Source of the DNA: Psococerastis gibbosa
Taxonomy: Eukaryota > Arthropoda > Insecta > Psocodea > Psocidae
NCBI GenBank assembly: GCA_963971405.1
Contig: OZ020490.1
Coordinates: forward strand, 9,472,874 to 9,536,873
DNA length: 64,000 bases
Direction: 5' to 3'
The translations under genes and the position numbers were made by a program. Below are positions 1 through 64,000 of this stretch, piece after piece. The first letter of the stretch is position 1. Every line of letters starts with the position of its first letter. Under the pieces are notes generated by a model. That model searched no databases, had not been told where the DNA came from, and saw nothing but the letters and a program-made list of their open reading frames with translations.

Positions 1-30
1 ATGTTCAAGTTTGAATGCATTATTTATTTA

Positions 31-414
31 GGCGCCCATTCCACCGACCGGCTAGGGCTATTTACAAAAACAGTGACGTGGTAGCAGACATTCAAGACTT
101 TGGCGGGGTTTCCACCGACCTCGCATTGCAGAATTGACGGAAATGTTTATTTTCCTCTATGCCATAGTTAAAATTGATCAATGATCATACAGTAAAATCA
201 CAAACAAACAAACTAAAATTAAAAAATGGCGTCATGGGATATGTTATGTACAAGCATTTTAATAGATTTTTATAAAAAGAAAAATTCTAATTTCCGTCAG
301 TGTCATTTGCATTCTGCACTGCGAGGTCGTTGGAAACGCCACCTAAGTCTTGAATGTCTGCTACTTCGTCACCGTTTTTGTAAATAGCCCTAGCCGGTCG
401 GTGGAATGGGCGCC
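31..414. mobile_element. HARB-A MITE, copy 1 (PIF/Harbinger-like)
   Basis: A 384-bp non-autonomous DNA transposon with long imperfect terminal inverted repeats. The left end begins GGCGCCCATTCCACCGACC and the right end is its inverse. Both arms carry the GACGTGGTAGCAGACATTC block. The flanks are TTA (28-30) and TTA (415-417), the 3-bp TWA-type target duplication usual for PIF/Harbinger. The core holds an ATGGCGTCATGGGATATG stretch shared by all HARB-A copies. No transposase is encoded. The superfamily is inferred from target size and terminal GGCG. Confidence 0.8.
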
Positions 415-982
415 TTATTCCATTTTATCCATACTATATAATGTTGACGAATTCAAGATAGAATAATTATGAGTTTACTATATGGTTAAATATGTAGATG
501 TACAAGCGCCATAGTATAAGTCGCACACGGGCCCTGCCTTGCGATATAGACTGAAAAAAAAAACACACACACACATTGTAACATGGCACTGAATAACCGT
601 TACTATAATATTATCACCATAGTAGGCCCGCTAAATGATTGCTTGAAACAAAGATGGATTAGGAACAGTAGCCTACTTATAAAGTCACGCACTACATATT
701 TTGAAATGAAATCTAAAGATTGATAGCTACAATAGAAAACCCATGAATGAATTACTATTGTTATAAAAGAAATAACTGATGAGCGTTACTAATTATTGTA
801 TTCAATAGTAAAAGCGAAATAAATTTAAGTTTTCAACCCCCCGCAGTTGTCCGCCTATTGTCGGTATCACCGACTGCCCTTCTTTAAATAGACATAAATT
901 TAATACCGCCGCACAATAGTTAGTAGTAGAGTCACTCTACCAAATAATTTATTAGAATAGGTTTGGGCCGGACTCAGATGAA
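415..982. other. Unassigned intergenic stretch
   Basis: AT-rich, with a short (AC)n run near 562-575. No repeat family or coding signal is recognised. Confidence 0.6.
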
Positions 983-1177
983 GTGCCTATAATTTCTGGT
1001 CGAACAAGGTGGGACCGAATCCGAAGTGACCGTATCAGACAAGACCTGCAGGTGGATCCTATAGAGAGAAGAATGGAGAGCAAGCAGCTGCAATGCTCCG
1101 GCCACGTCCAAAGGTTGGCGGAAACAAGACCACAAAGTAGAAGACCCAACGGCAGCCCTAATCCTGAGGTCCTGAGG
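983..1177 (+). pseudogene. Non-LTR retrotransposon RT C-terminal fragment
   Basis: The open frame reads RTRWDRIRSDRIRQDLQVDP and then QLQCSGHVQRLAETRPQ, the C-terminal region that follows the RT palm in many animal non-LTR ORF2 proteins (usual form: basic DRIRN block, then W-F-GHV-R). A copy of the same subfamily lies at 3556-3862 on the minus strand. At about 1150 it passes directly into a different LINE tail (next entry), so this is a chimeric junction of two LINE remnants. No start codon or upstream catalytic domain is present. Confidence 0.75.
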
Positions 1178-1850
1178 TGAATGGGTACAGAAGCCGAGTT
1201 GTTGCTGACGTTTAAGAAATAGAAACATATTGTACTTTGGCTGTGAGATGAGGGACGAAAAGTATCGCCTTCTGCATGTCATAATCCAAGGAAAGATAGA
1301 AGACTGAAGGCTCCCGGCAGATGAAGAACATCCTGGTTGAAAAACCTGAGGTAGTGGTTTGGACAAAACTCCCTTTTGGCGCCCATTCCATTGACCGGCT
1401 AGGGCTATTTCCAAAACGGTGACGTGGTAGCAGACACTCAAGACTTAGGTAGCGTCTCCACCGACCTCGCATTGCAGATTGCAAGTGACATTGACGGAAA
1501 TGTTTGTTTTTCTTTTTATAGAAATCTATTAAAATGTTTGTAATTAACATATCCCATGAAGCCATTTTTTAATTTTAGTTTGTTTGTTTGTGATTTTATT
1601 GCATGATCATTGATCAATTTTAACTATGGCATAGGCTAGAGGAAAATAAACATTTCCGTCAATTCTGCAATGCGAGGTCTATGGAATGGCCACCTAAGTC
1701 TTGAGTGTCTGCTACCACGTCACCATTGTTGGAAATAGCCCTAGCCGGTCAATGGAATGGGCGCCTTTCAGAGCAGCAGTCTCCAAGGTCCAAATAGCCA
1801 TGATGATCGCCAATCTTTGCAGAAGAGGCATTTAAAGATGAACCGTCAGC
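1155..1850 (+). pseudogene. LINE RT tail split by a HARB-A insertion
   Basis: Two segments, 1155-1377 and 1766-1850, belong to one LINE C-terminus. The first gives AELLLTFKK, a degraded RLLHVIIQGKIE-type block and SWLKNLR-WFGQ. The second gives FRAAVSKVQIAMMIANL and ends in an HDDRQS tail. In-frame stops and frameshifts show it is dead. HARB-A (1378-1765) sits between them. The related copy at 14085-14405 reads straight through the same point (cttcctttttctgagc), which fixes the insertion site. A reversed scrap of the same LINE (AEAEFLLTV) lies at 1846-1882. Confidence 0.78.
1378..1765. mobile_element. HARB-A MITE, copy 2, nested in a LINE relic
   Basis: A 388-bp copy with both termini, flanked by TTT (1375-1377 and 1766-1768). 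Its internal core is reversed relative to copy 1. The host site is the LINE tail at 1155-1850, so this insertion is younger than that LINE fragment. Confidence 0.82.
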
Positions 1851-1882
1851 AGAAACTCGGCTTCTGCATGAATTCTCATCAG
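1846..1882 (-). pseudogene. Inverted scrap of LINE RT tail
   Basis: On the minus strand it reads HAEAEFLLTV, matching AELLLTV of the LINE tail family at 1155, 14158 and 29985. Too short for more detail. Confidence 0.45.
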
Positions 1883-2076
1883 AAACTCGGCAGTAGGGAC
1901 ATAATCTCTCGGAGTAACAAGACACACGATGTATCAAAACGTAGAGGCCCATTTCTTCATTTTTTTCTGACTTCTTATTTCTGACTCTACGATCGATATT
2001 TCGTGAGAAATTCGACAAAAGAAAACGTAAATTGGGGGCTTCATTTACTCTAAAAACTGCTTAATCTTAAAAAGAA

Positions 2077-2913
2077 CCGGTCCGAGTTTACTCGAACATG
2101 CTTTCCAATTTATCAAAATTAGTAGATAGAGAAAATGATTAATTTCATGGTGAATAATTTTCCTAAGGCTAAATTTTCGATATCTCGGGGGGGGGGGGGG
2201 TGTCCACATGACATCACTGGAGGTGAGATAAATTCTAGGTGGGTCAGACCAACACATTACCACACAACAATAATGGCAGGGCACGCAATGCATTTCATCG
2301 TTAATTTTCTATCATTTTTTCAAAACAATTTTTCTTGCACAAAACCAAATAGTTCTTTGGGAAAGCAACCTGTCCAATTTCGTTACTCTATTTAACACCT
2401 AAAACATGCCTGATATCATCGATAGAAAGGTTTCGCAGAAAAATTATTTTTTTAGTCATTTTTCATTAAATTTTAGTTATTTTTATTTTTTTACCCCCAG
2501 AAGCAAGCGACCCCCCGCGTTTTGTCAACATTAATAACGACTACAATATATGTGAATTTAAAAGAAATAGTTGGAGCCGTTTTTGAGAAATAATTTTTTT
2601 TGACGTGTTTTTTGGAGTTTTTTGAGAATAAAACCCCCCCAAATTGAGTTAGCCCAAAATAAAAAAAAATATCCCGAGGTATGATTTTTGTAAACCTACA
2701 TACTAAATTTCATCAAAATTGACCGAGTAGTTTGCCCGGAAATCGATGAACAATCAGACAGAGCGACAGACAGACAGACAGACATTTCGTGAAAACCACT
2801 TTTTTGGGTTTCTGGGACCTCAAAATGTGTAAATCCGTTGAAATCTCGGAATCGAAAATTTCGACCATCACAAAGCTTTCCTTATACTATACTACGTATA
2901 AATTGGAAAGCAA
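2077..2913 (+). mobile_element. Element G, near-complete copy 1
   Basis: About 840 bp, matching 42312-43170 over its whole length. It begins near CCGGTCCGAGTTTACTCG (a CGAG-TTTA-CTCG hairpin) and ends with a hairpin formed by GCTTTCC and GGAAAGC. Subterminal GCTTTCCAATTTA and TAAATTGGAAAGC form a short inverted repeat. Internal landmarks are a G12 run near 2190, a (GACA)n microsatellite near 2763-2782 and a C-rich CCCCCAGAAGCA block. It has no convincing ORF and no clear target duplication. Class is unknown: a non-autonomous DNA element is possible. Confidence 0.7.
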
Positions 2914-2989
2914 TAATAATTTATTAACCCAATATAATATATATACAGTATATATATATATTTTTTAAGATTAATCACGTACAAGCTGA

Positions 2990-3090
2990 AGGCTACTAGC
3001 GGGGTCACAGGTGGCGGTTAGTGACACGGCCACCAGATAGTGGTAGCTAGCTGCGAAGAAGAAGCAGTCCCCGACCAAGCAGCGGCAGTG
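2990..3090 (+). repeat. Dispersed repeat L, copy 1
   Basis: Shares about 100 bp with 28230-28335, including GCAGTCCCCGACCAAGCAGC and a CACCAGATxGTGG block. It may be a 5' fragment of a LINE; only these two copies are visible. Confidence 0.55.
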
Positions 3091-3107
3091 GTTTAGGGCG
3101 TGGGCAC

Positions 3108-3148
3108 AGGTACAAGCATGCTACCACCTTGCCATCGAAGTAGCTTAA
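3108..3148 (-). mobile_element. SINE-2 head fragment
   Basis: The reverse strand carries CGATGGCAAGGTGGTAGCATG, the A-box region of SINE-2, and nothing more of the element. Confidence 0.5.
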
Positions 3149-3555
3149 TTGTTAAAAGCTGTGGGGTAATTAGCCTGAAATGTCATATAAAATACAGTAG
3201 AGTAACTTTTGACAGTTAATTGCTCGGAAAACGTTTCGAGAGTTTAACAGCACACCATAAAGATATCAAATCGAAATTATTTTACGATACTCTGCGCCCG
3301 TTTAAAACCCGCTATTTCATTTCTGAGTACCGACAATTCTTTTTATGGTTTTGGAACTGCGGTTTGATTTCATAAGGGAAAATCAAAGTAATAGAATGCG
3401 CTGAAAAGTTTTGTAGCCAATGCTTCGGTTATGGATGTAGTTTATTTCATCGAGTTCATATGATAAACAACGTTCGATACAGAAGTACCGTAGATAAAAA
3501 GGGAAATATTGGAGTCAGCCAACTAAAAACAACTGGTATGGATGAACCCGTTCTT
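3149..3555. other. Unassigned stretch
   Basis: No family or coding signal recognised. Confidence 0.5.
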
Positions 3556-3862
3556 CTTCTTCTACTTCTTCTTCCCCCTTTGGGGGGGGGGGTCGTCCCG
3601 GACCCATTTCCTGAACTCGCCCCGGTCGGATGCTAACGCCCTGAGCTCGGCCATTGTTTTCCCTCTTGCTCCAGCTCTGGCGAGTTGTTCAATCCTTTCC
3701 TCGTGGGTTGTCCTCGGTCTGCCGATAGGTCTTCTTCCTTGTGGCCTTGCTTCCGCCAACCTCCGGGTGGTCCTGTTCTCGTCCATCCTTTGGACGTGGC
3801 CGAACCATTGCAGCTGATTGTTCTCCATTCTTCTCTCTACGGAATCCACTTGCAGGTTTTAG
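3556..3862 (-). pseudogene. Non-LTR RT C-terminal domain, best-preserved copy
   Basis: An uninterrupted minus-strand frame of about 95 codons reads ERRMENNQLQWFGHVQRMDE, then RPQGRRPIGRPRTTHEERIE and KTMAELRALASDRGEFRKWV, ending in a proline run encoded by the poly-G tract at about 3583-3592 and a GAA-rich tail. This is the end of a LINE ORF2. It matches 983-1177 but is less decayed, so probably inserted later. The RT catalytic core is absent (5' truncation), as usual for target-primed insertion. A left end of element G abuts it at 3868. Confidence 0.85.
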
Positions 3863-3867
3863 TAAAC

Positions 3868-3935
3868 CCGTACATGCTTTCCTATTTATCAATTTGAATC
3901 ATCTACGGTAAATAATTGTTCCTAAAATCATCTAT
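3868..3935 (+). mobile_element. Element G left-end fragment
   Basis: Contains CATGCTTTCCTATTTATCAA and a diverged copy of the G left end (GGTAAATAATTxTTCCTA). The remaining 770 bp are missing. Confidence 0.5.
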
Positions 3936-4234
3936 GACTTCGGCGGTGTTCTTCTTATTTGCCGAGAGTTTTTCAGGTCTGTACCAAAATAGGTAGGAAA
4001 TGTGTAATTAGCCTAACGTTATGTTTTTGCGTTGATCTATTACAGTCATGCGCACGACTGACCGAATCCGTAATTGCGGGATTGATTACAGGTATATCAC
4101 GACCTCTGAACACTTCCCTGGCAAAAGTCGTATTTTGGAACACGACTTTATTTGGGAATTCGTCTGCAAACGATTAAGAACCCCATCAGCAGGCCTACTA
4201 TAGCGTTTCAAGAATAACTTACTCCGGGATTTTT
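3936..4234. other. Unassigned stretch
   Basis: No repeat match or coding signal seen. Confidence 0.5.
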
Positions 4235-4478
4235 GACTCGTATCTGTACTTGGTTAAGTCATGCTTTCGCCTGTTTAATTGCGCACATGGTAAGCTTGTC
4301 TCAGCTTGTCCATTATCGCTTACAGCCGGATTAGGTTGACATCGAGCTCGTATACCAGTTTGCCAATGGCTAAACATTCATGCGAAAATAATGTTCAGAA
4401 TCCATGTGGTCGTTGGCATTGGACAAGGGACCAATGGGCCTAGGTCCATAAAAACTCCTTCAGGACATTGTTATTACT
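4235..4478 (+). mobile_element. SINE-B, copy 1
   Basis: Starts CTCGTATCTGTACTTGG and ends near GGACATTGTTATTA. Shared landmarks are CTTGTCCATTATCGCT, GGTTGACATCGAG and GTCGTTGGCATTGGACAAGG. The same unit occurs at 6764, 10444 and 24025. Copies 2 and 3 have clear target duplications; none was found for this one. The family has no obvious tRNA cloverleaf. Confidence 0.7.
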
Positions 4479-4595
4479 ACCCCGGAATTTATTTAAACAA
4501 TTTTAATAACGGTGTTAAAATTGCTTTCTCCCAGCAGACGAAATTCATTTCATTTATGCCATCCTGGTACCACTGTGCAAGTAACTTACACATAA

Positions 4596-4703
4596 TTAAG
4601 TTAAGAGTGTACACCCCTTGGGAAATAGGTACCCAAAAATCTACTGACTTGTTATTTTTTATTTAATTAACCAAGCAAGATAGTAAAGATTTGGCTCATT
4701 TAA
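4596..4703 (+). repeat. Dispersed repeat Q, copy 1
   Basis: About 105 bp shared with 32562-32667: AAGAGTGTAC, TTATTTAATTAA and a GCAAG...AAAGATTT block. Class unknown. Confidence 0.6.
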
Positions 4704-4802
4704 GTTGAAGAAGACTACTTCATGCATAATTTACTAAGGTATTTTAATTTATAGTGCCGTAGCCTTGTTATAAAAATGATTGAGAGCCAAAATTTCAAGT
4801 AA

Positions 4803-4922
4803 AATGAACACGTCGTCTGACGTTCTTACGACGTGTCCCAGCCATCTTATGGGTTGCCTTTTTATAAACCGGGATATGTCTTCTCCGTTGAGTATTCCGT
4901 CTTGAGCTTTCCTTACACTAAC
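4803..4922 (-). pseudogene. LINE RT C-terminal fragment
   Basis: The minus strand reads GILNGEDISRFIKR and then PIRWLGHVVRTSDDV with no stop. The W-L-GHV-R motif is the conserved hallmark of non-LTR RT C-termini. It belongs to a different subfamily from 3556-3862. It is bounded by unrecognised DNA, and only about 40 codons survive. Confidence 0.68.
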
Positions 4923-4994
4923 GTATTAGTAAGAAATCAATGAAGACATATTGATTTATGGTGTGTTCTTGCGATGGGCTTCCTATTAACAATG

Positions 4995-5170
4995 AAATCG
5001 ACTTCGATGGCAAGGTGGTAGCGTGATTGTACTTGTGCCAGTCTCTACAAGCCATGCGATCGGAGACGTTTCGTAACTCAACACGGGTACTAACCTACAT
5101 AGCCGACTGAAGAGGTCAATCGGATACATTCATTAAATTGTTTGTATGCGATAACCTTTTTAATAAATTA
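4995..5170 (+). mobile_element. SINE-2, near full length
   Basis: A tRNA-like head (TGGCAAGGTGGTAGCG resembles an A box, 10 of 11 positions) is followed by GCGATCGGAGACG. The body contains GGTCAATCGGATACATTC and the 3' end is TTTGTATGCGATAACC then an A/T-rich tail. At least ten more copies or fragments lie in the window. The B box is poor, so tRNA ancestry is inference. Confidence 0.7.
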
Positions 5171-5596
5171 AAAGAAAGAAAGTATTTAACACACTTTTTC
5201 TGGATCCTTTGAATTTTATAGACTACAGTCTACATCCTCGTAACGTCTTCACATAAGCTATTACAAAATCTTAGGATGCACCCTGCAGCTGGGATGACAC
5301 ACTTCTTGAAAATGGTTTGGAAACAAATCAAAAAGTTTACAAACAGTTTGAAAAACTTACCAGACAGCACACGGTATGCAATAAAACTGTAGAAAATGTG
5401 AAACAGCAAAAACAACACATCAGTTTTCATATTTCGTGTAATGTTTTACATGGAAATATGTTAGGGTAAAACTTTTCGCGCTTTTTTTCCAGGTATACAA
5501 TTTTCAAAGTTTTCTAATTCAAGTTATTGGGGTTGGCTGAATGGTCTTTTATTTTTGAATTTAGCGGTAAAATGTTGGTGTTGGTGAAATTGGAAC
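5171..5596. other. Unassigned stretch
   Basis: AT-rich, with no recognised family or gene. Confidence 0.5.
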
Positions 5597-5860
5597 CTAC
5601 GTGACGGTTCCATCCCGGGGCTGGAGACCGTTATCAATATGGCTGCTAGTGTAGCCTGCACAAGATAAGTACGCAATTTGGCGGGGAAACCCAGTGGTAT
5701 GTGTAGCCTGCACAAGCTAAGTACAGAGTATTGACCGGGTCCAGGTACCCGTTCTGCTATGCTGCAATGTGTAAGACTTCGATATTTTTTGCGTTGGTAC
5801 TTATTTCTGATAGTTGGCTTATGGTTAACGGGTGCCTCGTAAGGCATATTATGGCTCCCG
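5597..5860 (+). repeat. Dispersed repeat H, copy 1
   Basis: The inverse of 58213-58430. It contains two copies of TAGCCTGCACAAG followed by TAAGTAC, then CTTCGATATTTTTTGCG. The 58-kb copy shows the same pair with other spacing. Class unknown. Confidence 0.62.
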
Positions 5861-5952
5861 CCGCTCCAGTTAATGTATTTCTATGGACGGTTCTTCTCAT
5901 AGATTAAATGGAAAGTATTGAACACTAATTTCTCTATTTCTTCTCTATTTGT

Positions 5953-6381
5953 TTGCTATTCCACCCGTCAATTTTTCTAATAGATGAGATTTTTTTCTTT
6001 ACTCTATGTCATTGTCCATTTTAACTTCCGCATGTTAAAATTGATCAATAATCATAGAGTAAAATCATCACGCTTTGCAAACAATAACAAACTCAAATTA
6101 AACAATGGCGTCGTCTGGATATGATAAATATTTTTAATAATTGTAATTAATTTCTTGAGAACAAACGAATTATTTCGTAATTTAAATCATAAAATTTCCT
6201 GTAGATTATAAAATTATCTGGAAAACGGCGGGAAAACTTACTAAATTGGAAAAAATTGAAAACAAAAATGGTCACTTATTGAAGCCAAGTGGAATGAGGT
6301 GTAAACATATAAATGCATTGATAATTTTCCGTCAATTACATTATCAAAATTGAAGAAAAATTGACAAGTGAAATAGCCGGC
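5953..6381. mobile_element. HARB-M MITE, copy 1
   Basis: Left end CTATTCCACCCGTCAATTTT, right end TTGACAAGTGAAATAGCCGGC, forming terminal inverted repeats. The core contains ATTGATCAATAATCATAGAG and AACAATGGCGTCGTCTGG, the same core as HARB-A, so the two families are related. Confidence 0.7.
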
Positions 6382-6393
6382 TAATAAAAGATT

Positions 6394-6556
6394 ATTCACA
6401 TTCAAACTACCGTATTCAATGAAAGTATCCGAATAACCTCTTCAGTCACCTCTGTAGGTAATACCTGTGTTGAGTTACGACTGGTCATCGATCGCATGAT
6501 GTGTAGAGACTCCCACAAGTACGAACAAGCTACCACTATGCCATTGAAGTCCTTAA
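6394..6556 (-). mobile_element. SINE-2, minus strand
   Basis: The inverse of the 4995 copy: ATCCGAATAACCTCTTCAG, GAGTTACGAC and GATCGCATG in order. Diverged and without a clear target duplication. Confidence 0.65.
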
Positions 6557-6763
6557 ATTACTACTAAGGATAAGGTAATAAGTTAATAAGGTCAAAGTAA
6601 TAAGGGATAGTGAGATTCCTACATCCCATGGGTTTTGGTTTAATTAGTTAAGTAATTAAGTAATGGACCACTCATAGAGAAATGACGTCAAAACTCAATG
6701 TTTTGATAGGTTGAGTCCATGATGAAAATGATCTGATGATAGCTGAGCGTATGCATTTTCCTA

Positions 6764-7042
6764 GACTCGTATCTGTACTTGGTAAGTCATGCTCATGCTT
6801 TCGCCTATTTCATTGCGTCAATGGTAAGCTTGTCACAGCTAGTCAATTATCATTTGTAGCCGATGTAGGTTGACATCGAGAAGGTATACCAGTTTAAGTC
6901 AATGACCAATAATTCATACGGAAAGTAGACACATAACGTCCGAAATCCATGGAGTCGCTGGCAATGGACAAGAGACCTATGGGCCACTATAAGTAGGCCT
7001 GGGTCCATGAAAAGTCTTTGAAAAATTACTAAGTTACTAAGT
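6764..7042 (+). mobile_element. SINE-B, copy 2, with 9-bp target duplication
   Basis: The 279-bp body is flanked by ATTTTCCTA at 6755-6763 and again at 7043-7051. It ends in a short TACTAAGT repeat. The variable-length direct repeat (9 bp here, 14 bp at 10430) is typical of target-primed retroposition. Confidence 0.8.
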
Positions 7043-7231
7043 ATTTTCCTATAAAAGAGTTGTCCGTGTAATATGTATGTATGAACTTGGAGTAGGGACC
7101 CATTTGGGCCATAGGTCCCCCAGTCGTACTAGTCGAGTTCTATTGCTTGTGTGAATCTCGCTATGGCAGCAGGTTGACTACTGGACCCCAACCGAACCGT
7201 CATTAACAACAGCGCACCCTAGGGCCTAAAT

Positions 7232-7425
7232 CAGGGACAGATCCAGCCCATTTTGGGGGGTGGGGGTAGTTGTGGGTCAAAATAGGAAAACCATATGTAG
7301 GATCGATTAAATCAGACGTAATAAATTAATTTACAATAGATTTACCAAATTTGGGGGGGAGGGCCCAAGGACGGATACAGGGGGGGGGCAGGAGGTAGCT
7401 GCCCCCCCCCCTGTATCCGTCCTTG
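7232..7425. mobile_element. hAT-like MITE with a duplicated, palindromic terminus
   Basis: The left end CAGGGACAGATCCAG and right end CTGTATCCGTCCTTG are the termini of the hAT MITE family seen at 17993 and 45864. The right terminus is preceded by its own inverted copy, giving a hairpin at 7360-7431 with arms of about 32 bp (one G/C run differs by one base) and a 7-base loop GAGGTAG. The flanks GCCTAAAT and GGCCCTAG do not match cleanly. Confidence 0.65.
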
Positions 7426-7623
7426 GGCCCTAGATGCTAAAGTCGATGGCGCCAGATCACATGGTACTCAGTGAGAATGTGCCATCCACTTTCAGCCTCC
7501 ATCGCAGAATATTAATTGATTGTCCACTTCCACACCAATCCGTTAGTGTAATATGCTAAGTATTGAAATTTTACCATGTTTTGAATACACTGATGCCACA
7601 TCTCACACGATCAGCCCTGCCTA

Positions 7624-7989
7624 CGGCCATACCAAGTTGAATCCACCAGAATAAAGACTGTTCAAAACTTCAGCAAACTTGGTAGTGTGCACAGTGTTGG
7701 CAGGGGAACATGGTGGGACATGATAACGCGCTGAGACTGTACCAGTCAGTCTACGTGCGTGGCGAGTCCTGGTCACCACCGAATTAATCGTGTGATTTTT
7801 CAATGTTCCCCAAGTGGTTCGGAATACACTATAATTGGGAGGTCCACCCGGTCAGTGAAATTCCCTTCTTCCTGTGGTGAAGAAGTCTACCGTCAGGGTA
7901 TCTCAAGTTAAAAAGAGACTCACTCCTCCCGCCAGGCGGACAGGGTTGCTTAAAAGCTGAAATACGGTTACAAAGCTGGCGTTGAAAAC
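7624..7989 (+). mobile_element. Element D, long type, copy 1
   Basis: Starts TACCAAGTTGAATCCA. Landmarks are GGTAGTGTGCACAGTG, CAAGTGGTTCGGAATxCAC and CTCCCGCCAGGCGGACAGGG, with 3' end near GGCGTTGAAAAC. The long type (about 330-370 bp) also occurs at 14753, 26732, 28510 and 60751. The short type ends in a (CTA)n tail. The GGTTCGGAATCC segment resembles a pol III B box with one extra base. Confidence 0.7.
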
Positions 7990-8191
7990 CCATGATAGGC
8001 CATTGAAAAAATATACTAGGTGGTCCCAGGATTATAAAATACATTTTTGACGCGTTCGAATGCCCTATCTCTCCTTTATGGAGCTCTAGGTAAGCTAATA
8101 AGACACGACGGACTTAACAATATTTAAATCTTTAAATCAAGGGTAGTAGTGTTAAGGGTCGACCAAAGAAGGTGTCGCATAGCCTATTAGC

Positions 8192-8719
8192 CAGGACCGG
8201 TTTTACCAGGCGCGGGGCCTGTGGTGGTTCCATGGCGCGGGGCCCCTACCTTAAAGGTTGTTGGTTCGAGTCCCACACTTGCTATATTTTCTGGCCATGC
8301 TTCGGAGGGCATGTTAAGCAGGCGGTCCCGGGCTTTTCTAGTTGAGTGTAAGAGAGGGCTTGTAGCCCTAACTCCGCTAGGTTGGCCTAGTAATAGAAAA
8401 AGTCGATATTTATTTATTTATCTTAGGATATATTTTCTCGGGGGGGGGGGGGGGTTAAACTGACAACAATGTAGCCACGTACTCATGGACGAATTTAGTC
8501 CTTATTTTCTGCAATTAAAAAAAAAGAATTTAATTTGGGCGTCATATTATGTAGGCTACATACAGGTACAAATTCCCGCTTAAATTTAAAACTTTATATT
8601 TTTACATTTTCTTACAAATTATTTAATTTTTAATTATTATTATTATTATTAAAAATTGTGCCAAGCGCGGGGCCTGTGTTTGTTTTTGTCACACTCGTCA
8701 CATGGTAAAACCGGCTATG
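8192..8719. mobile_element. hAT-like MITE (528 bp) hosting a SINE-1
   Basis: The termini CAGGACCGGTTTTACC and (inverse) CATAGCCGGTTTTACC are flanked by a perfect 8-bp duplication CTATTAGC at 8184-8191 and 8720-8727. Both subterminal regions carry GCGCGGGGCCTGTG. A SINE-1 and a G14 run lie inside. The 8-bp duplication plus CA-G termini fit hAT. No transposase is present. Confidence 0.82.
8250..8424 (+). mobile_element. SINE-1, 5'-truncated
   Basis: Begins at the B-box half of the head (GGTTCGAGTCC), then GGCCATGCTTCGGAGGGCAT, GCAGGCGGTCCCGGG, GTAGCCCTAACTCCGC and a TTTATTTATTTA tail. The A box is replaced by hAT sequence, so the copy entered truncated or recombined with its host. Confidence 0.75.
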
Positions 8720-9325
8720 CTATTAGCAATTGAGAAAGTCACCCAACACCGGGGGGGGGGGGGGACTTGATTGTAAGCCTGTCGATGTGTGGCAGAAGGG
8801 AAGAAGTCATACTGCTTACCTTATGCTACTTAAACAGGACGGCACTCTTAATTTATACAGCACTTTATACTTAGGAGTAATTAAATGACGATTTACGTGT
8901 AAATGAGAAATGTTGAACGCCGCAAGGCTAGCATTTTATTTTATCCTTTTTTATAACTACTCAGCAAAGTGCGGCATGAAAAACCTCTGCGGCAAGAATT
9001 TTTAATTTCTTTATGGAGATCAAAATGAAAAGGACTGTGAAAATTAGAGATTATAACGTGAGGTTAATTTTTTCTTCAAAGGAAAGCTTAGCACCTCCCA
9101 CAACCCTCTAAAAAATGATAAAATTTCATTTTGTAGGTTTAAATCTTGAGGTTGTTGTATACCTACCTGTTTGATGTTTTTTTATATTTTGGGGTGTGAG
9201 ATTTCAGTTCCCCTATACTAACCAGGGGGAGAAGTTTCCATCATTTTATAACTGAATAACTAAAAAAAAAATTTGTTTACAAAAAGTGTAGAGGTTTTCT
9301 ACAGGAACGGCACGAACAGGCCGAT
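8720..9325. other. Unassigned stretch with G14 run
   Basis: A G14 run lies at about 8751. No recognised repeat family or coding remnant follows. Confidence 0.5.
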
Positions 9326-9620
9326 TTGCTGTTTAGATTTATATTAGGTTTAGATAATACTGTAACTATCAAGGCAGCAAGTACAAGAAGACCTCACTGG
9401 ATTGGGCATTTGCTTCGACACGAGAACTTCGTAAGATGCATCATAGAGGGAACCAATGAAGCCGTCAACCGACCTGGGCGCCAGAGAAATGAGTATCTGC
9501 AGCAAGGTATGGAGGATGTAGGGTCCAAAATATACGTGGAACTGAGGAGGGCGTGCTAGGAATGCTAGGATCGATGCCACATGTTGCTGCCAACCAGTCA
9601 GCTGGCTGTAACTTGAAGAA
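9326..9620 (+). pseudogene. LINE RT C-terminal fragment (GHLLRHE type)
   Basis: The frame reads RRPHWIGHLLRHENF, then GRQRNEYLQQGMEDVGS and YVELRRAC before a stop. Sequence after the stop gives a degraded AANQSAGCN tail with a GAA run. This is the RT C-terminal signature of one LINE subfamily, also at 44880-45235 (plus) and 47425-47530 (minus). Confidence 0.75.
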
Positions 9621-9722
9621 GAAGAAGTAAGCAACACCTCTCGGCCTGAAGGTAAGCGTGTATTCAAAGACCAGATGTTGAAGCGTCTCTTGTGCCCCAC
9701 ACGGGCAGGGAGGAGAATCCAC
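9620..9722 (-). pseudogene. LINE zinc-knuckle fragment, tail-to-tail with the previous LINE
   Basis: The minus strand reads DSPPCPCGAQETLQHLVFEY. The C-x-C-x(7)-H spacing fits the knuckle that follows RNase H or RT in several LINE clades; the last cysteine is replaced by tyrosine. It faces the plus-strand LINE at 9326, so two different LINE ends meet here. Confidence 0.6.
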
Positions 9723-9895
9723 AGTACCTAGCTTATGAAAATTTTTACTTTTACTGATATGTAGTATTTTGTTGTGTTAACGGATGTAGGCCACACTCGG
9801 GCATTTGCCCAGATTTTTATAAATTGTTGTTGTATTGTGTATTGTTACATTGTATTGTATTAAAATATATTCATATTCATTCATATTCAAAATGG
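9723..9895 (+). other. Possible LINE 3' untranslated tail
   Basis: The stretch ends in repeated ATTCAT units (about 9868-9890) after CACTCGGGCATTTGCCC. Microsatellite-like 3' tails of this type occur at other LINE ends in this window (56880-56980), but there is no direct sequence match, so this is weak. Confidence 0.3.
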
Positions 9896-10429
9896 GACGT
9901 AAGCTGTATAACAAGCGTTTGGGTTCATCCGCATTTAAAGGTTCATTTTTTTACAGCCAGCTCCTGTCCCATGTTCCGGCTTATCATTCAGAAAATTTAT
10001 TAATCCTTTCTCCTAGTTCTGAATTAAATTTTTTTTTTGCTTACAAATCCCCCGAACCGCCAAGCAATAATTCTATTGTAATGTCCACGGAGCATTAATT
10101 AATGGAATAAATTTAAGCATAGTTCTTAAGTTTATGGCTTTTGGAGAAATGGGCTAACGACGGGGAAGGGGGTGGGTTAAGGGTACTAAGGGACACGCAC
10201 CGCTGGAATTTTCCCATTAAATTCAGAAAATTACGAACGTGCGTTTTTCGAATTTTTGGACTACCCCTGGAATTTGAATTTACAACTGTGCTATACCAAT
10301 AGGTTGTAAGTCAGATTAAATTTTCTGTCGAGTTTGGAACGGAAGTTTTGCAATAAAATATTATACTACTCGACCACGAAATTATGTTGTTAAAGTAAAA
10401 GTGGGTAGTGGCTGCCCTTAGAGTGGAGA
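9896..10429. other. Unassigned stretch
   Basis: No family or coding signal recognised. Confidence 0.5.
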
Positions 10430-10443
10430 AACATCTCCGTTGA

Positions 10444-10686
10444 CTCGTATCTGTACTTGGTTAAGTCATGTCTTCGCCTGTTTCAATGCGTGAATGGTAA
10501 GATTGTCTCAGCTTGTCCATTATCGCTTGTTGCCGGTGTAGGTTGACATCGAGAATTCGTATACCAGTTTGCCAACAGCCAATTCAAACAGAAACAATAC
10601 AAATAATGTCCGGAATCCATGGGGTCGTTGGCATTGGACAAGGGACCTATGGGCATCATATAAGGTCCTTAAATAAATAAATAACT
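10444..10686 (+). mobile_element. SINE-B, copy 3, with 14-bp target duplication
   Basis: The 243-bp body, ending in TAAATAAATAAATAA, is flanked by AACATCTCCGTTGA at 10430-10443 and 10687-10700. The long perfect direct repeat and A-rich simple tail identify SINE-B as a retroposon and fix its 5' end at CTCGTATCTG. Confidence 0.85.
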
Positions 10687-10700
10687 AACATCTCCGTTGA

Positions 10701-11256
10701 TGTGTAGTGGTGACAATAATTGTCCTGAATTGCATAGTAATGACTCACTCTGGACAGCTAAGCCTAAAGGTAACATACGTCAGTACCAGTGTACCTATGA
10801 CCTGCTGTCATCAATTGTGCGTCATTATTTGCCAATCAGAGCGTAAATCACATGTCTTTTAGACTACTGATGGAGTGATGATCGTCTCCCTGAAGTGGTA
10901 AAAGACTTAGACCCGGCGCATATAGAGCCTAGCACCCGGGCAGCACACGCCCAACCCACGCGTGGCAGGTTCTGTAAAGCACACTATCGAATGAGTAGCC
11001 GCACATTGGCCCCAGCACACGGCTACTCCAGGCAGTTGTGATCCACGCGTGGAACCGTTTGTGTTTCTCGCACAGTTTTTGTGGCCGTGGGTACCATTCC
11101 TATAGGCAAGCCTCTGCGGACATCACGAAATCTGGGTGAAAGCTGGGCTCAATATGCGGTACTCGATTCATCCCATGGTCTGGGTAGTGCATGGCTCAAT
11201 ATGCGCCGGACTTTACTTTAGAAGCGAGATATTATGCGTGACCTTAAGCAACGTCG
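10701..11256. other. Unassigned stretch
   Basis: Somewhat GC-richer near 10920-11060, with ACGCGTGG at 10959 and 11045. No repeat family or gene is recognised. Confidence 0.45.
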
Positions 11257-11480
11257 GTGGCTGAGTGGTGTGCTGATAAAGGCTTGTTGATTAGCGCCGA
11301 AAACGTTGAGGTGGTTATGTACACAAGAAGGAAGAAGCTATCGCTCCAGCAAACCTTATGCTAAACGGCTATTCGGTGAAGTACGACTTAGCGGGAGAGA
11401 CAATTGGTCGGTTTTGCAGAGAAGAAAAGACTGGTTGGCGCATTTTAACTAGCTGTCCAGCCCTAGGCAGAGGCCCCCAC
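11257..11480 (+). pseudogene. Internally deleted LINE: RT palm joined to zinc knuckle
   Basis: The frame from 11257 reads VAEWCADKGLLISAENVEVV then MYTRRKKLSLQ, the RT region after the catalytic YADD motif (E-WC...GL..N..K+E.V.FTRR). After a frameshift comes LNGYSVKY, then directly GRFCREEKTG and ILTSCPALGR, the C-terminal zinc knuckle. Several hundred residues that normally lie between are missing. The knuckle has lost its first cysteine (glycine) and its histidine (arginine). Confidence 0.72.
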
Positions 11481-12122
11481 AAAAATGCCTAAAATTCCGG
11501 CCCCCACAAACGAGATTTTTTATTTATTTATAAAAAATAAAAATAAATTAAAAGTTGAAAACAATTTCCAAGCAGTTTTGAAATTGGCGGGAAAGGTTTC
11601 TTTTTTGCTGCAATGTTGGTAGCCAGAGTTTGCACCCACGCCCAAGCCGGCACTGCTGGCAACATCTTCGAATAATTGGTCTAAAGGGGGGGGGGGCGCG
11701 CCTGTTGACCATACTTGTCAATGTGCCATAATTTCTTCACATCGGACATTAGGTCCATAACTTATGAGGAGTCCGTGGGTTTGGCCACATTATTGTGCAA
11801 TACCACTCTTAAATTTATTCTCCATTCAGCGGAAACTGCCTGTACTTTCACTGGCGCTTGTGATGATTTGGCACTATTACAACTTATACAATGACTTTAC
11901 GTTTCCCCGACCATGGCGCGTTTACTGCACTTTTTCTGCTCCATTCGGTCCACTCAACCGGTCCTTCAGACCCCCATTCATAAACGAACCGATCCAGTGA
12001 GACAAGCCAAGTTTAGGGACATAGAGAGCACAAACCTCACACTCACACACCCAGCAAATACTGTAGAGTGAAGGGCTGTGGAAGGGGGAATACTGAAACG
12101 CCGCCCGTTGCAGGGTTGCAGG
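11481..12122. other. Unassigned stretch
   Basis: A G10 run lies near 11687. AAGCCGGCACTG near 11645 resembles ACCCGGCACTG at 57121 and may be a lone DNA-transposon end. Nothing else is recognised. Confidence 0.4.
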
Positions 12123-12653
12123 CAGTGGCGGAGCGTGGGATAATTGCGAGTGTATTGCTTGCGTCGTTAAATTTGAAAAAAAGAAACGAAAACACGCTCC
12201 ATTTTATATATCATGTTCTATCTTCTTAAGGCGGCTATTCCACATTTCCACCTTGTCAATTTTTCTTCAATAATGATGAGATTTTTTCCTTACTTTATGT
12301 CATCTCATCAATTATTGATGCACAAAATTATGACGGAATATTGACAAACACGCATCATTTTATATAGCACGTTCTATCTTCTTAAAAAGTAAAAATTTGA
12401 AAACGAAAAAGAAAACATTTGAATTCTAACGTGACGAGATTCATAACTTTCTTAGACTGCGTTGAAAATATCATGCTCATACAATCTTATTTATTTTGTG
12501 GAATTAAGTGCAAAGTTATTTATAATTGTATTCTTATTTATCTTATTTGCTCGCGGCTTCCTATAGATTTCAAGGAAGCCATTATTAATACATTCTAAGG
12601 ATTTGTTGAGTGTAATGCGGCATTACCCACCTTATATGCACGCTCCGCCACGG
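12123..12653. mobile_element. hAT-like MITE (531 bp) hosting a HARB-M
   Basis: The termini CAGTGGCGGAGCGTG and (inverse) CCGTGGCGGAGCGTGC are flanked by GTTGCAGG (12115-12122) and GCTGCAGG (12654-12661), 7 of 8 matching. Inside, a block containing TTCTATCTTCTTAA occurs twice (near 12191 and 12347), one on each side of a HARB-M. Confidence 0.8.
12230..12347. mobile_element. HARB-M MITE, right end missing
   Basis: Starts GGCGGCTATTCCACATTTCC after TTAA. It ends inside GACGGAATATTGACAA, lacking the last GTGGAATAGCCGCC. It lies inside the hAT MITE at 12123-12653, so is younger than it. Confidence 0.7.
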
Positions 12654-12661
12654 GCTGCAGG

Positions 12662-13208
12662 ATCTTCTTCTCGATAGTTTGATGATTACTGTCTACTGTC
12701 TATTTTACGCAACTTAGTAAAACAAAATTGTGCCATGAAGAAATTTAAATTGTTCTCAATTTTCTTTATAAGATTTGCATTTTATTGGACTTTTAGCGCT
12801 GTTTGCAGATAAATGATTAGTTACTTATTTATAATTATTTCAAATATGTCGGAGGGGATGGGGACTTCAAACTCCAGCCCTTTAATAAAAGAATAGGTTG
12901 GAAATAAAGTCAAAAAAAAAAAAAATACAATTAACTACCAAAACAACAAAATCCTTCGATTTCTTTGGTGGTCCACTAAACACGCCATGGAACACTACAC
13001 TCCCAATAATTAGAGAAACATTTGGTGACAAAAACTAGCGGTCTGATTGGCTGATAATTGCTCTGGAAGCGATTCTGATTGGCTCTCGCACCGTTCTAAT
13101 GACTTAAGATTACGCATCCAAGGTTATTTAACAGTCAAGTGTTAAACGAAATTTCCAGTCGTGACGGACGTTCCAGGCTATTGCACCTGGCTTGGGAAAA
13201 AGTAATCA
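12662..13208. other. Unassigned stretch with a poly(A)-like tail
   Basis: AATAAAGTC followed by a run of about 14 A at 12904-12926 looks like the 3' end of a retroposed polyadenylated RNA. No parent gene or upstream coding relic is recognised. Confidence 0.4.
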
Positions 13209-13435
13209 GTCGTATAGGAAGGTGGCGCAGTGGTTAAGGGGCTTCGTGAAGGGTTCGGAGGTTGTAGGATCGGAGCCTTCTAAACGAAGTTTTTTTTCAA
13301 GTATAATCAAGAATCACTTAAATACAGCCCGTAAAGAAACGAGAAGGGAGAGGATCATGAATTCAATGATTGAATGAGAGTGGCGCAGTGGTTAAGATGC
13401 TTGGTGGTGTGTTCGGAGGTTGTAGGTACGTGTAA
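13209..13435 (+). mobile_element. Two tRNA-like SINE heads in tandem
   Basis: TGGCGCAGTGG, a perfect pol III A box (TRGYNNARNGG), occurs at about 13224 and again at about 13380. Each is followed 30-40 bases later by TTCGGAGGTTGTAGG and a degraded B box (GGATCGGAGCC in the first, lost in the second). Neither folds into a full tRNA. Confidence 0.5.
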
Positions 13436-13520
13436 ACACGTAGCAACCATTTATCGCTACAATTTGATTTAGTTTGCATTGGCCGTTCACGGAGGTTGTG
13501 TATAGTTCGTTGCTTCGTCA

Positions 13521-13703
13521 AAGTTCCAGAATTTAAAAATATAGCCTAAAAGTAAAACCTATAGGTAGGTATGCTGTGATCAAAATCCAGTACATACTGG
13601 TTGCATTTAGGCTTATAATAACGTTTAAGGACTATGAAAGCTATTGATAAAAATGAGTGCTGCAGGTTTTACTTTTAGGCTATTTATTAAAATTCTGGAA
13701 CTT
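13521..13703. mobile_element. MITE with 40-bp inverted arms
   Basis: Left arm 13521-13560 begins AAGTTCCAGAATTTAAAA and ends AAAAGTAAAACCT; the right arm 13664-13703 is its inverse with few changes. The middle is about 100 bp. Target duplication and superfamily are unclear. Confidence 0.65.
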
Positions 13704-13709
13704 GTAAGT

Positions 13710-14084
13710 TGTATATACCTTCCTCGTTGGAGAGCTAGAGCCAATTGGACTCTTCTGTCCTGACACATGCGCAGTAACAAGAAGGCAGTCCAACATTTAT
13801 GTTTTCGTGTCGAATGCACCTATAGCCTATAAGCCTGCTATGGCGTGTTTGTATGGGACAATCTAATACCCAAATCTTAAACAGTTGCCATTGTTAGCCA
13901 TTGAGTCGTTCCCTACTCAAACCTGGGATACCTACAGTACCTACTTCCTTTCCAGACCCCTTCAGCGTTCCGCCCTGTGCACCTACTATAGCACCTGCAT
14001 CCGTTCCCTACCAATTTCCAACCTCTTTTGTCTGCCTTTTTATACCCAAGGCCACTACAGCTGTGGCCTAATTTTAGATACGTA
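13710..14084. other. Unassigned stretch
   Basis: No convincing coding or repeat signal upstream of the LINE relic at 14085. Confidence 0.4.
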
Positions 14085-14405
14085 TAGATATTTTGAAATG
14101 TGGGTATACAGAAGAATGCTGCGCATATCATCTTGTCCCTAATGCTGAGGGCCTGAGGTGAATGGATACAGAAGCAAGTTGCTACTGAAGGTTAAGAAAC
14201 GAAAACTAACATACTTCAACTACGTAGTGGGGAACGAAAAGTATCGCCTTTTGTATGTAATAATCCAAGGGAAGATAGAAGGACAGAGGGCTTCCAGCAG
14301 AGGAAGAAAGTCGTGGTTGAAAAACCTGAGGTTTGGAAAGACTTCCTTTTTCTGAGCAAGGTTCAAATCGCCATGATGATCACCAATCTTCAACAGAAGG
14401 GACAT
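14085..14405 (+). pseudogene. LINE RT tail, uninterrupted relative of 1155-1850
   Basis: Reads FEMWVYRRMLRIS, then after a frameshift SKLLLKVKKRKLTYF, NEKYRLLYVIIQGKIE and KSWLKNLRFGKTSFF, ending near an HDD-type tail. E-M-W-YRRMLRI and the IIQGKIEG-R-G-R block are hallmarks of non-LTR RT C-termini. Frameshifts near 14140 and after 14355 make it a pseudogene. It acts as the empty-site control for the HARB-A insertion at 1378. Confidence 0.78.
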
Positions 14406-14410
14406 TACAA

Positions 14411-14752
14411 TAATTATAAGAAGAAAGGTCCATATTCGCCCATATTCGCCCATTCGCCCATATTATATATATAAGACAATATTCTTTCTGACTTTCTTTC
14501 AATTGGTATCTGTACCCATTCGGGCGTGATCAGAAAACAAATTTTTTGTCCTTTGTAAACCATCCTGTTATTCCTGTTAATACTACCGCTCCTCTGAACT
14601 TATTTTTGCTAGTTAAAAGGTTCATTAACAACCTATCAGTCCATTTCTTTCTCTTTAAAATATTTTTTTTTTTACATGGACCCTTGGCACGTTGGCAGGC
14701 CACAAGTCCCAAAGAAAATCTTTACTTGTACGATATCTTGAGTTTTCGAACA
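14411..14752. other. Unassigned stretch
   Basis: Short tandem ATTCGCCCAT units at 14433-14462, then AT-rich DNA without recognised features. Confidence 0.4.
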
Positions 14753-15075
14753 GACATACCAAGTTGAATCCATGACAACAGAACCTGTTCAAAACTGTAG
14801 CAAACTTGTTAGTGGGACATGATAACGCGCTGAGACTATACCAGTCAGTCTACGTGCGTGGCGAGTCCTGGTCACATCCGAATTAATCGTGTGATTTTAC
14901 TATGTCTCCCAAGTGGTTCGGAATCCATTGTAATCAGAAGGTCCACCCTGTCAGCCAACTTCCCTTCTCTCTGAGGTGAAGGAGTCTGCCCTTAGGGTAC
15001 CTCAAGTTAATAAACAGACTCATGCCCCCCGCCAGGCTGACAGGGAGGCTTAAAGCAAAAATGTTGAAAGCAGGC
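14753..15075 (+). mobile_element. Element D, long type, copy 2
   Basis: Same order of blocks as 7624-7989: ACCAAGTTGAATCCA, AACGCGCTGAGACTxTACC, CAAGTGGTTCGGAATCCA, CGCCAGGCTGACAGGG, GGCGTTGAAG. It sits before an A9 run. Confidence 0.7.
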
Positions 15076-15084
15076 GTTGAAGAA

Positions 15085-15160
15085 TATAACAAAAAAAAAC
15101 CGTTTCAAACCTTGAAACCTTTAAACTCCCATTGCTCTACCAACTGGGACGGTTAATGAT
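15085..15160 (-). tRNA. Degraded tRNA-like sequence
   Basis: The minus strand has GTCCCAGTTGGTAGAGCAAT (A-box region like a lysine-type tRNA), then AAGGTTTGAAACGG in B-box position, followed by a T9 run that would end pol III transcription. The stems do not pair well, so this is a pseudogene or a SINE head. Confidence 0.3.
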
Positions 15161-15750
15161 ATCCGGAAACAAAACCCTATACTACCAGATTCCCAATTTA
15201 ATATGCAGTAAGTAGGTATTACAAAGATATTTAATATCAGTTGCCAGAGGCTTTCCACCTCGTACTGAAATTTGGCATTGAAACCTGCTAGATATGAAAT
15301 GGCCAATTCGACTTGCGTGTCAACAACAACGAGCGACACCTTAAATTGCATCGAAGGCCGTGAGAACTGGCAGGAACCAAAAATGGGAAACAGGTTTATT
15401 GTAGGTACGAACAAGATGAATGAGCTAGAGGCTGTACCTGTAGGCTAGTAGGGTACTCCCCAGAAGAAAGTAGTCTAGCTGATAATGAAGGTATTAGTAG
15501 TTTGGAAGGAACTTCGTCCTCACAAGAAGATGACGGCATGCATTAATGAGGTATATGTAAACAGACAAAATAAAAATAGTGTTCAGGTTTATTAGCCTAT
15601 CGCGATGCTGACCCTTAAAAGACCTTCCGTTCTAATTCTCTAGTAACTGGATTATAGTCATGACCTAGTTTCTTAGGGTAACTTAGTTTCAGCTAGCGGG
15701 TAAGATGAGCAGCCGCAGCGTAAGCATTGAAGTTGTAACTGAGATTAAGT
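15161..15750. other. Unassigned stretch with open but unrecognised frames
   Basis: The plus strand carries an unbroken stretch ending SSLEGTSSSQEDDGMH then stop (15473-15546), with acidic C-terminal character. The upstream frame is broken and I cannot assign a family. Confidence 0.3.
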
Positions 15751-15751
15751 T

Positions 15752-15850
15752 AGTGAAGAAAGAAAGAAAGAAAGAAAGAAAGAGCGAAACTTTCTCTTCC
15801 AATTAACCCATAATGTGAACTTAAATATTACCCAAAATGTAACTGAAACT
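15752..15850 (-). mobile_element. LINE 3' UTR fragment with (CTTT)n tail
   Basis: Matches the 3' end of the LINE at 16190-16465: a GAAA run, then TTCCAATTAACCCATAATGTG on the plus strand. No coding part remains. Confidence 0.5.
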
Positions 15851-16062
15851 AAAAAAACTAAACTAAAATTAAAACTAACCATTTACTCACCATTTATACA
15901 CCATACATACTCAAAAAATAATCATGACAAGTCCCCTTAAACTTCTTTAAACTTTGTTCATTTATGATTGTAGGTTCTCACCGATAGCTGCCGTAATTAC
16001 AGTCCTAATAGGGGTATTCACTATCTGGTATTTAGCATGCTGAACGATGTTAAATACTTACT

Positions 16063-16135
16063 ATATTTTCTGGTCTTGCTTCGGAGGGCATGTAAAGCAG
16101 GCGATTTCTGGCATTCCTAGTTGAGTGTAAGAGTA
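16063..16135 (+). mobile_element. SINE-1 fragment
   Basis: Contains GCTTCGGAGGGCATGTAAAG and GTTGAGTGTAAGAG. Head and tail are missing. Confidence 0.65.
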
Positions 16136-16189
16136 AGAGACGATTCCAAATTGTATGTAAAGTGCTTAGGTTACGAGTCACCCTTCTTT

Positions 16190-16465
16190 GAAAGAAAGAA
16201 AGAAAATTGTCTTTATTTTCCATGTGGGCGAAACACTCTTACAATTAACCCACAATATTGTTACAAAAATATTACAATATTATTATAAAAATAAATAAAT
16301 AAATACATAATGGTAAAAATAATGAGGTAAGTACGGACGCAACATTCACTCAACATTCGCTCCTCATTCATACCGTTGCATGAGGAAACTGGGACAAGCC
16401 ACCCTGAAACTCTCCAAACTCTTATCATCTCTGGTGGGATCAGGCAGTGAGTAGAAAAGCCTTGT
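16190..16465 (-). pseudogene. LINE C-terminus with 3' UTR and polyadenylation signal
   Basis: The minus strand reads RLFYSLPDPTRDDKSLESFR then ACPSFLMQRYE and stop, matching the end of non-LTR RT proteins (R-LWNSLP...L-SFK--L). About 150 bp of UTR follow, then AATAAAGACAA and a CTTT-repeat tail ending near 16190. The order coding end, AATAAA, simple tail defines a true LINE 3' terminus. The same UTR end is seen at 15752 and 48742. Confidence 0.75.
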
Positions 16466-17341
16466 ACTGTCTCCACAAGAAAGCAAGAACGCGTTCACTC
16501 GTACTGGTTAGATAAAGTGCGACCTCACTTCATAGGAAAGGAAAAACAAATTGAATGAACTTCCAGAATAAATTGGATGAACTTTAGGAGATGGTGATGT
16601 TAAAGAAAAGCTCTTTCTTACTGGCAAGAAAATCTGAGAAAACGGCGAAGAGACGAACGTATAAGATATTGGAATATGCGCCAAACTTTTGTGATATTAT
16701 CGAAACTTCAGTCCGGACGCTCGTCTTTTGTTGGAAACTTTTTGGTGTCCAATTTGTTTTTGTTCTCCAGGACCGAGATTCTGTTGATAACATTTTGGAA
16801 GGATTTTCGAGTCATTTAGTTCTGATGTACAGTAATATAGCTTCTGCCTCTGTGCATCGTATGTATTAGCCTAAGGAATATAACAAAGGTACCCACCTAA
16901 CTCTAGCAATCTGGGAAAAATTATTTAAAATAGAAGTGAAGATAAAAATTAGTCCAAGGCTGGGTTAGGTTCGACAAAACTCAGGACCGAATTCGTCACT
17001 ATAATTGAGATTACATTTCAATTCCTAAGTTCAGTCAAATCCTAGGTATTTCCTCATTCTTTAAATAACTATATAGGTCTATTCCTGTCCATTGCCCATG
17101 CACAAAGATCTCTCATTCTTGGTCTAGAAGAGTCCAGTGACCTAGCTGGACGGTTCAGGCTGAGAGAATATATGGTAATGAAGAGGCTAATGCTGTGCGG
17201 ACCGGGTCAAGGCACGCGGACCTATTAAACGAACAAGTGCAGACCGCTTTGCACTTATTCCTGAACCTGATCTCCAGCAGGCCTACTACTTCTTTTTTCA
17301 GGCAACCGTGCCAAAAAGAGCTATACCTGTATTTAAGCCCT
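16466..17341. other. Unassigned stretch
   Basis: A 92-codon open frame at 16591-16869 (plus) overlaps an antisense one. Neither resembles a known family, and codon patterns do not single out either. No gene is called. Confidence 0.4.
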
Positions 17342-17848
17342 CTTTAACCGCCTATAATAGGAGGAGTCCGGAGCAGAGAAGTGATTTTATGGCACCAATT
17401 CAGCTGTTGGCAACATAGCTCTCTGCGAGTCAGGAACCGTGGACGATTCTCCCTGCCTCCCTTTAATAGGAGGAGTCCGGAGCAGAGAAGTGATTTTATG
17501 GCACCAATTCAGCTGTTGGCAACATAGCTCCCTGCAAGTCAGGAACCGTGGACGATTCTCCCTGCCTCCCTTTAATAGGAGGAGTCCAGAGCAGAGAAGA
17601 GATATTATGGCACTTATTCAGCTGTTGGCAACATAGCTCCCTGCAAGTGAGGAACCGTGGATGATTATCCCAGTCTCCCTTTAATATGAGGAGTCCGGAG
17701 CAGAGAAGTGATATTATATGGCACTTATTCAGCTGTTGGCAAAGTCGCTCCCTTCAAGTCAGGAACCGTGGACGATTCTCCCAGTCTCCCTTTAGTCCGG
17801 AGCAGAGAAGTGATTTTATGGCACTTATTCAGCTGTTGGCAACATATA
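17342..17848 (+). repeat. 109-bp tandem array, about 4.5 copies
   Basis: Units start at AATAGGAGGAGTCCGGAGCA (17356), then 17465, 17574 and 17683 (period exactly 109). The fifth copy begins near 17791 with its first bases deleted. Each unit contains ATTCAGCTGTTGGCAACATA and CAGGAACCGTGGA. Identity is high, so expansion is recent. Confidence 0.9.
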
Positions 17849-17992
17849 TACTATATATATACTAATATTGGCCTGTATCGCAGTGACCTGCGGATCTTCT
17901 CGGGGGCGCCCCCCCCCCTCCCGGATCCACCAATGAAGGTAGGCGCTAAGCGGGAGTATTTTTGAGAGGGTGGGGTCCAAAGATGTCCTGGC

Positions 17993-18171
17993 CATGGACG
18001 GGTACAGGGGGAGGAGGGGTAGCTGCCGCCACACCAAAATTTAATAAATCTATTGTAAGTTAATTTATTACGCTCAAATTTAATCGATACTACCCTGTAC
18101 ATATGTTTTTCTATTTTGATCCACAATTACCCCCCCCCCCCAACCCCTAAAATGGGCTGATTCCGTCCCTG
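17993..18171. mobile_element. hAT-like MITE (179 bp)
   Basis: The termini CATGGACGGGTACAG and CAGGGACGGAATCAG (inverse of right end) are flanked by GTCCTGGC (17985-17992) and GTCCTGAC (18172-18179). It has a C12 run near 18130. The same family occurs at 45864-46010 and 7232-7425. Confidence 0.82.
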
Positions 18172-18179
18172 GTCCTGAC

Positions 18180-18779
18180 AGTACAGAGGCCACTAAATGG
18201 GTAAATCCTGACTAATTTGTTCTGGTAGCCCAGCGACCATAATAGCCTAATAAATCTCTTAAATAAAATGTCCACTTCATTACAAGACAGGACTACTACA
18301 CTCCTCACTATTTTACATAATCAGCCGCGCCCATATACTACTACTCGAGAGGAAGTCAGGTGTCAACAAGATATCAAAGAAAGTCCCAATTTTACCCATA
18401 CTTAGCTTATGACTGGAATCGCCAAAACTTGCACACTCCCAGCCCATTGTGTTTCCTATCTTCTATTGTGTTGGTACCAATGCCGATAACAAAGATGGAG
18501 AGTGGCTCACTTTTGTTTTTTAACTAATTGTTTGATGTTATTGGCGCAAGGCCGCAATGCTGGACAATGCGAATAGTTTTCGTTTCACTGGAAGAGAAAG
18601 GATTGTTTGTAAACAACGCTAGTTTTATCATTGCAATGCAAAAATCTTAGACCATATAATACTCTAGACACGCCATGTTAGAATTTCCAAGGGACCAACA
18701 TAAAAAGACGTCTCACACTCTGGCAAAAGCAGCTGCTTTTAGAGGTGCGAACCTATTATTTTCAAGTTTTGTTTAGTTA
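18180..18779. other. Unassigned stretch
   Basis: No repeat family or coding signal recognised. Confidence 0.5.
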
Positions 18780-18850
18780 ATTCGGTGGCAAGGTGGTAAC
18801 ATGCTCGTACTTGTTTGTGCGAGTGTCTATACACACCTGTCGTAAAAGAT
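18780..18850 (+). mobile_element. SINE-2 head fragment
   Basis: CGGTGGCAAGGTGGTAACATG and a following TGCGAGTGTCTATACACAC match the first 70 bases of SINE-2. A second copy starts about 60 bp downstream. Confidence 0.6.
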
Positions 18851-18907
18851 AAACACAATGTTGGTGCCCCACAGAGGCGTAAAGTCTTAGAATGATGGCG
18901 GGGCAAA

Positions 18908-19290
18908 ACTAAATCGACTTCGATGGCCAGGTGGTAGTGTGCTTGTACATGTGCGAGTCTCTACACACCATGCAATCGGAGACGTGTCGTTACAGGGACG
19001 GTTTCAGAAAAAGTTTTCGGGGGGGGGGGCGGTGACCTGAAAAATATCGCGTTTCCCTTACTTGAGTAACAATTTCTCTTCATTTCCTTCAAAAGTCCAT
19101 TCTATCTAGTATAAAGCTATTTTTCTCGGGGGGGGGGGGGCGACCGCCCCCACCGCCCCCAAGGATCCGTCCCTGTGTCGTTACTCGACACAAGTACCTA
19201 TTAGGTAACTTAGTGAGGCGACTGAAGAGGTCAATCGGATACATTCATTGAATTGCTTGTATGGGATTAACATTTTTTAAATAAAAAAAA
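18908..19290 (+). mobile_element. SINE-2 split by a hAT-like MITE
   Basis: The head (18908-18992: TCGATGGCCAGGTGGTAG) and the body plus tail (19176-19290: TGTCGTTACTCGACAC, GGTCAATCGGATACATTC, TTGTATGGGATTAAC) are one SINE-2 parted by a 183-bp element. Uninterrupted copies at 4995 and 60127 show the join. Confidence 0.82.
18993..19175. mobile_element. hAT-like MITE (183 bp), perfect target duplication
   Basis: Begins CAGGGACGGTTTCAG and ends AAGGATCCGTCCCTG. TGTCGTTA is duplicated exactly at 18985-18992 and 19176-19183. G10 and G12 runs lie just inside each end. It inserted into a SINE-2, so it is younger than that copy. Confidence 0.88.
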
Positions 19291-20754
19291 GTATACCTTA
19301 TGACGTCATCAGGCAAGAAATGGAAAAATTGAAAATATTGTATAAGTGCAAAATAGTGGGGTTTTACGCATTTTAATAGTAGTAAAGTATAGCTGTAGAT
19401 TTTACAAAGCTGACAAAGGAATGTTTATATTCATTTTGCTGCAGCAAAGAGGCCCGGGGGTCTCCATGAACCACGTCTTACAATGCTCGAGGCTGTGGGG
19501 GGGGGGGGGGCAAGATGGGCCGTGCCCCCGCAACCTTTACGCCCCCGGAGCCCCAATTTTCTCATGCAGTGCATCAAAAATGCCGTGTCTTGAGTATTAG
19601 ATGGTCTAAGGTAAAAATAGTCTTCAAAGTAGGCTTACCATATTTTTTAGACTTCAATCCGGGACGGAATGGAAGAAGCCATTTTATCCAGTGTAAATAT
19701 TTTAAAATGGAAACGCTATTTCATCATGTGTGCATTTTTTCTTCTTCAAAAATACAATTTTGGATAGAGTTTTATGCTTTCAAGTAACTACATACATGCT
19801 TAACGTCTAAACTTGAAAAAAACCATTACCCACCTATATACTAAAAAAAGTTCTTGGCAACAGTAACATGAAACCAAATTTTAGGGGGTAGGGTAGGTCA
19901 AATAGAATACACTCATTTAGTATCGACTAAATTATATTGTAATCAACTGACTTACAACAGACTTACTAATTTTTTTTGGAGGGGGGGGGGGCTATCCATC
20001 CATGTTTGCAAGGCAATATTTCCAAAAGAGGAGCATTGTGTTTCCAGAAGCAACACCGAAACCTTTATTTATGTACCGGTACTGAATTTTCTGCCGAAGA
20101 ACAAGTACATCGTAGCCTATACTTTTGTCAAAACAACTCGCATATTAAATGACGTCGATAGGTACTTCCTGAACTGCCTATAGCTCTTTACGGGACCTGC
20201 CGTTTGAAAGTAAAATAGTCACCGAATTAAAAGGACCTGACCAGTTAGGCACACAGAGTGGACCAAGCGCCTAAGGCCCTAAAGTGAAAGTAAACGAAAT
20301 AACATCTTAAGAAAAATCGTAAACACTAAAATGTTTAAAATAATAATAATAAAATAAAATATTACCCCGACTTATTTTTCACATTATGAAGGAAAATCAA
20401 TATTTTATCCAAATTAATTGATTTACTGATTTTTTTATGCGATTTAATGGAAATAAATAAAAACCTATTGATCCAGCGTTCTCATTTAGATTTTCATGAG
20501 CTGGAGAAGTACTGTAGGTGTAAATAGGGAGTCCTGGGATTATGAAAGGTACCCATCTTCTTGTTTGTTTTTACGGTGGGAAATTGTCAAAAGTCTGGGT
20601 GACTTATTGCCTTCTTTATAGGCAAGTTGAGTGTTTTGTCTGCAGTGTCTTGTAATAGGCTATTTTCCAGCGTGGGCTTAATGGTCTGTGTTTAGGCGGG
20701 AGTTTAAGTGTTTTTCTTCTGTAACAAAGTCTTTGTTCCAGCTTCTTCTTTTAG
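19291..20754. other. Mostly unassigned; partial hAT-like remnants
   Basis: At 19346-19460 GTGGGGTTTTACGCATTTT and GGCCCGGGGGTCTCC match parts of the hAT MITE at 29258. At 19885-19991 a reversed fragment of the 17993 family lacks both termini. G13 and G10 runs lie at about 19498 and 19982. No gene is recognised in the rest. Confidence 0.45.
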
Positions 20755-21315
20755 AGAGATTCATCTACCTATTGAGACGGCGACCAATGATCGACTTCCG
20801 GAAAATTTCTTCACAAGTTTTCATTTCATGACCCCCTGAGCCTATAACCACCCTCCGTTAAAAATGTTAGATATATTTACATATATATATATATGTATAC
20901 TGTATATTATGTATGTAGTATATATCGATTTTAGGAAACACTCGAACTTCCGTAAATATTATTTGATTTTGATGAAACTTGGCACAAAAATTGAACATAC
21001 AAATGTCTTGATCCAGATTGTTAACCAGCTAGATCCACTATTTAGTTACAAGATAGTGGCCGATTAAAGCCTTATATAATTCATATCTCAGTTAATATTG
21101 ATCGCAGAGGAATAAATTATTATAATAAATTTGACTGAAAGCCCGTATTATTATCTACAATAATGGTCATAGACACCTTTTACGACAAATCAACCATTTT
21201 AAGATGGCGTCCAGTCAAAGTGAAAATAATTTGATAAGTAAAGTTCATAGTCGGCATTGTGGTTCGAAATTTGGAACACAAGAGTGTTTTGTGTGTTGAT
21301 TTTGTGGTCGGGAAA
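20755..21315 (+). mobile_element. Element F, copy 1
   Basis: Order of blocks: TTCATCTACCTATTGAGACG, TTCCGGAAAATTTCTTCAC, a TATATATG microsatellite, TTTAGGAAACAxTC, GATGAAACTTGGCACAAA, CTAGATCCACTATTTAGTTA, TTTGACTGAAAGCCCGTATT, AAGATGGCGxCCAGTCAAAG. Other copies: 34384, 38857, 54064 and (its 3' part, as an inverted repeat) 59417. No ORF or terminal repeats; class unknown. Confidence 0.68.
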
Positions 21316-21765
21316 GGAAAGAAGTATTTTTAATTTTTTATTACAGACATAGCGTAGCATAGAGGAAAAGTAGGGTCTGTGGAATCTCCCTACACATGAT
21401 CGGCCAGAGCCGAAAGAGATTTTTGTATACTGTATATATTGTACTATGGCAGTATAAAGTATTTATCTTATTAGTATTATAACAGTGTCGCAATTTGTTT
21501 ACGTACATGAAGTAAAGTAAGTAAGTAAGTAAAGTTAATTTTTATTTCCTTCAAAATATAGATTTACAATTATTTTATAAGTATAATATCAGTAGGAAGG
21601 GACCCTTTAGGACGAGCCTGTGCTGGGCCCCCTTTTAATATAGCTAATAGCTAAAACTAAAAACTAAAAAACTAAAAACTAAGATAAGCGAATATAATAA
21701 TTATTAAATTTTAGTTGCAATAACTAAACATGCAATGCAATAAAAAAGTAAATGTATATCAGTGA
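21316..21765. other. Unassigned stretch with (TAAG)n run
   Basis: GTAAGTAAGTAAG at about 21516-21531 resembles SINE-3 tails. Otherwise no recognised feature. Confidence 0.4.
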
Positions 21766-22022
21766 GGACATGTAGAGTAGTGGTAAAGACTCTGACTTTC
21801 ACCCGCAAGGTTGTAGGTTCGAGTCTAACACTTACTACATTTTCTGGCCATGCTTCGGAGGGCATGTAATTTACATATACATAATTTTACATTTACTGCT
21901 TTAAGCAGGCGGTCCCAGGTCTTCCTAGTTGAGTGTAAGGCTGTAAGAAAGGGTTTTATAGCCCTAACTCCGCTATTTTGGCTTAGTATAAGAACAAAAA
22001 GTCAATATTTATTAATTAATTT
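21766..22022 (+). mobile_element. SINE-1, full head, internal duplication
   Basis: The head has A box TAGAGTAGTGG (10 of 11 positions) and B-box-like GGTTCGAGTCT. About 50 extra AT-rich bases split the GGCATGTAA...AAGCAGGCGGTCCC block. It ends in a degenerate TTTATTAATTAA tail. Confidence 0.75.
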
Positions 22023-22099
22023 AATCTACATCAAAATATTTCCACATCATAAATAATCAATTATTAATTTTTTTATTTTTATATTTTTCTAGGTCGTTA

Positions 22100-22468
22100 G
22101 CCGGCTATTCCACTAGTCAGGCTTTCTTCAATTTTGATGTGTCATTGACGGAAATGTCATCAATGTTGCATTTATATTTGTACACTTCATTCCACTTGTC
22201 TTCATTAATTGATGATTTTTGTTTTCAATTTTTTCCAATTTTGTAAGTTTGGCCGCCGTCTTTCTTTTAATTTTATAGTCTACTAGACATTTTATGATGT
22301 AAATTATGAAAGAATTCGTTCGTTCTCAAGAAATTAATCACAATTATTTATCATCTCCAGACGACGCCATTGTTTAATTTTGTTATTGTTTGCAAAGCGT
22401 GATTTTACTCTATGATCATTGATCAATTTTCACATGCGGAAATTAAAATGGACAATGATATAGAGTAA
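22100..22468. mobile_element. HARB-M MITE, copy 3a
   Basis: Begins GCCGGCTATTCCAC and runs through the shared core (reverse: AACAATGGCGTCGTCTGGAG) to GATATAGAGTAA. The right terminus is lost; the next copy begins at once. Confidence 0.65.
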
Positions 22469-22781
22469 GGCGGGTCACTGGTCAATTTTACATAAAATTT
22501 GATGTTGGTCATTGACGGGAAATCATCAATGTAGCATTATTTATTTTTACACCTCATTCCACGTCTTGTCTTCAATAATTGATCATTTTTGTTTTCAATT
22601 TTTTCCAAATTTGTAAGTTGCCTTTCTTTTAATTTTATAGCTTAATTTATTAACAGCCGGCCGCCTTACCAAGTTGAATCCAGCGGACCAGAGCAGGTTC
22701 AAAGATGCAGATAACTTGGTAGTGTGCACAGTGCCGGTAGGGAAACATGGTAGGACTTGTCCTGGTCACCTCCGAACTAAT

Positions 22782-23006
22782 TAACCGAAATTAGAGGATA
22801 TGGAAAAAACTGGGCTTGGCGGGATTCGAACCCACGATCTACGCCTAACCGGGGCGTCATCTTAACCGCTGGACCACAAGCCCCGACAAGTCCAGTAAAT
22901 GCCAAATCCTCTACTTATGCTCTAATTGACATGATTCGAGGTTACCTCTTCAACCAAAGTTAATTTAATGTCAGTGTTATATATACCATATAATACTACA
23001 ATGTAA
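22782..23006 (-). mobile_element. Element E, copy 1 (tRNA-bearing short element)
   Basis: The 225-bp insertion in D is flanked by TCCGAACTAAT at 22771-22781 and 23007-23017; the D copies at 39719 and 63641 lack it. On the minus strand it has about 120 bases of leader, then a 72-nt tRNA-like domain, a T6 run and a short tail CCATATCCTCTAATTTCGG. Target duplication length differs from copy 2 (9 bp). Confidence 0.8.
22812..22883 (-). tRNA. tRNA-like cloverleaf within element E
   Basis: The minus strand folds completely: acceptor GGGCTTG with CAAGCCC (7/7), D stem GTC with GAT (one wobble), anticodon stem ACGCC with GGCGT (5/5), 5-base variable loop AGATC, T stem GTGGG with CCCGC (one wobble), T loop TTCGAAT, discriminator A, then AG-T6. 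A box TGGTCCAGCGG and B box GGTTCGAATCC are perfect. The 7-base anticodon loop CCGGTTA has C instead of U at position 33, so a working tRNA is doubtful; identity is not assigned. Confidence 0.7.
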
Positions 23007-23437
23007 TCCGAACTAATCGTGTGACTTCACTGTGTTTCCCAAGTGGTTCGGAATCCACTATAATCAGGAGGTCCAATGTCCTATGGGCCCACACCGTGGC
23101 CTGGGACTGTGTACAACCAAACTACTACTACTAATCTATTAACAATAAATTTTATGATTTAAATTACGAAATAATTCGTTCGTTTTCAAGAAATTAATTT
23201 GAATTATTTATCATCTCTAGACGACGCCATTGTTTAATTTAATTTGTTATTATAAAAATGGAATACCCGCTTTCAACAAACATCTCATCAATTATTGATG
23301 CACAAATGACGGAATATTGACAAGTGGAATAGACGCATAACAAAGGTGCATATATTTATAAAAATTGGCGGTACAGTTCAATTTTTCAAGTCCAAAATTA
23401 TAATAAGTTTTAAGTACAAGTAGGTAACAGAATTCAC

Positions 23438-23663
23438 CAGCCCATTGTTATGTCAAAACTACTGATAAATAGCCCAGTAAATCCCATAACACCTGCAATA
23501 TTTCCTCTATTATTAGCGCTTAAATCACAATTCACAATGTACCCGCAAAATAGCAAAACAACCGCGTAACTCCCGTTTAATGATAATAAAACATGGCCGC
23601 CATTAATAAAATTAATGAGTACAGTTACTGCTTGTAACATGACAGAACAGATTGATATTACAA
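23438..23663 (-). CDS. Putative exon of a multi-pass membrane transporter (MFS-like)
   Basis: The minus strand is open for 75 codons between a possible acceptor (GTTTTTATAG before 23663) and a possible donor (CTG/GTGAAT at 23438). It encodes two hydrophobic helices (near AVTVLINFINGGHVLLSL and YAVVLLFCGYIV), then NCDLSANNRGNIAGVMGF and TGLFISSF. A loop with NNRG, then G-V-MGF-G, fits the inter-helix loop of major facilitator proteins of the nodulin-like or SLC17 type. This is the only segment that looks like a host gene exon, and flanking exons were not found. Could be chance. The family assignment is inference. Confidence 0.35.
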
Positions 23664-24024
23664 CTATAAAAACAATTTTAAGAGCTCTACCGTGATTCTC
23701 AATCTTATTATTTTACTAAAAAGCAAATCATCCTATTATAACTGGAGTTAAAATTAATTTTTAAATTTTATTTGTTATATTTTTTTTTGAGACGAGACGC
23801 TATTATGAAAATTACGGTTGAGTTAAAAGAGCTAAAAAAAATTATTTTGACGCTCTTGAGGCGAATGGTTAATATTCGTATAGCTTAATAATACAACATT
23901 TACTAGAGTGTACCAATTAGTTATTTAATGGCTTGTAATTTTTACTAGCCTAACTGGGTCCACCCAATCGTAATGGTTATCTTAATACGAAAAAACGGCG
24001 TGGCACGACATACGACTACCCAAT
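23664..24024. other. Unassigned stretch
   Basis: AT-rich. If 23438-23663 is an exon this would be upstream intron. No other signal. Confidence 0.4.
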
Positions 24025-24301
24025 GACTCGTCTCAATACTTGGTTAAGTTATGCTTCCACCTGTTGCACTGCGACAATGGTAAGCTTGTCACAGCTTGTC
24101 CATTATCGTTTGTAGCTGGTGTAGGTTGACTTCGGGGACATACCTGTATGCCAGTTTGCCAATGACCCAAACTTCTTACGGAAACAATATAAATGTCCGA
24201 AATCCTTGGGGTCGTTGGCATTGGACAAGGGACCAATGGACCACTGCAAGTAGACCTAGGTTCACGAAAAACGTCCTCCAGGTCATTGTTATTATTATAA
24301 G
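24025..24301 (+). mobile_element. SINE-B, copy 4
   Basis: Same blocks as copies 1-3 with more changes (ACTCGTCTCAATACTTGG start; GTCGTTGGCATTGGACAAGG). No clean target duplication. Confidence 0.68.
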
Positions 24302-24344
24302 TACAGCTTTTTTTATTTTTTTATTTGTATGTTTACAAAAGGAA

Positions 24345-24470
24345 TATTCGCATACAAACAATTCAATGAATGAATCCGAATAACCTCTTCAGTTGCCTCT
24401 GTAGGCAATACCTGTGTTGAGTTACGACAGGTCACCGATCGCATGATGTGTAGCGACTTGCACAAGTACG
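24345..24470 (-). mobile_element. SINE-2, head lost
   Basis: The inverse of SINE-2 tail to middle (CATACAAACAATTCAATGAA; GAGTTACGAC; GATCGCATGATGTG). The head is cut off exactly where element G begins (24471). Confidence 0.65.
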
Positions 24471-24725
24471 AAGCTTTGTGATGATTGACGTTTTCAATTT
24501 CGAGATTTCAGTTTATTTATAAGTTTTGAGGCCCTAGGAGCCAAAAGAAGTTTTCTTTAACGAAATGCCTGCCTGTCGATCTGTCTGTTCGTCGGTTTGT
24601 GGGCACTATGTGGATTTTGATGAAATTTGGCAAGTAGGTTTACAAAAAGCATATCTAGGGGCAGTTTTATTTTTATTTGAGGCTAACTCAATTTTGGGGG
24701 TTCCTTCCCTTCCCTTCCTTCCCAG
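24471..24725 (-). mobile_element. Element G, 3' portion, minus strand
   Basis: Begins in GCTTTGTGATG and runs through TTTTGAGGCCCTAGGAxCC and TTTGGCAAGTAGGTTTAC to the G-rich GGGGGTTCC block. The outer 500 bp are missing. Confidence 0.62.
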
Positions 24726-24971
24726 GAACCCTTCCTAAATAAAAAAAAAGATAATAAATAAATAAGCTTCTAATGTGTTGCCAACAAACAAAGTCCAAAA
24801 ACTTACTATATAAACCACATAATAGAGTATGTTTTAAAAATTAAAATTAAACACAAACATCTTTAAATCAAACACAGAATCAAGTTATAGTTTCAAAAAC
24901 AGCTGATTTAATCAATTTTTACTAAAAGAAAAAAAACGGCTCATTGCCCAGTTCTAAACCAATTGGACTAC

Positions 24972-25130
24972 CAAGGGTGTTATTTGAGATCCCAGGGGGG
25001 AAAAATGCCCCCCCCCTGCAATTGAAAAAGAATATTGACCCTGACTAACGATGAAACCGTTACAACCTTGTTCAGAAATGTACGTAATTGCCATCTGCCC
25101 CCCCTAAAAAATCTTGAAGTTACGCCCTGG
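24972..25130. mobile_element. hAT-like MITE (159 bp), perfect target duplication
   Basis: Begins CAAGGGTGTTATTTGAGAT; the inverse of the right end is CCAGGGCGTAACTTCAAGAT. TGGACTAC is duplicated exactly at 24964-24971 and 25131-25138. G/C runs lie inside both ends, as in the other hAT-like families here. Confidence 0.85.
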
Positions 25131-25434
25131 TGGACTACACGGGCGCTCCAACTCATACTCAAGCAAGAACAAAAGCTATTAGATACAAAATCGGTATAGG
25201 TATCTCTCTAATCTAGATAACATGTTACGTGCATAGCCATCTCCGTTTTCATTATAAGGTGGACTCATATTGTATCTAGGTACCTTCTCTTTCTTTCCAG
25301 TATTTCCTGATATTAAGACTTTAGGCTATTGTGATTACGAAACAAAGAATTGGTACGGTATCACTATACCACAGTTATAGAGTACCTCACTACCTACAGT
25401 TTTTCTGTAGGCTGTTTTCTGTTCACAACACTCC

Positions 25435-25745
25435 ATGATTCGTCTCCTTGGACATAATATTAGAACTGAAAGGGCTTCGAATCAAATGGCTAATGTGCAC
25501 CGTATGCAGGACGCCGAGACTGGTTTTCGAAGACACCTTCAACCACCCAGGCCAAGGCTCAGATGGAGGGACCAAGTGCTAGAAGATGTGCACGCCACCG
25601 GCACCCGAGATTGGAAGCTAGCGGCGGAAGATGGTCCGAGATGCAGCGGCCAAAAGTCCCCCGGGCTGGATGCGCCTACCTCAATCAAGTAAGTCACCCT
25701 CCATGATGATCGCCAGTCTTCGATGGAGGCATTAAACAAGAACAA
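25435..25745 (+). pseudogene. LINE RT C-terminal fragment with HDDRQS tail
   Basis: Reads RLLGHNIRTERASNQ, then PRPRLRWRDQVLEDVHATGT and RDWKLAAEDGPRCSGQ to a stop near 25692, followed by HDDRQSSMEALNKNK in the same frame. R-PR-RW-DQVLEDV and the D-R-W-block are typical of LINE C-termini. Missing catalytic core; one stop before the tail. Confidence 0.78.
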
Positions 25746-25794
25746 GGCACCCCACGCAGGTTTTACCTAAGCACTATTTTTTATTTTTTTAAAA

Positions 25795-25860
25795 GAATTC
25801 AAAGAATTTATCCGAATAAGCTCTTCAGTCGCCTCTGTACTCTGTAGGTGATACTAATTT
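25795..25860 (-). mobile_element. SINE-2 tail fragment
   Basis: TTATCCGAATAAGCTCTTCAG and CGCCTCTGTA match the SINE-2 3' half. Confidence 0.55.
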
Positions 25861-26731
25861 CAATCAACTAATTTGTTTTATTTCCACGAAAATCCTGGGG
25901 GGGGGGCACTTGACAAGTACCTGGGGGTGGCTAAGTCTCCCCACAGACCCCCTAATTCCGCCAATGGCCAGTGGTATTCTCCGAATAAATTAACACTCTA
26001 CGCTTATGTTAGGCTTGCCGTTGTGGAATTGAAAGCAGCAAAGCCGGATCAAAAAGCAAAATTTGACGGAAGAGACTTGCATATGGGGAAATACTACAAA
26101 TGTACACGCGAGCTACCGCAAAGGGATTGTGGCCTAATGACGTCACGTGATTCACAAAGACAGCTTTACCTCAACAGGGCCAGGTATATGCAAATACCTG
26201 TTCCTGTATGCTTTCCTTTTACCTCCAGGAATTCCTCTCTAAGGTAGCTCTTTACGCCATTTTGGTTTTTTGATTTCTCTTCACATTCAGTATGTTTACA
26301 CTCGGGGACAATCTTGCTTTATGGGGAAGGTTAAGTTTATAAGATGTCACAGGGAAACCACTCAGCACTGTGGCCAGTTCAATTTACGGGCTGGCTGTGA
26401 GGGATTGTAGGGTCGTAAGATGTGGTTACTATCGTTCTTATTGGTTATGGGAGATATGGTCTTGGTATAATTCATCTTCGGTGCTATTTGTCAAAGAGTA
26501 TGTGGTTTTTCTCTACTTGTGAAGATGAGGTGCACATTTAAGTGTAGGGGCAGAAAATGTTTTTCTTTCTTGATTCTTGAACGTCGAACTTCCGTTTCCT
26601 AGACAGCGCTCGGCCACAAAGGCATACGAATTCAGAAGAGCGACGAATCAAGCTAACACATAATATGACACTGAAGCCCAGAAGGAGCAAAATATTATTC
26701 TGCTAACCAAGGTCTGATTGTGACCAAAGGT
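25861..26731. other. Unassigned stretch with a 124-codon open frame
   Basis: The frame at 25873-26247 (plus) is the longest here without a repeat explanation. It has no signal peptide, no recognised domain and an implausible G-rich start region, so I do not call a gene. Confidence 0.35.
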
Positions 26732-27225
26732 CATGCCAAGTTTAATCAGCTTGAATAGAGCCTGTTCATAACAACAGCAAATTTGGTAGTGTGCACAGCT
26801 TTGGCAGAGGGACATAGTGTGGCCTGAAAACATTGCCAGTAAGGCCCTTATTCCAAAGACGTCAATAGTTCACTATTGACGTGTTTGACGTGGTAGCAGA
26901 TCATTTTTACACTGTCTTTAATGTCTGCTACCACGTCAAACACGTCAATAGTGAACTATTGACGTCGGTGGAATATGGCCTTTTTTTAAAGAGCCTGTTG
27001 AGTCGTGGCCACTCCCAAATTAATTGTGTGACTTGCTTTTACTATGTTCCCAAATGGTTCGGAATCCACTATAACAGGTGGTCCACCCTATCAATCAACT
27101 ACCCAGTCAGCCCTTCTCCCTGAGGTGAAGGAGTCTGCCCCTAAGATGCCTCAAGTTAATAAACAGACTCACTCCCCCGCCAGACAGACAGCTGGTTGCT
27201 TAAGGCAGAAATGCTGAAAGACACC
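26732..27225 (+). mobile_element. Element D, long type, split by a palindromic MITE
   Basis: Blocks ATGCCAAGTTTAATCAGC, GGTAGTGTGCACAGC, then after the insertion CCAAATGGTTCGGAATCCAC, AATAAACAGACTCACTCCCC and GGCAGAAATGCTGAAAG. The middle is altered around the MITE at 26843-26980. Confidence 0.68.
26843..26980. mobile_element. Short palindromic MITE related to HARB-A
   Basis: Arms of about 60 bp begin GGCCCTTATTCCA and end TGGAATATGGCC. Each contains a smaller palindrome CGTCAATAGTTCACTATTG and then GACGTGGTAGCAGA, a block from the HARB-A arms. A loop of about 20 bases remains. Left flank TAA, right flank TTT. It could be HARB-A reduced to its arms. Confidence 0.7.
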
Positions 27226-27441
27226 GGCCACCTCAAGACTAGGGTCTATTTGCAACCCTATTTGCCTACAAACATAGGCGCAAATTCATAGATTTTGACC
27301 CACTTTTGAATAATGTAGGGACTGCAGTGGTTTAGCAAATTTTTGATTTTGGAGACAAAACATATCCTTGTAATGAAGAGGGTCCTCTGGGGTCTCCCCT
27401 GGGAGAAATGGTTCTTTTACACATTTTTAGCATATTTCACA

Positions 27442-27648
27442 GAAACCGAAATTAGAGGATATGGAAAAAACTGGGCTTGGCGGGATTCGAACCCACGATC
27501 TACGCCTAACCGGGCTGTCGTCTTAACCGCTGGACCAGAAGCCCATTTCCATATCCTCTAATTTCGGTTATAACGAGGAGGTTACCTCTTGAACCAAAGT
27601 TAATTTAATGTCAGTGTTATACTGTATATACCATATAATACTACAATG
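27442..27648 (-). mobile_element. Element E, copy 2, with 24-bp flanking palindrome
   Basis: The 207-bp insertion is flanked by TATTTCACA at 27433-27441 and 27649-27657. The tRNA-like domain is framed by perfect inverted arms at 27444-27467 and 27546-27569 (AACCGAAATTAGAGGATATG and inverse). The leader half (AACACTGACATTAAATTAAC on the minus strand) matches copy 1 closely. Confidence 0.8.
27473..27544 (-). tRNA. tRNA-like domain of element E, copy 2 (decayed)
   Basis: Same 72-nt length and perfect A and B boxes as 22812-22883. The last acceptor pair is C-C and the anticodon stem is broken (ACAGC with GGCGT). Copy 1 is therefore closer to a functional fold. Confidence 0.65.
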
Positions 27649-27676
27649 TATTTCACACAAAAATTGATCTGAGTCT

Positions 27677-27824
27677 GCCATTATAGGCTGTCGCCATAGA
27701 CTACCGCCATAGGCTGGTGCCATAGGCTGGTGCCATAGGCTGGTGCCATAGGCTGGTGCCATAGGCTGGTGCCATAGGCTGGTGCCATAGGTTGGCGCCA
27801 TAAGCTGCCACTATAGCCTGCAGC
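27677..27824. repeat. 13-bp minisatellite
   Basis: The unit GCCATAGGCTGGT is repeated about 11 times, perfect in the middle (27715-27788) and degenerate at both ends. It starts some 20 bp after element E. Confidence 0.9.
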
Positions 27825-28229
27825 CTAATCAACCAGTTGGATAACAGGGACCTGCTGCGATTCCTCAAAACCGCTTATGGAACAATGGAACGTCTCTTCG
27901 GTTAATCTGCGCCATCTTTATACTTGCCGGTGTTGCAAAATGGTAAAAGCAGATGGCAACGACAGTTTTTCTCATGTAGTCTACGTTACACCTGTCTCCT
28001 TAGAAACAAAAAGTGAAACCGAGCTGCGTCACAAAGACAAAAGAGCGGTGCTCAAGGAACCGCAGCCCCTGATTGGTGGACGGTCACGCTACCATGGTTA
28101 CCATCTGACGAATCACACTCAACGCGCTCTGATAAGTTTCCTGTTATAAGACATAAGGGGTTGTTGGCCGCTCATTCATTCACAATCGTCGTCATCATAA
28201 TAAAAAAAAATGTTATCTACAAGTATTGC
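27825..28229. other. Unassigned stretch with an open frame
   Basis: A 90-codon plus-strand frame (27877-28149) runs through ordinary-composition DNA with a few host-gene-like features, but I recognise no domain or splice pattern. Confidence 0.35.
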
Positions 28230-28335
28230 TGGGGCTGAGCAGCCGGGGTCGCAGGTGCGGACAGCGAAAAGGCCGCCAGACATGGTGGCTAGCTGCTAAT
28301 ATAACGAATAAGCAGTCCCCGACCAAGCAGCGGCA
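28230..28335 (+). repeat. Dispersed repeat L, copy 2
   Basis: Shares GGTCGCAGGTG, GCCGCCAGACATGGTGGCTA and GCAGTCCCCGACCAAGCAGC with 2990-3090. Confidence 0.55.
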
Positions 28336-28509
28336 TAATCGGAGGGTGTGGTGGCTGGGAAGTCTGGTGATGCAAGCTTGTCTAGAAAAAGAAACAGTGG
28401 CCCGAGGATGACTATGTGACTGGGCAAGTAGTTGCCGCCACTAATTAAGAAACCTCTTCTCAATACGCTTCTATTGTTATTGACACTGATGAGAGATGTA
28501 TCGCCAAGA

Positions 28510-28820
28510 GTCATACCAAGTTGAATCCACGAGAACGGAGTCTCTTCAAAACTGCAGCAAGCTTGGTAGTGTGAACAGCGTTAGCAGGGGAACACGGTTG
28601 GACATGATAACGCGCTGAGTCAGTCTAAGAGCGTGTCAAGCCCTGGTCACCTCCGAATTAATCGTGTGACCTTACCATATTCCCCAAGTGGTTCGGAATC
28701 CACTATAATCAGGAGTCCTTTCTCCCTGAGATGAAGGAGTCTGCCCTTAGGGTGCCTCAAGTTAATAAACAGACTCCCCCCACCAGGCTGACAGGGTTGC
28801 TAAAAGCAGAAATGCTTGAA
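28510..28820 (+). mobile_element. Element D, long type
   Basis: Blocks ATACCAAGTTGAATCCACG, AACGCGCTGAGTCAGTC, CCCCAAGTGGTTCGGAATCC and AAGCAGAAATGCTTGAAA in order. About 310 bp, without a visible target duplication. Confidence 0.68.
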
Positions 28821-29257
28821 ATCAAAAATAAAAATCGATGAGAAAACAAGAAATAAGCCTCCGGTTTTTGGGTTTGATTTACCTAGTACCCCTAGGTACC
28901 ACAAGCTTAGCATAGCTATACTCTGTCTATTCAACTACATATCATTGAAACAAATCCGTCGAAAAAATGACATTTGCATGGAATGAAGTAACAGAAGAGA
29001 ACAAAAGAGATACCGTAATTAGAGCATGATATGGATGTAAACTGTGCTTAATATCTCTTTTGCAATTTCACAAACTCCAGCGCTCCACAGCATTAGTACT
29101 CTATGGAACACCAGATGCTTTGTACTATATTAATTTATCTTCAGTTAATTTCTTTATTATAGGTTTTCATGTAGGTAACACTTATTGTAACGACGTACCG
29201 TATAGTTTATTTCTTTCATATGCAAATGTACTATGTAATTATTAGTACCACTGTAGT
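28821..29257. other. Unassigned stretch
   Basis: AT-rich, with no recognised repeat or gene. Confidence 0.45.
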
Positions 29258-29539
29258 CAGGGGCGGATCTAGAATGAGACCAAGGAGGGGGCTACGATTA
29301 CATTTCGAATTTTCTTTTAAAAATAGGGCTGAAATATTGGGTTTTACGCATTTTCAGAGCAATAAGGGTTCTATATTATAGGTAATTAATACAATCGAGC
29401 AGAAGGGGGGCCCGGGGGTCTCCCCCGGGAGAAAATTTGTGAAAAATAGGACTGAAATAGTGGGGTTTTACGCATTTTGAGGACCCTAATTGGGGGGGGG
29501 CTACAGCCCCCATAGCCCCCCCCCGTAGATCCGCGCCTG
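29258..29539. mobile_element. hAT-like MITE (282 bp)
   Basis: Termini CAGGGGCGGATCTAG and (inverse) CAGGCGCGGATCTACG. GTTTTACGCATTTT occurs twice inside, and CCCGGGGGTCTCCCCCGGGA is itself palindromic. Flanks ACTGTAGT and GCTATGGT match at 5 of 8 with only transitions, so the duplication is tentative. Confidence 0.7.
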
Positions 29540-29549
29540 GCTATGGTCA

Positions 29550-29735
29550 GGAAATGTAGAATAGTGGTACTTTCTCCTGAAAGGTTGTTGATTCGAGTTC
29601 CACATTCGCTACATTTTCTGGCCATGCTTCGGAGGGCATGTAAAGCAGGCGGTTCTGGGTCTTCCCAGTTGAGTGTTACTCCGCTAGGTTGGCACAGTAA
29701 TAGAGCAAAAAATCAACATTTATTTATTTAGTTGT
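29550..29735 (+). mobile_element. SINE-1
   Basis: Head (TGTAGAATAGTGGTAC; B box decayed to GATTCGAGTTCC), TTCTGGCCATGCTTCGGAGG, shortened middle and TTTATTTATTTA tail. Confidence 0.75.
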
Positions 29736-29984
29736 TTAGTCGTGATACATTGAGGAGTAAGCCTGTTCATCCTCGTCTTACATTGCATTACTGTTACTAC
29801 TGTAGGATAGCTAAGTAGTTGTATTTTTAGATTTATTTTTTATAGTTTTTTGTTATAGTTTTGGGCTTGATTTGTAAGCAAATAACGGACACCGAGGATG
29901 TAAAATCGTAGAAGTTCCATAACTGCGACATACTATACATCAAAGTGTAGAGGATTATTTCTTCTGCTATATTACATCTCGACA

Positions 29985-30060
29985 CATGGCCGAAGTAACT
30001 TAGTTTCCGTTTCTTAACCGTCACCAGCAACTCGGCTTCTGTGCTCCTCACAGTAGGCTA
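29985..30060 (-). pseudogene. LINE RT tail fragment
   Basis: The minus strand reads RSTEAELLVTVKKRKLSYFG and HVS, the start of the tail family at 1155 and 14085. Similarity ends after GHVSRC. Confidence 0.6.
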
Positions 30061-30374
30061 CTGAGTTGTTACACAACAAAATCAAATTTAAGCTAAACTC
30101 TGTTGATTGAGCAGAAATTGAAGTAAAACAATTAATCGCCTCTAATTTCACAAGCGAGTGCACAGCTGCGGGCTACCGCTTGCCTCCATTGAACTAATAT
30201 GTAAACTTCATAGGCTATAAACCACAAGCGTTAATATTATGTGCAACTTCAAGAGTTAAGAGTAACTTATATTGCATGAGTTTACTCAATAGGGGTATTC
30301 ATGTATTCCATGGTTACGTGGGAAACTCTGCTATAATGTTAATCAGGATATGAAGAGTAAATAAATAAACAATA

Positions 30375-30839
30375 GGGGTCTTCACAGTGTTGGTGTTATC
30401 GAGTTAGATGTGCTATCCAAGTTAACACACAATCGTGGGTGGACCTCGGGAGTCAGTTATCATGCTAAATCGAAAACATTGAACTGGGTAAACAACGTGG
30501 TAGTAGTCAGACATTCGTGGCAGAACTCTATTCTAGTGCTACATTTGTTATTTTTTTGTACATTTTGGTTATTGCAGTTTTAAGTATTTACGGTAATTGC
30601 TTGGGACAAAATAGATAATACAAATAAGTTTAAAAAATACAAAATTTTAAACGCGTGTTTCAAATCAATCGACAAAAACAAAGATGGCGGTGGTCAAACC
30701 TGAGCTATATAACAGTTAACCAACTTGGAAGTGCGTTTAGGATAGCACGCTGGTTAACTGGTTATCAGTGTGTTAACTTAGCTTGATATAACACACTTAA
30801 CTAGGTATAACTCGTTGACACGAACACTGTGAAGACCCC
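30375..30839. mobile_element. MITE of unknown superfamily (465 bp)
   Basis: Left GGGGTCTTCACAGTGTTGG and right CGAACACTGTGAAGACCCC are inverse over about 35 bp with mismatches. Both subterminal zones carry GTTAACACAC or its inverse. Flanks are A/T-rich and give no sure target duplication. Confidence 0.68.
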
Positions 30840-31584
30840 AAATAAATTCAAAATAGATTCTTTTTTATTTCCAGACCTTTTCTTTGAAATGTAATCCACT
30901 TTTATGACATACATGCATATATTATACAGGGATGAAAGCATAACAGTTTTTTGTATTCTTACTAATAAAAAATGACCTCTCATAACTGGTGGAAGGTCAT
31001 ATTCAGTGCTAGAGCTTGCCTAATACAAAGAAATTTTTAATTTAATGTCATTAAAATGCAAGGAAAGCGTATTCTTCTCTATTCTCCATGTGTCTGCAAC
31101 AGGGACATTCTAATTGCTTGAATAGCGGAATACGAGAATGACTATAACTTGAATGAGAAAGAAAAAAATTGCCAACATTATAAAAATGAAAGAAATCAGA
31201 CAGTAGGTCAAATAGGACTGTTTACCAACATTCCCAAAATTACGTCATAGTTTATCACCGTCTGACATGTCACGGTACTATTTACCTTTGTTTACAAAAG
31301 GAACTTGGTCTTTATAGTCTTTATGACTTCCTTTCTAATTTAGACAATTAGACAGCCTTGGATCTACTTTTAATGGACTAATAGCGTATTGCGTGCACTG
31401 TATGCTTTGCAGAGTGCCTATGGGAAAACGGGAGCATCGGAAGTAAAGTAATTTTAATTTGTAGTTAACGATTTCAATAGAAATATGTACTATGAATCAG
31501 GCGCGTAAGCAGGATTTTATTTTGGGAAGGGCTGCAATCCTATATTTTGTATAGTGAAATAACATTTCTAAAGTGGGGAAAATA
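30840..31584. other. Mostly unassigned; repeat O at 31065-31150
   Basis: GGAAAGCGTATTCTTCTCTA and a following CAACAGGGACATTC block recur at 53925-54015. The rest is not recognised. Confidence 0.45.
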
Positions 31585-32085
31585 TCGGTAGAAAGGTTTC
31601 TCAGAAAAAATAATTTTTGAATCATTTTCCATGGAAATTGAGTCGTTTTTATTTAATTTTTGCCCCCAGAAGCACATTATCATGGAAGGAGAGACCTGTT
31701 GGGTTTCGTTTACAATAATTACAACAATATAAGGGAATTTAAAGAAAATCGTTGTGCCGATTTTTAGAAATAAATGTTTTTCTGTGTTTTTTTTTAGTTT
31801 TTGGAGGATAAAACCCCCCAAAATTGAGATGCCCAAAAATAAAAAAAATGGTACTAATGTATGATTTTCTTTTAAGCCTACGTGCCAAGTTTCATCAAAA
31901 TCCACTGGGTAGTTTGCCCACAAATCGGTGAACAAACCAGCAGTCAGACAGACATTTCGTAAAAACCCCTTTTTTGGGTTCCTGGGGACTGGGACCTCAA
32001 AGCGTGTGAATCCACTGAAATCTCGAAATCGACAATTTTGGCCATCACAAAGCTCTCCTTATACTACGTATAAATAGGAAAGCAA
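31585..32085 (+). mobile_element. Element G, right two-thirds
   Basis: Starts in ATCGGTAGAAAGGTTTC and runs to the terminal hairpin TAAATAGGAAAGCAATT. The left 330 bp are missing. More diverged than the copies at 2077 and 42312. Confidence 0.68.
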
Positions 32086-32561
32086 TTACAAGCACTCGAT
32101 TACTGTTAGGTCTGCAATTGAAACAAGCGAAACAATTAATTTATTCTATAATCATTCCACACAAATACATTAATAATATATGAACAAACTCAGTGTTTCG
32201 TTCGTTTCAATAGCTCCTCCAACAGTGTGATCCTGCCTACAGCTCATATAGGCGCGTTCCTTTTTTTTATCTTCGTCTCGACGTACCTACAGTAATTATA
32301 CAGTAGTCAACTCGGAAGCTCTCCCAGACCTGCACCTCACAATAGAAGGCTAATAACGTAGAAGGCTGTAAAGATAGGGAGAACAACGGTCAAGGTTAGA
32401 CTTGTACTAAGTACTCTCCCACGCCTCATGGAGAAAATAATTAATACTGTACGTGTAATACTCCAGAACCGTAGAGGATGGTGAAGCACATGTCTATACA
32501 AGGTCTGTTTCAACTTGTTCCGGGTTTTTAAAAATAACAGTCTCAAGGGAATACTCCCTAT
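32086..32561. other. Unassigned stretch
   Basis: No recognised feature. Confidence 0.45.
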
Positions 32562-32667
32562 TTAAGAGTGTACGTCCCTTAGGAAATTGGCAGCCCAAAA
32601 TGTAATACTTCTTATTTTTTTATTTAATTAACTAAGCAAGTTATTAAAGATTTAGATCATTTAATCC
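32562..32667 (+). repeat. Dispersed repeat Q, copy 2
   Basis: Same blocks as 4596-4703. A C10 run of the next element follows. Confidence 0.58.
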
Positions 32668-32806
32668 CCCCCCCCCAAATTTAGTTAATCTGCTGTAAGT
32701 TAATAATTTATAACGCTCCAATTTAATAGAGACTTCATTAAGTTTGTTCTATTTAGACCCAAAACTTACCCCCGCCCCCAAAATGGGCTGGACCCGTCCC
32801 TGAGTC
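32668..32806. mobile_element. hAT-like MITE, left terminus missing
   Basis: Matches the 17993 family from the C-run through CTGTAAGTTAATAATTTAT to GGGCTGGACCCGTCCCTG, the right terminus. The left terminus is absent, replaced by repeat Q. Confidence 0.65.
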
Positions 32807-33392
32807 CGTGCCCCTAGTCTACATTTACCCTATACCAAAACCAAAGCATGGGAGATGGGTACACTTAGTTCGTTTCCAAAGATGGGCCCGTACTCAAAAG
32901 TTATCCTTTAATTATTTTTTTATTATGAAAGAATTACGTATCTCCAGTGACCTTATAGTAGCTTGATGGCATGATTGACGAGTTAATTCAGGTGCGCTGG
33001 GCTTGCGGTTATGTCAAACTTTCTATTGTGCCGGTCACGACGCTACGGTATTGTATTAAATGGAAGAATTAGCGGTTATGCTAAATCTCGGCAGGGTTTC
33101 TCCGGGCTTAAGAAGAATGGCGAGTAATCGTACTATTAATGTAGTCGCAAATTTTTCGGGTAATTGCAGCTAGGGATATTTTTAAGGAGAATCCATCGAT
33201 ATAAAAAAGAAAGAATAATAAACAACAAAAAAGTCGGCCGCTTCCCGTTTTAATTGCATACAAAAAATTATTAATTACGACAAATTACTATAAATCTTGT
33301 GTTTTTGGCGAAAATAATTAACTTCTCGTTGCACAGCCGCAAAGATATGAAAATAGTCAGTTGAAAAGTTCATAAAAACAAAATAAAGTAGG
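32807..33392. other. Unassigned stretch
   Basis: No recognised repeat or coding signal. Confidence 0.45.
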
Positions 33393-33400
33393 CCCTAGAT

Positions 33401-33670
33401 CAAGCATGTATCCAAGGGGGGGGGGGCACAGGGGACATGTCCCCCCCCCAAATTGTCAAATTCACTGTTCTCCAAGTCCTGACGACGTGCTGGCCCGAAT
33501 TGCCAGCAAGAGTAGCAGGAAAATTGTTTTGTAAACGGTATGATCACCCATTTATTTATAGTCATTAATTGTTATCGTACACTTTTTTCATGTTTTATTC
33601 ACGGTAGAAAGTGTTTAAAAAAATTGATTTTTTTGTCCCTCCCCAAACCAAAATTCTGGATGCGTGCTTG
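33401..33670. mobile_element. hAT-like MITE (270 bp)
   Basis: Begins CAAGCATGTATCCAAGG and ends CCAGAATTTTGG-type sequence, whose inverse starts CAAGCACGCATCCAGAAT. Flanks CCCTAGAT (33393-33400) and GCCTAGAT (33671-33678) match at 7 of 8. G and C runs lie just inside the left end. Confidence 0.83.
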
Positions 33671-33678
33671 GCCTAGAT

Positions 33679-34053
33679 AGTCTTTGTATTTACCTGATTG
33701 ATTAACAAATATTCTGCAAAATCAGTTTAATACAGTTTGTCAGGGTTTTTAAAAGGGTTAATATTTGAGAAAATGTAATTTCCATTCGAAAGCAGTTTTT
33801 ATGAATTTTTTCATCCAACCACTACCATAACTGGCTGTGGAACGATAAATTAATGAATTTCGTCTAAAATCCGCGGGCATTTCTTGTTTACAAATCTCTC
33901 CTTTAGGGCTATAAATAAATAAATATATATTTATATTAAATTTTATGATCAAGTAATCAACAAGTAATCGACAAGACAGAATGGAGTAAAATAGTAAAAA
34001 TATCGTCAAAATTAGGTAGTTCTGTCATTATCAGTGACAGTTACAGAAAGCCT
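33679..34053. other. Unassigned stretch
   Basis: AT-rich, with no recognised feature. Confidence 0.45.
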
Positions 34054-34368
34054 TCTCTAAAGCTGGCCATTCACGAGGGCTCCAAACGGACTCGCGCCAA
34101 GCCAAATAGCGCGTCCTGTTCCATTTGGCGTTAGCGCCATTTATAGAGGGGTCATCACGACTATGCTGAACCAGTCGCTCCAAAATTGCACAGTGTGACT
34201 ATATGGAAGAGGTACTTTTACACTGTACAATTTGAAAGATTTGGCGCGACTGGCTCAGCGTATTTGTGATGACCCCTCTAAATGGCGCTAACGCCAAATG
34301 AAACAGAACGCGCCATTTGGCTTGACGCGAGTCCGTTTGGAGCCCTCGTGAATGGCCAGCTTTAGAGA
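34054..34368. mobile_element. MITE with about 140-bp inverted arms
   Basis: The left arm begins TCTCTAAAGCTGGCCATTCA and continues through GAGGGCTCCAAACGGACTCG and GGCGTTAGCGCCATTTA. The right arm is its inverse to 34368. Only about 30 bases remain as loop. TA flanks the AAGCTGGCC termini on both sides, so a 2-bp TA target is possible but not proven. Confidence 0.78.
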
Positions 34369-34383
34369 CCAATTTAGAGATCC

Positions 34384-34735
34384 TGTAGATTGTCTGACTG
34401 GCTTACGTTTGACACATTGCAACAGGCGTTAGCCCAACTTAAACAAGTTCGTGTACAAGTCAGAGTTGAAGAAGTACTGTTTTTTTTTTACATTTTAGGG
34501 TAATTCATCTAGCTATTGAGATGGCAACCAATGTTTGACTTCCGGAAAATTTCTCCACAACTTTTCATTTCATGGCCCCCTAAGCCTAAAACCACCCTCA
34601 GTTCAAAATTTTATATATATGTACATATATGTATGTATTTATGTATGTATGACATTGTTTACATTGTATACGTATGTATGGATATCGATTTTAGGAAACA
34701 ATCTAACTTCCGTAAATTTTATTCGATTTTGACTG
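34384..34735 (+). mobile_element. Element F, 5' part
   Basis: Begins CTGACTGGCTTACGTTTG and AACAGGCGTTAGCCCAAC, shared with 54064, then a T run and the TTCATCTAGCTATTGAGATG block. It ends in TTTTATTCGATTTTGAC. It shows that F has about 90 bp 5' of the T run that copies 1 and 3 lack. Confidence 0.65.
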
Positions 34736-34871
34736 TAGATTTTTGGGAGCTTGGAGGATTAGTGAAAGAAGGGCCAGGATGATACATATTTTTGAAAAAA
34801 ATACGGACAGCTCTCGAACATAAAACTGTGGGGTAGAAAGAAAAGAAGAAAGGAAGAAAGAAAATAAACAT

Positions 34872-35025
34872 TGATTTTGTTTGTTCCATTACTAAGCCAA
34901 TCCAGCGGAGTTACGCATACACTCAACTAAGAAGGCCCGGGACCATCTGCTTTACATGCCCTCAGAAGCATGGCCCGAAAATGTAGCAAGTCAGAGTTTA
35001 TACCACTACTCTACATGCCTTGACT
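34872..35025 (-). mobile_element. SINE-1, minus strand
   Basis: The inverse of SINE-1 from tail side to head: TTACTAAGCCAATCCAGCGG, CCCGGGACCATCTGCTTTAC, CCACTACTCTACATGCC (A box). Confidence 0.72.
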
Positions 35026-35413
35026 GGAGTAGCTGGTAGTCTGTCGCCTTTTTGAAAAAAAAAAAAAAAAAAACAGTGATCGTGACGGTGTCGGACTTCA
35101 ATAATAACAATAATGGTATGGTATCGTACCTATCATACCCGTATAGCAGTTATATTGTGAAAAGTCTGGTATGTCTCGGAACTGGTGCCATAAGTGGGTA
35201 TGAAGGCGTCCTACTAATTCCAGGCTTTGCCATATCCGACTTAATACTATGCTTTTTAAGTATGTACCTTACATAACTCAACACACGTGCAGGACATTTT
35301 AATTTAATGTGTCTTTCAGTGTATCAGACTAAAAATATACCCGATGAAAGAGCACCAGCCCGCAGCCTCCTTGTCCTTTCCCAACAAAACTGTTACAACG
35401 TATTATAAATAAT
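35026..35413. other. Unassigned stretch with A19 run
   Basis: A poly(A) run lies at about 35056-35074. No parent transcript recognised. Confidence 0.4.
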
Positions 35414-35677
35414 GCGCCCATTCCATTGACCGGCTTGGGCTATTTCCAAAAACGGTGACGTGGTAGCAGACATTCAAGACTTAGGTGACGTTTCCAACGA
35501 CCTCGCATTGCAGAATGCAAATGACATTGACGTAAATTAGAATTTTTCTTTTTATAGAAATCTATTAAAATGTTTGTACTTAACATATCCCATGACGCCA
35601 TTTTTTAATTTGTTTGTGATTTTACTGTATGATCATTGATCAAGTTTAACTATGGCATAGAGGAAAATAAACATTTC
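35414..35677. mobile_element. HARB-A MITE, right end deleted
   Basis: Starts GCGCCCATTCCATTGACC and follows HARB-A to GAGGAAAATAAACATTTC, where similarity stops about 120 bp short of the right terminus. Confidence 0.75.
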
Positions 35678-36140
35678 AAATATACTATAAGTACCATTGG
35701 CGCTAGTGTTGCATGGTAATTTGATTTCGCCATTTTTGGGCTCACAGCAGGGGGTATTCTGTATTTTAATTAAAAACTAAGAGAAAATGCCTTTTTGTTG
35801 CCCTTATTATTGCCTATAGGCCTAATTTAATTTTGTACTTGGTACATTTGAAATTTCATAGGGTACAGTTACTGTTTTGGATGATTGAACTTATTTGATG
35901 CTATTGTTTCTTTTTTATCCACATAATATTCAGCTATTATAATAGTGAAGTTAGACAGCTTAAATATTTAATAAAGACACATTTTTTTTTAGTTTTAAAA
36001 ATGTTGGGTTAGGTACCATAAGATAGCGATTGAGTTCCATTTGGCGCGAAAATGTGAGGCCAAATATGGCGGGCTTTCTATTGGTACCTGCTTCCGCAAG
36101 CAAATCATATGGAGGTGTAGGGGATCGGTTCTATTACTAT
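35678..36140. other. Unassigned stretch
   Basis: No recognised feature between two HARB-A copies. Confidence 0.45.
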
Positions 36141-36520
36141 GGCGCCCATTCCAATGACCGGCTAGGGCTATTTCCAAAAACGGTGACGTGGTAGCAGACA
36201 TTCAAGAATTAGGTGTCGTTTCCACCGACCTCGCATTGCAGAATGCAAATGACATTGACGGAAATTAGAATTTTTCTTTTTATAGAAATCTATCAAAATG
36301 TTTGTACTTAACATATCCCATGACGCCATTTTTTAATTTTAGTTTGGTTGTGATTTTACTGTATGAGCATCGATCAATTTTAACTATGGCATAGAGGAAA
36401 ATAAACATTTCCGTCAATTCTGCAATGCGAGGTCGGTGGAAACGCCACCTAAGTCTCGAATGTCTGCTACCACGTCACCGTTTTTGGAAATAACCCTAGC
36501 CGGTCAATGGAATGGGCACC
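36141..36520. mobile_element. HARB-A MITE, copy 4
   Basis: Both termini are present (GGCGCCCATTCCAATGACC; right end ATGGAATGGGCACC). Flanks TAT and TTA do not match exactly. The same core orientation as the copy at 35414. Confidence 0.78.
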
Positions 36521-36567
36521 TTAGATAGCTATAAATACAGGATTTGGGGTCCACTATGCCGATTACT

Positions 36568-37200
36568 ATTCATTGCTTTCCTATTTCAACGGATTTACAC
36601 GTTTTGAGGTCCCAGGAACCCAAAAAAGTGGTTTCACGAAATGTATGCCTGTCTGTCTGTTCATCGATTTGCGGGCAAACCCTTCGGCGCCCATTCCACC
36701 GACCGGCTAGGGCTATTTACAGTAACAGTGACGTGGTTGCAGACATTCGAGACTTAGGCGGGGTTTCCACCGACCTCGCATTGCAGAATTGACGGAAATG
36801 CTCATTTTCCTCTATGCCATGGTTAAAATTGATCAATGATCATACAGTAAAATCACAAACAAACAAACTAAAATTAAAAAATGGCGTCATGGGATATGTT
36901 GAGTACAAACAATTTAATAGATTTCTATAAAAAGAAAAATTCTAATTTCCGTCAATGTCATTTGCATTGTGCAATGCGAGGTCGGTGGAAACGCCACCTA
37001 AGTCTTGAATGTCTGCTACCACGTCACCGTTGTTGGAAATAGCCCTAGCCGGTCAATGGAATGGGCGCCTTAGGTGGATTTTGATGCAGTTCAGCATGGA
37101 GGGTTACAACAATCATACCTCGGCATTTTTTTTTAATTATTTTGGGCTAACTAAATTTTGGAGGGTTCATAAAAAATCCTTCAGGACATTGTTACTATTT
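36568..37200 (-). mobile_element. Element G fragment split by HARB-A
   Basis: 36568-36685 (GCTTTCCTATTTCAACGG, TTTTGAGGTCCCAGGAACCC, TCATCGATTTGCGGGCAAAC) and 37070-37200 (GGTGGATTTTGATGCAGTTC, GGGCTAACTAAATTTTGGAG) join to one minus-strand G. Uninterrupted copies at 24471 and 50117 give the joined sequence. Confidence 0.75.
36686..37069. mobile_element. HARB-A MITE, copy 5, inside element G
   Basis: A complete 384-bp copy (GGCGCCCATTCCACCGACC to AATGGAATGGGCGCC). Flanks TTC and TTA. Nearly identical to the copies at 31 and 46960, so among the most recent. Confidence 0.82.
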
Positions 37201-37412
37201 TTGTGATGTTAAACAAAGTGTCCCAAATATCATCCTTTCGGGTTTGAGTAGAACAAAGTTATGGTTTTGTAGAAAAAAATATTTTTTAAGTTAATTATTG
37301 GTAATTGGTGCCCAAAAGCATTGTATGGCATTCCATGCTACTATTATTGTATACTTTTGTAATGGCCTTTCCATTCTAAGCTGTGCAATTCAGTTGATCC
37401 AGCCTAAATTAG

Positions 37413-37622
37413 TCAGGGTATGTAGCGTAGTGGGACTCTGACTTTCACCCGAAAGGTTGCTGGTTCGAGTCCCACACTGGCTACATTTTCTGGTCATGCT
37501 TCGGAGGGCATGTAAAGCAGGCGGTCCCGGGTCTTCCTAGTTGAGTTTAAGAGAGGGCTTTATAGCCCTAACTCCGCTAAGTTGGCTTAGTAATAGAAAC
37601 AATAAAAAGTCCTTGTTTATTT
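37413..37622 (+). mobile_element. SINE-1, full length
   Basis: Head GTAGCGTAGTGGGACTC, B box GGTTCGAGTCC, complete body to ATAGCCCTAACTCCGCTAAG and TTTATTTATTTAAA tail. TAAATT occurs just before and at the end of the tail, a possible 6-bp target duplication. Confidence 0.8.
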
Positions 37623-37860
37623 ATTTAAATTTAACAGTACAGGAGAACAGGACAATACCATTTACCGTAGAGCTAATGATAATCTATTTCGGTACCAAAG
37701 AAATATATACCTCGTATACTAAATACTAATAGATACATAAGAAAGCACGGTTCACTAGTATCGGTTCTTTCAGCGGGCCTATTATGGCGATTATTTTTAA
37801 GTTTATTAACTTGGGAGCCCATAGGTTTTTGTATTCCAATTTAATACTATGTTAATACTG

Positions 37861-37930
37861 TGGTATTACCAATGTAAACAAGATAATTTTTGAATGGAAA
37901 GTGCTATTCACAATTTTTTTTGTTCATATT
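37861..37930. repeat. Repeat P, internal fragment
   Basis: The inverse of 55450-55525 (AATGTAAACAAGATAATTTT, GGAAAGTGCTATTC). Termini are absent here. Confidence 0.5.
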
Positions 37931-37944
37931 TTTAACGCCAAGAA

Positions 37945-38114
37945 CAAAGCCGTGCCCAGGTTTTGATTTCGGGGGGGTTCAAAAAACTTTTTATATGTAA
38001 TTTATTAATGAATTAATGGAGAAATTCTTCAAACCATACAGGTTTACATACACAAATTTATTTGGGGGGGGGGGGGTCCGGACCCCATGGACCACCCCCC
38101 TGGGCACGGCCATG
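37945..38114. mobile_element. hAT-like MITE (170 bp)
   Basis: Termini CAAAGCCGTGCCCAGG and (inverse) CATGGCCGTGCCCAGG. Flanks GCCAAGAA (37937-37944) and ACCAAGAA (38115-38122), 7 of 8. A G13 run inside the right end. A partial copy of this family is at 62101. Confidence 0.84.
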
Positions 38115-38238
38115 ACCAAGAATAAGTTAATACCAAACAGCATAGCAGACCCACTAAAGGACCAGGGCCAAATTGCGTCTTCTCATTAGCTGCGAGCATC
38201 TCTTGTAAATATTTAACTATTATACAGTATTCATAAAT

Positions 38239-38486
38239 GAGTTGCCCATTAGCAAAAGCAATCCTCTCCATTTTTTTCAATTTTGAGATATTCGCGCCAT
38301 TTTTTTTATTTTGCAATACTCTATCCGATGTATCAGATATTGAGACGCAAAAGCAATTCTAATACTGTTAAAATTAGCTTTAATAACTGTAATGTTATAC
38401 CTCATGGCGTTGCGGCACAGCAGTTTTTTGCGGTTTCTGAAAAATCGACCTGGGTTGACAGGATTGCTTTTGCTAATAGGCAACTC
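38239..38486. mobile_element. MITE with 30-bp inverted termini
   Basis: Left GAGTTGCCCATTAGCAAAAG and right inverse GAGTTGCCTATTAGCAAAAG pair over 30 bases with two differences. AAAT flanks both sides (38235-38238, 38487-38490). Superfamily unknown. Confidence 0.7.
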
Positions 38487-38490
38487 AAAT

Positions 38491-38856
38491 CAAGCCAAGA
38501 GTGAAACTTTCTTTAAGTTGCGTCGACAGTGAGAATAGGAAAACATTAATTTGATATGATGGCAAAATAGGTTTATAAGGGTATATCGACAACGGCCATT
38601 AGATTCGATGGGAAAAACGGGAAACTAATATAAAAATGTTGAAGATCACCCTTTCACCCTTGCAAGCTTAACAGCGGAGAAAAGAGTAAAAAACTTAAGA
38701 AAATACACGAAAACCCTTTCACACCCTATTTTATTTTCATAGAAACTTCGTTGAGCAAGTTATGGAGATTCTAATGGTGTCTGGCGTAATACTACATTAG
38801 AATGATTAGAGTCCTTTAAGAGTTAATCGGAATATGCCCACTCACTACACGTTTTA
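38491..38856. other. Unassigned stretch
   Basis: No recognised feature. Confidence 0.45.
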
Positions 38857-39255
38857 GGGAGGTTCATCTACCTATTGAGACGGCGACCAATGTTCGACTT
38901 CCGGAAAATTTCTTCACTACTTTTCATTTCATGAACCCCTGAGTCTAATACCACCCTCCGTTCAAAATGTTATATATATGTATATAGATTTTAGGAAACA
39001 CTCTAACTTCCGTAAATATTATCTGATTTTGATGAAACTTGGCACAAAAATTGATCATACAAATGTATTGATCGAGTTCGTTAACCAGCTAGATCCACTA
39101 TTTAGTTACAAGATGGCGGCCGATTGAAACCTTATATAGGCCTAATTCATATCTCAGTTAATATTCAAAGTTGAAGTAAAAATAAAAGTAAAAGTTCATA
39201 GTCGTCGTTGTTTGGAACACAAGAGTGTTTTGTTTGTTGATGTTGTGGTCGGGAT
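38857..39255 (+). mobile_element. Element F, copy 3
   Basis: Follows F copy 1 from TTCATCTACCTATTGAGACG through TTAGTTACAAGATGGCGGCC to the AACACAAGAGTGTTTTGT end. It lacks the GACTGAAAGCCCG section. Confidence 0.68.
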
Positions 39256-39705
39256 AATAATGTAGGCACAAATGCTTTTCTACATTTTGAAAGATCGGTG
39301 ACAATTTGAGAACTCTTTCCTGGGGTCTACCACACAACAGGATGGCACATTGAACACTTATAAAAATGGAAAAAACTAGGTGTTCCACTTATGCAAGTTT
39401 ACGAATAAACAGAGTGATCCAAGTGCCATCATATCGTGGCCGGGTAGAAATTCTGGCTGTTCTGTGTTCCAAAGGTACATTATCATACATTAATATGACA
39501 GAAAACCTTCTTCTTTTAGAGGGGGGGGGGATTGGTGCAAAAAGGGTCTCGGGCCATAGTCCCACAGCTGGGGTGGTTCACAATAGTTTACAAAATAATA
39601 ACAAATTTAATAACATAATTAAAAACAATCTCATAGATTTTTATATTGTTTCATTAATATTTTTGAGTTAGATCTATTTAAAGCACTTGTATACACCTGA
39701 CTATC
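39256..39705. other. Unassigned stretch
   Basis: A 101-codon plus-strand frame (39366-39671) includes a G9 run and shows no family resemblance. Not called. Confidence 0.4.
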
Positions 39706-40319
39706 ACCGGTACAGATAGTAGTATGGTTGGACATGGACACAGTCCCAGGCCACGGTGTGGGCCCATAGGACAGTGGACCTCCTGATTATAGTGGATTCC
39801 GAACCACTTGGGAAACACAGTTAAGTCACACGATTAGTTCGGAGGTGACCAGGACAAGTCCTACCATGTTTCCCTACCGGCACTATGCACACGAGCAAGT
39901 TATCTGCATCTTTGAACCTGCTCTGGTCCGCTGGATTCAACTTGGTAAGGCGGCCGGCTGTTAATAAATTAAGTTATAAAATTAAAAGAAAGGCAACTTA
40001 CAAATTTGGAAAAAATTGAAAACAAAAATGATCAATTATTGAAGACAAGACGTGGAATGAGGTGTAAAAATTAATAATGCTACATTGATGATTTCCCGTC
40101 AATGACCAAATCAAATTTTAAGTAAAATTGACCAGTGACCCGCCTTACTCTATGTCATTGTCCATTTTCATTTCCGCATGTGAAAATTGATCAATGATCA
40201 TAGAGTAAAATCACGCTTTGCAAACAATAACAAACAAAAATTAAACAGTGGCGTCGTCTGGAGATGATAAATAATTGTAGTTAATTTCTTGATAATTTCT
40301 TTCATAACCGGTACAGATA
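39706..40319 (-). mobile_element. Composite retrocopy: HARB-M sequence joined to element D
   Basis: The 588-bp insert (39719-40306) is flanked by ACCGGTACAGATA at 39706-39718 and 40307-40319. Read on the minus strand it starts inside HARB-M (TTATGAAAGAA), crosses two HARB-M copies in the same tandem order as 22304-22655, enters D at exactly the same junction (TTATTAACA/GCCGGCCGCC) and ends at the D tail ACCATACTAC. This is an RNA-mediated copy of an M-M-D locus, with D supplying the 3' end. E is absent. Confidence 0.8.
39719..39958 (-). mobile_element. Element D, short type, within the composite
   Basis: The inverse of 22656-23136 without E. CCTCCGAACTAATCGTGTGA appears intact on the minus strand, giving the empty site for E. 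Confidence 0.8.
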
Positions 40320-40570
40320 AAAATAACTTCAGCGCGAAAAAGAAATTTACCGCTCAACGCTACACTGCTTACTTACCCCCTGCTCTTGGAAGGTTTGACA
40401 CCAATGAATACAATAGGGAGAGAAGACATCCAGAGCAGATTTTTTTGTAAATTCTCTAAGTCGGCGGCTTACAAATAAATTGGCTTAAGGTCTGATCCGG
40501 AATTTTCTCCAACGGAAGAAATGTTTTTTGGAGTTGCAGCAAATCAAATACACTTTTATGTTCATTTTTA
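40320..40570. other. Unassigned stretch
   Basis: No recognised feature. Confidence 0.4.
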
Positions 40571-40698
40571 AGTCCCACACTTGCTACATTTTCTGGCCAA
40601 GGAGGGCATGTAAAGCAGGTGGTCCCGGGCTTTCCTAGTTGAGTGTACTCCGCTAGGTTGACTTAGTAAATGAACAATAAAGTCATTATTTATTTATG
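40571..40698 (+). mobile_element. SINE-1, head truncated
   Basis: Starts AAGTCCCACACTTGCTACAT just after the B box. A few bases (TGCTTC) are missing in the GGCCA...GGAGGGCATG block. Tail TTATTTATTTA. Confidence 0.72.
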
Positions 40699-40937
40699 AA
40701 TTGAGAGTTCCGTGACACCCTCAGGGGGGAGGGTTACTATACATGCAGAAGAACATACGAGGGTACTAGAAGCTAAAAGGTTCCAGTTCCACTTAAGTAA
40801 ATTTTTCAGGAGAGACCAAAAACTGTTGGTTAGCTGATAACGTACTTAGGAATCTGATTCTTTCACGCTACATTTTAACACTTAGGAAGTCTCATTTTGC
40901 TCCTAACAACACTGTCACTTTGTCACTTTAATTTATT

Positions 40938-41106
40938 AAAAAGGTTATCGCATACAAACAATATAATGAATGTATCCGATTGACCTCTTCAGTCGCCTCT
41001 GTAGGTTAGTACCCGTGTTGAGTTACGACACGTCTCCGATCGCATGGCGTGTACAGAGTCGCACAAGTGCAAATACGTTACCACCTGGCCATCGAAGTCG
41101 ATATTG
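40938..41106 (-). mobile_element. SINE-2, full length, minus strand
   Basis: The inverse of the 4995 copy over its whole length, ending CCACCTGGCCATCGAAGTCG (head). Confidence 0.72.
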
Positions 41107-41364
41107 AGCGGTGTTCCACAAAAGATAAAAGAGGATCATCTACCAACCCTATATGTACCTATATAATATATATGTACATATTATATAATAACCCTATATA
41201 ACTAGGGAAAACCATACGCGGCGGGCTTAAAAGCAATATGCAACTTGCAAACGCCCTTAAAAAACTAAAATAAAAAATCTACCAACTCTCACAGGTCTGA
41301 ACCCTCTATTGTGGGGTTGTCGTGTCCTGGTATTTTCTAAATATTTAAATCTTCCTGTTACTTA

Positions 41365-41521
41365 GGCGGCTATTCCATCTGTCAATAATCGGTCATTTGT
41401 GCATCAAAAATTGATGAGATGTTTGGAGACAATTAGGTAGATACTTTATATTATAAATTGAGTTATAATATGGTAGAAACTTATTATTGATGCACAAATG
41501 ACGGATTATTGACAGATCACC
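41365..41521. mobile_element. HARB-M MITE, short form (157 bp)
   Basis: Left GGCGGCTATTCCATCTGTCA after TTA; right GATTATTGACAGATCACC before TCA, lacking eight bases of the terminus. Internal TATAAATTGAGTTATAATAT matches M copy 5 at 59748. Confidence 0.7.
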
Positions 41522-42311
41522 TCACTACTTGTAATATCTCTAAATTTCCAGCTGAATAATTTTATAAAATTTACTTACAGAAAAAATAGTTCCCTCCTTC
41601 TAGGTGTTATCCGAAAGTAATCCAATAAGATAGACTGGCACTATAAAAAGATCATACACAAATTTTTCACAAAATAACACACACCTAACGCCTAGTGGGG
41701 GAGAAACTACTGTACTTCACATCTACACATTACATTACATACAATAAAATACAAATTAATATTGCTAAAAACACTACAATACGATGTTATAATCACGCGA
41801 AACACATCCGCAAAGGCGGCACAACACACACGACCGGTACCTAGCGAATACAATTCGGTACTAACCACTGTGCCGGCAGTCTCGAAGTACCTGTTTGAAG
41901 GTACCTACCGCACAGTATACTGGCATATCGTACCTTACCACCTTAAGAAGAGACCAGGGTGAGCCAGAGTCCTGTAGACTCAGCGACTCGGCGTCAGCAG
42001 CTCAATCAAGGCGATTTGGGATTATTATAATACCGGGTTTGAACCAAATGAGTGCAAAATGCGTGGGGCATTTAAATTAAAATTTTGGTGAGCTTCCATT
42101 TTTTTCTCCCTTAGATGTAGACACATTAATTAAAATTCTTATTATATTTCAAAATTCTACCTGCAAATTTTAATGTTTATTAGTGTTTCCTTCAATTATT
42201 AAACAATGCAACCATTCTCTTGTAATGTAATAATTTATTAATTTTAATTTCCCGCACATATTTTAACACCGTCACCGACACCGTATTACTGCAGTATTCA
42301 AAAATAAAAAA
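41522..42311. other. Mostly unassigned; repeat P scrap near 42000
   Basis: ATTATTATAATACCGGGTTT at 42020 resembles the P terminus at 55410. ACACAC and A/T runs otherwise. No gene recognised. Confidence 0.4.
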
Positions 42312-43011
42312 CCGGTCCGAGTTTACTCGAACATGCTTTCCAATTTATCGATTAGTAGAGAGAGAAAATGATTAATTTCATGGTAAATAATTTTCCTATG
42401 GTTACATTTCGGATATCACGGGGAGGGGGCGGGGAAGGGGTCGTCCACCACCTGAAGGTGACTTAAATTCTAGATAGGTCAGACCTTCACCTTACCACAC
42501 AGCAATAATGGCAGGTCACGCAATGCATTTGAGCGTGAATATGCTTTCATTTTTTCAATTTTTTTTTTTTTTTTTTTTGCACAAAACCCAATAGTTTTTT
42601 GGAAACCAATCTATCCGGTTTCATTACTCAATTTAACACCTAAAAAATGCTTGAAGTTAGAAATCATCGATAGAAAGGTTTCACAGAAAAATTATTTTTT
42701 AGTCATTTTTCATTAAAATTTAGTCATTTTGATTTTTTTACCCCCAGAAGCAAACTATCAAGGGGCAAGCGACCCCCCGCATTTTATCAACATTAACAAC
42801 AACTACAATATAGGTGAATTTAAAAAAAATTGTTGGAGCCGTTTTTGAGAAATAATTTTTTTAGACGTTTTTTTGAAGTTTTTTGAAAATAAAAACCCCC
42901 CAAATTGAGTTGGCCTGAAATTAAAAAAAATGGTCCCGAGGTATGATTTTTGTGAGCCTACATGCCGAATTTCATCAAAATCGACCGAGTAGTTTGCCCG
43001 GAAATCGACGC

Positions 43012-43046
<35 letters not shown>

Positions 43047-43170
43047 TTTCGTAAAAACCACTTTTTTGGGTTCCTGGGACCTCAAAACGTGTAAATCCGT
43101 TGAAATCTCGGAATCGAAAATTTCGATCGTCACAAAGCTTTCCTTATACTACGTATAAATTGGAAAGCAA
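42312..43170 (+). mobile_element. Element G, complete copy 2
   Basis: Colinear with 2077-2913: CCGGTCCGAGTTTACTCG start, G-rich block near 42418, T18 run near 42560, CCCCCAGAAGCAAACTATCA, a longer (GACA)n array at 43015-43045, and the terminal ATACTACGTATAAATTGGAA hairpin. Open frames here come from the microsatellite. Confidence 0.75.
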
Positions 43171-43511
43171 TAACTCCCGGTGTTATAATATATGCCTCAG
43201 TATTTTAATAATAATGCCAAATCGCCATGATCGGGCTGCAGATGTACTTGATTTGGCTTACGGGTGGAAGTTATTCAATAGGTCGGTTTCCCGATATAAA
43301 TAAATACATGTATACATGCGGGAATAAGTAATGATTTTATTAAAAAAAAAAGCATCAAAAACAATATTTCAAGCAAAATAAAAGTGAGATAATTGCACAT
43401 AAATAGAAACAATGAGACCAACCGTGAGTCCAAGGGGAAACATATGATAATAGAAGTTGAAAATAGTTGGTTATTTAAGTAGGTTTTTATATTTATATAT
43501 TTTTATATTTA
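43171..43511. other. Unassigned stretch
   Basis: No recognised feature. TTTATATTTATA repeats near 43486-43515. Confidence 0.4.
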
Positions 43512-43519
43512 TATTTAGC

Positions 43520-44116
43520 CATGGGCGCCGGTTCCATAAGGCTTGGTATGACCCGGCCCATACCAATGTTCAGATTTTAGGAATAACCGCCTCATATTTT
43601 AGCTTATTTTGATAAATAAATTCACTCTTTTATACATTGCACTTATTTAGAACAAATCTTATAATTTGTATGGAAATTGAAGGAAATGAAATCGACAAAA
43701 TTTGGCTTGGACTTGAGACGGCTTGTTAATGTTTTCATTTTAAAAAAAAAATGAAAAAAGGAGTACGGTGTTTGCGTTGCTTTAAAATTAAAAAATATTT
43801 GAATTGTGGGTTTATGAAATCGACAAAATTTGGCTTGGACTTGAGACGGCTTGTTAATGTTTTCATTTTAAAAAAAAATGAAAAAAGGAGTACGGTGTTT
43901 GCGTTGCTTTAAAATTAAAAAATATTTGAATTGTGGGTTTACTCTTATTGTGTCATTTACACAACAGATTTATTGAAATGATAGCTACAGAGTGAAGCCA
44001 TATATATTTATTGGGGGAGGGGGGGGGGGGTAAATTGACTCCTTCCCCCCGAAAAAAAAAGATTCCCTCGGGCAATGTTGGGCCTTACCAATAATTTTCA
44101 CAACTTGGCGCCCATA
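43520..44116. mobile_element. hAT-like MITE (597 bp)
   Basis: Left CATGGGCGCCGG and right inverse TATGGGCGCCAAG. Flanks TATTTAGC (43512-43519) and TGTTTAGC (44117-44124), 7 of 8. It contains a 128-bp tandem duplication and a G12 run near 44018. Confidence 0.72.
43686..43941 (+). repeat. 128-bp near-perfect tandem duplication
   Basis: Units 43686-43813 and 43814-43941 both begin ATGAAATCGACAAAATTTGG and end GAATTGTGGGTTTA. I see only one base of difference, in an A run. Either a very recent slip or an assembly artefact. Confidence 0.9.
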
Positions 44117-44124
44117 TGTTTAGC

Positions 44125-44879
44125 CTATTTCGTATAAGTCTTCATACTGATAGTAGTATTTGGTATTGATACAGACCCTACAAAATAGTTTGCTAGGCCT
44201 GAAGCGAAAGTTGGTGCGAAGCCTATCAGTAGTCGCCAGAAAATTAAAAAAAACGTGAAATAGTTTTAAGCAATTTGAAGGCATAAACCTTTAGATTTTA
44301 CAAAGTAAGACTTTTTAATAAAAAAAAATTGCATATAGAGGGGCTCGGAGGCCTCCACTGGCGATAAAAAATAGTCGCAAATTAGAGTTTTTTTTTTTTT
44401 AATTTCTGGTTATACACAATAAAATGGTTATAACCGCCCCCCCCCCTCCTACTACATATAACTACAGCCTTGGGTATTCCACAGGTTTGACCTCGAACAC
44501 TAACAATCATCAAAGTTTCAAGGTAGACACTGTAATGGAATCCAAATGAACAACTCTAATATCGGGGAACCGACCTTGGAACCTTTCCCGCGAAAATTGA
44601 AATAGCCTTTGCTATTACCTACATCTGTATAAGGTTGTCTCAGCACAGAGTCAGCAGTTTTTGGAACCTTTTTGAACCCCTTGTTATTTTTTATCGATGA
44701 TTTCCCCGCAGCAGCTTTCCTTCCCTAATGGCCGTTTTATTTTTATACGGGGGGATTTTCTTTCCTATTTTAAGTGTATAAAACTAGTAATGTGACAAGA
44801 AGTATTGGGTCAATTTGCTAAATGGCCAATTGGAGTGCGGGAAAATATGTGAGTTAAGTCGTTCGGATTTTAAAGGGTT
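44125..44879. other. Unassigned stretch
   Basis: C10 run near 44439. No recognised family or gene. Confidence 0.4.
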
Positions 44880-45235
44880 TTACGAAGATCCCATGGAGAG
44901 ACCACATAACCAACGAAGAAGTGCTCCATAGAATAAACGAAAAAAGAGCTATTATGGCCACCATTTCAACCAGATAAGGCAAATGGATGGGGCATATTCT
45001 CAGACACGAAGGGCTCCTCAAGAACATAATTGAGGGTATGGTTGAAGGCACCAACTCTAGGGGACGACAGAGAAAGTAGTACCTAGAAGATGTCATGAAA
45101 GACCTATAGGGTGCGCCATCTACAAAGAACTGAAAAGGACCACACAAAACAGACAAGAGTGGAGGAGAAAATAAAACATTCGCTGCAAACCAATCCTTAG
45201 ATTGCAACTCAAGAAGAGAACGAAGATCACTACCA
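44880..45235 (+). pseudogene. LINE RT C-terminal fragment (GHILRHE type)
   Basis: Across several frames it reads ITNEEVLHRINEKRA, then KWMGHILRHEGLLKNIIEGM, GTNSRGRQRK and YLEDVMKD, then KELKRTTQNRQEWRRK and AANQSLDCN. Same subfamily as 9326-9620, with at least three frame breaks and two stops. Confidence 0.78.
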
Positions 45236-45334
45236 GATCCTACCTACCTAGGCTGTAATGAACTGGAAATAAAATAAACCTTTTATTATGAATTTATTAC
45301 ATCATTTCTTATTTTTCTTTTAATGCTTCTACTA

Positions 45335-45565
45335 TAGAAGATGTGCGATCATCATGGCAACTTGGAGACTGCTGCTCTGAAGAGGGAAGTCACGCTTTTG
45401 CCTAACCACTGCACTGCCTCCGGTTTTTCAAACAGGATTTTTTTCTTCTGCCAGGGGGCCCACTGTCTTTCCATCTTCCCTTGTATTATTACATGCAGAA
45501 TGCGATACCGTTTGTTACTCATCACGTGGCTGTATTCACGATGTTTGAGCACTTTTTTCAATTAG
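45335..45565 (-). pseudogene. LINE RT tail fragment
   Basis: The minus strand reads NKRYRILHVIIQGKMERQ, then EAVQWLGKSVTSLFRAAVSK, the tail family of 1155 and 14085. One open frame of 69 codons is preserved, but upstream is lost. Confidence 0.75.
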
Positions 45566-45855
45566 CATTTGTACCTGTCTAGCAATAAACGGATTTTTGT
45601 CATGCCATGCATCCAATGCAACAAGTAACACAAAATGGTGCAAGAAATTTTTTTACAACGTTGCACAGGATCAAATCATTCCATGTCCATACTTATCTCA
45701 TTTTGCATGGACTATACCTCGTGAATTTTTGGAGCAAGTTTTGTACATGACTATTTTTCGCGGTATTTTTGAATTTTTTTGGCTAGATTTTCCTTTTTTT
45801 TTGTCTAGATTCTCCTTTTTTGGTGAGGCTACATTTTTCAATTAAAAACGTCTTT
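45566..45855. other. Unassigned stretch
   Basis: T-rich, with no recognised feature. Confidence 0.4.
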
Positions 45856-45863
45856 AATCTATT

Positions 45864-46010
45864 CATGGACGGATACATTAGGGGCAGAGGGGGGGGGGTA
45901 GCTGCCTCCCATTTATTAAATCTATTGTAAGTTAATTTGTTACACGGTTGGTTCTATTTTGACGCACAACTACCCCCCCCCCCCCAAGAAGTGGCCTGGA
46001 TCCGTCCCTG
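45864..46010. mobile_element. hAT-like MITE (147 bp), perfect target duplication
   Basis: Termini CATGGACGGATACAT and (inverse) CAGGGACGGATCCAGG. AATCTATT is exact at 45856-45863 and 46011-46018. Same family as 17993-18171, with a short internal deletion. Confidence 0.88.
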
Positions 46011-46018
46011 AATCTATT

Positions 46019-46441
46019 AAATTTGATAATTAGGTAAGGCATTGCCTCAATTACCTCTATAGCGAACTGCCACTGCCTTATATATACTGGTACCTGTAGA
46101 GTCTATAAGTTATTAATAATATAATAGCCTATTCTTTTTTATGTATGTTTTACATAACACCCATAGATAGAGAGAAAAGTTCCAGCAAAGGGGACATACA
46201 GATAAGGTAAGTTGGAGATGAGGTCCCATCTGTCAGGAATGTTTGAACTGAATGCCAAAAGAATTCCTCATGACAAAAATTTAATCTTTGGAAATTCCAG
46301 AACAGACGACGTGTTCCAGCTGGAATTATATAGGAACGGTGTCAATAACTCGGCCTATTACAAATGGGGGAGTTTTAAGAGGGAGCCTCTCATGTCTTAG
46401 GAATATTGATGCCGTGTATTATATCTACGCAGGCAGGCCTG
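46019..46441. other. Unassigned stretch
   Basis: A 62-codon plus frame at 46212 has no recognised similarity. Confidence 0.4.
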
Positions 46442-46448
46442 TAACTGT

Positions 46449-46671
46449 CGGGACATGTAGAGTAGTGGTACGGACTCTGACTTTCACCCGAAAGGTTGTT
46501 GGTTCGAGTCCTACACTTCCTACATTGTCTGGCCATGCTTTGGAGGGCATGTAAAGCAGACGGTCCCGGGCTTTCTTAGTTGAGTGTAATTGAGGGCTTT
46601 ATAGCCCTAAATCCGCTAGGTTGGCTTAGTAATAGAACAAAAAAGTCCTGATTTATTTATTTATTTATTTA
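46449..46671 (+). mobile_element. SINE-1, full length with target duplication
   Basis: The reference copy. GGGACATGTAGAGTAGTGGT (A box TAGAGTAGTGG), B box GGTTCGAGTCC, GCTTTGGAGGGCATGTAAAG, TATAGCCCTAAATCCGC and a (TTTA)n tail. TAACTGT flanks it at 46442-46448 and 46672-46678. Confidence 0.86.
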
Positions 46672-46717
46672 TAACTGTAAGAACTTTTTTTCAGGGGGAG
46701 GGGCTACCATTTTATTC

Positions 46718-46775
46718 TTCTTCATCGAATGCCTCTTCTATTGAGAATTGGCGATGATTGTCGCATGCAATTGTA
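46718..46775 (-). pseudogene. LINE 3'-terminal coding tail
   Basis: The minus strand reads NHRQFSIEEAFDEEE then stop, the acidic tail seen after other LINE ends here (25702, 48248, 61530). Confidence 0.45.
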
Positions 46776-46959
46776 CCTAGGTAAACACGTAGATACCGCA
46801 CTACAGACTCCCCAAGGAAGTCAAGTATGTATAGAATATCGAATGTATATAAATTATATAATATAATTATTATATTATATTGATGCAATTTCGATACAGA
46901 GTGTACAGTACAATAAATTCATATACCCCAAGGCATCAGCCCGTGTGCGGTTTTGCTTT

Positions 46960-47343
46960 GGCGCCCATTCCACCGACCGGCTAGGGCTATTTACAAAAAC
47001 AGTGACGTGGTAGCAGACATTCAAGACTTAGGCGGGGTTTCCACCGACCTCGCATTGCAGAATTGACGGAAATGCTCATTTTCCTCTATGCCATAGTTAA
47101 AATTGATCAATGATCATACAGTAAAATCACAAACAAACAAACTAAAATTAAAAAATGGCGTCATGGGATATGTTAAGTACAAACAATTTAATAGATTTCT
47201 ATAAAAAGAAAAATTCTAATTTCCGTCAATGTCATTTGCATTCTGCAATGCGAGGTCGGTGGAAACGCCACCTAAGTCTTGAATGTCTGCTACCACGTCA
47301 CCGTTTTTGTAAATTGCCCTAGCCGGTCGGTGGAATGGGCGCC
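46960..47343. mobile_element. HARB-A MITE, copy 6
   Basis: A complete 384-bp copy flanked by TTT on both sides (46957-46959, 47344-47346). Nearly identical to copies 1 and 5. Confidence 0.85.
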
Positions 47344-47424
47344 TTTTGTAATTCAATCACAATACAAATAGTAAAATAATTATTGGTTAGTATTAGTTAA
47401 TGCACTTTATTTTAATGATGATTG

Positions 47425-47530
47425 TACTCTTCTTCTGAAGTCACAATCCAACGATTGGTTGGCAGCAACTCCCTGCATATTACCCTCCAGCTCTCTCGGT
47501 CCTGCACCTTCCTCTTCAGCTGTTGATACG
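47425..47530 (-). pseudogene. LINE 3'-terminal coding fragment
   Basis: The minus strand reads QLKRKVQDRESWRVICREL in one frame, and AANQSLDCDFRRR in another, the two halves of the tail of the 44880 subfamily, one frameshift apart. Confidence 0.6.
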
Positions 47531-48090
47531 TTTGATATCAAAAGTCATAATTTCTTTATTTAGGGTGTACAACCAGCAATCTTCACTCGTCAATAGCTCA
47601 GTCTATTATGAATGATGCTTTTTAGAAAATTTGCACCATATGTTGCACACACATGGCAAATTTATGTAGGCCTACAGCTTACAAATACAGAAGTAAGACC
47701 AAAATTAAAAATACGATCATTTGAAATTGCACGTTCCAGATTTGACATTAAATAAGGTTTATTTTAATTCAGGCATGTCAATAGCTTGCTACATGCTTTT
47801 ATAGTCCGCAACGCAACTTAAAATTCATTACATTGTGATAATGTTGTCTTCAAAGCAGCTGAGCTTCCGAGCTGCCTTATAGTCTCAGAGGCGAAGACCC
47901 GAAAATAACCTAATCTGTACCTCCTCGTGGTGAAGATGGAAGCGCGTAATGGCAACAGAACAGATAGGGCCCCGAGTTTGAGCTGGGCACAGTCTTTTCT
48001 GTGTTGGGCACTCTTTTTCCCTGGGGTTGGGAAACTGGACCTGAAGGTGGAGGAACAGATTGTTGAGTCCAGTTGAGTACTCATCATGGG
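47531..48090. other. Unassigned stretch
   Basis: A minus-strand frame of 89 codons (47818-48087) is rich in S, T and R without recognised similarity. Confidence 0.4.
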
Positions 48091-48170
48091 TAGTAACCTT
48101 CAGAGGCGACTGAAAAGGTCAATCGGATACATTCATTAAATTGTTTGTATGCGATTTATCTTTTAATAAA
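48091..48170 (+). mobile_element. SINE-2 3' half
   Basis: GGTCAATCGGATACATTCAT, TTGTTTGTATGCGATTTA and an A-rich tail. Head absent. Confidence 0.62.
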
Positions 48171-48184
48171 AAAAGAAGAAAAAA

Positions 48185-48305
48185 AGTCAACGGCATAAGA
48201 ATGCAGAAGGCAACGAGAAACCACAGTATTACAATTCCCTAGTACAGTCGTCATGATGGTCATCAATCTGCGATAGAAGAGGCATTAGAAGAAGAAGAAG
48301 AAGAT
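48185..48305 (+). pseudogene. LINE 3'-terminal coding tail
   Basis: Reads RHDGHQSAIEEALEEEE from 48245 in a GAA-repeat-ended frame. Upstream codons are not recognisable. Confidence 0.45.
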
Positions 48306-48741
48306 GAATGGTGCTTTCTCTGGCATTGGAAATTAGTTTTTCTCGTCGGTAACCTATACCATTTGCCTAAAAATTTACGTGCTCTCCCTTAAAAAATCAC
48401 AAAAAATGTCGCAATCGCCCAATTTTTAATTTTTGTTTTAAAATTCTATTAAGAAATTATTTTCTGTCAAGGAAGCGTCCTCTTTCAAGTAAAAAGTCGC
48501 TTTACTTCTTTTTATAATCATAAATTTGTTAATTTAATGCTGGATAGAAGTTATTAAAGCGTGGCGTACGGCATTCGAGAATTTTTGAAACATTTTTTCC
48601 TTCTTAATTTCAATAAAGAAAAGACGATATTAACCACTTCTTTGTGAATTTTGAGAATATTAAGGAATTGGAGGGAAAGGGGACTGTTCATTTAGTTCGT
48701 AAATTTTACGGAACAGTTAATAATTCTCGTCAGCCTACTGT
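48306..48741. other. Unassigned stretch
   Basis: AT-rich, with no recognised feature. Confidence 0.4.
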
Positions 48742-48830
48742 ATTAAAGAAAGAAAAGAAAGAAAATTGTCTTTATTTTCCTTTCGGCCCACTCTTACAAT
48801 TAATTATTAGTATTTTTTATTATTTATAAT
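48742..48830 (-). mobile_element. LINE 3' UTR end
   Basis: GAAAATTGTCTTTATTTTCC and CACTCTTACAATTAA on the plus strand are the inverse of the AATAAAGACAA UTR at 16190. Confidence 0.58.
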
Positions 48831-48837
48831 TAGCACT

Positions 48838-48960
48838 TTTACCTTCATTCGTAGCCCAGATGGTAGAGGGCTCGACTATGAATCCGGAGGTCGGAGAATT
48901 AAGACTCAACTTAAGCGCTGTCCCACCATAGAGCTTGAAAAGTAAGTAAGTAAGTATTGG
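48838..48960 (+). mobile_element. SINE-3 (TAAG tail)
   Basis: GTAGCCCAGATGGTAGAGGG resembles an A-box region. The element ends AAAAGTAAGTAAGTAAGTA. A minus-strand relative with B box and the same tail is at 57192-57450. Family definition is tentative. Confidence 0.45.
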
Positions 48961-50116
48961 TAAGTATCGAATAGTATCGGTTTTATGTATCGTGCATTAT
49001 TCTAACACTGTACACCGTTATAAATTAATAGGGGGCCCCAGCATGTGCTAATCCTTTGGGGTCCCCCTACCATCAAGTAATGCAATATGTTGTTGACCTG
49101 TTATAATGCCGTAAATTAATACATCATTATTATTAATGTTACGATTTTCTTCTTCTCTTGTTTCTTCTCTATTTAATTTTAAGCATCCATATATTAATAC
49201 AATATGTTTGCTTTTAAAGTTAGCATGAAAAGAAGACTTTATAGTCTTATTGTTTGCCTTTTGTTTTGTTTTTATTTTATAACGTCATTTTCAATTCAAT
49301 TCAATTCACTAATGATGACTGGGAACTACATCAAGTAGAATAGGGAGGATACAAAAATTCCAAAGTGAAGCGCATCGCTTACGGACGAACGTAAGTAGGC
49401 GAAAACGATTGGGCTTTCAGTCGCGTTTTGGAGTTGCCGCAGAGCGCGCGTTGATGCAAGCTCAAAATTTTCGCGATCCAATCTGCCGTTATTTTAGCGT
49501 AAATCGTAAGTTTTTACGCTTTTAAAACTTTTTTATGTTAGTATTTTATTCATTTCTGTTGCTTTTTTGTGTTTTTTTTTTTTGCTTTTTGGTTGGGATT
49601 TCTTTTATTGGTGCGTGTTATATTTTAACGATCGATCGGTCAAAGTGTAAAATAGTCCCTTTGTATAGCGTAGTTTTAAAGGTGGAAATAAATAGGTTGC
49701 TTGTTAGTTTTTATTTTTTATATAATGGTGATTTTCTATAATTGATCGGTTTATTATTAAGCTATTTTGGGGGAACCTATTAGGTAAATCGTTTATCCGA
49801 CGGAAAAAATTTCTGCAACCATTTTTGGCTTTATATAAGTTATACCCTATTCCAAAGCACGGACGATTGTGTATAAGATATTTAAATACGATGGGAGCCG
49901 TCCATTCAGAAAAAATCCAATTAATATGTTTTTTTAAATAAATTAATAAATAGTTTTTCACAGCTTTGAATCTTATTTTACTATATATACTATTATACAG
50001 TCAAACAGACACCTGACTTGTGTTTTATTATTAGATTTATTATTAGAATTAACGCTGACGTACTGATGTACTGTATTTGGCCAACTTTACTTATTGTACC
50101 TTAATATGAACTAATG
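48961..50116. other. Unassigned stretch (1.2 kb)
   Basis: Contains TCAATTCAATTCAATTCA near 49290 and a T-run near 49575. No repeat family or gene is recognised. Confidence 0.45.
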
Positions 50117-50420
50117 AACCTTTTCATTTGATTTCGATTTCGAGATTTCAATGGATTTACATGTTTTGAGACCATAAGGAACAAATAAAAATTTTTTTTA
50201 CGAAACGTCAGTTGGTCTATCTGGAAGTCTGTTCTTTGATGTGGGCAAACTTTTCGATTTTGATGAAATTTGGCATGTAGGTTCACAAAAATTATATTTT
50301 GGGCTAGTTTACTTTGTTTTTAACTAAAAACTCCAAGAACTGAAAAAAATGTAGAAAAGAACCGCTTTTTTTTAAATTCACCTACAGTAGTATTGTAGTC
50401 GTTATTAATGTAAACAAAAC
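50117..50420 (-). mobile_element. Element G, 3' portion, minus strand
   Basis: CGATTTCGAGATTTCAATGG, TTTTGAGACCATAAGGAAC and TTTGGCATGTAGGTTCAC in the G order, diverged. Confidence 0.6.
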
Positions 50421-50599
50421 GGAACCCTGCCATTATTACTGTACATTGTATTATATTTGTCTGCCTGTTCTTGACTTAGCAATCCAATCCAGTGCTTTGG
50501 GATTGGGAATATTGAGGTGTCCGAAATTTAACGTTAGGACAATTATTTACCATGGAACTACTCATTTTATCTATCCCGGTACCTATACTAATTTTAGCG

Positions 50600-50775
50600 A
50601 CTTCAGTGGCAAGGTGGCATGCTTGTACTTCTTGTGCGAGTCTCTACACACTTTGAGATCGGAGAAGTAACGTAACTCGACACAAGTACCTATTAGGTTA
50701 CTTAGTGATGCGTTTGAAGAGGTTAATCCGATACATTCAATAAATTGTTTGTATTGTTTTTTTTTAAATAAAAAT
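50600..50775 (+). mobile_element. SINE-2, near full length
   Basis: Head CAGTGGCAAGGTGGCATG (a few bases lost), GTAACTCGACACAAGTACC, AATCCGATACATTCAATAAA and an A/T tail. Confidence 0.68.
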
Positions 50776-50778
50776 AAA

Positions 50779-50830
50779 AATTGATAAATCGGAAAGTAAG
50801 TACTAGTCCACTATAACCGGTTCTTTTTTA
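50779..50830 (-). mobile_element. Element G left end, minus strand
   Basis: The inverse reads AAAAAAGAACCGGTTATAG, CTTACTTTCCGATTTATCAA, the first 50 bases of G. It shows that the G end includes AAAGAACCGGT. Confidence 0.45.
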
Positions 50831-51107
50831 AGTGAAGTGAGTTGTTTCACTCCTCTATTAAATAAAAGCAACTTTTCCAATGCCCATTCGTTGACATTAA
50901 TCCTATTTATATAGCTCCGCATTTAAACTGATTTTTCATTTAACCTGTAGCATCGTGAATACTATTAAGCATGTAGCTTAGGGTACATAATAATTATTGG
51001 GAAACTAGATAGCTTCTGAAACAGCGTTGGATGCAGTATTTTTTTTAGGGCATTTTTTCCGGGGAAGCTTTTCAATAACCGGGGGAGGGGGGGGCCGAAA
51101 TTTCACC

Positions 51108-51210
51108 AACCTTTTGTGTTCTTGGGACCTCAAAACGTGTAAATCCACTGAAATCTCGGAATCAGAAATTTCGTTTTCCTTATACTACCTACATATAGCC
51201 TAATTAGGAA
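51108..51210 (+). mobile_element. Element G right end
   Basis: CTTGGGACCTCAAAACGTG, GAAATCTCGGAATCAGAAAT and the terminal AATTAGGAAAGC, then an A18 run. Confidence 0.62.
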
Positions 51211-51790
51211 AGCAAAAAAAAAAAAAAAAAATAGCCGTAGAGCTGTACTTGTATATTTATAATTAAAAATTCACTTTCCGTGGTTTATAGCGTGAATATT
51301 AATAAACCTACAATAACAAACCATATAATAAGGAATAAAATCTGGCATACATAAATAATTGGCTTAATTAAAATTGTATGAGGTCTCATCTTTTACGATA
51401 AGCCTACGGCAAACACTTAAGAAGTAAAATATGCACTGATATTAATTTATGAATTCCTAACTAGGTTAGGTTAGGAATCCCCTAGTAGGTACGTATTGTT
51501 TGAACAGTACTGTGGAGGGAATGTAAAAAAAAGTTTAAAGAAAACCCTCACTATGAAGATTAAAAAATAATTTAATTTCTCTTCATAATTTCGCAAAACG
51601 TGCAGCTTCTCTTAATATGGCCGCAAATTGAAGAAATTTCCCTCCCCAGGCATGCGCTTGATGGGATTTACTTGAGACAAATTACATCAATTAGAGCGAC
51701 CATGGTTATATTAAAATCCTTTCATAAGTTTGCTTCATTTTCTTCAAATTAGTGTTTACATTGTAGTGCAATCGTGGACAATTCATTTCA
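51211..51790. other. Unassigned stretch
   Basis: No recognised feature before the satellite array. Confidence 0.45.
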
Positions 51791-53131
51791 TTGTAGCGGT
51801 TTCAACTACACTGTCTGGTTTGTTCAGAGTTGACAAGTTTGTAGTTTTAACTAGGTACGCTACCGGGACGAAGTAATAGCAAATATAATTCACATAATTG
51901 GAGCTATTTACAAAAATTTTAAGTAAAGCATTTTCTTCAGGAGAAAAGAGATTTTCTTTATGATTAAATAATAAATGAGTAAATAAATTTCAAGCTTCTC
52001 CTTGTACCATTGTAGCGGATTCAACTACACTGTCTGGTTTGTTCAGAGTTGACAAGTTTGTGTGAGGCTGTTTTTAGGTAGGTACGCTACCGGGACGAAG
52101 CAATAGCAAATATAATTCACATAATTGCAGCTATTTACAAACATTTTAAGTAAAGCATTTTCTTCATGAGAAAAGAGATTTTCTTTATGATTAAATAATA
52201 AATGAGTAAATAAATTTCAAGCTTCTCCTTGTACCATTGTAGCGGATTCAACTACACTGTCTGGTTTGTTCAGAGTTGACAAGTTTGTGTGAGGCTGTTT
52301 TTAGGTAGGTACGCTACCGGGACGAAGCAATAGCAAATATAATTCACATAATTGCAGCTATTTACAAACATTTTAAGTAAAGCATTTTCTTCAGGAGAAA
52401 AGAGATTTTCATTATGATTAAATAATGAATGGGCAAATAAATTTCAAGCTTCTCCTTGTACCATTGTAGCGGATTCAACTACACTGTCTGGTTTGTTCAG
52501 AGTTGACATGTTTGTGTGTGACTGTTTTTAAGTAGGTACGCTACCGGGACGAAGCAATAGCATATATAATTCACATAATTGGAGCTATTTACAAAAATTT
52601 TAAGTAAAGCATTTTCTTCAGGAGAAAAGAGATTTTCTTTTTGGGTAAATAATAAATGAGTAAATAAATTTCAAGCTTCTCCTTGTACCATTGTAGCGGA
52701 TTCAACTACACTGTCTGGTTTGTTCAGAATTGACAAGTTTGTGTGACGCTGTTTCTAAGTAGGTACGCTACCGGGACGAAGCAATAGCAAATATAATTCA
52801 CATAATTGGAGCTATTTACAAACATTTTAAGTAAAGCATTTTCTTCAGGAGAAAAAGATTTTCTTTATGAGTAAACAATAAATGGGTAAATAAATTTCAA
52901 GCTTCTCCTTGTACCATTGTAGCGGATTCAACTACACTGTCTGGTTTGTTCAGAGTTGACATGTTTGTGTGTGACTGTTTTTAAGTAGGTACGCTACTGG
53001 GACGAAGCAATAGCATATATAATTCACATAATTGGAGCTATTTACAAAAATTTTAAGTAAAGCATTTTCTTCAGGAGAAAAGAGATTTTCATTATGAGTA
53101 AACAATAAATGAGTAAATAAATTTCAAGCTT
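51791..53131 (+). repeat. Satellite array, six units of about 227 bp
   Basis: Units start TTGTAGCGGATTCAACTACA at 51791, 52009, 52237, 52464, 52691 and 52917 (spacing 218, 228, 227, 227, 226). Each holds TAGGTACGCTACxGGGACGA, ATTTACAAAxATTTTAAGTA and TTCAAGCTTCTCCTTGTACC. The first unit is the most diverged. Alternate units share variants (for instance GTGTGTGACTG in units 4 and 6), hinting at a two-unit higher order. Confidence 0.92.
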
Positions 53132-53234
53132 CCGGTTGTGTCACCTACGTTTCTCGAGCTTTTGCTCATTGTCTGAAAGCAAATGCTAATAATGCTGTAA
53201 TGAACGGGACAGCTTACTATAAATTCATTCCGAT

Positions 53235-53300
53235 GCATGGCGGAAAAAAAGCAAGAGTGGGATTCGAACCAGAAATCTTTCACGTTACAGTCGGGGCCAG
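53235..53300 (-). other. Isolated pol III B box with T7 terminator
   Basis: The minus strand has GGTTCGAATCC followed within 10 bases by a T7 run. No A box or cloverleaf is found, so it may be a degraded tRNA or SINE 3' part just downstream of the satellite. Confidence 0.3.
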
Positions 53301-53844
53301 AAATTGTCTGGAAAGTGACGTTTCCCTGTTTTTGGGTTTCTCTACAGTACGTTCTATGATGACGGCGATGTAGGTTAATAAAATTTGTACTGTATTTTTG
53401 ACGGTAATAAAGTAGAGAAGAAGGCTCGCCATCAGAAATAAATTTTAAGTGTGCGAGTATTTACTGCCGGAGTCATAAAAGTTGGCGCCATTTGAATTTT
53501 GTATCCATAAATATAAAATGTATAGCTGAGGAACTCCACTAAGCTGGTCTGAACGAGAGAAATTTATTATATATAGCTTAGCTAATGTCTACACACTCAT
53601 GATATTCAATAACTCAAACCATTGGCCTTAGCTTGTGGAAAGGTGCTTCTTATTGGTACTTGAGTTGAAACAACCTGCAGTCTGACCACTTTGAAAACAT
53701 TCTGGTGTTTTTGATGGCCTGAATAACTGGGCACATGATATGATTTTATTTTATTTATTATAATTTTTATTTTTATTATTTTATTTATTATTAATTTTAT
53801 TATTATATTATATTGCCAGTAACCTTTTTGACTTACAATTTAAA
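53301..53844. other. Unassigned stretch; AT low complexity at 53745-53815
   Basis: TTATTTTATTTATTA-type low complexity near its end. No other feature. Confidence 0.45.
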
Positions 53845-53892
53845 ATCGAACCCGCCAAATCCAGTTTTTTGTACATCCTCTAATTCCGGTTG
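53845..53892 (+). mobile_element. Element E, 3' end fragment
   Basis: ATCGAACCCGCCAAATCCAG, T6, then ACATCCTCTAATTCCGGTT match the T arm, acceptor, terminator and tail of E. A third, decayed copy, on the plus strand. Confidence 0.6.
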
Positions 53893-53924
53893 GATCCTTT
53901 GAGGTCTTCTTATGATATTTCATT

Positions 53925-54015
53925 AAGTATGAGGAAAAGCGTATTCTCGTCTATTTTCCAAATGCATTCAACGGGCATTTCCACAGCTTGAAACTTAAAG
54001 TGACTATACCTATAT
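53925..54015 (+). repeat. Dispersed repeat O, copy 2
   Basis: GGAAAAGCGTATTCTCGTCT and the following CAACGGGCATTTCC match 31065-31150. Confidence 0.5.
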
Positions 54016-54152
54016 ATACACGTTTCCAATGTCAATCTATACAAGCGACAATTAATGGACAAGCTCTGACTGGCTTACGTTTGCCACATTGCAACAGGCG
54101 TTAGCCCAACTTAAACAAGTTCGTGTACAAGTCAGAGTTGAAGATAGTACTG

Positions 54153-54185
<33 letters not shown>

Positions 54186-54248
54186 AGGGAGATTCATCTA
54201 CCTATTGAGATGGCAACCAATGTTTGAATTCCGGAAAATTTCTTCACA

Positions 54249-54473
54249 ACTTTTCATTAAATAAATAAATAAATAAGGACTTTTTTGTTCTATTACTAAG
54301 CCAACCTAGCTGAGTTAGGGCTATAAAGCCCTCTCTTACATTCAACTAAGGAAGCCCGGGACCGCCTGCTTTACATGCCCTCCGAAGCATGGCCAGAAAA
54401 TGTAGGAAGTGTAGGACTCAAACCAACAACCTTTCGGGTGAAAGTCGGTGTCCGTACCACTACTCTACATGTC
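54249..54473 (-). mobile_element. SINE-1 inserted in element F
   Basis: Tail (TAAA)n at the left, complete body, head CCACTACTCTACATGTCC at the right. TTCATT on both sides (end of 54248 and 54474-54479) is the target duplication; uninterrupted F reads TTTTCATTTCATGACC. Confidence 0.82.
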
Positions 54474-54835
54474 CTTCATTTCATGACCCCCTGAGCCTGA
54501 AACCACCCTCCGTTCAAAATGTTATATATATGTACATATATATGTACGGTATGTATTTATGTAAGTTTGACATTGTTTACATTGTATGTATGTATGGAAA
54601 TCAATTTTAGGAAACAATCTAACTTCCGTAAATATTATCCGATTTTGATGAAACTTGGCACAAATATTGATCACACAAATGTCTTGATCGAGTTCGTTAA
54701 CTGGCTAGATCCACTATATAGATACAAGATGGCGGCCGATTGAAACCTCATATAATTCATATCTCAGTTAATATTGGTCGCAGAGAAATGAATTTAAATT
54801 TGACTGAAAGCCCATATTGTTATCTTTCCTACCTA

Positions 54836-55165
54836 CTTACCACTTCTGACCGATACCCTCCAGGAATAGGACCACCTCTGTTAACACCTCTCCGTCCAAT
54901 TCCTGGAGCACATCCATATATGTGTAAGGCGGCAACTTGCCTTGGTCGTCCAAACGGATAGTTAGCTCTCTCCTCTCCCGGCTGTAGAGGGGGCACTCAA
55001 ATGTTATATGGTCCGGAGTGCCCCCTTGATCCCCACACTCACAGAGGGGAGACTCTCGGACTCCGATCCGTGTCAGATGGCATGGGAATAGGAGGCGTTA
55101 CCTAGCCGCAGTCTTATGGCCGTGGTTTGTACCTTTCTTGTGAGAGGGGTTTTCCAGTACCAAGG
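54836..55165 (-). pseudogene. LINE RNase H/zinc-knuckle end inserted in F
   Basis: The minus strand reads VQTTAIRLRLGNASYSH, a frameshift, then RIGVRESPLCECGDQGGTPD and HITFECPLYSRERREL, followed by 40 more codons to 54836. CxC-x(8)-H-x(4)-C is the C-terminal knuckle of Jockey/I-type LINE proteins. Unlike other relics it has only one frameshift, so is fairly young. Confidence 0.78.
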
Positions 55166-55409
55166 TCTTTTTGGGATGATGGGATCATATTTTATGACAA
55201 ATGAACGATTTCAAGATGGCGGTCAGTCAAAGGGAAAATAATGTGATACTTGCACAAAAGTTCACAGATGTCTACACAGCGTTTTAAAAAAGGGAAAGCT
55301 TGTGTGAAATATATTCTAATATACATTAATAGTGCAATATGTTTTCATTCATAAGAGAAGGAAAAAACTTTACTTTTATGCTTTTAGGAAATCACCCTAC
55401 ACCAGCGGC

Positions 55410-55570
55410 CTGATCGAGGCGATTATAATACCGGGGTTAAGTAAATACCCTACGATTATAACTGTAAACAAACAAATTTTGAATAGCACTTTCCATTATA
55501 AAATTATCTTGTTTACATTTTTAATACCAGGGGATTAAATAAATACCGGTATTATAATAGCCTCGATCAG
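55410..55570. mobile_element. MITE P with 25-bp inverted termini
   Basis: Left CTGATCGAGGCGATTATAAT and right inverse CTGATCGAGGCTATTATAAT extend to ACCGG. The middle is shared with 37861-37930. No target duplication is obvious. Confidence 0.68.
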
Positions 55571-56284
55571 ACTGCAGATCGGCCTGAGCCAAAAGGGACT
55601 TTTATATTTCCGGCACATTCCCAATCTCAACCGACATTACGCAAAAATTCTTGATTCCGCACGCATGCTCCTTTAACCTAATAAAATATTAAAAATTTTT
55701 CACATTCATATCACGCTTCTACACCACCGGCTGGATATGAAAACCCTCGCATAAGAAATTTTTTTTAACCAAAAAGGCAAACCGAAAAAGATTAAAGGTA
55801 TCTCTTTTCGAATTGCCTCGAAAAACGTGTCCTTTTGTAGATAACGAATTTGCCCTGATCACTGGTCACGAAACCTGCAGCTTCGTTAGCATTGGAGAGA
55901 AAGGCAAAAAAAAGTTTGATGCTTTGAATTTTTCATTTACAAAAATGATGGATGGTGGGCGGCGCTTTGCATTCTTTTTCCTTTCAATCACCTAATTCAA
56001 TTTTTCAAAAATTCGACCTCTGAACTTTATTTGGCTCATAATCTAATGGTTTCATGAACCTTATCAATATGGTACCGTATGCGGATGAATTTAATTAAAC
56101 TGTGTGTGCAGGCGATAGGGCTTATCGTACCGTAGAATTGGGTCGCCTGAAGGCGTAGCACGAGATGAATACAGCCGCGTTTGGCCTTTTTTTCTTTTTT
56201 TTTTTTTCTAAATGGGGTACTTAAGCCAATTGGGCCTATTGTGTCCCATAAACAAAGTATCTACATAGCTTCACTTCCTCGAGG
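55571..56284. other. Unassigned stretch
   Basis: A 60-codon plus frame at 55813 has no recognised similarity. T-rich run near 56190. Confidence 0.4.
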
Positions 56285-56505
56285 CCTATCTCCCTCAGGA
56301 GAGCCAGGATCTTGAGGGGGTTTAGAAGCGGTAGGACTTTTCCATGTAACTGCGAGCTTCCCAAGCACTCTTCTTCGTGCGATTACGTCGCAGTGAAAGA
56401 GGATGTGCTCGGGGTCCTCCGTTCTTTCATTACAGAATCTGCATGCTCTAGACTCCCTGACACCTATGTTAGTCAGATGTCCATTCTAGTTGCAAAGCCC
56501 CGCGT
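56285..56505 (-). pseudogene. LINE zinc-knuckle end
   Basis: The minus strand reads GHLTNIGVRESRACRFCNER then TEDPEHILFHCDVIARRRVL. C-x2-C-x7-H-x4-C is complete. One stop lies upstream (at N-stop-N before GHL). It is distinct from the 54836 copy and faces away from the LINE at 56512. Confidence 0.76.
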
Positions 56506-56511
56506 TTAGCC

Positions 56512-57000
56512 TTGTGGGGGCCTTTCTTCCAAGCTTCTTCCAAACTTTCTATCCCTAGAAACCAAACAAATTACTGCAACCATTCCTTCGCAGTGAACAC
56601 CTCTAGGCTTTGGAATTCCTTGCCAGAAGAAACGAGAACAGATAATAAATTGGGGAGTTTTAGGACAGCCTGCCATCAGTTCCTTGGGAGTGAATGAATG
56701 AGGGAATGAATGAGTTTTTATTATCTATCTTTTCTTCTATTATTATTTATTCTCTTTTTTTCACTTCGTCTTTTTCATGAAAATATTATGTTACGTATGA
56801 TAATAATGTGAAAAATAAAATATTTATTGTATATTAAAAAGGTTAGCTGGTAGAGTAGCCCTTCGGGGCTGAAGCTCGCCTAATATAAAGAAGTTTTCCA
56901 TTTTATTTCATTCATTTCATTCATGTCATTCATTTCATTCATTTCATTCACTTCATTCATTTCATTCATTTCATTTCTTTCTTAGGCAGAGCAGTCTCAT
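56512..57000 (+). pseudogene. LINE C-terminus with 3' UTR and (ATTC) tail
   Basis: Reads NHSFAVNTSRLWNSLPEETR then TDNKLGSFRTACHQFLGSE and stop at 56697. The UTR carries CCCTTCGGGGCTGAAGCTC and CCTAATATAAAG and ends in ATTCATTTC repeats (56895-56985). Same protein class as 16190-16465 but with a different UTR and tail. Confidence 0.75.
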
Positions 57001-57138
57001 GTACTCTTTGGGCTTAGACGAATATTCCACTATCAATGATAAAATGGATAAAATGTAATTTTGTATTTTGCGACTTTTTGTGGAGACCTTTTTTTTGTGG
57101 AAGCCCTCCCCCTGGCCCAAACCCGGCACTGACGGCAC

Positions 57139-57185
57139 CTATACTAATAGATAAATAGGAAAGCTTATACGGGATCACTCGAACA
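57139..57185 (-). mobile_element. Element G left end, minus strand
   Basis: AGATAAATAGGAAAGC and GGGATCACTCGAACAT are the inverse of the G start. Confidence 0.42.
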
Positions 57186-57191
57186 TTTCTT

Positions 57192-57450
57192 TACTTTACA
57201 TACATTACTTACTTTACGTACTTTACTTACATTACTTACTTTACTTACTTTACTTACATTACTTTATCCAACGCCCGTCCGTGACTGTTCAGCCATTCGA
57301 CGCTGAGCTTCCAAGTAGCAATTTCTAATCTCGTGGGTGAGCTGGTTTAAGGCAGTGCACACCCGCAGGTGACCCTCGTCCATGCATCCGATGCTATAAC
57401 GGGCATGTGTCGTCAACGGCGGGACCTCGAACCGGTTCTTTTACATTGGA
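57192..57450 (-). mobile_element. SINE-3, minus strand
   Basis: On the minus strand ACCGGTTCGAGGTCCCGCC (B-box-like) starts the element, and it ends in GTAAGTAAAGTAAGTAAAG repeats (57192-57265). The A box is not clear. Confidence 0.42.
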
Positions 57451-57758
57451 GAACTGGAAGACAGGTGCAAAAATGTACCTACACATTCATTTTTTTTCAT
57501 TTACGTGTATAAAAATGATGAATGGCTGAAACTCAAGAGGGTGTGGGTGGAGCTTTAGATTATTTTCCGATCGATGACAATTCAAAATCAGGCATGGATG
57601 TTTATGAAGGCTTGTTTTCATAACAATAAAACTTGAGATAAGTTGTAAATGGGAATTTTCTTCTCAGCGCTCTGCTCTTTTGTTTCGGCAGCATATTTCC
57701 CTATTGTTTGTAATTTATCTTTTATAGGTGTATCCGTTGTTTTGTGTGCTGAGGAAAT
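57451..57758. other. Unassigned stretch
   Basis: No recognised feature upstream of the LINE end at 57759. Confidence 0.4.
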
Positions 57759-58212
57759 TTGTGTACCTATATATTTGGTTTACATTTAAAATTATTAAAA
57801 AATTGTGTTCCCCGTATTTTACCCATCTTATACCCTGAGGTGCGGGGAAAATTTAAACAAAACGGGGACACCCACACTTACAACACGAGGCAAAGGGGCG
57901 ACCTTGCAGAGCCAAAAACACGCACAGCCAAGTATGAGCGACTGGATCCTATACTACAAGGTTTCGTCTACCCTAGAAAACTCCCGATTGAACTGAGAGC
58001 GGCGAGAAATGCTATTAACTTCCCAAAATTGCTTAGAGACCAACTCTCAGAGAAAGCTTTCTACACTGCCACTGAGGCACTAGCACAATGACAGAGCTGC
58101 CTGATTTTGACGATATTTTGACGATTTTAATTTAGACTTTCTTGCCGATTAGGTACTTGTTGATTACTTGATTGTATAATATAACAGAAATACATATTTA
58201 TTTATTTATTTA
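57759..58212 (+). pseudogene. LINE C-terminus (CR1/Jockey-like) with 3' UTR
   Basis: An intact 110-codon frame ends at 58091. Key parts: HTYNTRQRGDLAEPKTRTAK, PRKLPIELRAARNAINFPKL, EKAFYTATEALAQ, stop. The YNTR-...-LP-...-F---L-...-AFYS-EE-L pattern is the usual end of CR1/Jockey-group RT proteins. A 110-bp UTR ends in a (TTTA)n tail at about 58196-58212. 5'-truncated. Its open frame suggests a young insertion. Confidence 0.8.
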
Positions 58213-58430
58213 TACGAGGTACCCCTTAACCATAACTTATCAGAGATAAGTACCAACGCAAAAAATATCGAAGTCTTACACACACAGCATAGCAAAGCAG
58301 ATACCTGGACCCGGTCAAAAACTCTGTAGTTTAGTAGTTAGCTTGTGCAGGCTATTTCCCCGCCGAATTGCGTACTTATCTTATGCAGGCTACACGTAGC
58401 AGCCATATTGATAACAGACTCTAGCCACGG
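58213..58430 (-). repeat. Dispersed repeat H, copy 2
   Basis: The inverse of 5597-5860: GATAAGTACCAACGCAAAAA, CTTGTGCAGGCTA and CTTATGCAGGCTA. It abuts the LINE tail. Confidence 0.62.
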
Positions 58431-59292
58431 AATGGTATCCATTTTATAAACAAAGGCCCGCGTCGCGTACCTGTTCTGTATTTCACATTTTATTATTTCA
58501 AATAATTGCAGTTTTACCTATTGCTGGCGCTTTACTGTCAAATTAAGTGTCCATATTTGCAATGGTAAGCATGTAATTACAAAAGTTGGAGGTTCTCTTC
58601 CCTGTGGGGCACGTAAAAATGTTCTAAGGGGTATGTTTTTAAATGCTTCATGCACGAATTTGGGACCTATAGTAATAATAATTTTTGTACAGTTGCATGG
58701 CGTAAGCATGCCTACGCGTATACTTGTCCCTTCTAGCGATTATTACTATGCCCATGCGGTTTAAAACGTGTATTAGGAACCCCCTGCAATGTTATTTCCA
58801 GGCCAGTCACGTGACCCCCTCCGGTTTGGCCTCAATTAACCCTCAATAAATAATTAAATGTTACTTACAATATATTTCATATTTAACTGATCAACCGAAA
58901 AATGTGTATCTTCTCGAACCTCAAACTTCCTATTCATAGCCCAGCCCTCTGCCAACTGAACAATGGTTATACCCTATATTCTGTAAGGAGGGCAGAGCAA
59001 ATTCCAACCCAAATTTAATGGAAAAGTCCGTTTTTCATAGCACGCTAGATGACTCGCAAGATAGGAGTAGCATGTCGGAATATGAAGACAAATGATTTGG
59101 CTACTTAACATATCGTCCGTACGGGAAATGCAAAATTACAGGGAGTTGGCCATGTTAAAAGAATTGAAAAATGGGAATAGAAAAAAAATTAATGCACCAA
59201 CAGGACTCTTACCCAAACTAATATTATATTAATATCCTAAAGGACTTTTTATGTGCCTAATCCTACTTAAAGGTGTGTGGATACTAGCAAAA
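58431..59292. other. Unassigned stretch
   Basis: No recognised family or gene. Confidence 0.45.
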
Positions 59293-60156
59293 GTACAAGC
59301 ACCACCTTGCCACCTTGCGTCCGCCATTTTGAAATAGTTGCGCCTACATGCAATGTTGTGGAAAAGCAAAATACCAGTGAAATTTCTGCTTTTTTATTGC
59401 AACTTTAAACAAAAAAATCACATTATTTTCGTTATGATGACTAGCCGCCATCTTGAAATCGTCAATTTGTCAAAAAACGTGTTAATTGCCATTATCGTGG
59501 TTATAAATACGGGCTTTCAGTCACATTTTATTCAATCCCTCTGCAACCAATAATAGTAACAACAATAATGTCCTGAAAGACTTTTTATACATTATTGTTA
59601 TTGTTATTGGTTGTAGAGGGATTGAATAAAATGTGACTGAAAGCCCGTATTTATAACCACGATAATGGCAATTAACACGCTTTCTGACAATTGACGATTC
59701 AAGATGGCGGCCAGTCATAGTGAAAATAATGTGATCATTTTATTTAAGGCGGCTATTCCACCGGCCAATTTGCTTCAATTGTGAAGCTGCTGAAGCAGTG
59801 AATTTTGTTATTGACGTTTGTTTTGTTTTAAGGAGACTATTATGTAGATACTTAACTTACCTATTATAAATTAAGTTATAATATGGTAGCAAACAACATT
59901 AATAATATTATAACTTAGATAAGTTAAGTGTATACATAATAGTCTGCTTAAAACAAAGCAAACGTCAATGACAAAATTCACTGCTTCAGCAGCTTCACAA
60001 GTGAAGCAAATTGGCTGGTGGAAATCGTGGAATAGCCACCTAAAGAGTAATAAAACAGCAGAAATTTCACTATTCCGTTTTTCCACAACATTGTATGGAG
60101 ACACAACTATTTCAAGATGGTGGACGCAAGGTGGCAAGGTGGTAGCGTGCTTGTAC
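59293..60156. repeat. Large inverted repeat split by HARB-M
   Basis: Left arm 59293-59570, loop 59571-59589, right arm 59590-60156 minus 296 bp of HARB-M and target duplication. The inner arm (59417-59570) carries the 3' part of element F (GACTGAAAGCCCG, AAGATGGCGGCCAGTCAT). The outer arm carries ACAATGTTGTGGAAAA and a SINE-2 head. The arms match over about 270 bp with scattered changes. In the right arm, the SINE-2 continues to 60290. Confidence 0.85.
59748..60040. mobile_element. HARB-M MITE, copy 5, with TAA target duplication
   Basis: 293 bp, GGCGGCTATTCCACCGGCC to CGTGGAATAGCCACC, TAA at 59745-59747 and 60041-60043. The left arm of the surrounding inverted repeat (inverse TTTGTTTAAAG) shows the unoccupied site, so target and boundaries are confirmed within the window. 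Long internal arms (TGAAGCTGCTGAAGCAGTGA and inverse). Confidence 0.88.
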
Positions 60157-60290
60157 CAGCTTGAGCGAGTATCTACACGCCTTGTGGTCGGAGACGTTTC
60201 GTAACTCGACACAAGTACCCACTAGGTGACTTAATGAGGCGAAATTGTTTGTTTGTACGTGATTTAACTTTTTTTTTAATAAAAAATTAA
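60127..60290 (+). mobile_element. SINE-2, full head and middle
   Basis: AAGGTGGCAAGGTGGTAGCG, GTCGGAGACGTTTCGTAACT, CGACACAAGTACCCACTAGG, shortened 3' part TTGTTTGTACGTGATTTAAC. It overlaps the end of the inverted repeat. Confidence 0.7.
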
Positions 60291-60750
60291 ACAAATCAAC
60301 TTAACTTAATTATGATATAGCGAATACTCTACGTAAAAACATTCAACTTTTAATTAACAATTTCACGCAGAGAGGATTAAAAGCTAATCAATCCGCCGTA
60401 GTTAATTGAAAGACGCAAATCGGAAATCTTTCTTTTTAGAAAGAAACAAAGTTTTTTCTCAAGTTTTCCCCCGGGGAGATTTTATTCATTCATGCTTTCG
60501 CTCTGATGAAATGAATAAAAGGAGATTAGTAGTTCAGTTTGAAAGTTTTTTTTGTCAGCGATACCTATAGAACCATTAGTCTTCTTCTTCGTTACATTTA
60601 CTTTTCTCTAGACAGTAAATGTCTATTTTTCATTCATTTAGTGCTTTTAAGCAAATGGCAAATGAATATGACAGCTGCTACCACGGGTGGATCTAGAATT
60701 TTACTTTCGTTATGGAGGGTATTCAAAAAAGAGGGGACATGTTGTTGTTT
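60291..60750. other. Unassigned stretch
   Basis: CCACGGGTGGATCTAG near 60697 may be a lone hAT-like end. No other feature. Confidence 0.4.
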
Positions 60751-61108
60751 GCAACGCCTGCTTTCAGCATTTCTGCTTTAAGGACCCCTGTCAGCCTGGT
60801 GGGGGAAGTGAGTCTGTTTGTTAACTTGAGGTGCCCTATGGGCAGACACTTTCACCTCGGGCGAAAGGGGAGTTGACTGACAGGGTGGACCTCCTGATTA
60901 TAGTGGATTCCGAACCACTTGGGGAACATGATAAAGTCACACGATTAAATCGGAGGTGACCAGGACTCGTCACACACGTAGGAGTGACTGGTCTCAGCGC
61001 TTTATCATCTCCTACCATGTTCCCCTGCCAACGGTGGGCTGTGCACACTACCAGGTACGACGCAGTTTGAAACATGTTCTACTCTCATGGAATCAACAAG
61101 GTACGGCC
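60751..61108 (-). mobile_element. Element D, long type, minus strand
   Basis: The inverse of the 7624 copy: CAACGCCTGCTTTCAGCATT, CTGTCAGCCTGGTGGGGGAA, GGATTCCGAACCACTTGGGG, GGAATCAACAAGGTACGGCC. Confidence 0.72.
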
Positions 61109-61381
61109 ATTGGCAAGAAGGGGGGACATTTTTGACACTGCAAACATATTGATTTTTATAGCCTGTTATTATATTATGCCTATTAATCTTATTATGGTAC
61201 GGTTTTATTTAACAAGGGGTTAGTTGGACTTACATTGCCTGCTGTGTTAATAGTAATTAGTAATTAAGAAATTAATACTGATCCCATAAGTCAGCCCAGC
61301 ATGACATTAGACACGATATAGTTGCCATTGGTTAGGGAAAAAGTGAAATTCATGTAGAATTTTTAAAACTAGTGGTTTATA

Positions 61382-61425
61382 CTCTGGCGAGGTGGTCGAG
61401 TGGTTAGAGACCTTGCATTTCAATC
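61382..61425 (+). tRNA. tRNA-Ser-like 5' half
   Basis: GGCGAGGTGGTCGAGTGGTT resembles the acceptor and D arm of class II serine tRNAs, with a perfect A box TGGTCGAGTGG. No anticodon arm, T arm or B box follows. A fragment or chance match. Confidence 0.3.
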
Positions 61426-61529
61426 GGTGGAAGGCCATTTCCCCACTCATCTTCCAGCTGGCGACTTCTCCAAAACCGTTAGCTGGATAATTTCCAAGAA
61501 CGCTGTGGTTTTGATTATGCGGATCGCCA

Positions 61530-61615
61530 ATATTTATTACATGGTCATCTTCTTCTTCCTTAAATGCCTCTTTTACCAATGATTGGCGTTCATCATGGTG
61601 ATTTGGACCTTTGTT
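61530..61615 (-). pseudogene. LINE 3'-terminal coding tail
   Basis: The minus strand reads GPNHHDERQSLVKEAFKEEE, close to GPNSHDDRQS at 1794. It abuts a D fragment. Confidence 0.58.
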
Positions 61616-61629
61616 ATTGTTGTTTTTAA

Positions 61630-61795
61630 CTCCTGCTTTCAGCATTTCCGCTTTAAGTAACCCTGTCAGCCTGGCGGGGGAGTGAGTCTGTTTGTTAACT
61701 TGAGGCACCCTAAGGGCAGACTCTTTCACCTCGGGGAGAAGGGGAGTTGACTGACAGGGAGGACCTCCTGATTATAGGGGATTCCGAACCAGTCA
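61630..61795 (-). mobile_element. Element D, 3' half, minus strand
   Basis: CTCCTGCTTTCAGCATTTCC, CAGCCTGGCGGGGGAGTGAG, GGGAGGACCTCCTGATTATA, ending at ATTCCGAACCA. The 5' half is missing. Confidence 0.68.
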
Positions 61796-61803
61796 GCAGC
61801 AAC

Positions 61804-62014
61804 TCAGATTCTGGATCCATTTGCTCTGGACCTCAGCATTAGAGACAGAAGATGTTGTCTTCGCTATGGACTGGAAGAGGAAACAGCAGAAACACCTTCT
61901 CTGCAAGTGTAGTGAGTGGAGGGAGAGACTCGAGTGCCAGTGGGCTGTCTTCACAGATCTCCTGCAAGTCAAGGCCTTCGGCTTGGAAAATTTGGCTGTG
62001 TTCGTGAAAAACTG
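61804..62014 (+). pseudogene. LINE zinc-knuckle end
   Basis: Reads RCCLRYGLEEETAE in one frame and, after a one-base shift, HLLCKCSEWRERLECQWAVF to a stop at 62014. Joined, the C-x-L...H-L-C-C knuckle of LINE C-termini is recognisable. Confidence 0.65.
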
Positions 62015-62100
62015 AACTCACAGACTTGTGAGGTGAGCTTAAGATCATTCAAATGGCTTTAGCCTACGTCAGCAGATTTCATTAATAACAATAACAGGGA

Positions 62101-62245
62101 CAAGGCCGTGCCCAGGTTTTTGTTGGGTGGGGGGGTCAAAATGTTTTTACGTATTTGATTCATGAAAGTCCATTCTAGGTATCCAGTCTAAAGCCCTTTT
62201 ATTTCAGAGGGGGGTCCGCACCCATTGGGCCCCCTCCCCTAAATA
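62101..62245. mobile_element. hAT-like MITE, right end missing
   Basis: CAAGGCCGTGCCCAGG start and G7/G6 runs match the family at 37945-38114. The right end is replaced near CCCCTCCCCTAAATAG. Confidence 0.6.
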
Positions 62246-63640
62246 GAGACATGATATCCTGGATTTTTTTAAAAAAATGGAAAATTCTCTGGAATCAATT
62301 ATTAATTTAATAATCTTTTACACTCCAGGGAATGCTGCAGCTGTCCATCCCCTTCGGAGACGACTACAATAACTTCTCAACTGGAGATTTAGCACAGTTT
62401 CAGACAATCTAGACGATGATTTATGACTTTAGATATTATCTCTGTGTTTGTAACAGCGCAATACGCTGTAGATGACATCCGTTAACTTGAGAACTAATTA
62501 GGAATAGACTGTTGCCGGCAGCAAATAACGTATTGCTCTCGTTAATTCTGAAAGGCTTCCCTCGCATTTCACGCAACACGGATTTTAAATTACCCCAAAG
62601 ATTATTATAATAATTTAGCTAGCGCATATCGCTTTCGGCTGCCTTCCTATTAATAATTCGAGGAAATATTGTGAAAGCCTACACTATAAGTGTGTGACGG
62701 CACAGTTGGTTTTCCTGGTCGGTTTGCACGCTTTGTCAAAGCATGCAAACTTGACTTGGATTGTCCGATTGTGTCGTTGCAATTACTTAATTTGCTGGTG
62801 CATGCATCATTGAAGGTTCTGCAGTGTAGTTTCAGATGGCTATGCATGGGCAAGACCTTCTTACAGTGCAGGGCTTTTAACGGTCATACGAGCTTATAAC
62901 TATGAGTGAACAGCTGTTTCTACAGCACTAGCAGCACTTCCAGCACTCCGAGTACTTGTAGCCTGGGGAGACGCCAGACACTTCGGTTTCTTTTATTTAT
63001 TTGTGAGCAGTTGTCTCTTTTATTCAGTAACAGTGTCTGTGTTTTTTTTATGTGCCGAACGAGTTATCAAATCTGCTATCAGCCACGTACACGGTAATCA
63101 TATTCCATTAACATTTTATGATCATGACTGTAACCCTGCACCATTTAATTTATCTCACAGAGATGTATGCTGTAAGTGAGATGTAGTTTCCTAATATGGG
63201 GGGGGGCGAGACTGTGCTCCCAGCCGTGAAGCCATTCTGGAACTCACTACCTGCCGTCTAGATATGATGTTAATGAAAGCAATGTTCCTGAACTGTCGTC
63301 AGCGAGGAAAGATGTTCGTACCCCACGCCATGCGAATGGAGTTCTTGCGCAGGTAAATCCAACAGGGATGCTATACATGGAGTCAATGTAGACGTCATCG
63401 GACAACTATTGGTTGCTGCTTATGTTTTGCTTATGTAACTTTCGGACAAAAAAATTATTGGTGATCATGTGACGTCACTATGCAAGTACTCCATTAGAAC
63501 TGTATTGTGAATAATGTGACTCCATAGCGTACAATGGTTGTATTAATATTGTGATTGGTATCTACCGTTTGTCACTTATGTCAAATTAAGTATTGTAATA
63601 AAATAGAAATGTTCATAGAAGGTATTCTGACGCATAGCAT
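62246..63640. other. Unassigned stretch (1.4 kb)
   Basis: The longest stretch without a recognised repeat. Moderate GC, several 60-70-codon frames on both strands, a G9 run near 63199. I cannot identify an exon or family. Confidence 0.45.
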
Positions 63641-63885
63641 GCCGGCCGCCTTACCAAGTTGAATCCAGCAGACCAGAGCAGGTTCAAAGATGCAGATAAC
63701 TTGGTCGTGTGCACAATGCCGGTAGGGAAGGACTTGTCCTGGTCACCTCCGAACTAATCGTGTGACTTCACTGTGTTTCCCAAGTGGTTCGGAATCCACT
63801 ATAATCAGGAGGTCCACTGTCCTATGGGCCCACACCGTGGCCTGGGACTGTGTCCAACCATACTACTACTACTACTACTACTAAG
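63641..63885 (+). mobile_element. Element D, short type, with (CTA)n tail
   Basis: GCCGGCCGCCTTACCAAG start; ACTTGTCCTGGTCACCTCCG; ACACCGTGGCCTGGGACTGT; tail (ACT)n to about 63882. ATAGCA before (63634-63639) and after (63887-63892) is a possible target duplication. The best-preserved short D. Confidence 0.78.
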
Positions 63886-64000
63886 TATAGCAACTCATAG
63901 CCACTCTCTACCGCTAGGGTTAGAAGGAGGATCGGAGGCTTTAGTATAGATAGCCCAGAAGTACTACGACTAGTAGTAGTACTATATAACCTAATATAAG

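What the first reader, a model, noticed from the sequence alone, without database searches (positions are those of the whole stretch)
22782..23006. Short mobile element carrying a complete tRNA-like cloverleaf near its 3' side (element E)
Seen: insertion inside D with an 11-bp direct repeat, a second copy at 27442-27648 with a 9-bp one, a third fragment at 53845. Each full copy has about 100-120 bp of leader, a 72-nt tRNA-like domain with perfect A and B boxes, and a short tail CCATATCCTCTAATTTCGG; copy 1 and the fragment have a T6 run after the tRNA. Known: tRNA-derived SINEs have the tRNA at the 5' end, because pol III starts there. Here the leader lies upstream and a pol III stop lies before the tail, so a pol III transcript could not copy the whole unit. 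Either it moves as a DNA element (Mutator-like elements give 9-11 bp duplications) or by a pol II or read-through RNA.
Basis: partly seen in the sequence, partly recalled or inferred. Interest (0 to 1): 0.75.

Follow-up and report, generated by a model that had tools for sequence, protein, structure and literature searches.

The report
Penelope-type tandem retroelement carrying a tRNA
The two short inserts are small pieces of a recently active jumping-RNA family whose 323-base unit contains a tRNA-shaped fold and which inserts like Penelope-type retrotransposons: in the complete copies examined, one DNA copy from each of two fixed start points is joined head to head.

Summary
The insert is real: 22782-23006 with an exact 11-bp duplication, an empty site in the same window, a second copy (27442-27648, 9 bp) and an X-end fragment (53846-53885). 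But "leader-tRNA-tail" is not the element's own order. The parent is a 323-bp unit, often head to tail (up to seven identical units in a row), with the tRNA in sense. The window copies are head-to-head junctions of two oppositely oriented cDNAs; the "leader" belongs to the inverted one. Of 49 distinct insertions, 38 have both ends defined, and 38 of 38 pair one end "X" with one end "Y"; 33 have 9-16 bp duplications (mode 12). An autonomous Penelope-like element (PLE) of this genome, with RT and GIY-YIG domains, has a short and a tailed end: 35 of 38 listed head-to-head pairs combine one of each. Y-side cDNAs stop at X more often than chance, as if both started on one RNA. I read the element as a PLE-driven, non-autonomous, retrozyme-like tandem retroelement with a tRNA cloverleaf and no hammerhead ribozyme. 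The Mutator-like reading fails. No PLE with E's own ends was found, and the tRNA's role is open.

The parts
22771..22781 (+). target duplication, left copy (TCCGAACTAAT)
22782..22938 (-). X-side arm of copy 1: unit positions U172 to the X end, tRNA sense on the minus strand
22804..22809 (-). T6 run (pol III terminator-like) directly after the tRNA
22811..22883 (-). tRNA-Thr(GGT)-like cloverleaf of copy 1
   Evidence: ARAGORN; Rfam tRNA 55.2 bits
22938..23006 (+).
23007..23017 (+). target duplication, right copy
27433..27441 (+). target duplication of copy 2 (TATTTCACA), left
27442..27544 (-). X-side arm of copy 2 (U227 to the X end)
27465..27470 (-). T6 run after the tRNA of copy 2
27471..27545 (-). 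tRNA-Thr(GGT)-like cloverleaf of copy 2
27546..27648 (+). Y-side arm of copy 2 (from U304 through the X site to the Y end); its X-site sequence 27546-27569 forms a 24-bp inverted repeat with 27444-27467
27649..27657 (+). target duplication of copy 2, right
39769..39903 (-). paralogue of the host repeat D without the insertion: pre-insertion site, single TSD copy at 39833-39843
53846..53885 (+). 5'-truncated X-end fragment (U281-321, 85%), from the tRNA T arm through the T6 run (53865-53870)

Best explanation
Element E is a non-autonomous, RNA-copied retroelement moved by a Penelope-type (PLE) reverse transcriptase/endonuclease. Its RNA is a multimer, or a circle read round, of a 323-nt non-coding unit with a tRNA cloverleaf about 20 nt before the X site. 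The enzyme cuts both target strands about 12 bp apart. One DNA end primes at X and the other at Y, about 82 nt further 3'. Both cDNAs copy the sense RNA and meet head to head through microhomology or a few extra bases. Shown: unit, tandem and inverted architecture, TSDs, X+Y pairing, junctions that differ in nearly every insertion, and the same pairing in a resident PLE. Inferred: that a PLE enzyme acts on E, that one RNA serves both starts, circular or multimeric RNA. Guessed: the tRNA is a structural handle beside X.
For: 323-bp units repeated head to tail, 100% identical within L009, and seven consecutive units of 100% on C2. 38 of 38 two-ended insertions are X+Y, 33 with TSDs of 9-16 bp, mode 12. 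Of 38 junctions analysed, 24 have at least 1 nt of microhomology, 2 are blunt and 12 have extra bases. Y-side cDNAs stop at the X site (U310-U20) in 17 of 38, X-side in 4 of 38, Fisher p=0.0017. A resident PLE family with RVT_1 (4e-13) and GIY-YIG (6e-5) has a short and a tailed end; 35 of 38 head-to-head pairs among the listed ends are one of each, and both copies checked have 12-bp TSDs. L054 is an X-only insertion with an 11-bp TSD and L101 a Y-only one of about 22-24 bp with an 11-bp TSD read by eye, as expected of target-primed copying with 5' truncation. In vitro a PLE cuts and extends both strands and starts RT at two internal RNA sites (PMC11167929). Diagnostic variants are uniform within an insertion: 149C in 4 insertions, 299G in 4, no mixed case seen (its lists of mixed positions for L017 and L018 are cut at 25).
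Against: No PLE sharing E's X or Y end was found: 14 sampled Y sites with other upstream sequence look like E pieces or junctions, but only 211-291 bp of each was read, and alignment of the unit with the resident PLE's pLTR is not significant (23 of 200 shuffles score as high). Only 13 of the GIY-YIG loci behind the 48 matches were read. E lacks a hammerhead core (no Rfam hammerhead at E<=1). Pairing is not absolute: 9 of 49 copies are one-ended, L022 may be X/X-like, and the PLE itself shows 2 short-short and 1 tail-tail pair. Partly shared variant positions (228) outnumber fully shared ones (32). Most E loci were chosen as close matches or multi-piece hits, and the intervals for cDNA stops were chosen after seeing the data.
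Confidence: 0.78

Rival explanations
1. E is moved by a LINE-type enzyme, and the head-to-head copies come from LINE twin priming with an unusually fixed internal priming site.
For: Twin priming gives 5' inversions with microhomology and 5' truncations (recalled); E shows both. No partner PLE for E was found.
Against: The internal priming site is fixed at X in all 38 two-ended copies. The X/Y rule and 12-bp TSDs match the resident PLE. Tandem multimers are a described PLE trait (PMC11167929).
Confidence: 0.12
2. E is a DNA transposon or MITE (Mutator-like) with ends X and Y as degenerate terminal repeats.
For: 9-12 bp TSDs are common; X and Y share CCATAT about 15 nt from the end (by eye); copy 2 has a 24-bp perfect inverted repeat.
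Against: Internal junctions are unique to nearly every insertion, with lengths from 203 to 2,676 bp, one-ended truncated copies with TSD (L054, L101), and a run of seven identical units.
Confidence: 0.04
3. E is a tRNA-derived SINE transcribed by pol III whose copies were rearranged after insertion.
For: tRNA fold with A and B boxes; 82 of 90 full tRNA copies still called tRNA-Thr.
Against: Both ends lie beyond the T6 stop (X about 17 nt, Y about 100 nt further); the tRNA is not at an end; TSDs enclose the inverted structure, so it was made at insertion.
Confidence: 0.04

Closest known systems
Penelope-like elements (Penelope/Poseidon clade, e.g. PAc of Anolis; Adineta vaga Penelope)
   Same: Partial tandems, head-to-head inverted arms, short TSDs (8-10 bp cited for Adineta; 12 bp in two PLE copies here; mode 12 in E), two RT start sites giving short and 'tailed' ends
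   Different: E codes for nothing (longest open run 76 aa), its tail is about 82 nt instead of 30-40 in the papers and about 44 in the resident PLE, it has no hammerhead, and it carries a tRNA cloverleaf
Metazoan non-LTR retrozymes
   Same: Non-coding tandem units of about 150-450 bp with GC below 50% (E: 323 bp, 42%), TSDs longer than 4 bp, PLEs suspected as movers (PMC7229834, PMC7761336, passages)
   Different: Retrozymes are defined by hammerheads that make circular RNA; E has none and a tRNA instead
tRNA-derived SINEs
   Same: Short, non-coding, many copies, a tRNA-like domain with A and B boxes
   Different: tRNA near one internal RT start, not at the 5' head; the template must run through the pol III stop; tandem and inverted copies (SINE traits recalled)

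Membership tests
PLE-mobilised element | tandem or partial-tandem units | tested here: met
PLE-mobilised element | head-to-head inverted arms inside one TSD | tested here: met
   33 of 38 two-ended insertions with TSD, mode 12 bp
PLE-mobilised element | two RT start sites giving one short and one tailed end | tested here: met
   E 38 of 38, 4 of 4 in an exact end-pattern sample; resident PLE 35 of 38
PLE-mobilised element | ends shared with an autonomous PLE | tested here: inconclusive
   no match in the 13 PLE loci read and no PLE seen at 14 sampled Y sites (211-291 bp each); most GIY-YIG loci were not read
PLE-mobilised element | own RT and GIY-YIG ORF (autonomous member) | tested here: not met
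   longest stop-free run in the tripled unit 76 aa: non-autonomous at best
Metazoan retrozyme | type I hammerhead ribozyme | tested here: not met
   no CTGANGA core on either strand; no Rfam hammerhead at E<=1 in L001, L009, L010, L024
Metazoan retrozyme | circular RNA intermediate | not testable with these tools
   no RNA data; within-insertion homogeneity of diagnostic variants fits a circle or a homogeneous multimer
tRNA-derived SINE | tRNA head at the 5' end, whole unit transcribed by pol III | tested here: not met
   both ends lie past T6; arms inverted
Mutator-like element or MITE | fixed terminal inverted repeats around a common interior | tested here: not met
   variable junctions and lengths

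The most novel reading that the evidence does not exclude
A retrozyme-like class in which a tRNA cloverleaf stands where the hammerhead would be: a PLE-dependent multimeric or circular RNA whose tRNA recruits host tRNA processing or positions the RT. A PLE dimer holds one RNA at two sites and primes one on each cut strand, so each complete insertion carries one short and one tailed end.
Probability: 0.35. Interest if true: 0.78.

Novelty: new variant of a known kind. Interest (0 to 1): 0.62.

Why it matters
How Penelope elements integrate, and why their copies are inverted head to head, is unsettled: the 2013 Adineta paper favoured self-priming on an antisense template without excluding a sense one, and the 2024 Anolis paper left the later steps open. 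About eighty two-ended insertions here (42 of E, 38 of the PLE) show a countable rule, one start site of each kind per insertion, with the Y-primed copy of E often stopping where the X-primed one began. That argues for paired priming on a sense RNA and can be tested in vitro. It also shows a tandem parasite of this kind without a hammerhead and with a tRNA.

Tried and rejected
Homology of E's unit to the resident PLE's pLTR: a shared 14-mer (3 of 2000 shuffles as long) is a variant of one copy, L089; L090 and the five copies that cover the place (L109, L111, L112, L113, L115) have another base there, and full alignment is not significant. Rejected.

Constraint on the tRNA: a first count looked lower (44 of 5792 non-CpG sites changed, against 237 of 19592 when I sum four other regions), but counting each variant once per insertion (L013, L017, L018 left out) gives 29 of 2576 against 158 of 10481, p=0.16. 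Not supported.

Origin of the tRNA: 20 of the 50 tRNA matches were fetched. The best match (69 of 73, L125) is itself an E copy, since an E tRNA lies 332 bp away. The next, L134 (61 of 73), is probably an E relative (inferred, flanks not read). Of the other 18 the best is tRNA-Thr(AGT), 52 of 73. Origin unresolved.

RNase P or Z footprints: I saw no clear excess of cDNA breakpoints at the tRNA 5' end (not tested formally). Six of 76 fall at U298-U305 (tRNA 3' end and T6), a weak lead seen after the fact.

Hammerhead in E: none. Target motif oriented by X and Y: I saw only AT-richness (TSD 69% AT, flanks 67%, 33 sites).

Full report
Setting. The window is G000:C15:9472874-9536873 of an unnamed 409-Mb genome; the hits lie on ten contigs of 12-54 Mb. 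I take it to be an animal (inferred). Copy 1 is 22782-23006, flush between two 11-bp target copies, and the window holds the pre-insertion site. Copy 2 and the fragment are confirmed.

Anatomy. Querying the genome with copy 1 gave 96 matches, many of them in pieces of alternating orientation. U runs: Y region (ends CTACAATGTAA, U82), a middle of about 140 bp, tRNA (U226-298), T6 (U301-306), then CCATATCCTCTAATTTC and the X end. The 323-bp query had 3138 first-look candidates; of 40 scored, one locus (C2:27717636-27720311) has seven consecutive identical units. U codes for nothing (longest open run 76 aa) and is 42% GC.

Ends. 88 loci reduce to 48 distinct insertions (40 were repeat views, dropped); window copy 2 makes 49. 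38 have two defined ends: 38 of 38 are X+Y (17 X-left and 16 Y-left with TSD, 5 without). L017 and L018 share flanks and are probably one event, so 37 are independent. L022 is ambiguous (X, and an end 18 nt past X), L023 is X plus a shortened Y, and 9 are one-ended, one of them with a TSD. TSDs of the two-ended: 33, of 9-16 bp, mode 12. These loci were top matches or multi-piece hits, so I also listed exact ends by pattern: among the first 100 X ends (of 595) and the 53 of 100 listed Y ends (of 241) that fall in the same stretch, 4 head-to-head pairs were found, 4 of 4 X+Y, and no X-X pair within 6 kb among those 100. One Y-Y neighbour pair 5.4 kb apart has the same orientation and is not a head-to-head pair.

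The Penelope link. GIY-YIG gave 48 matches, of 150 scored. L089 and L090 are PLEs: RVT_1 4e-13 and GIY-YIG 6e-5 in L090, inverted arms in both and 12-bp TSDs in both. The family has a short end and an end with a tail of about 44 nt; genome-wide there are 778 exact tailed and 724 exact short ends. Of the first 100 listed of each, 38 adjacent outward-facing pairs lie within 6 kb: 35 short+tailed, 2 short-short, 1 tail-tail. With random pairing about half would be mixed (binomial about 3e-8, my arithmetic; the shuffle count tested only the case of all pairs mixed, which is not what was observed). Five other close neighbour pairs were not outward-facing. E thus follows the rule of a PLE recently active in the same genome. 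A second PLE family (L092, L093) has a hammerhead-like motif with the canonical core.

How the copy is made. One search parsed 40 junctions; L013 and L018 were left out as shared with L014 and L017, leaving 38 (this set includes L022 and L023, so it is not the same 38 as above). For these I mapped where each cDNA stops on U, read as a circle. Y-side cDNAs stop at U310-U20, the X site, in 17 of 38 (one of the 17 is the ambiguous L022), X-side cDNAs in 4 of 38 (p=0.0017). X-side cDNAs stop at U153-190, by a predicted hairpin, in 15 of 38, Y-side in 5 (p=0.018). Both intervals were chosen after seeing the data. The first pattern fits a Y-primed enzyme running into the place where an X-primed one began on the same RNA. 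Junctions: 24 with microhomology, 2 blunt, 12 with extra bases. L054 (X only, 11-bp TSD) and L101 (about 22-24 bp of Y, 11-bp TSD read by eye) suggest that one start is enough for an insertion.

Template. Every X end lies past T6 and every Y end further, so RNA ending at the pol III stop cannot be the template. Units in one insertion share diagnostic variants (149C: 4 insertions, one covered eight times; 299G: 4; no mixed case seen), and private variants are shared in several others (L011, L012, L019, L023, L051, L057, L083). Against this, over 8931 positions covered more than once, 228 varying positions are only partly shared and 32 fully; many of the former are changes or gaps in one segment, which later mutation would give, but I did not sort them all. 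This fits rolling copying of a circle or transcripts of homogeneous arrays, and does not tell them apart.

The tRNA. ARAGORN calls tRNA-Thr for 82 of 90 full copies; 51 of 90 are identical. Folding the unit places the cloverleaf region in a longer stem whose 3' strand is the X-end sequence. No host tRNA parent was found, and no constraint was detectable. The role is unproven.

Literature seen: PMC11167929 (whole-text parts 1 and 2 of 4, and passages), PMC3846280 (passages and Discussion), PMC7761336 and PMC7229834 (passages); the rest in search listings only. Searches for a tRNA-bearing PLE-moved element or retrozyme listed none that I recognised from title and abstract start; the library lacks most subscription papers, and Repbase was not searchable.

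Noticed in passing
L089, L090; ends genome-wide: A recently active autonomous Penelope-like family with hundreds of exact ends; 30 of the 38 head-to-head pairs are under 1 kb, so many copies are only inverted end pieces. It has a hammerhead-like motif CTGTAGA...GAAA, one base off the core, but no Rfam match at E<=1 in L089 or L090.
   Followed up: partly
L092 372-394, L093 (sense strand 360): A second PLE family with a hammerhead-like CTGATGATGGTGTAACACCGAAA in its 3' part; not scanned with Rfam.
   Followed up: no
window 26841-26983; L009 946-1088: A foldback (palindromic) element, 60-nt arms 92% complementary, inside a D-like repeat; a similar one near the L009 insertion scores on microRNA models far below their gathering scores.
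   Followed up: no
window 27683-27807: 13-bp tandem repeat, 9.6 copies, just beside copy 2.
   Followed up: no
L013 and L014: Same hairpin-stem junction at two loci with different target duplications: a recurrent template-switch hotspot or a copied junction.
   Followed up: partly
junction breakpoints at U298-U305: 6 of 76 cDNA breakpoints at the tRNA 3' end and T6, about 1.9 expected by my arithmetic; possibly tRNA 3' processing.
   Followed up: no
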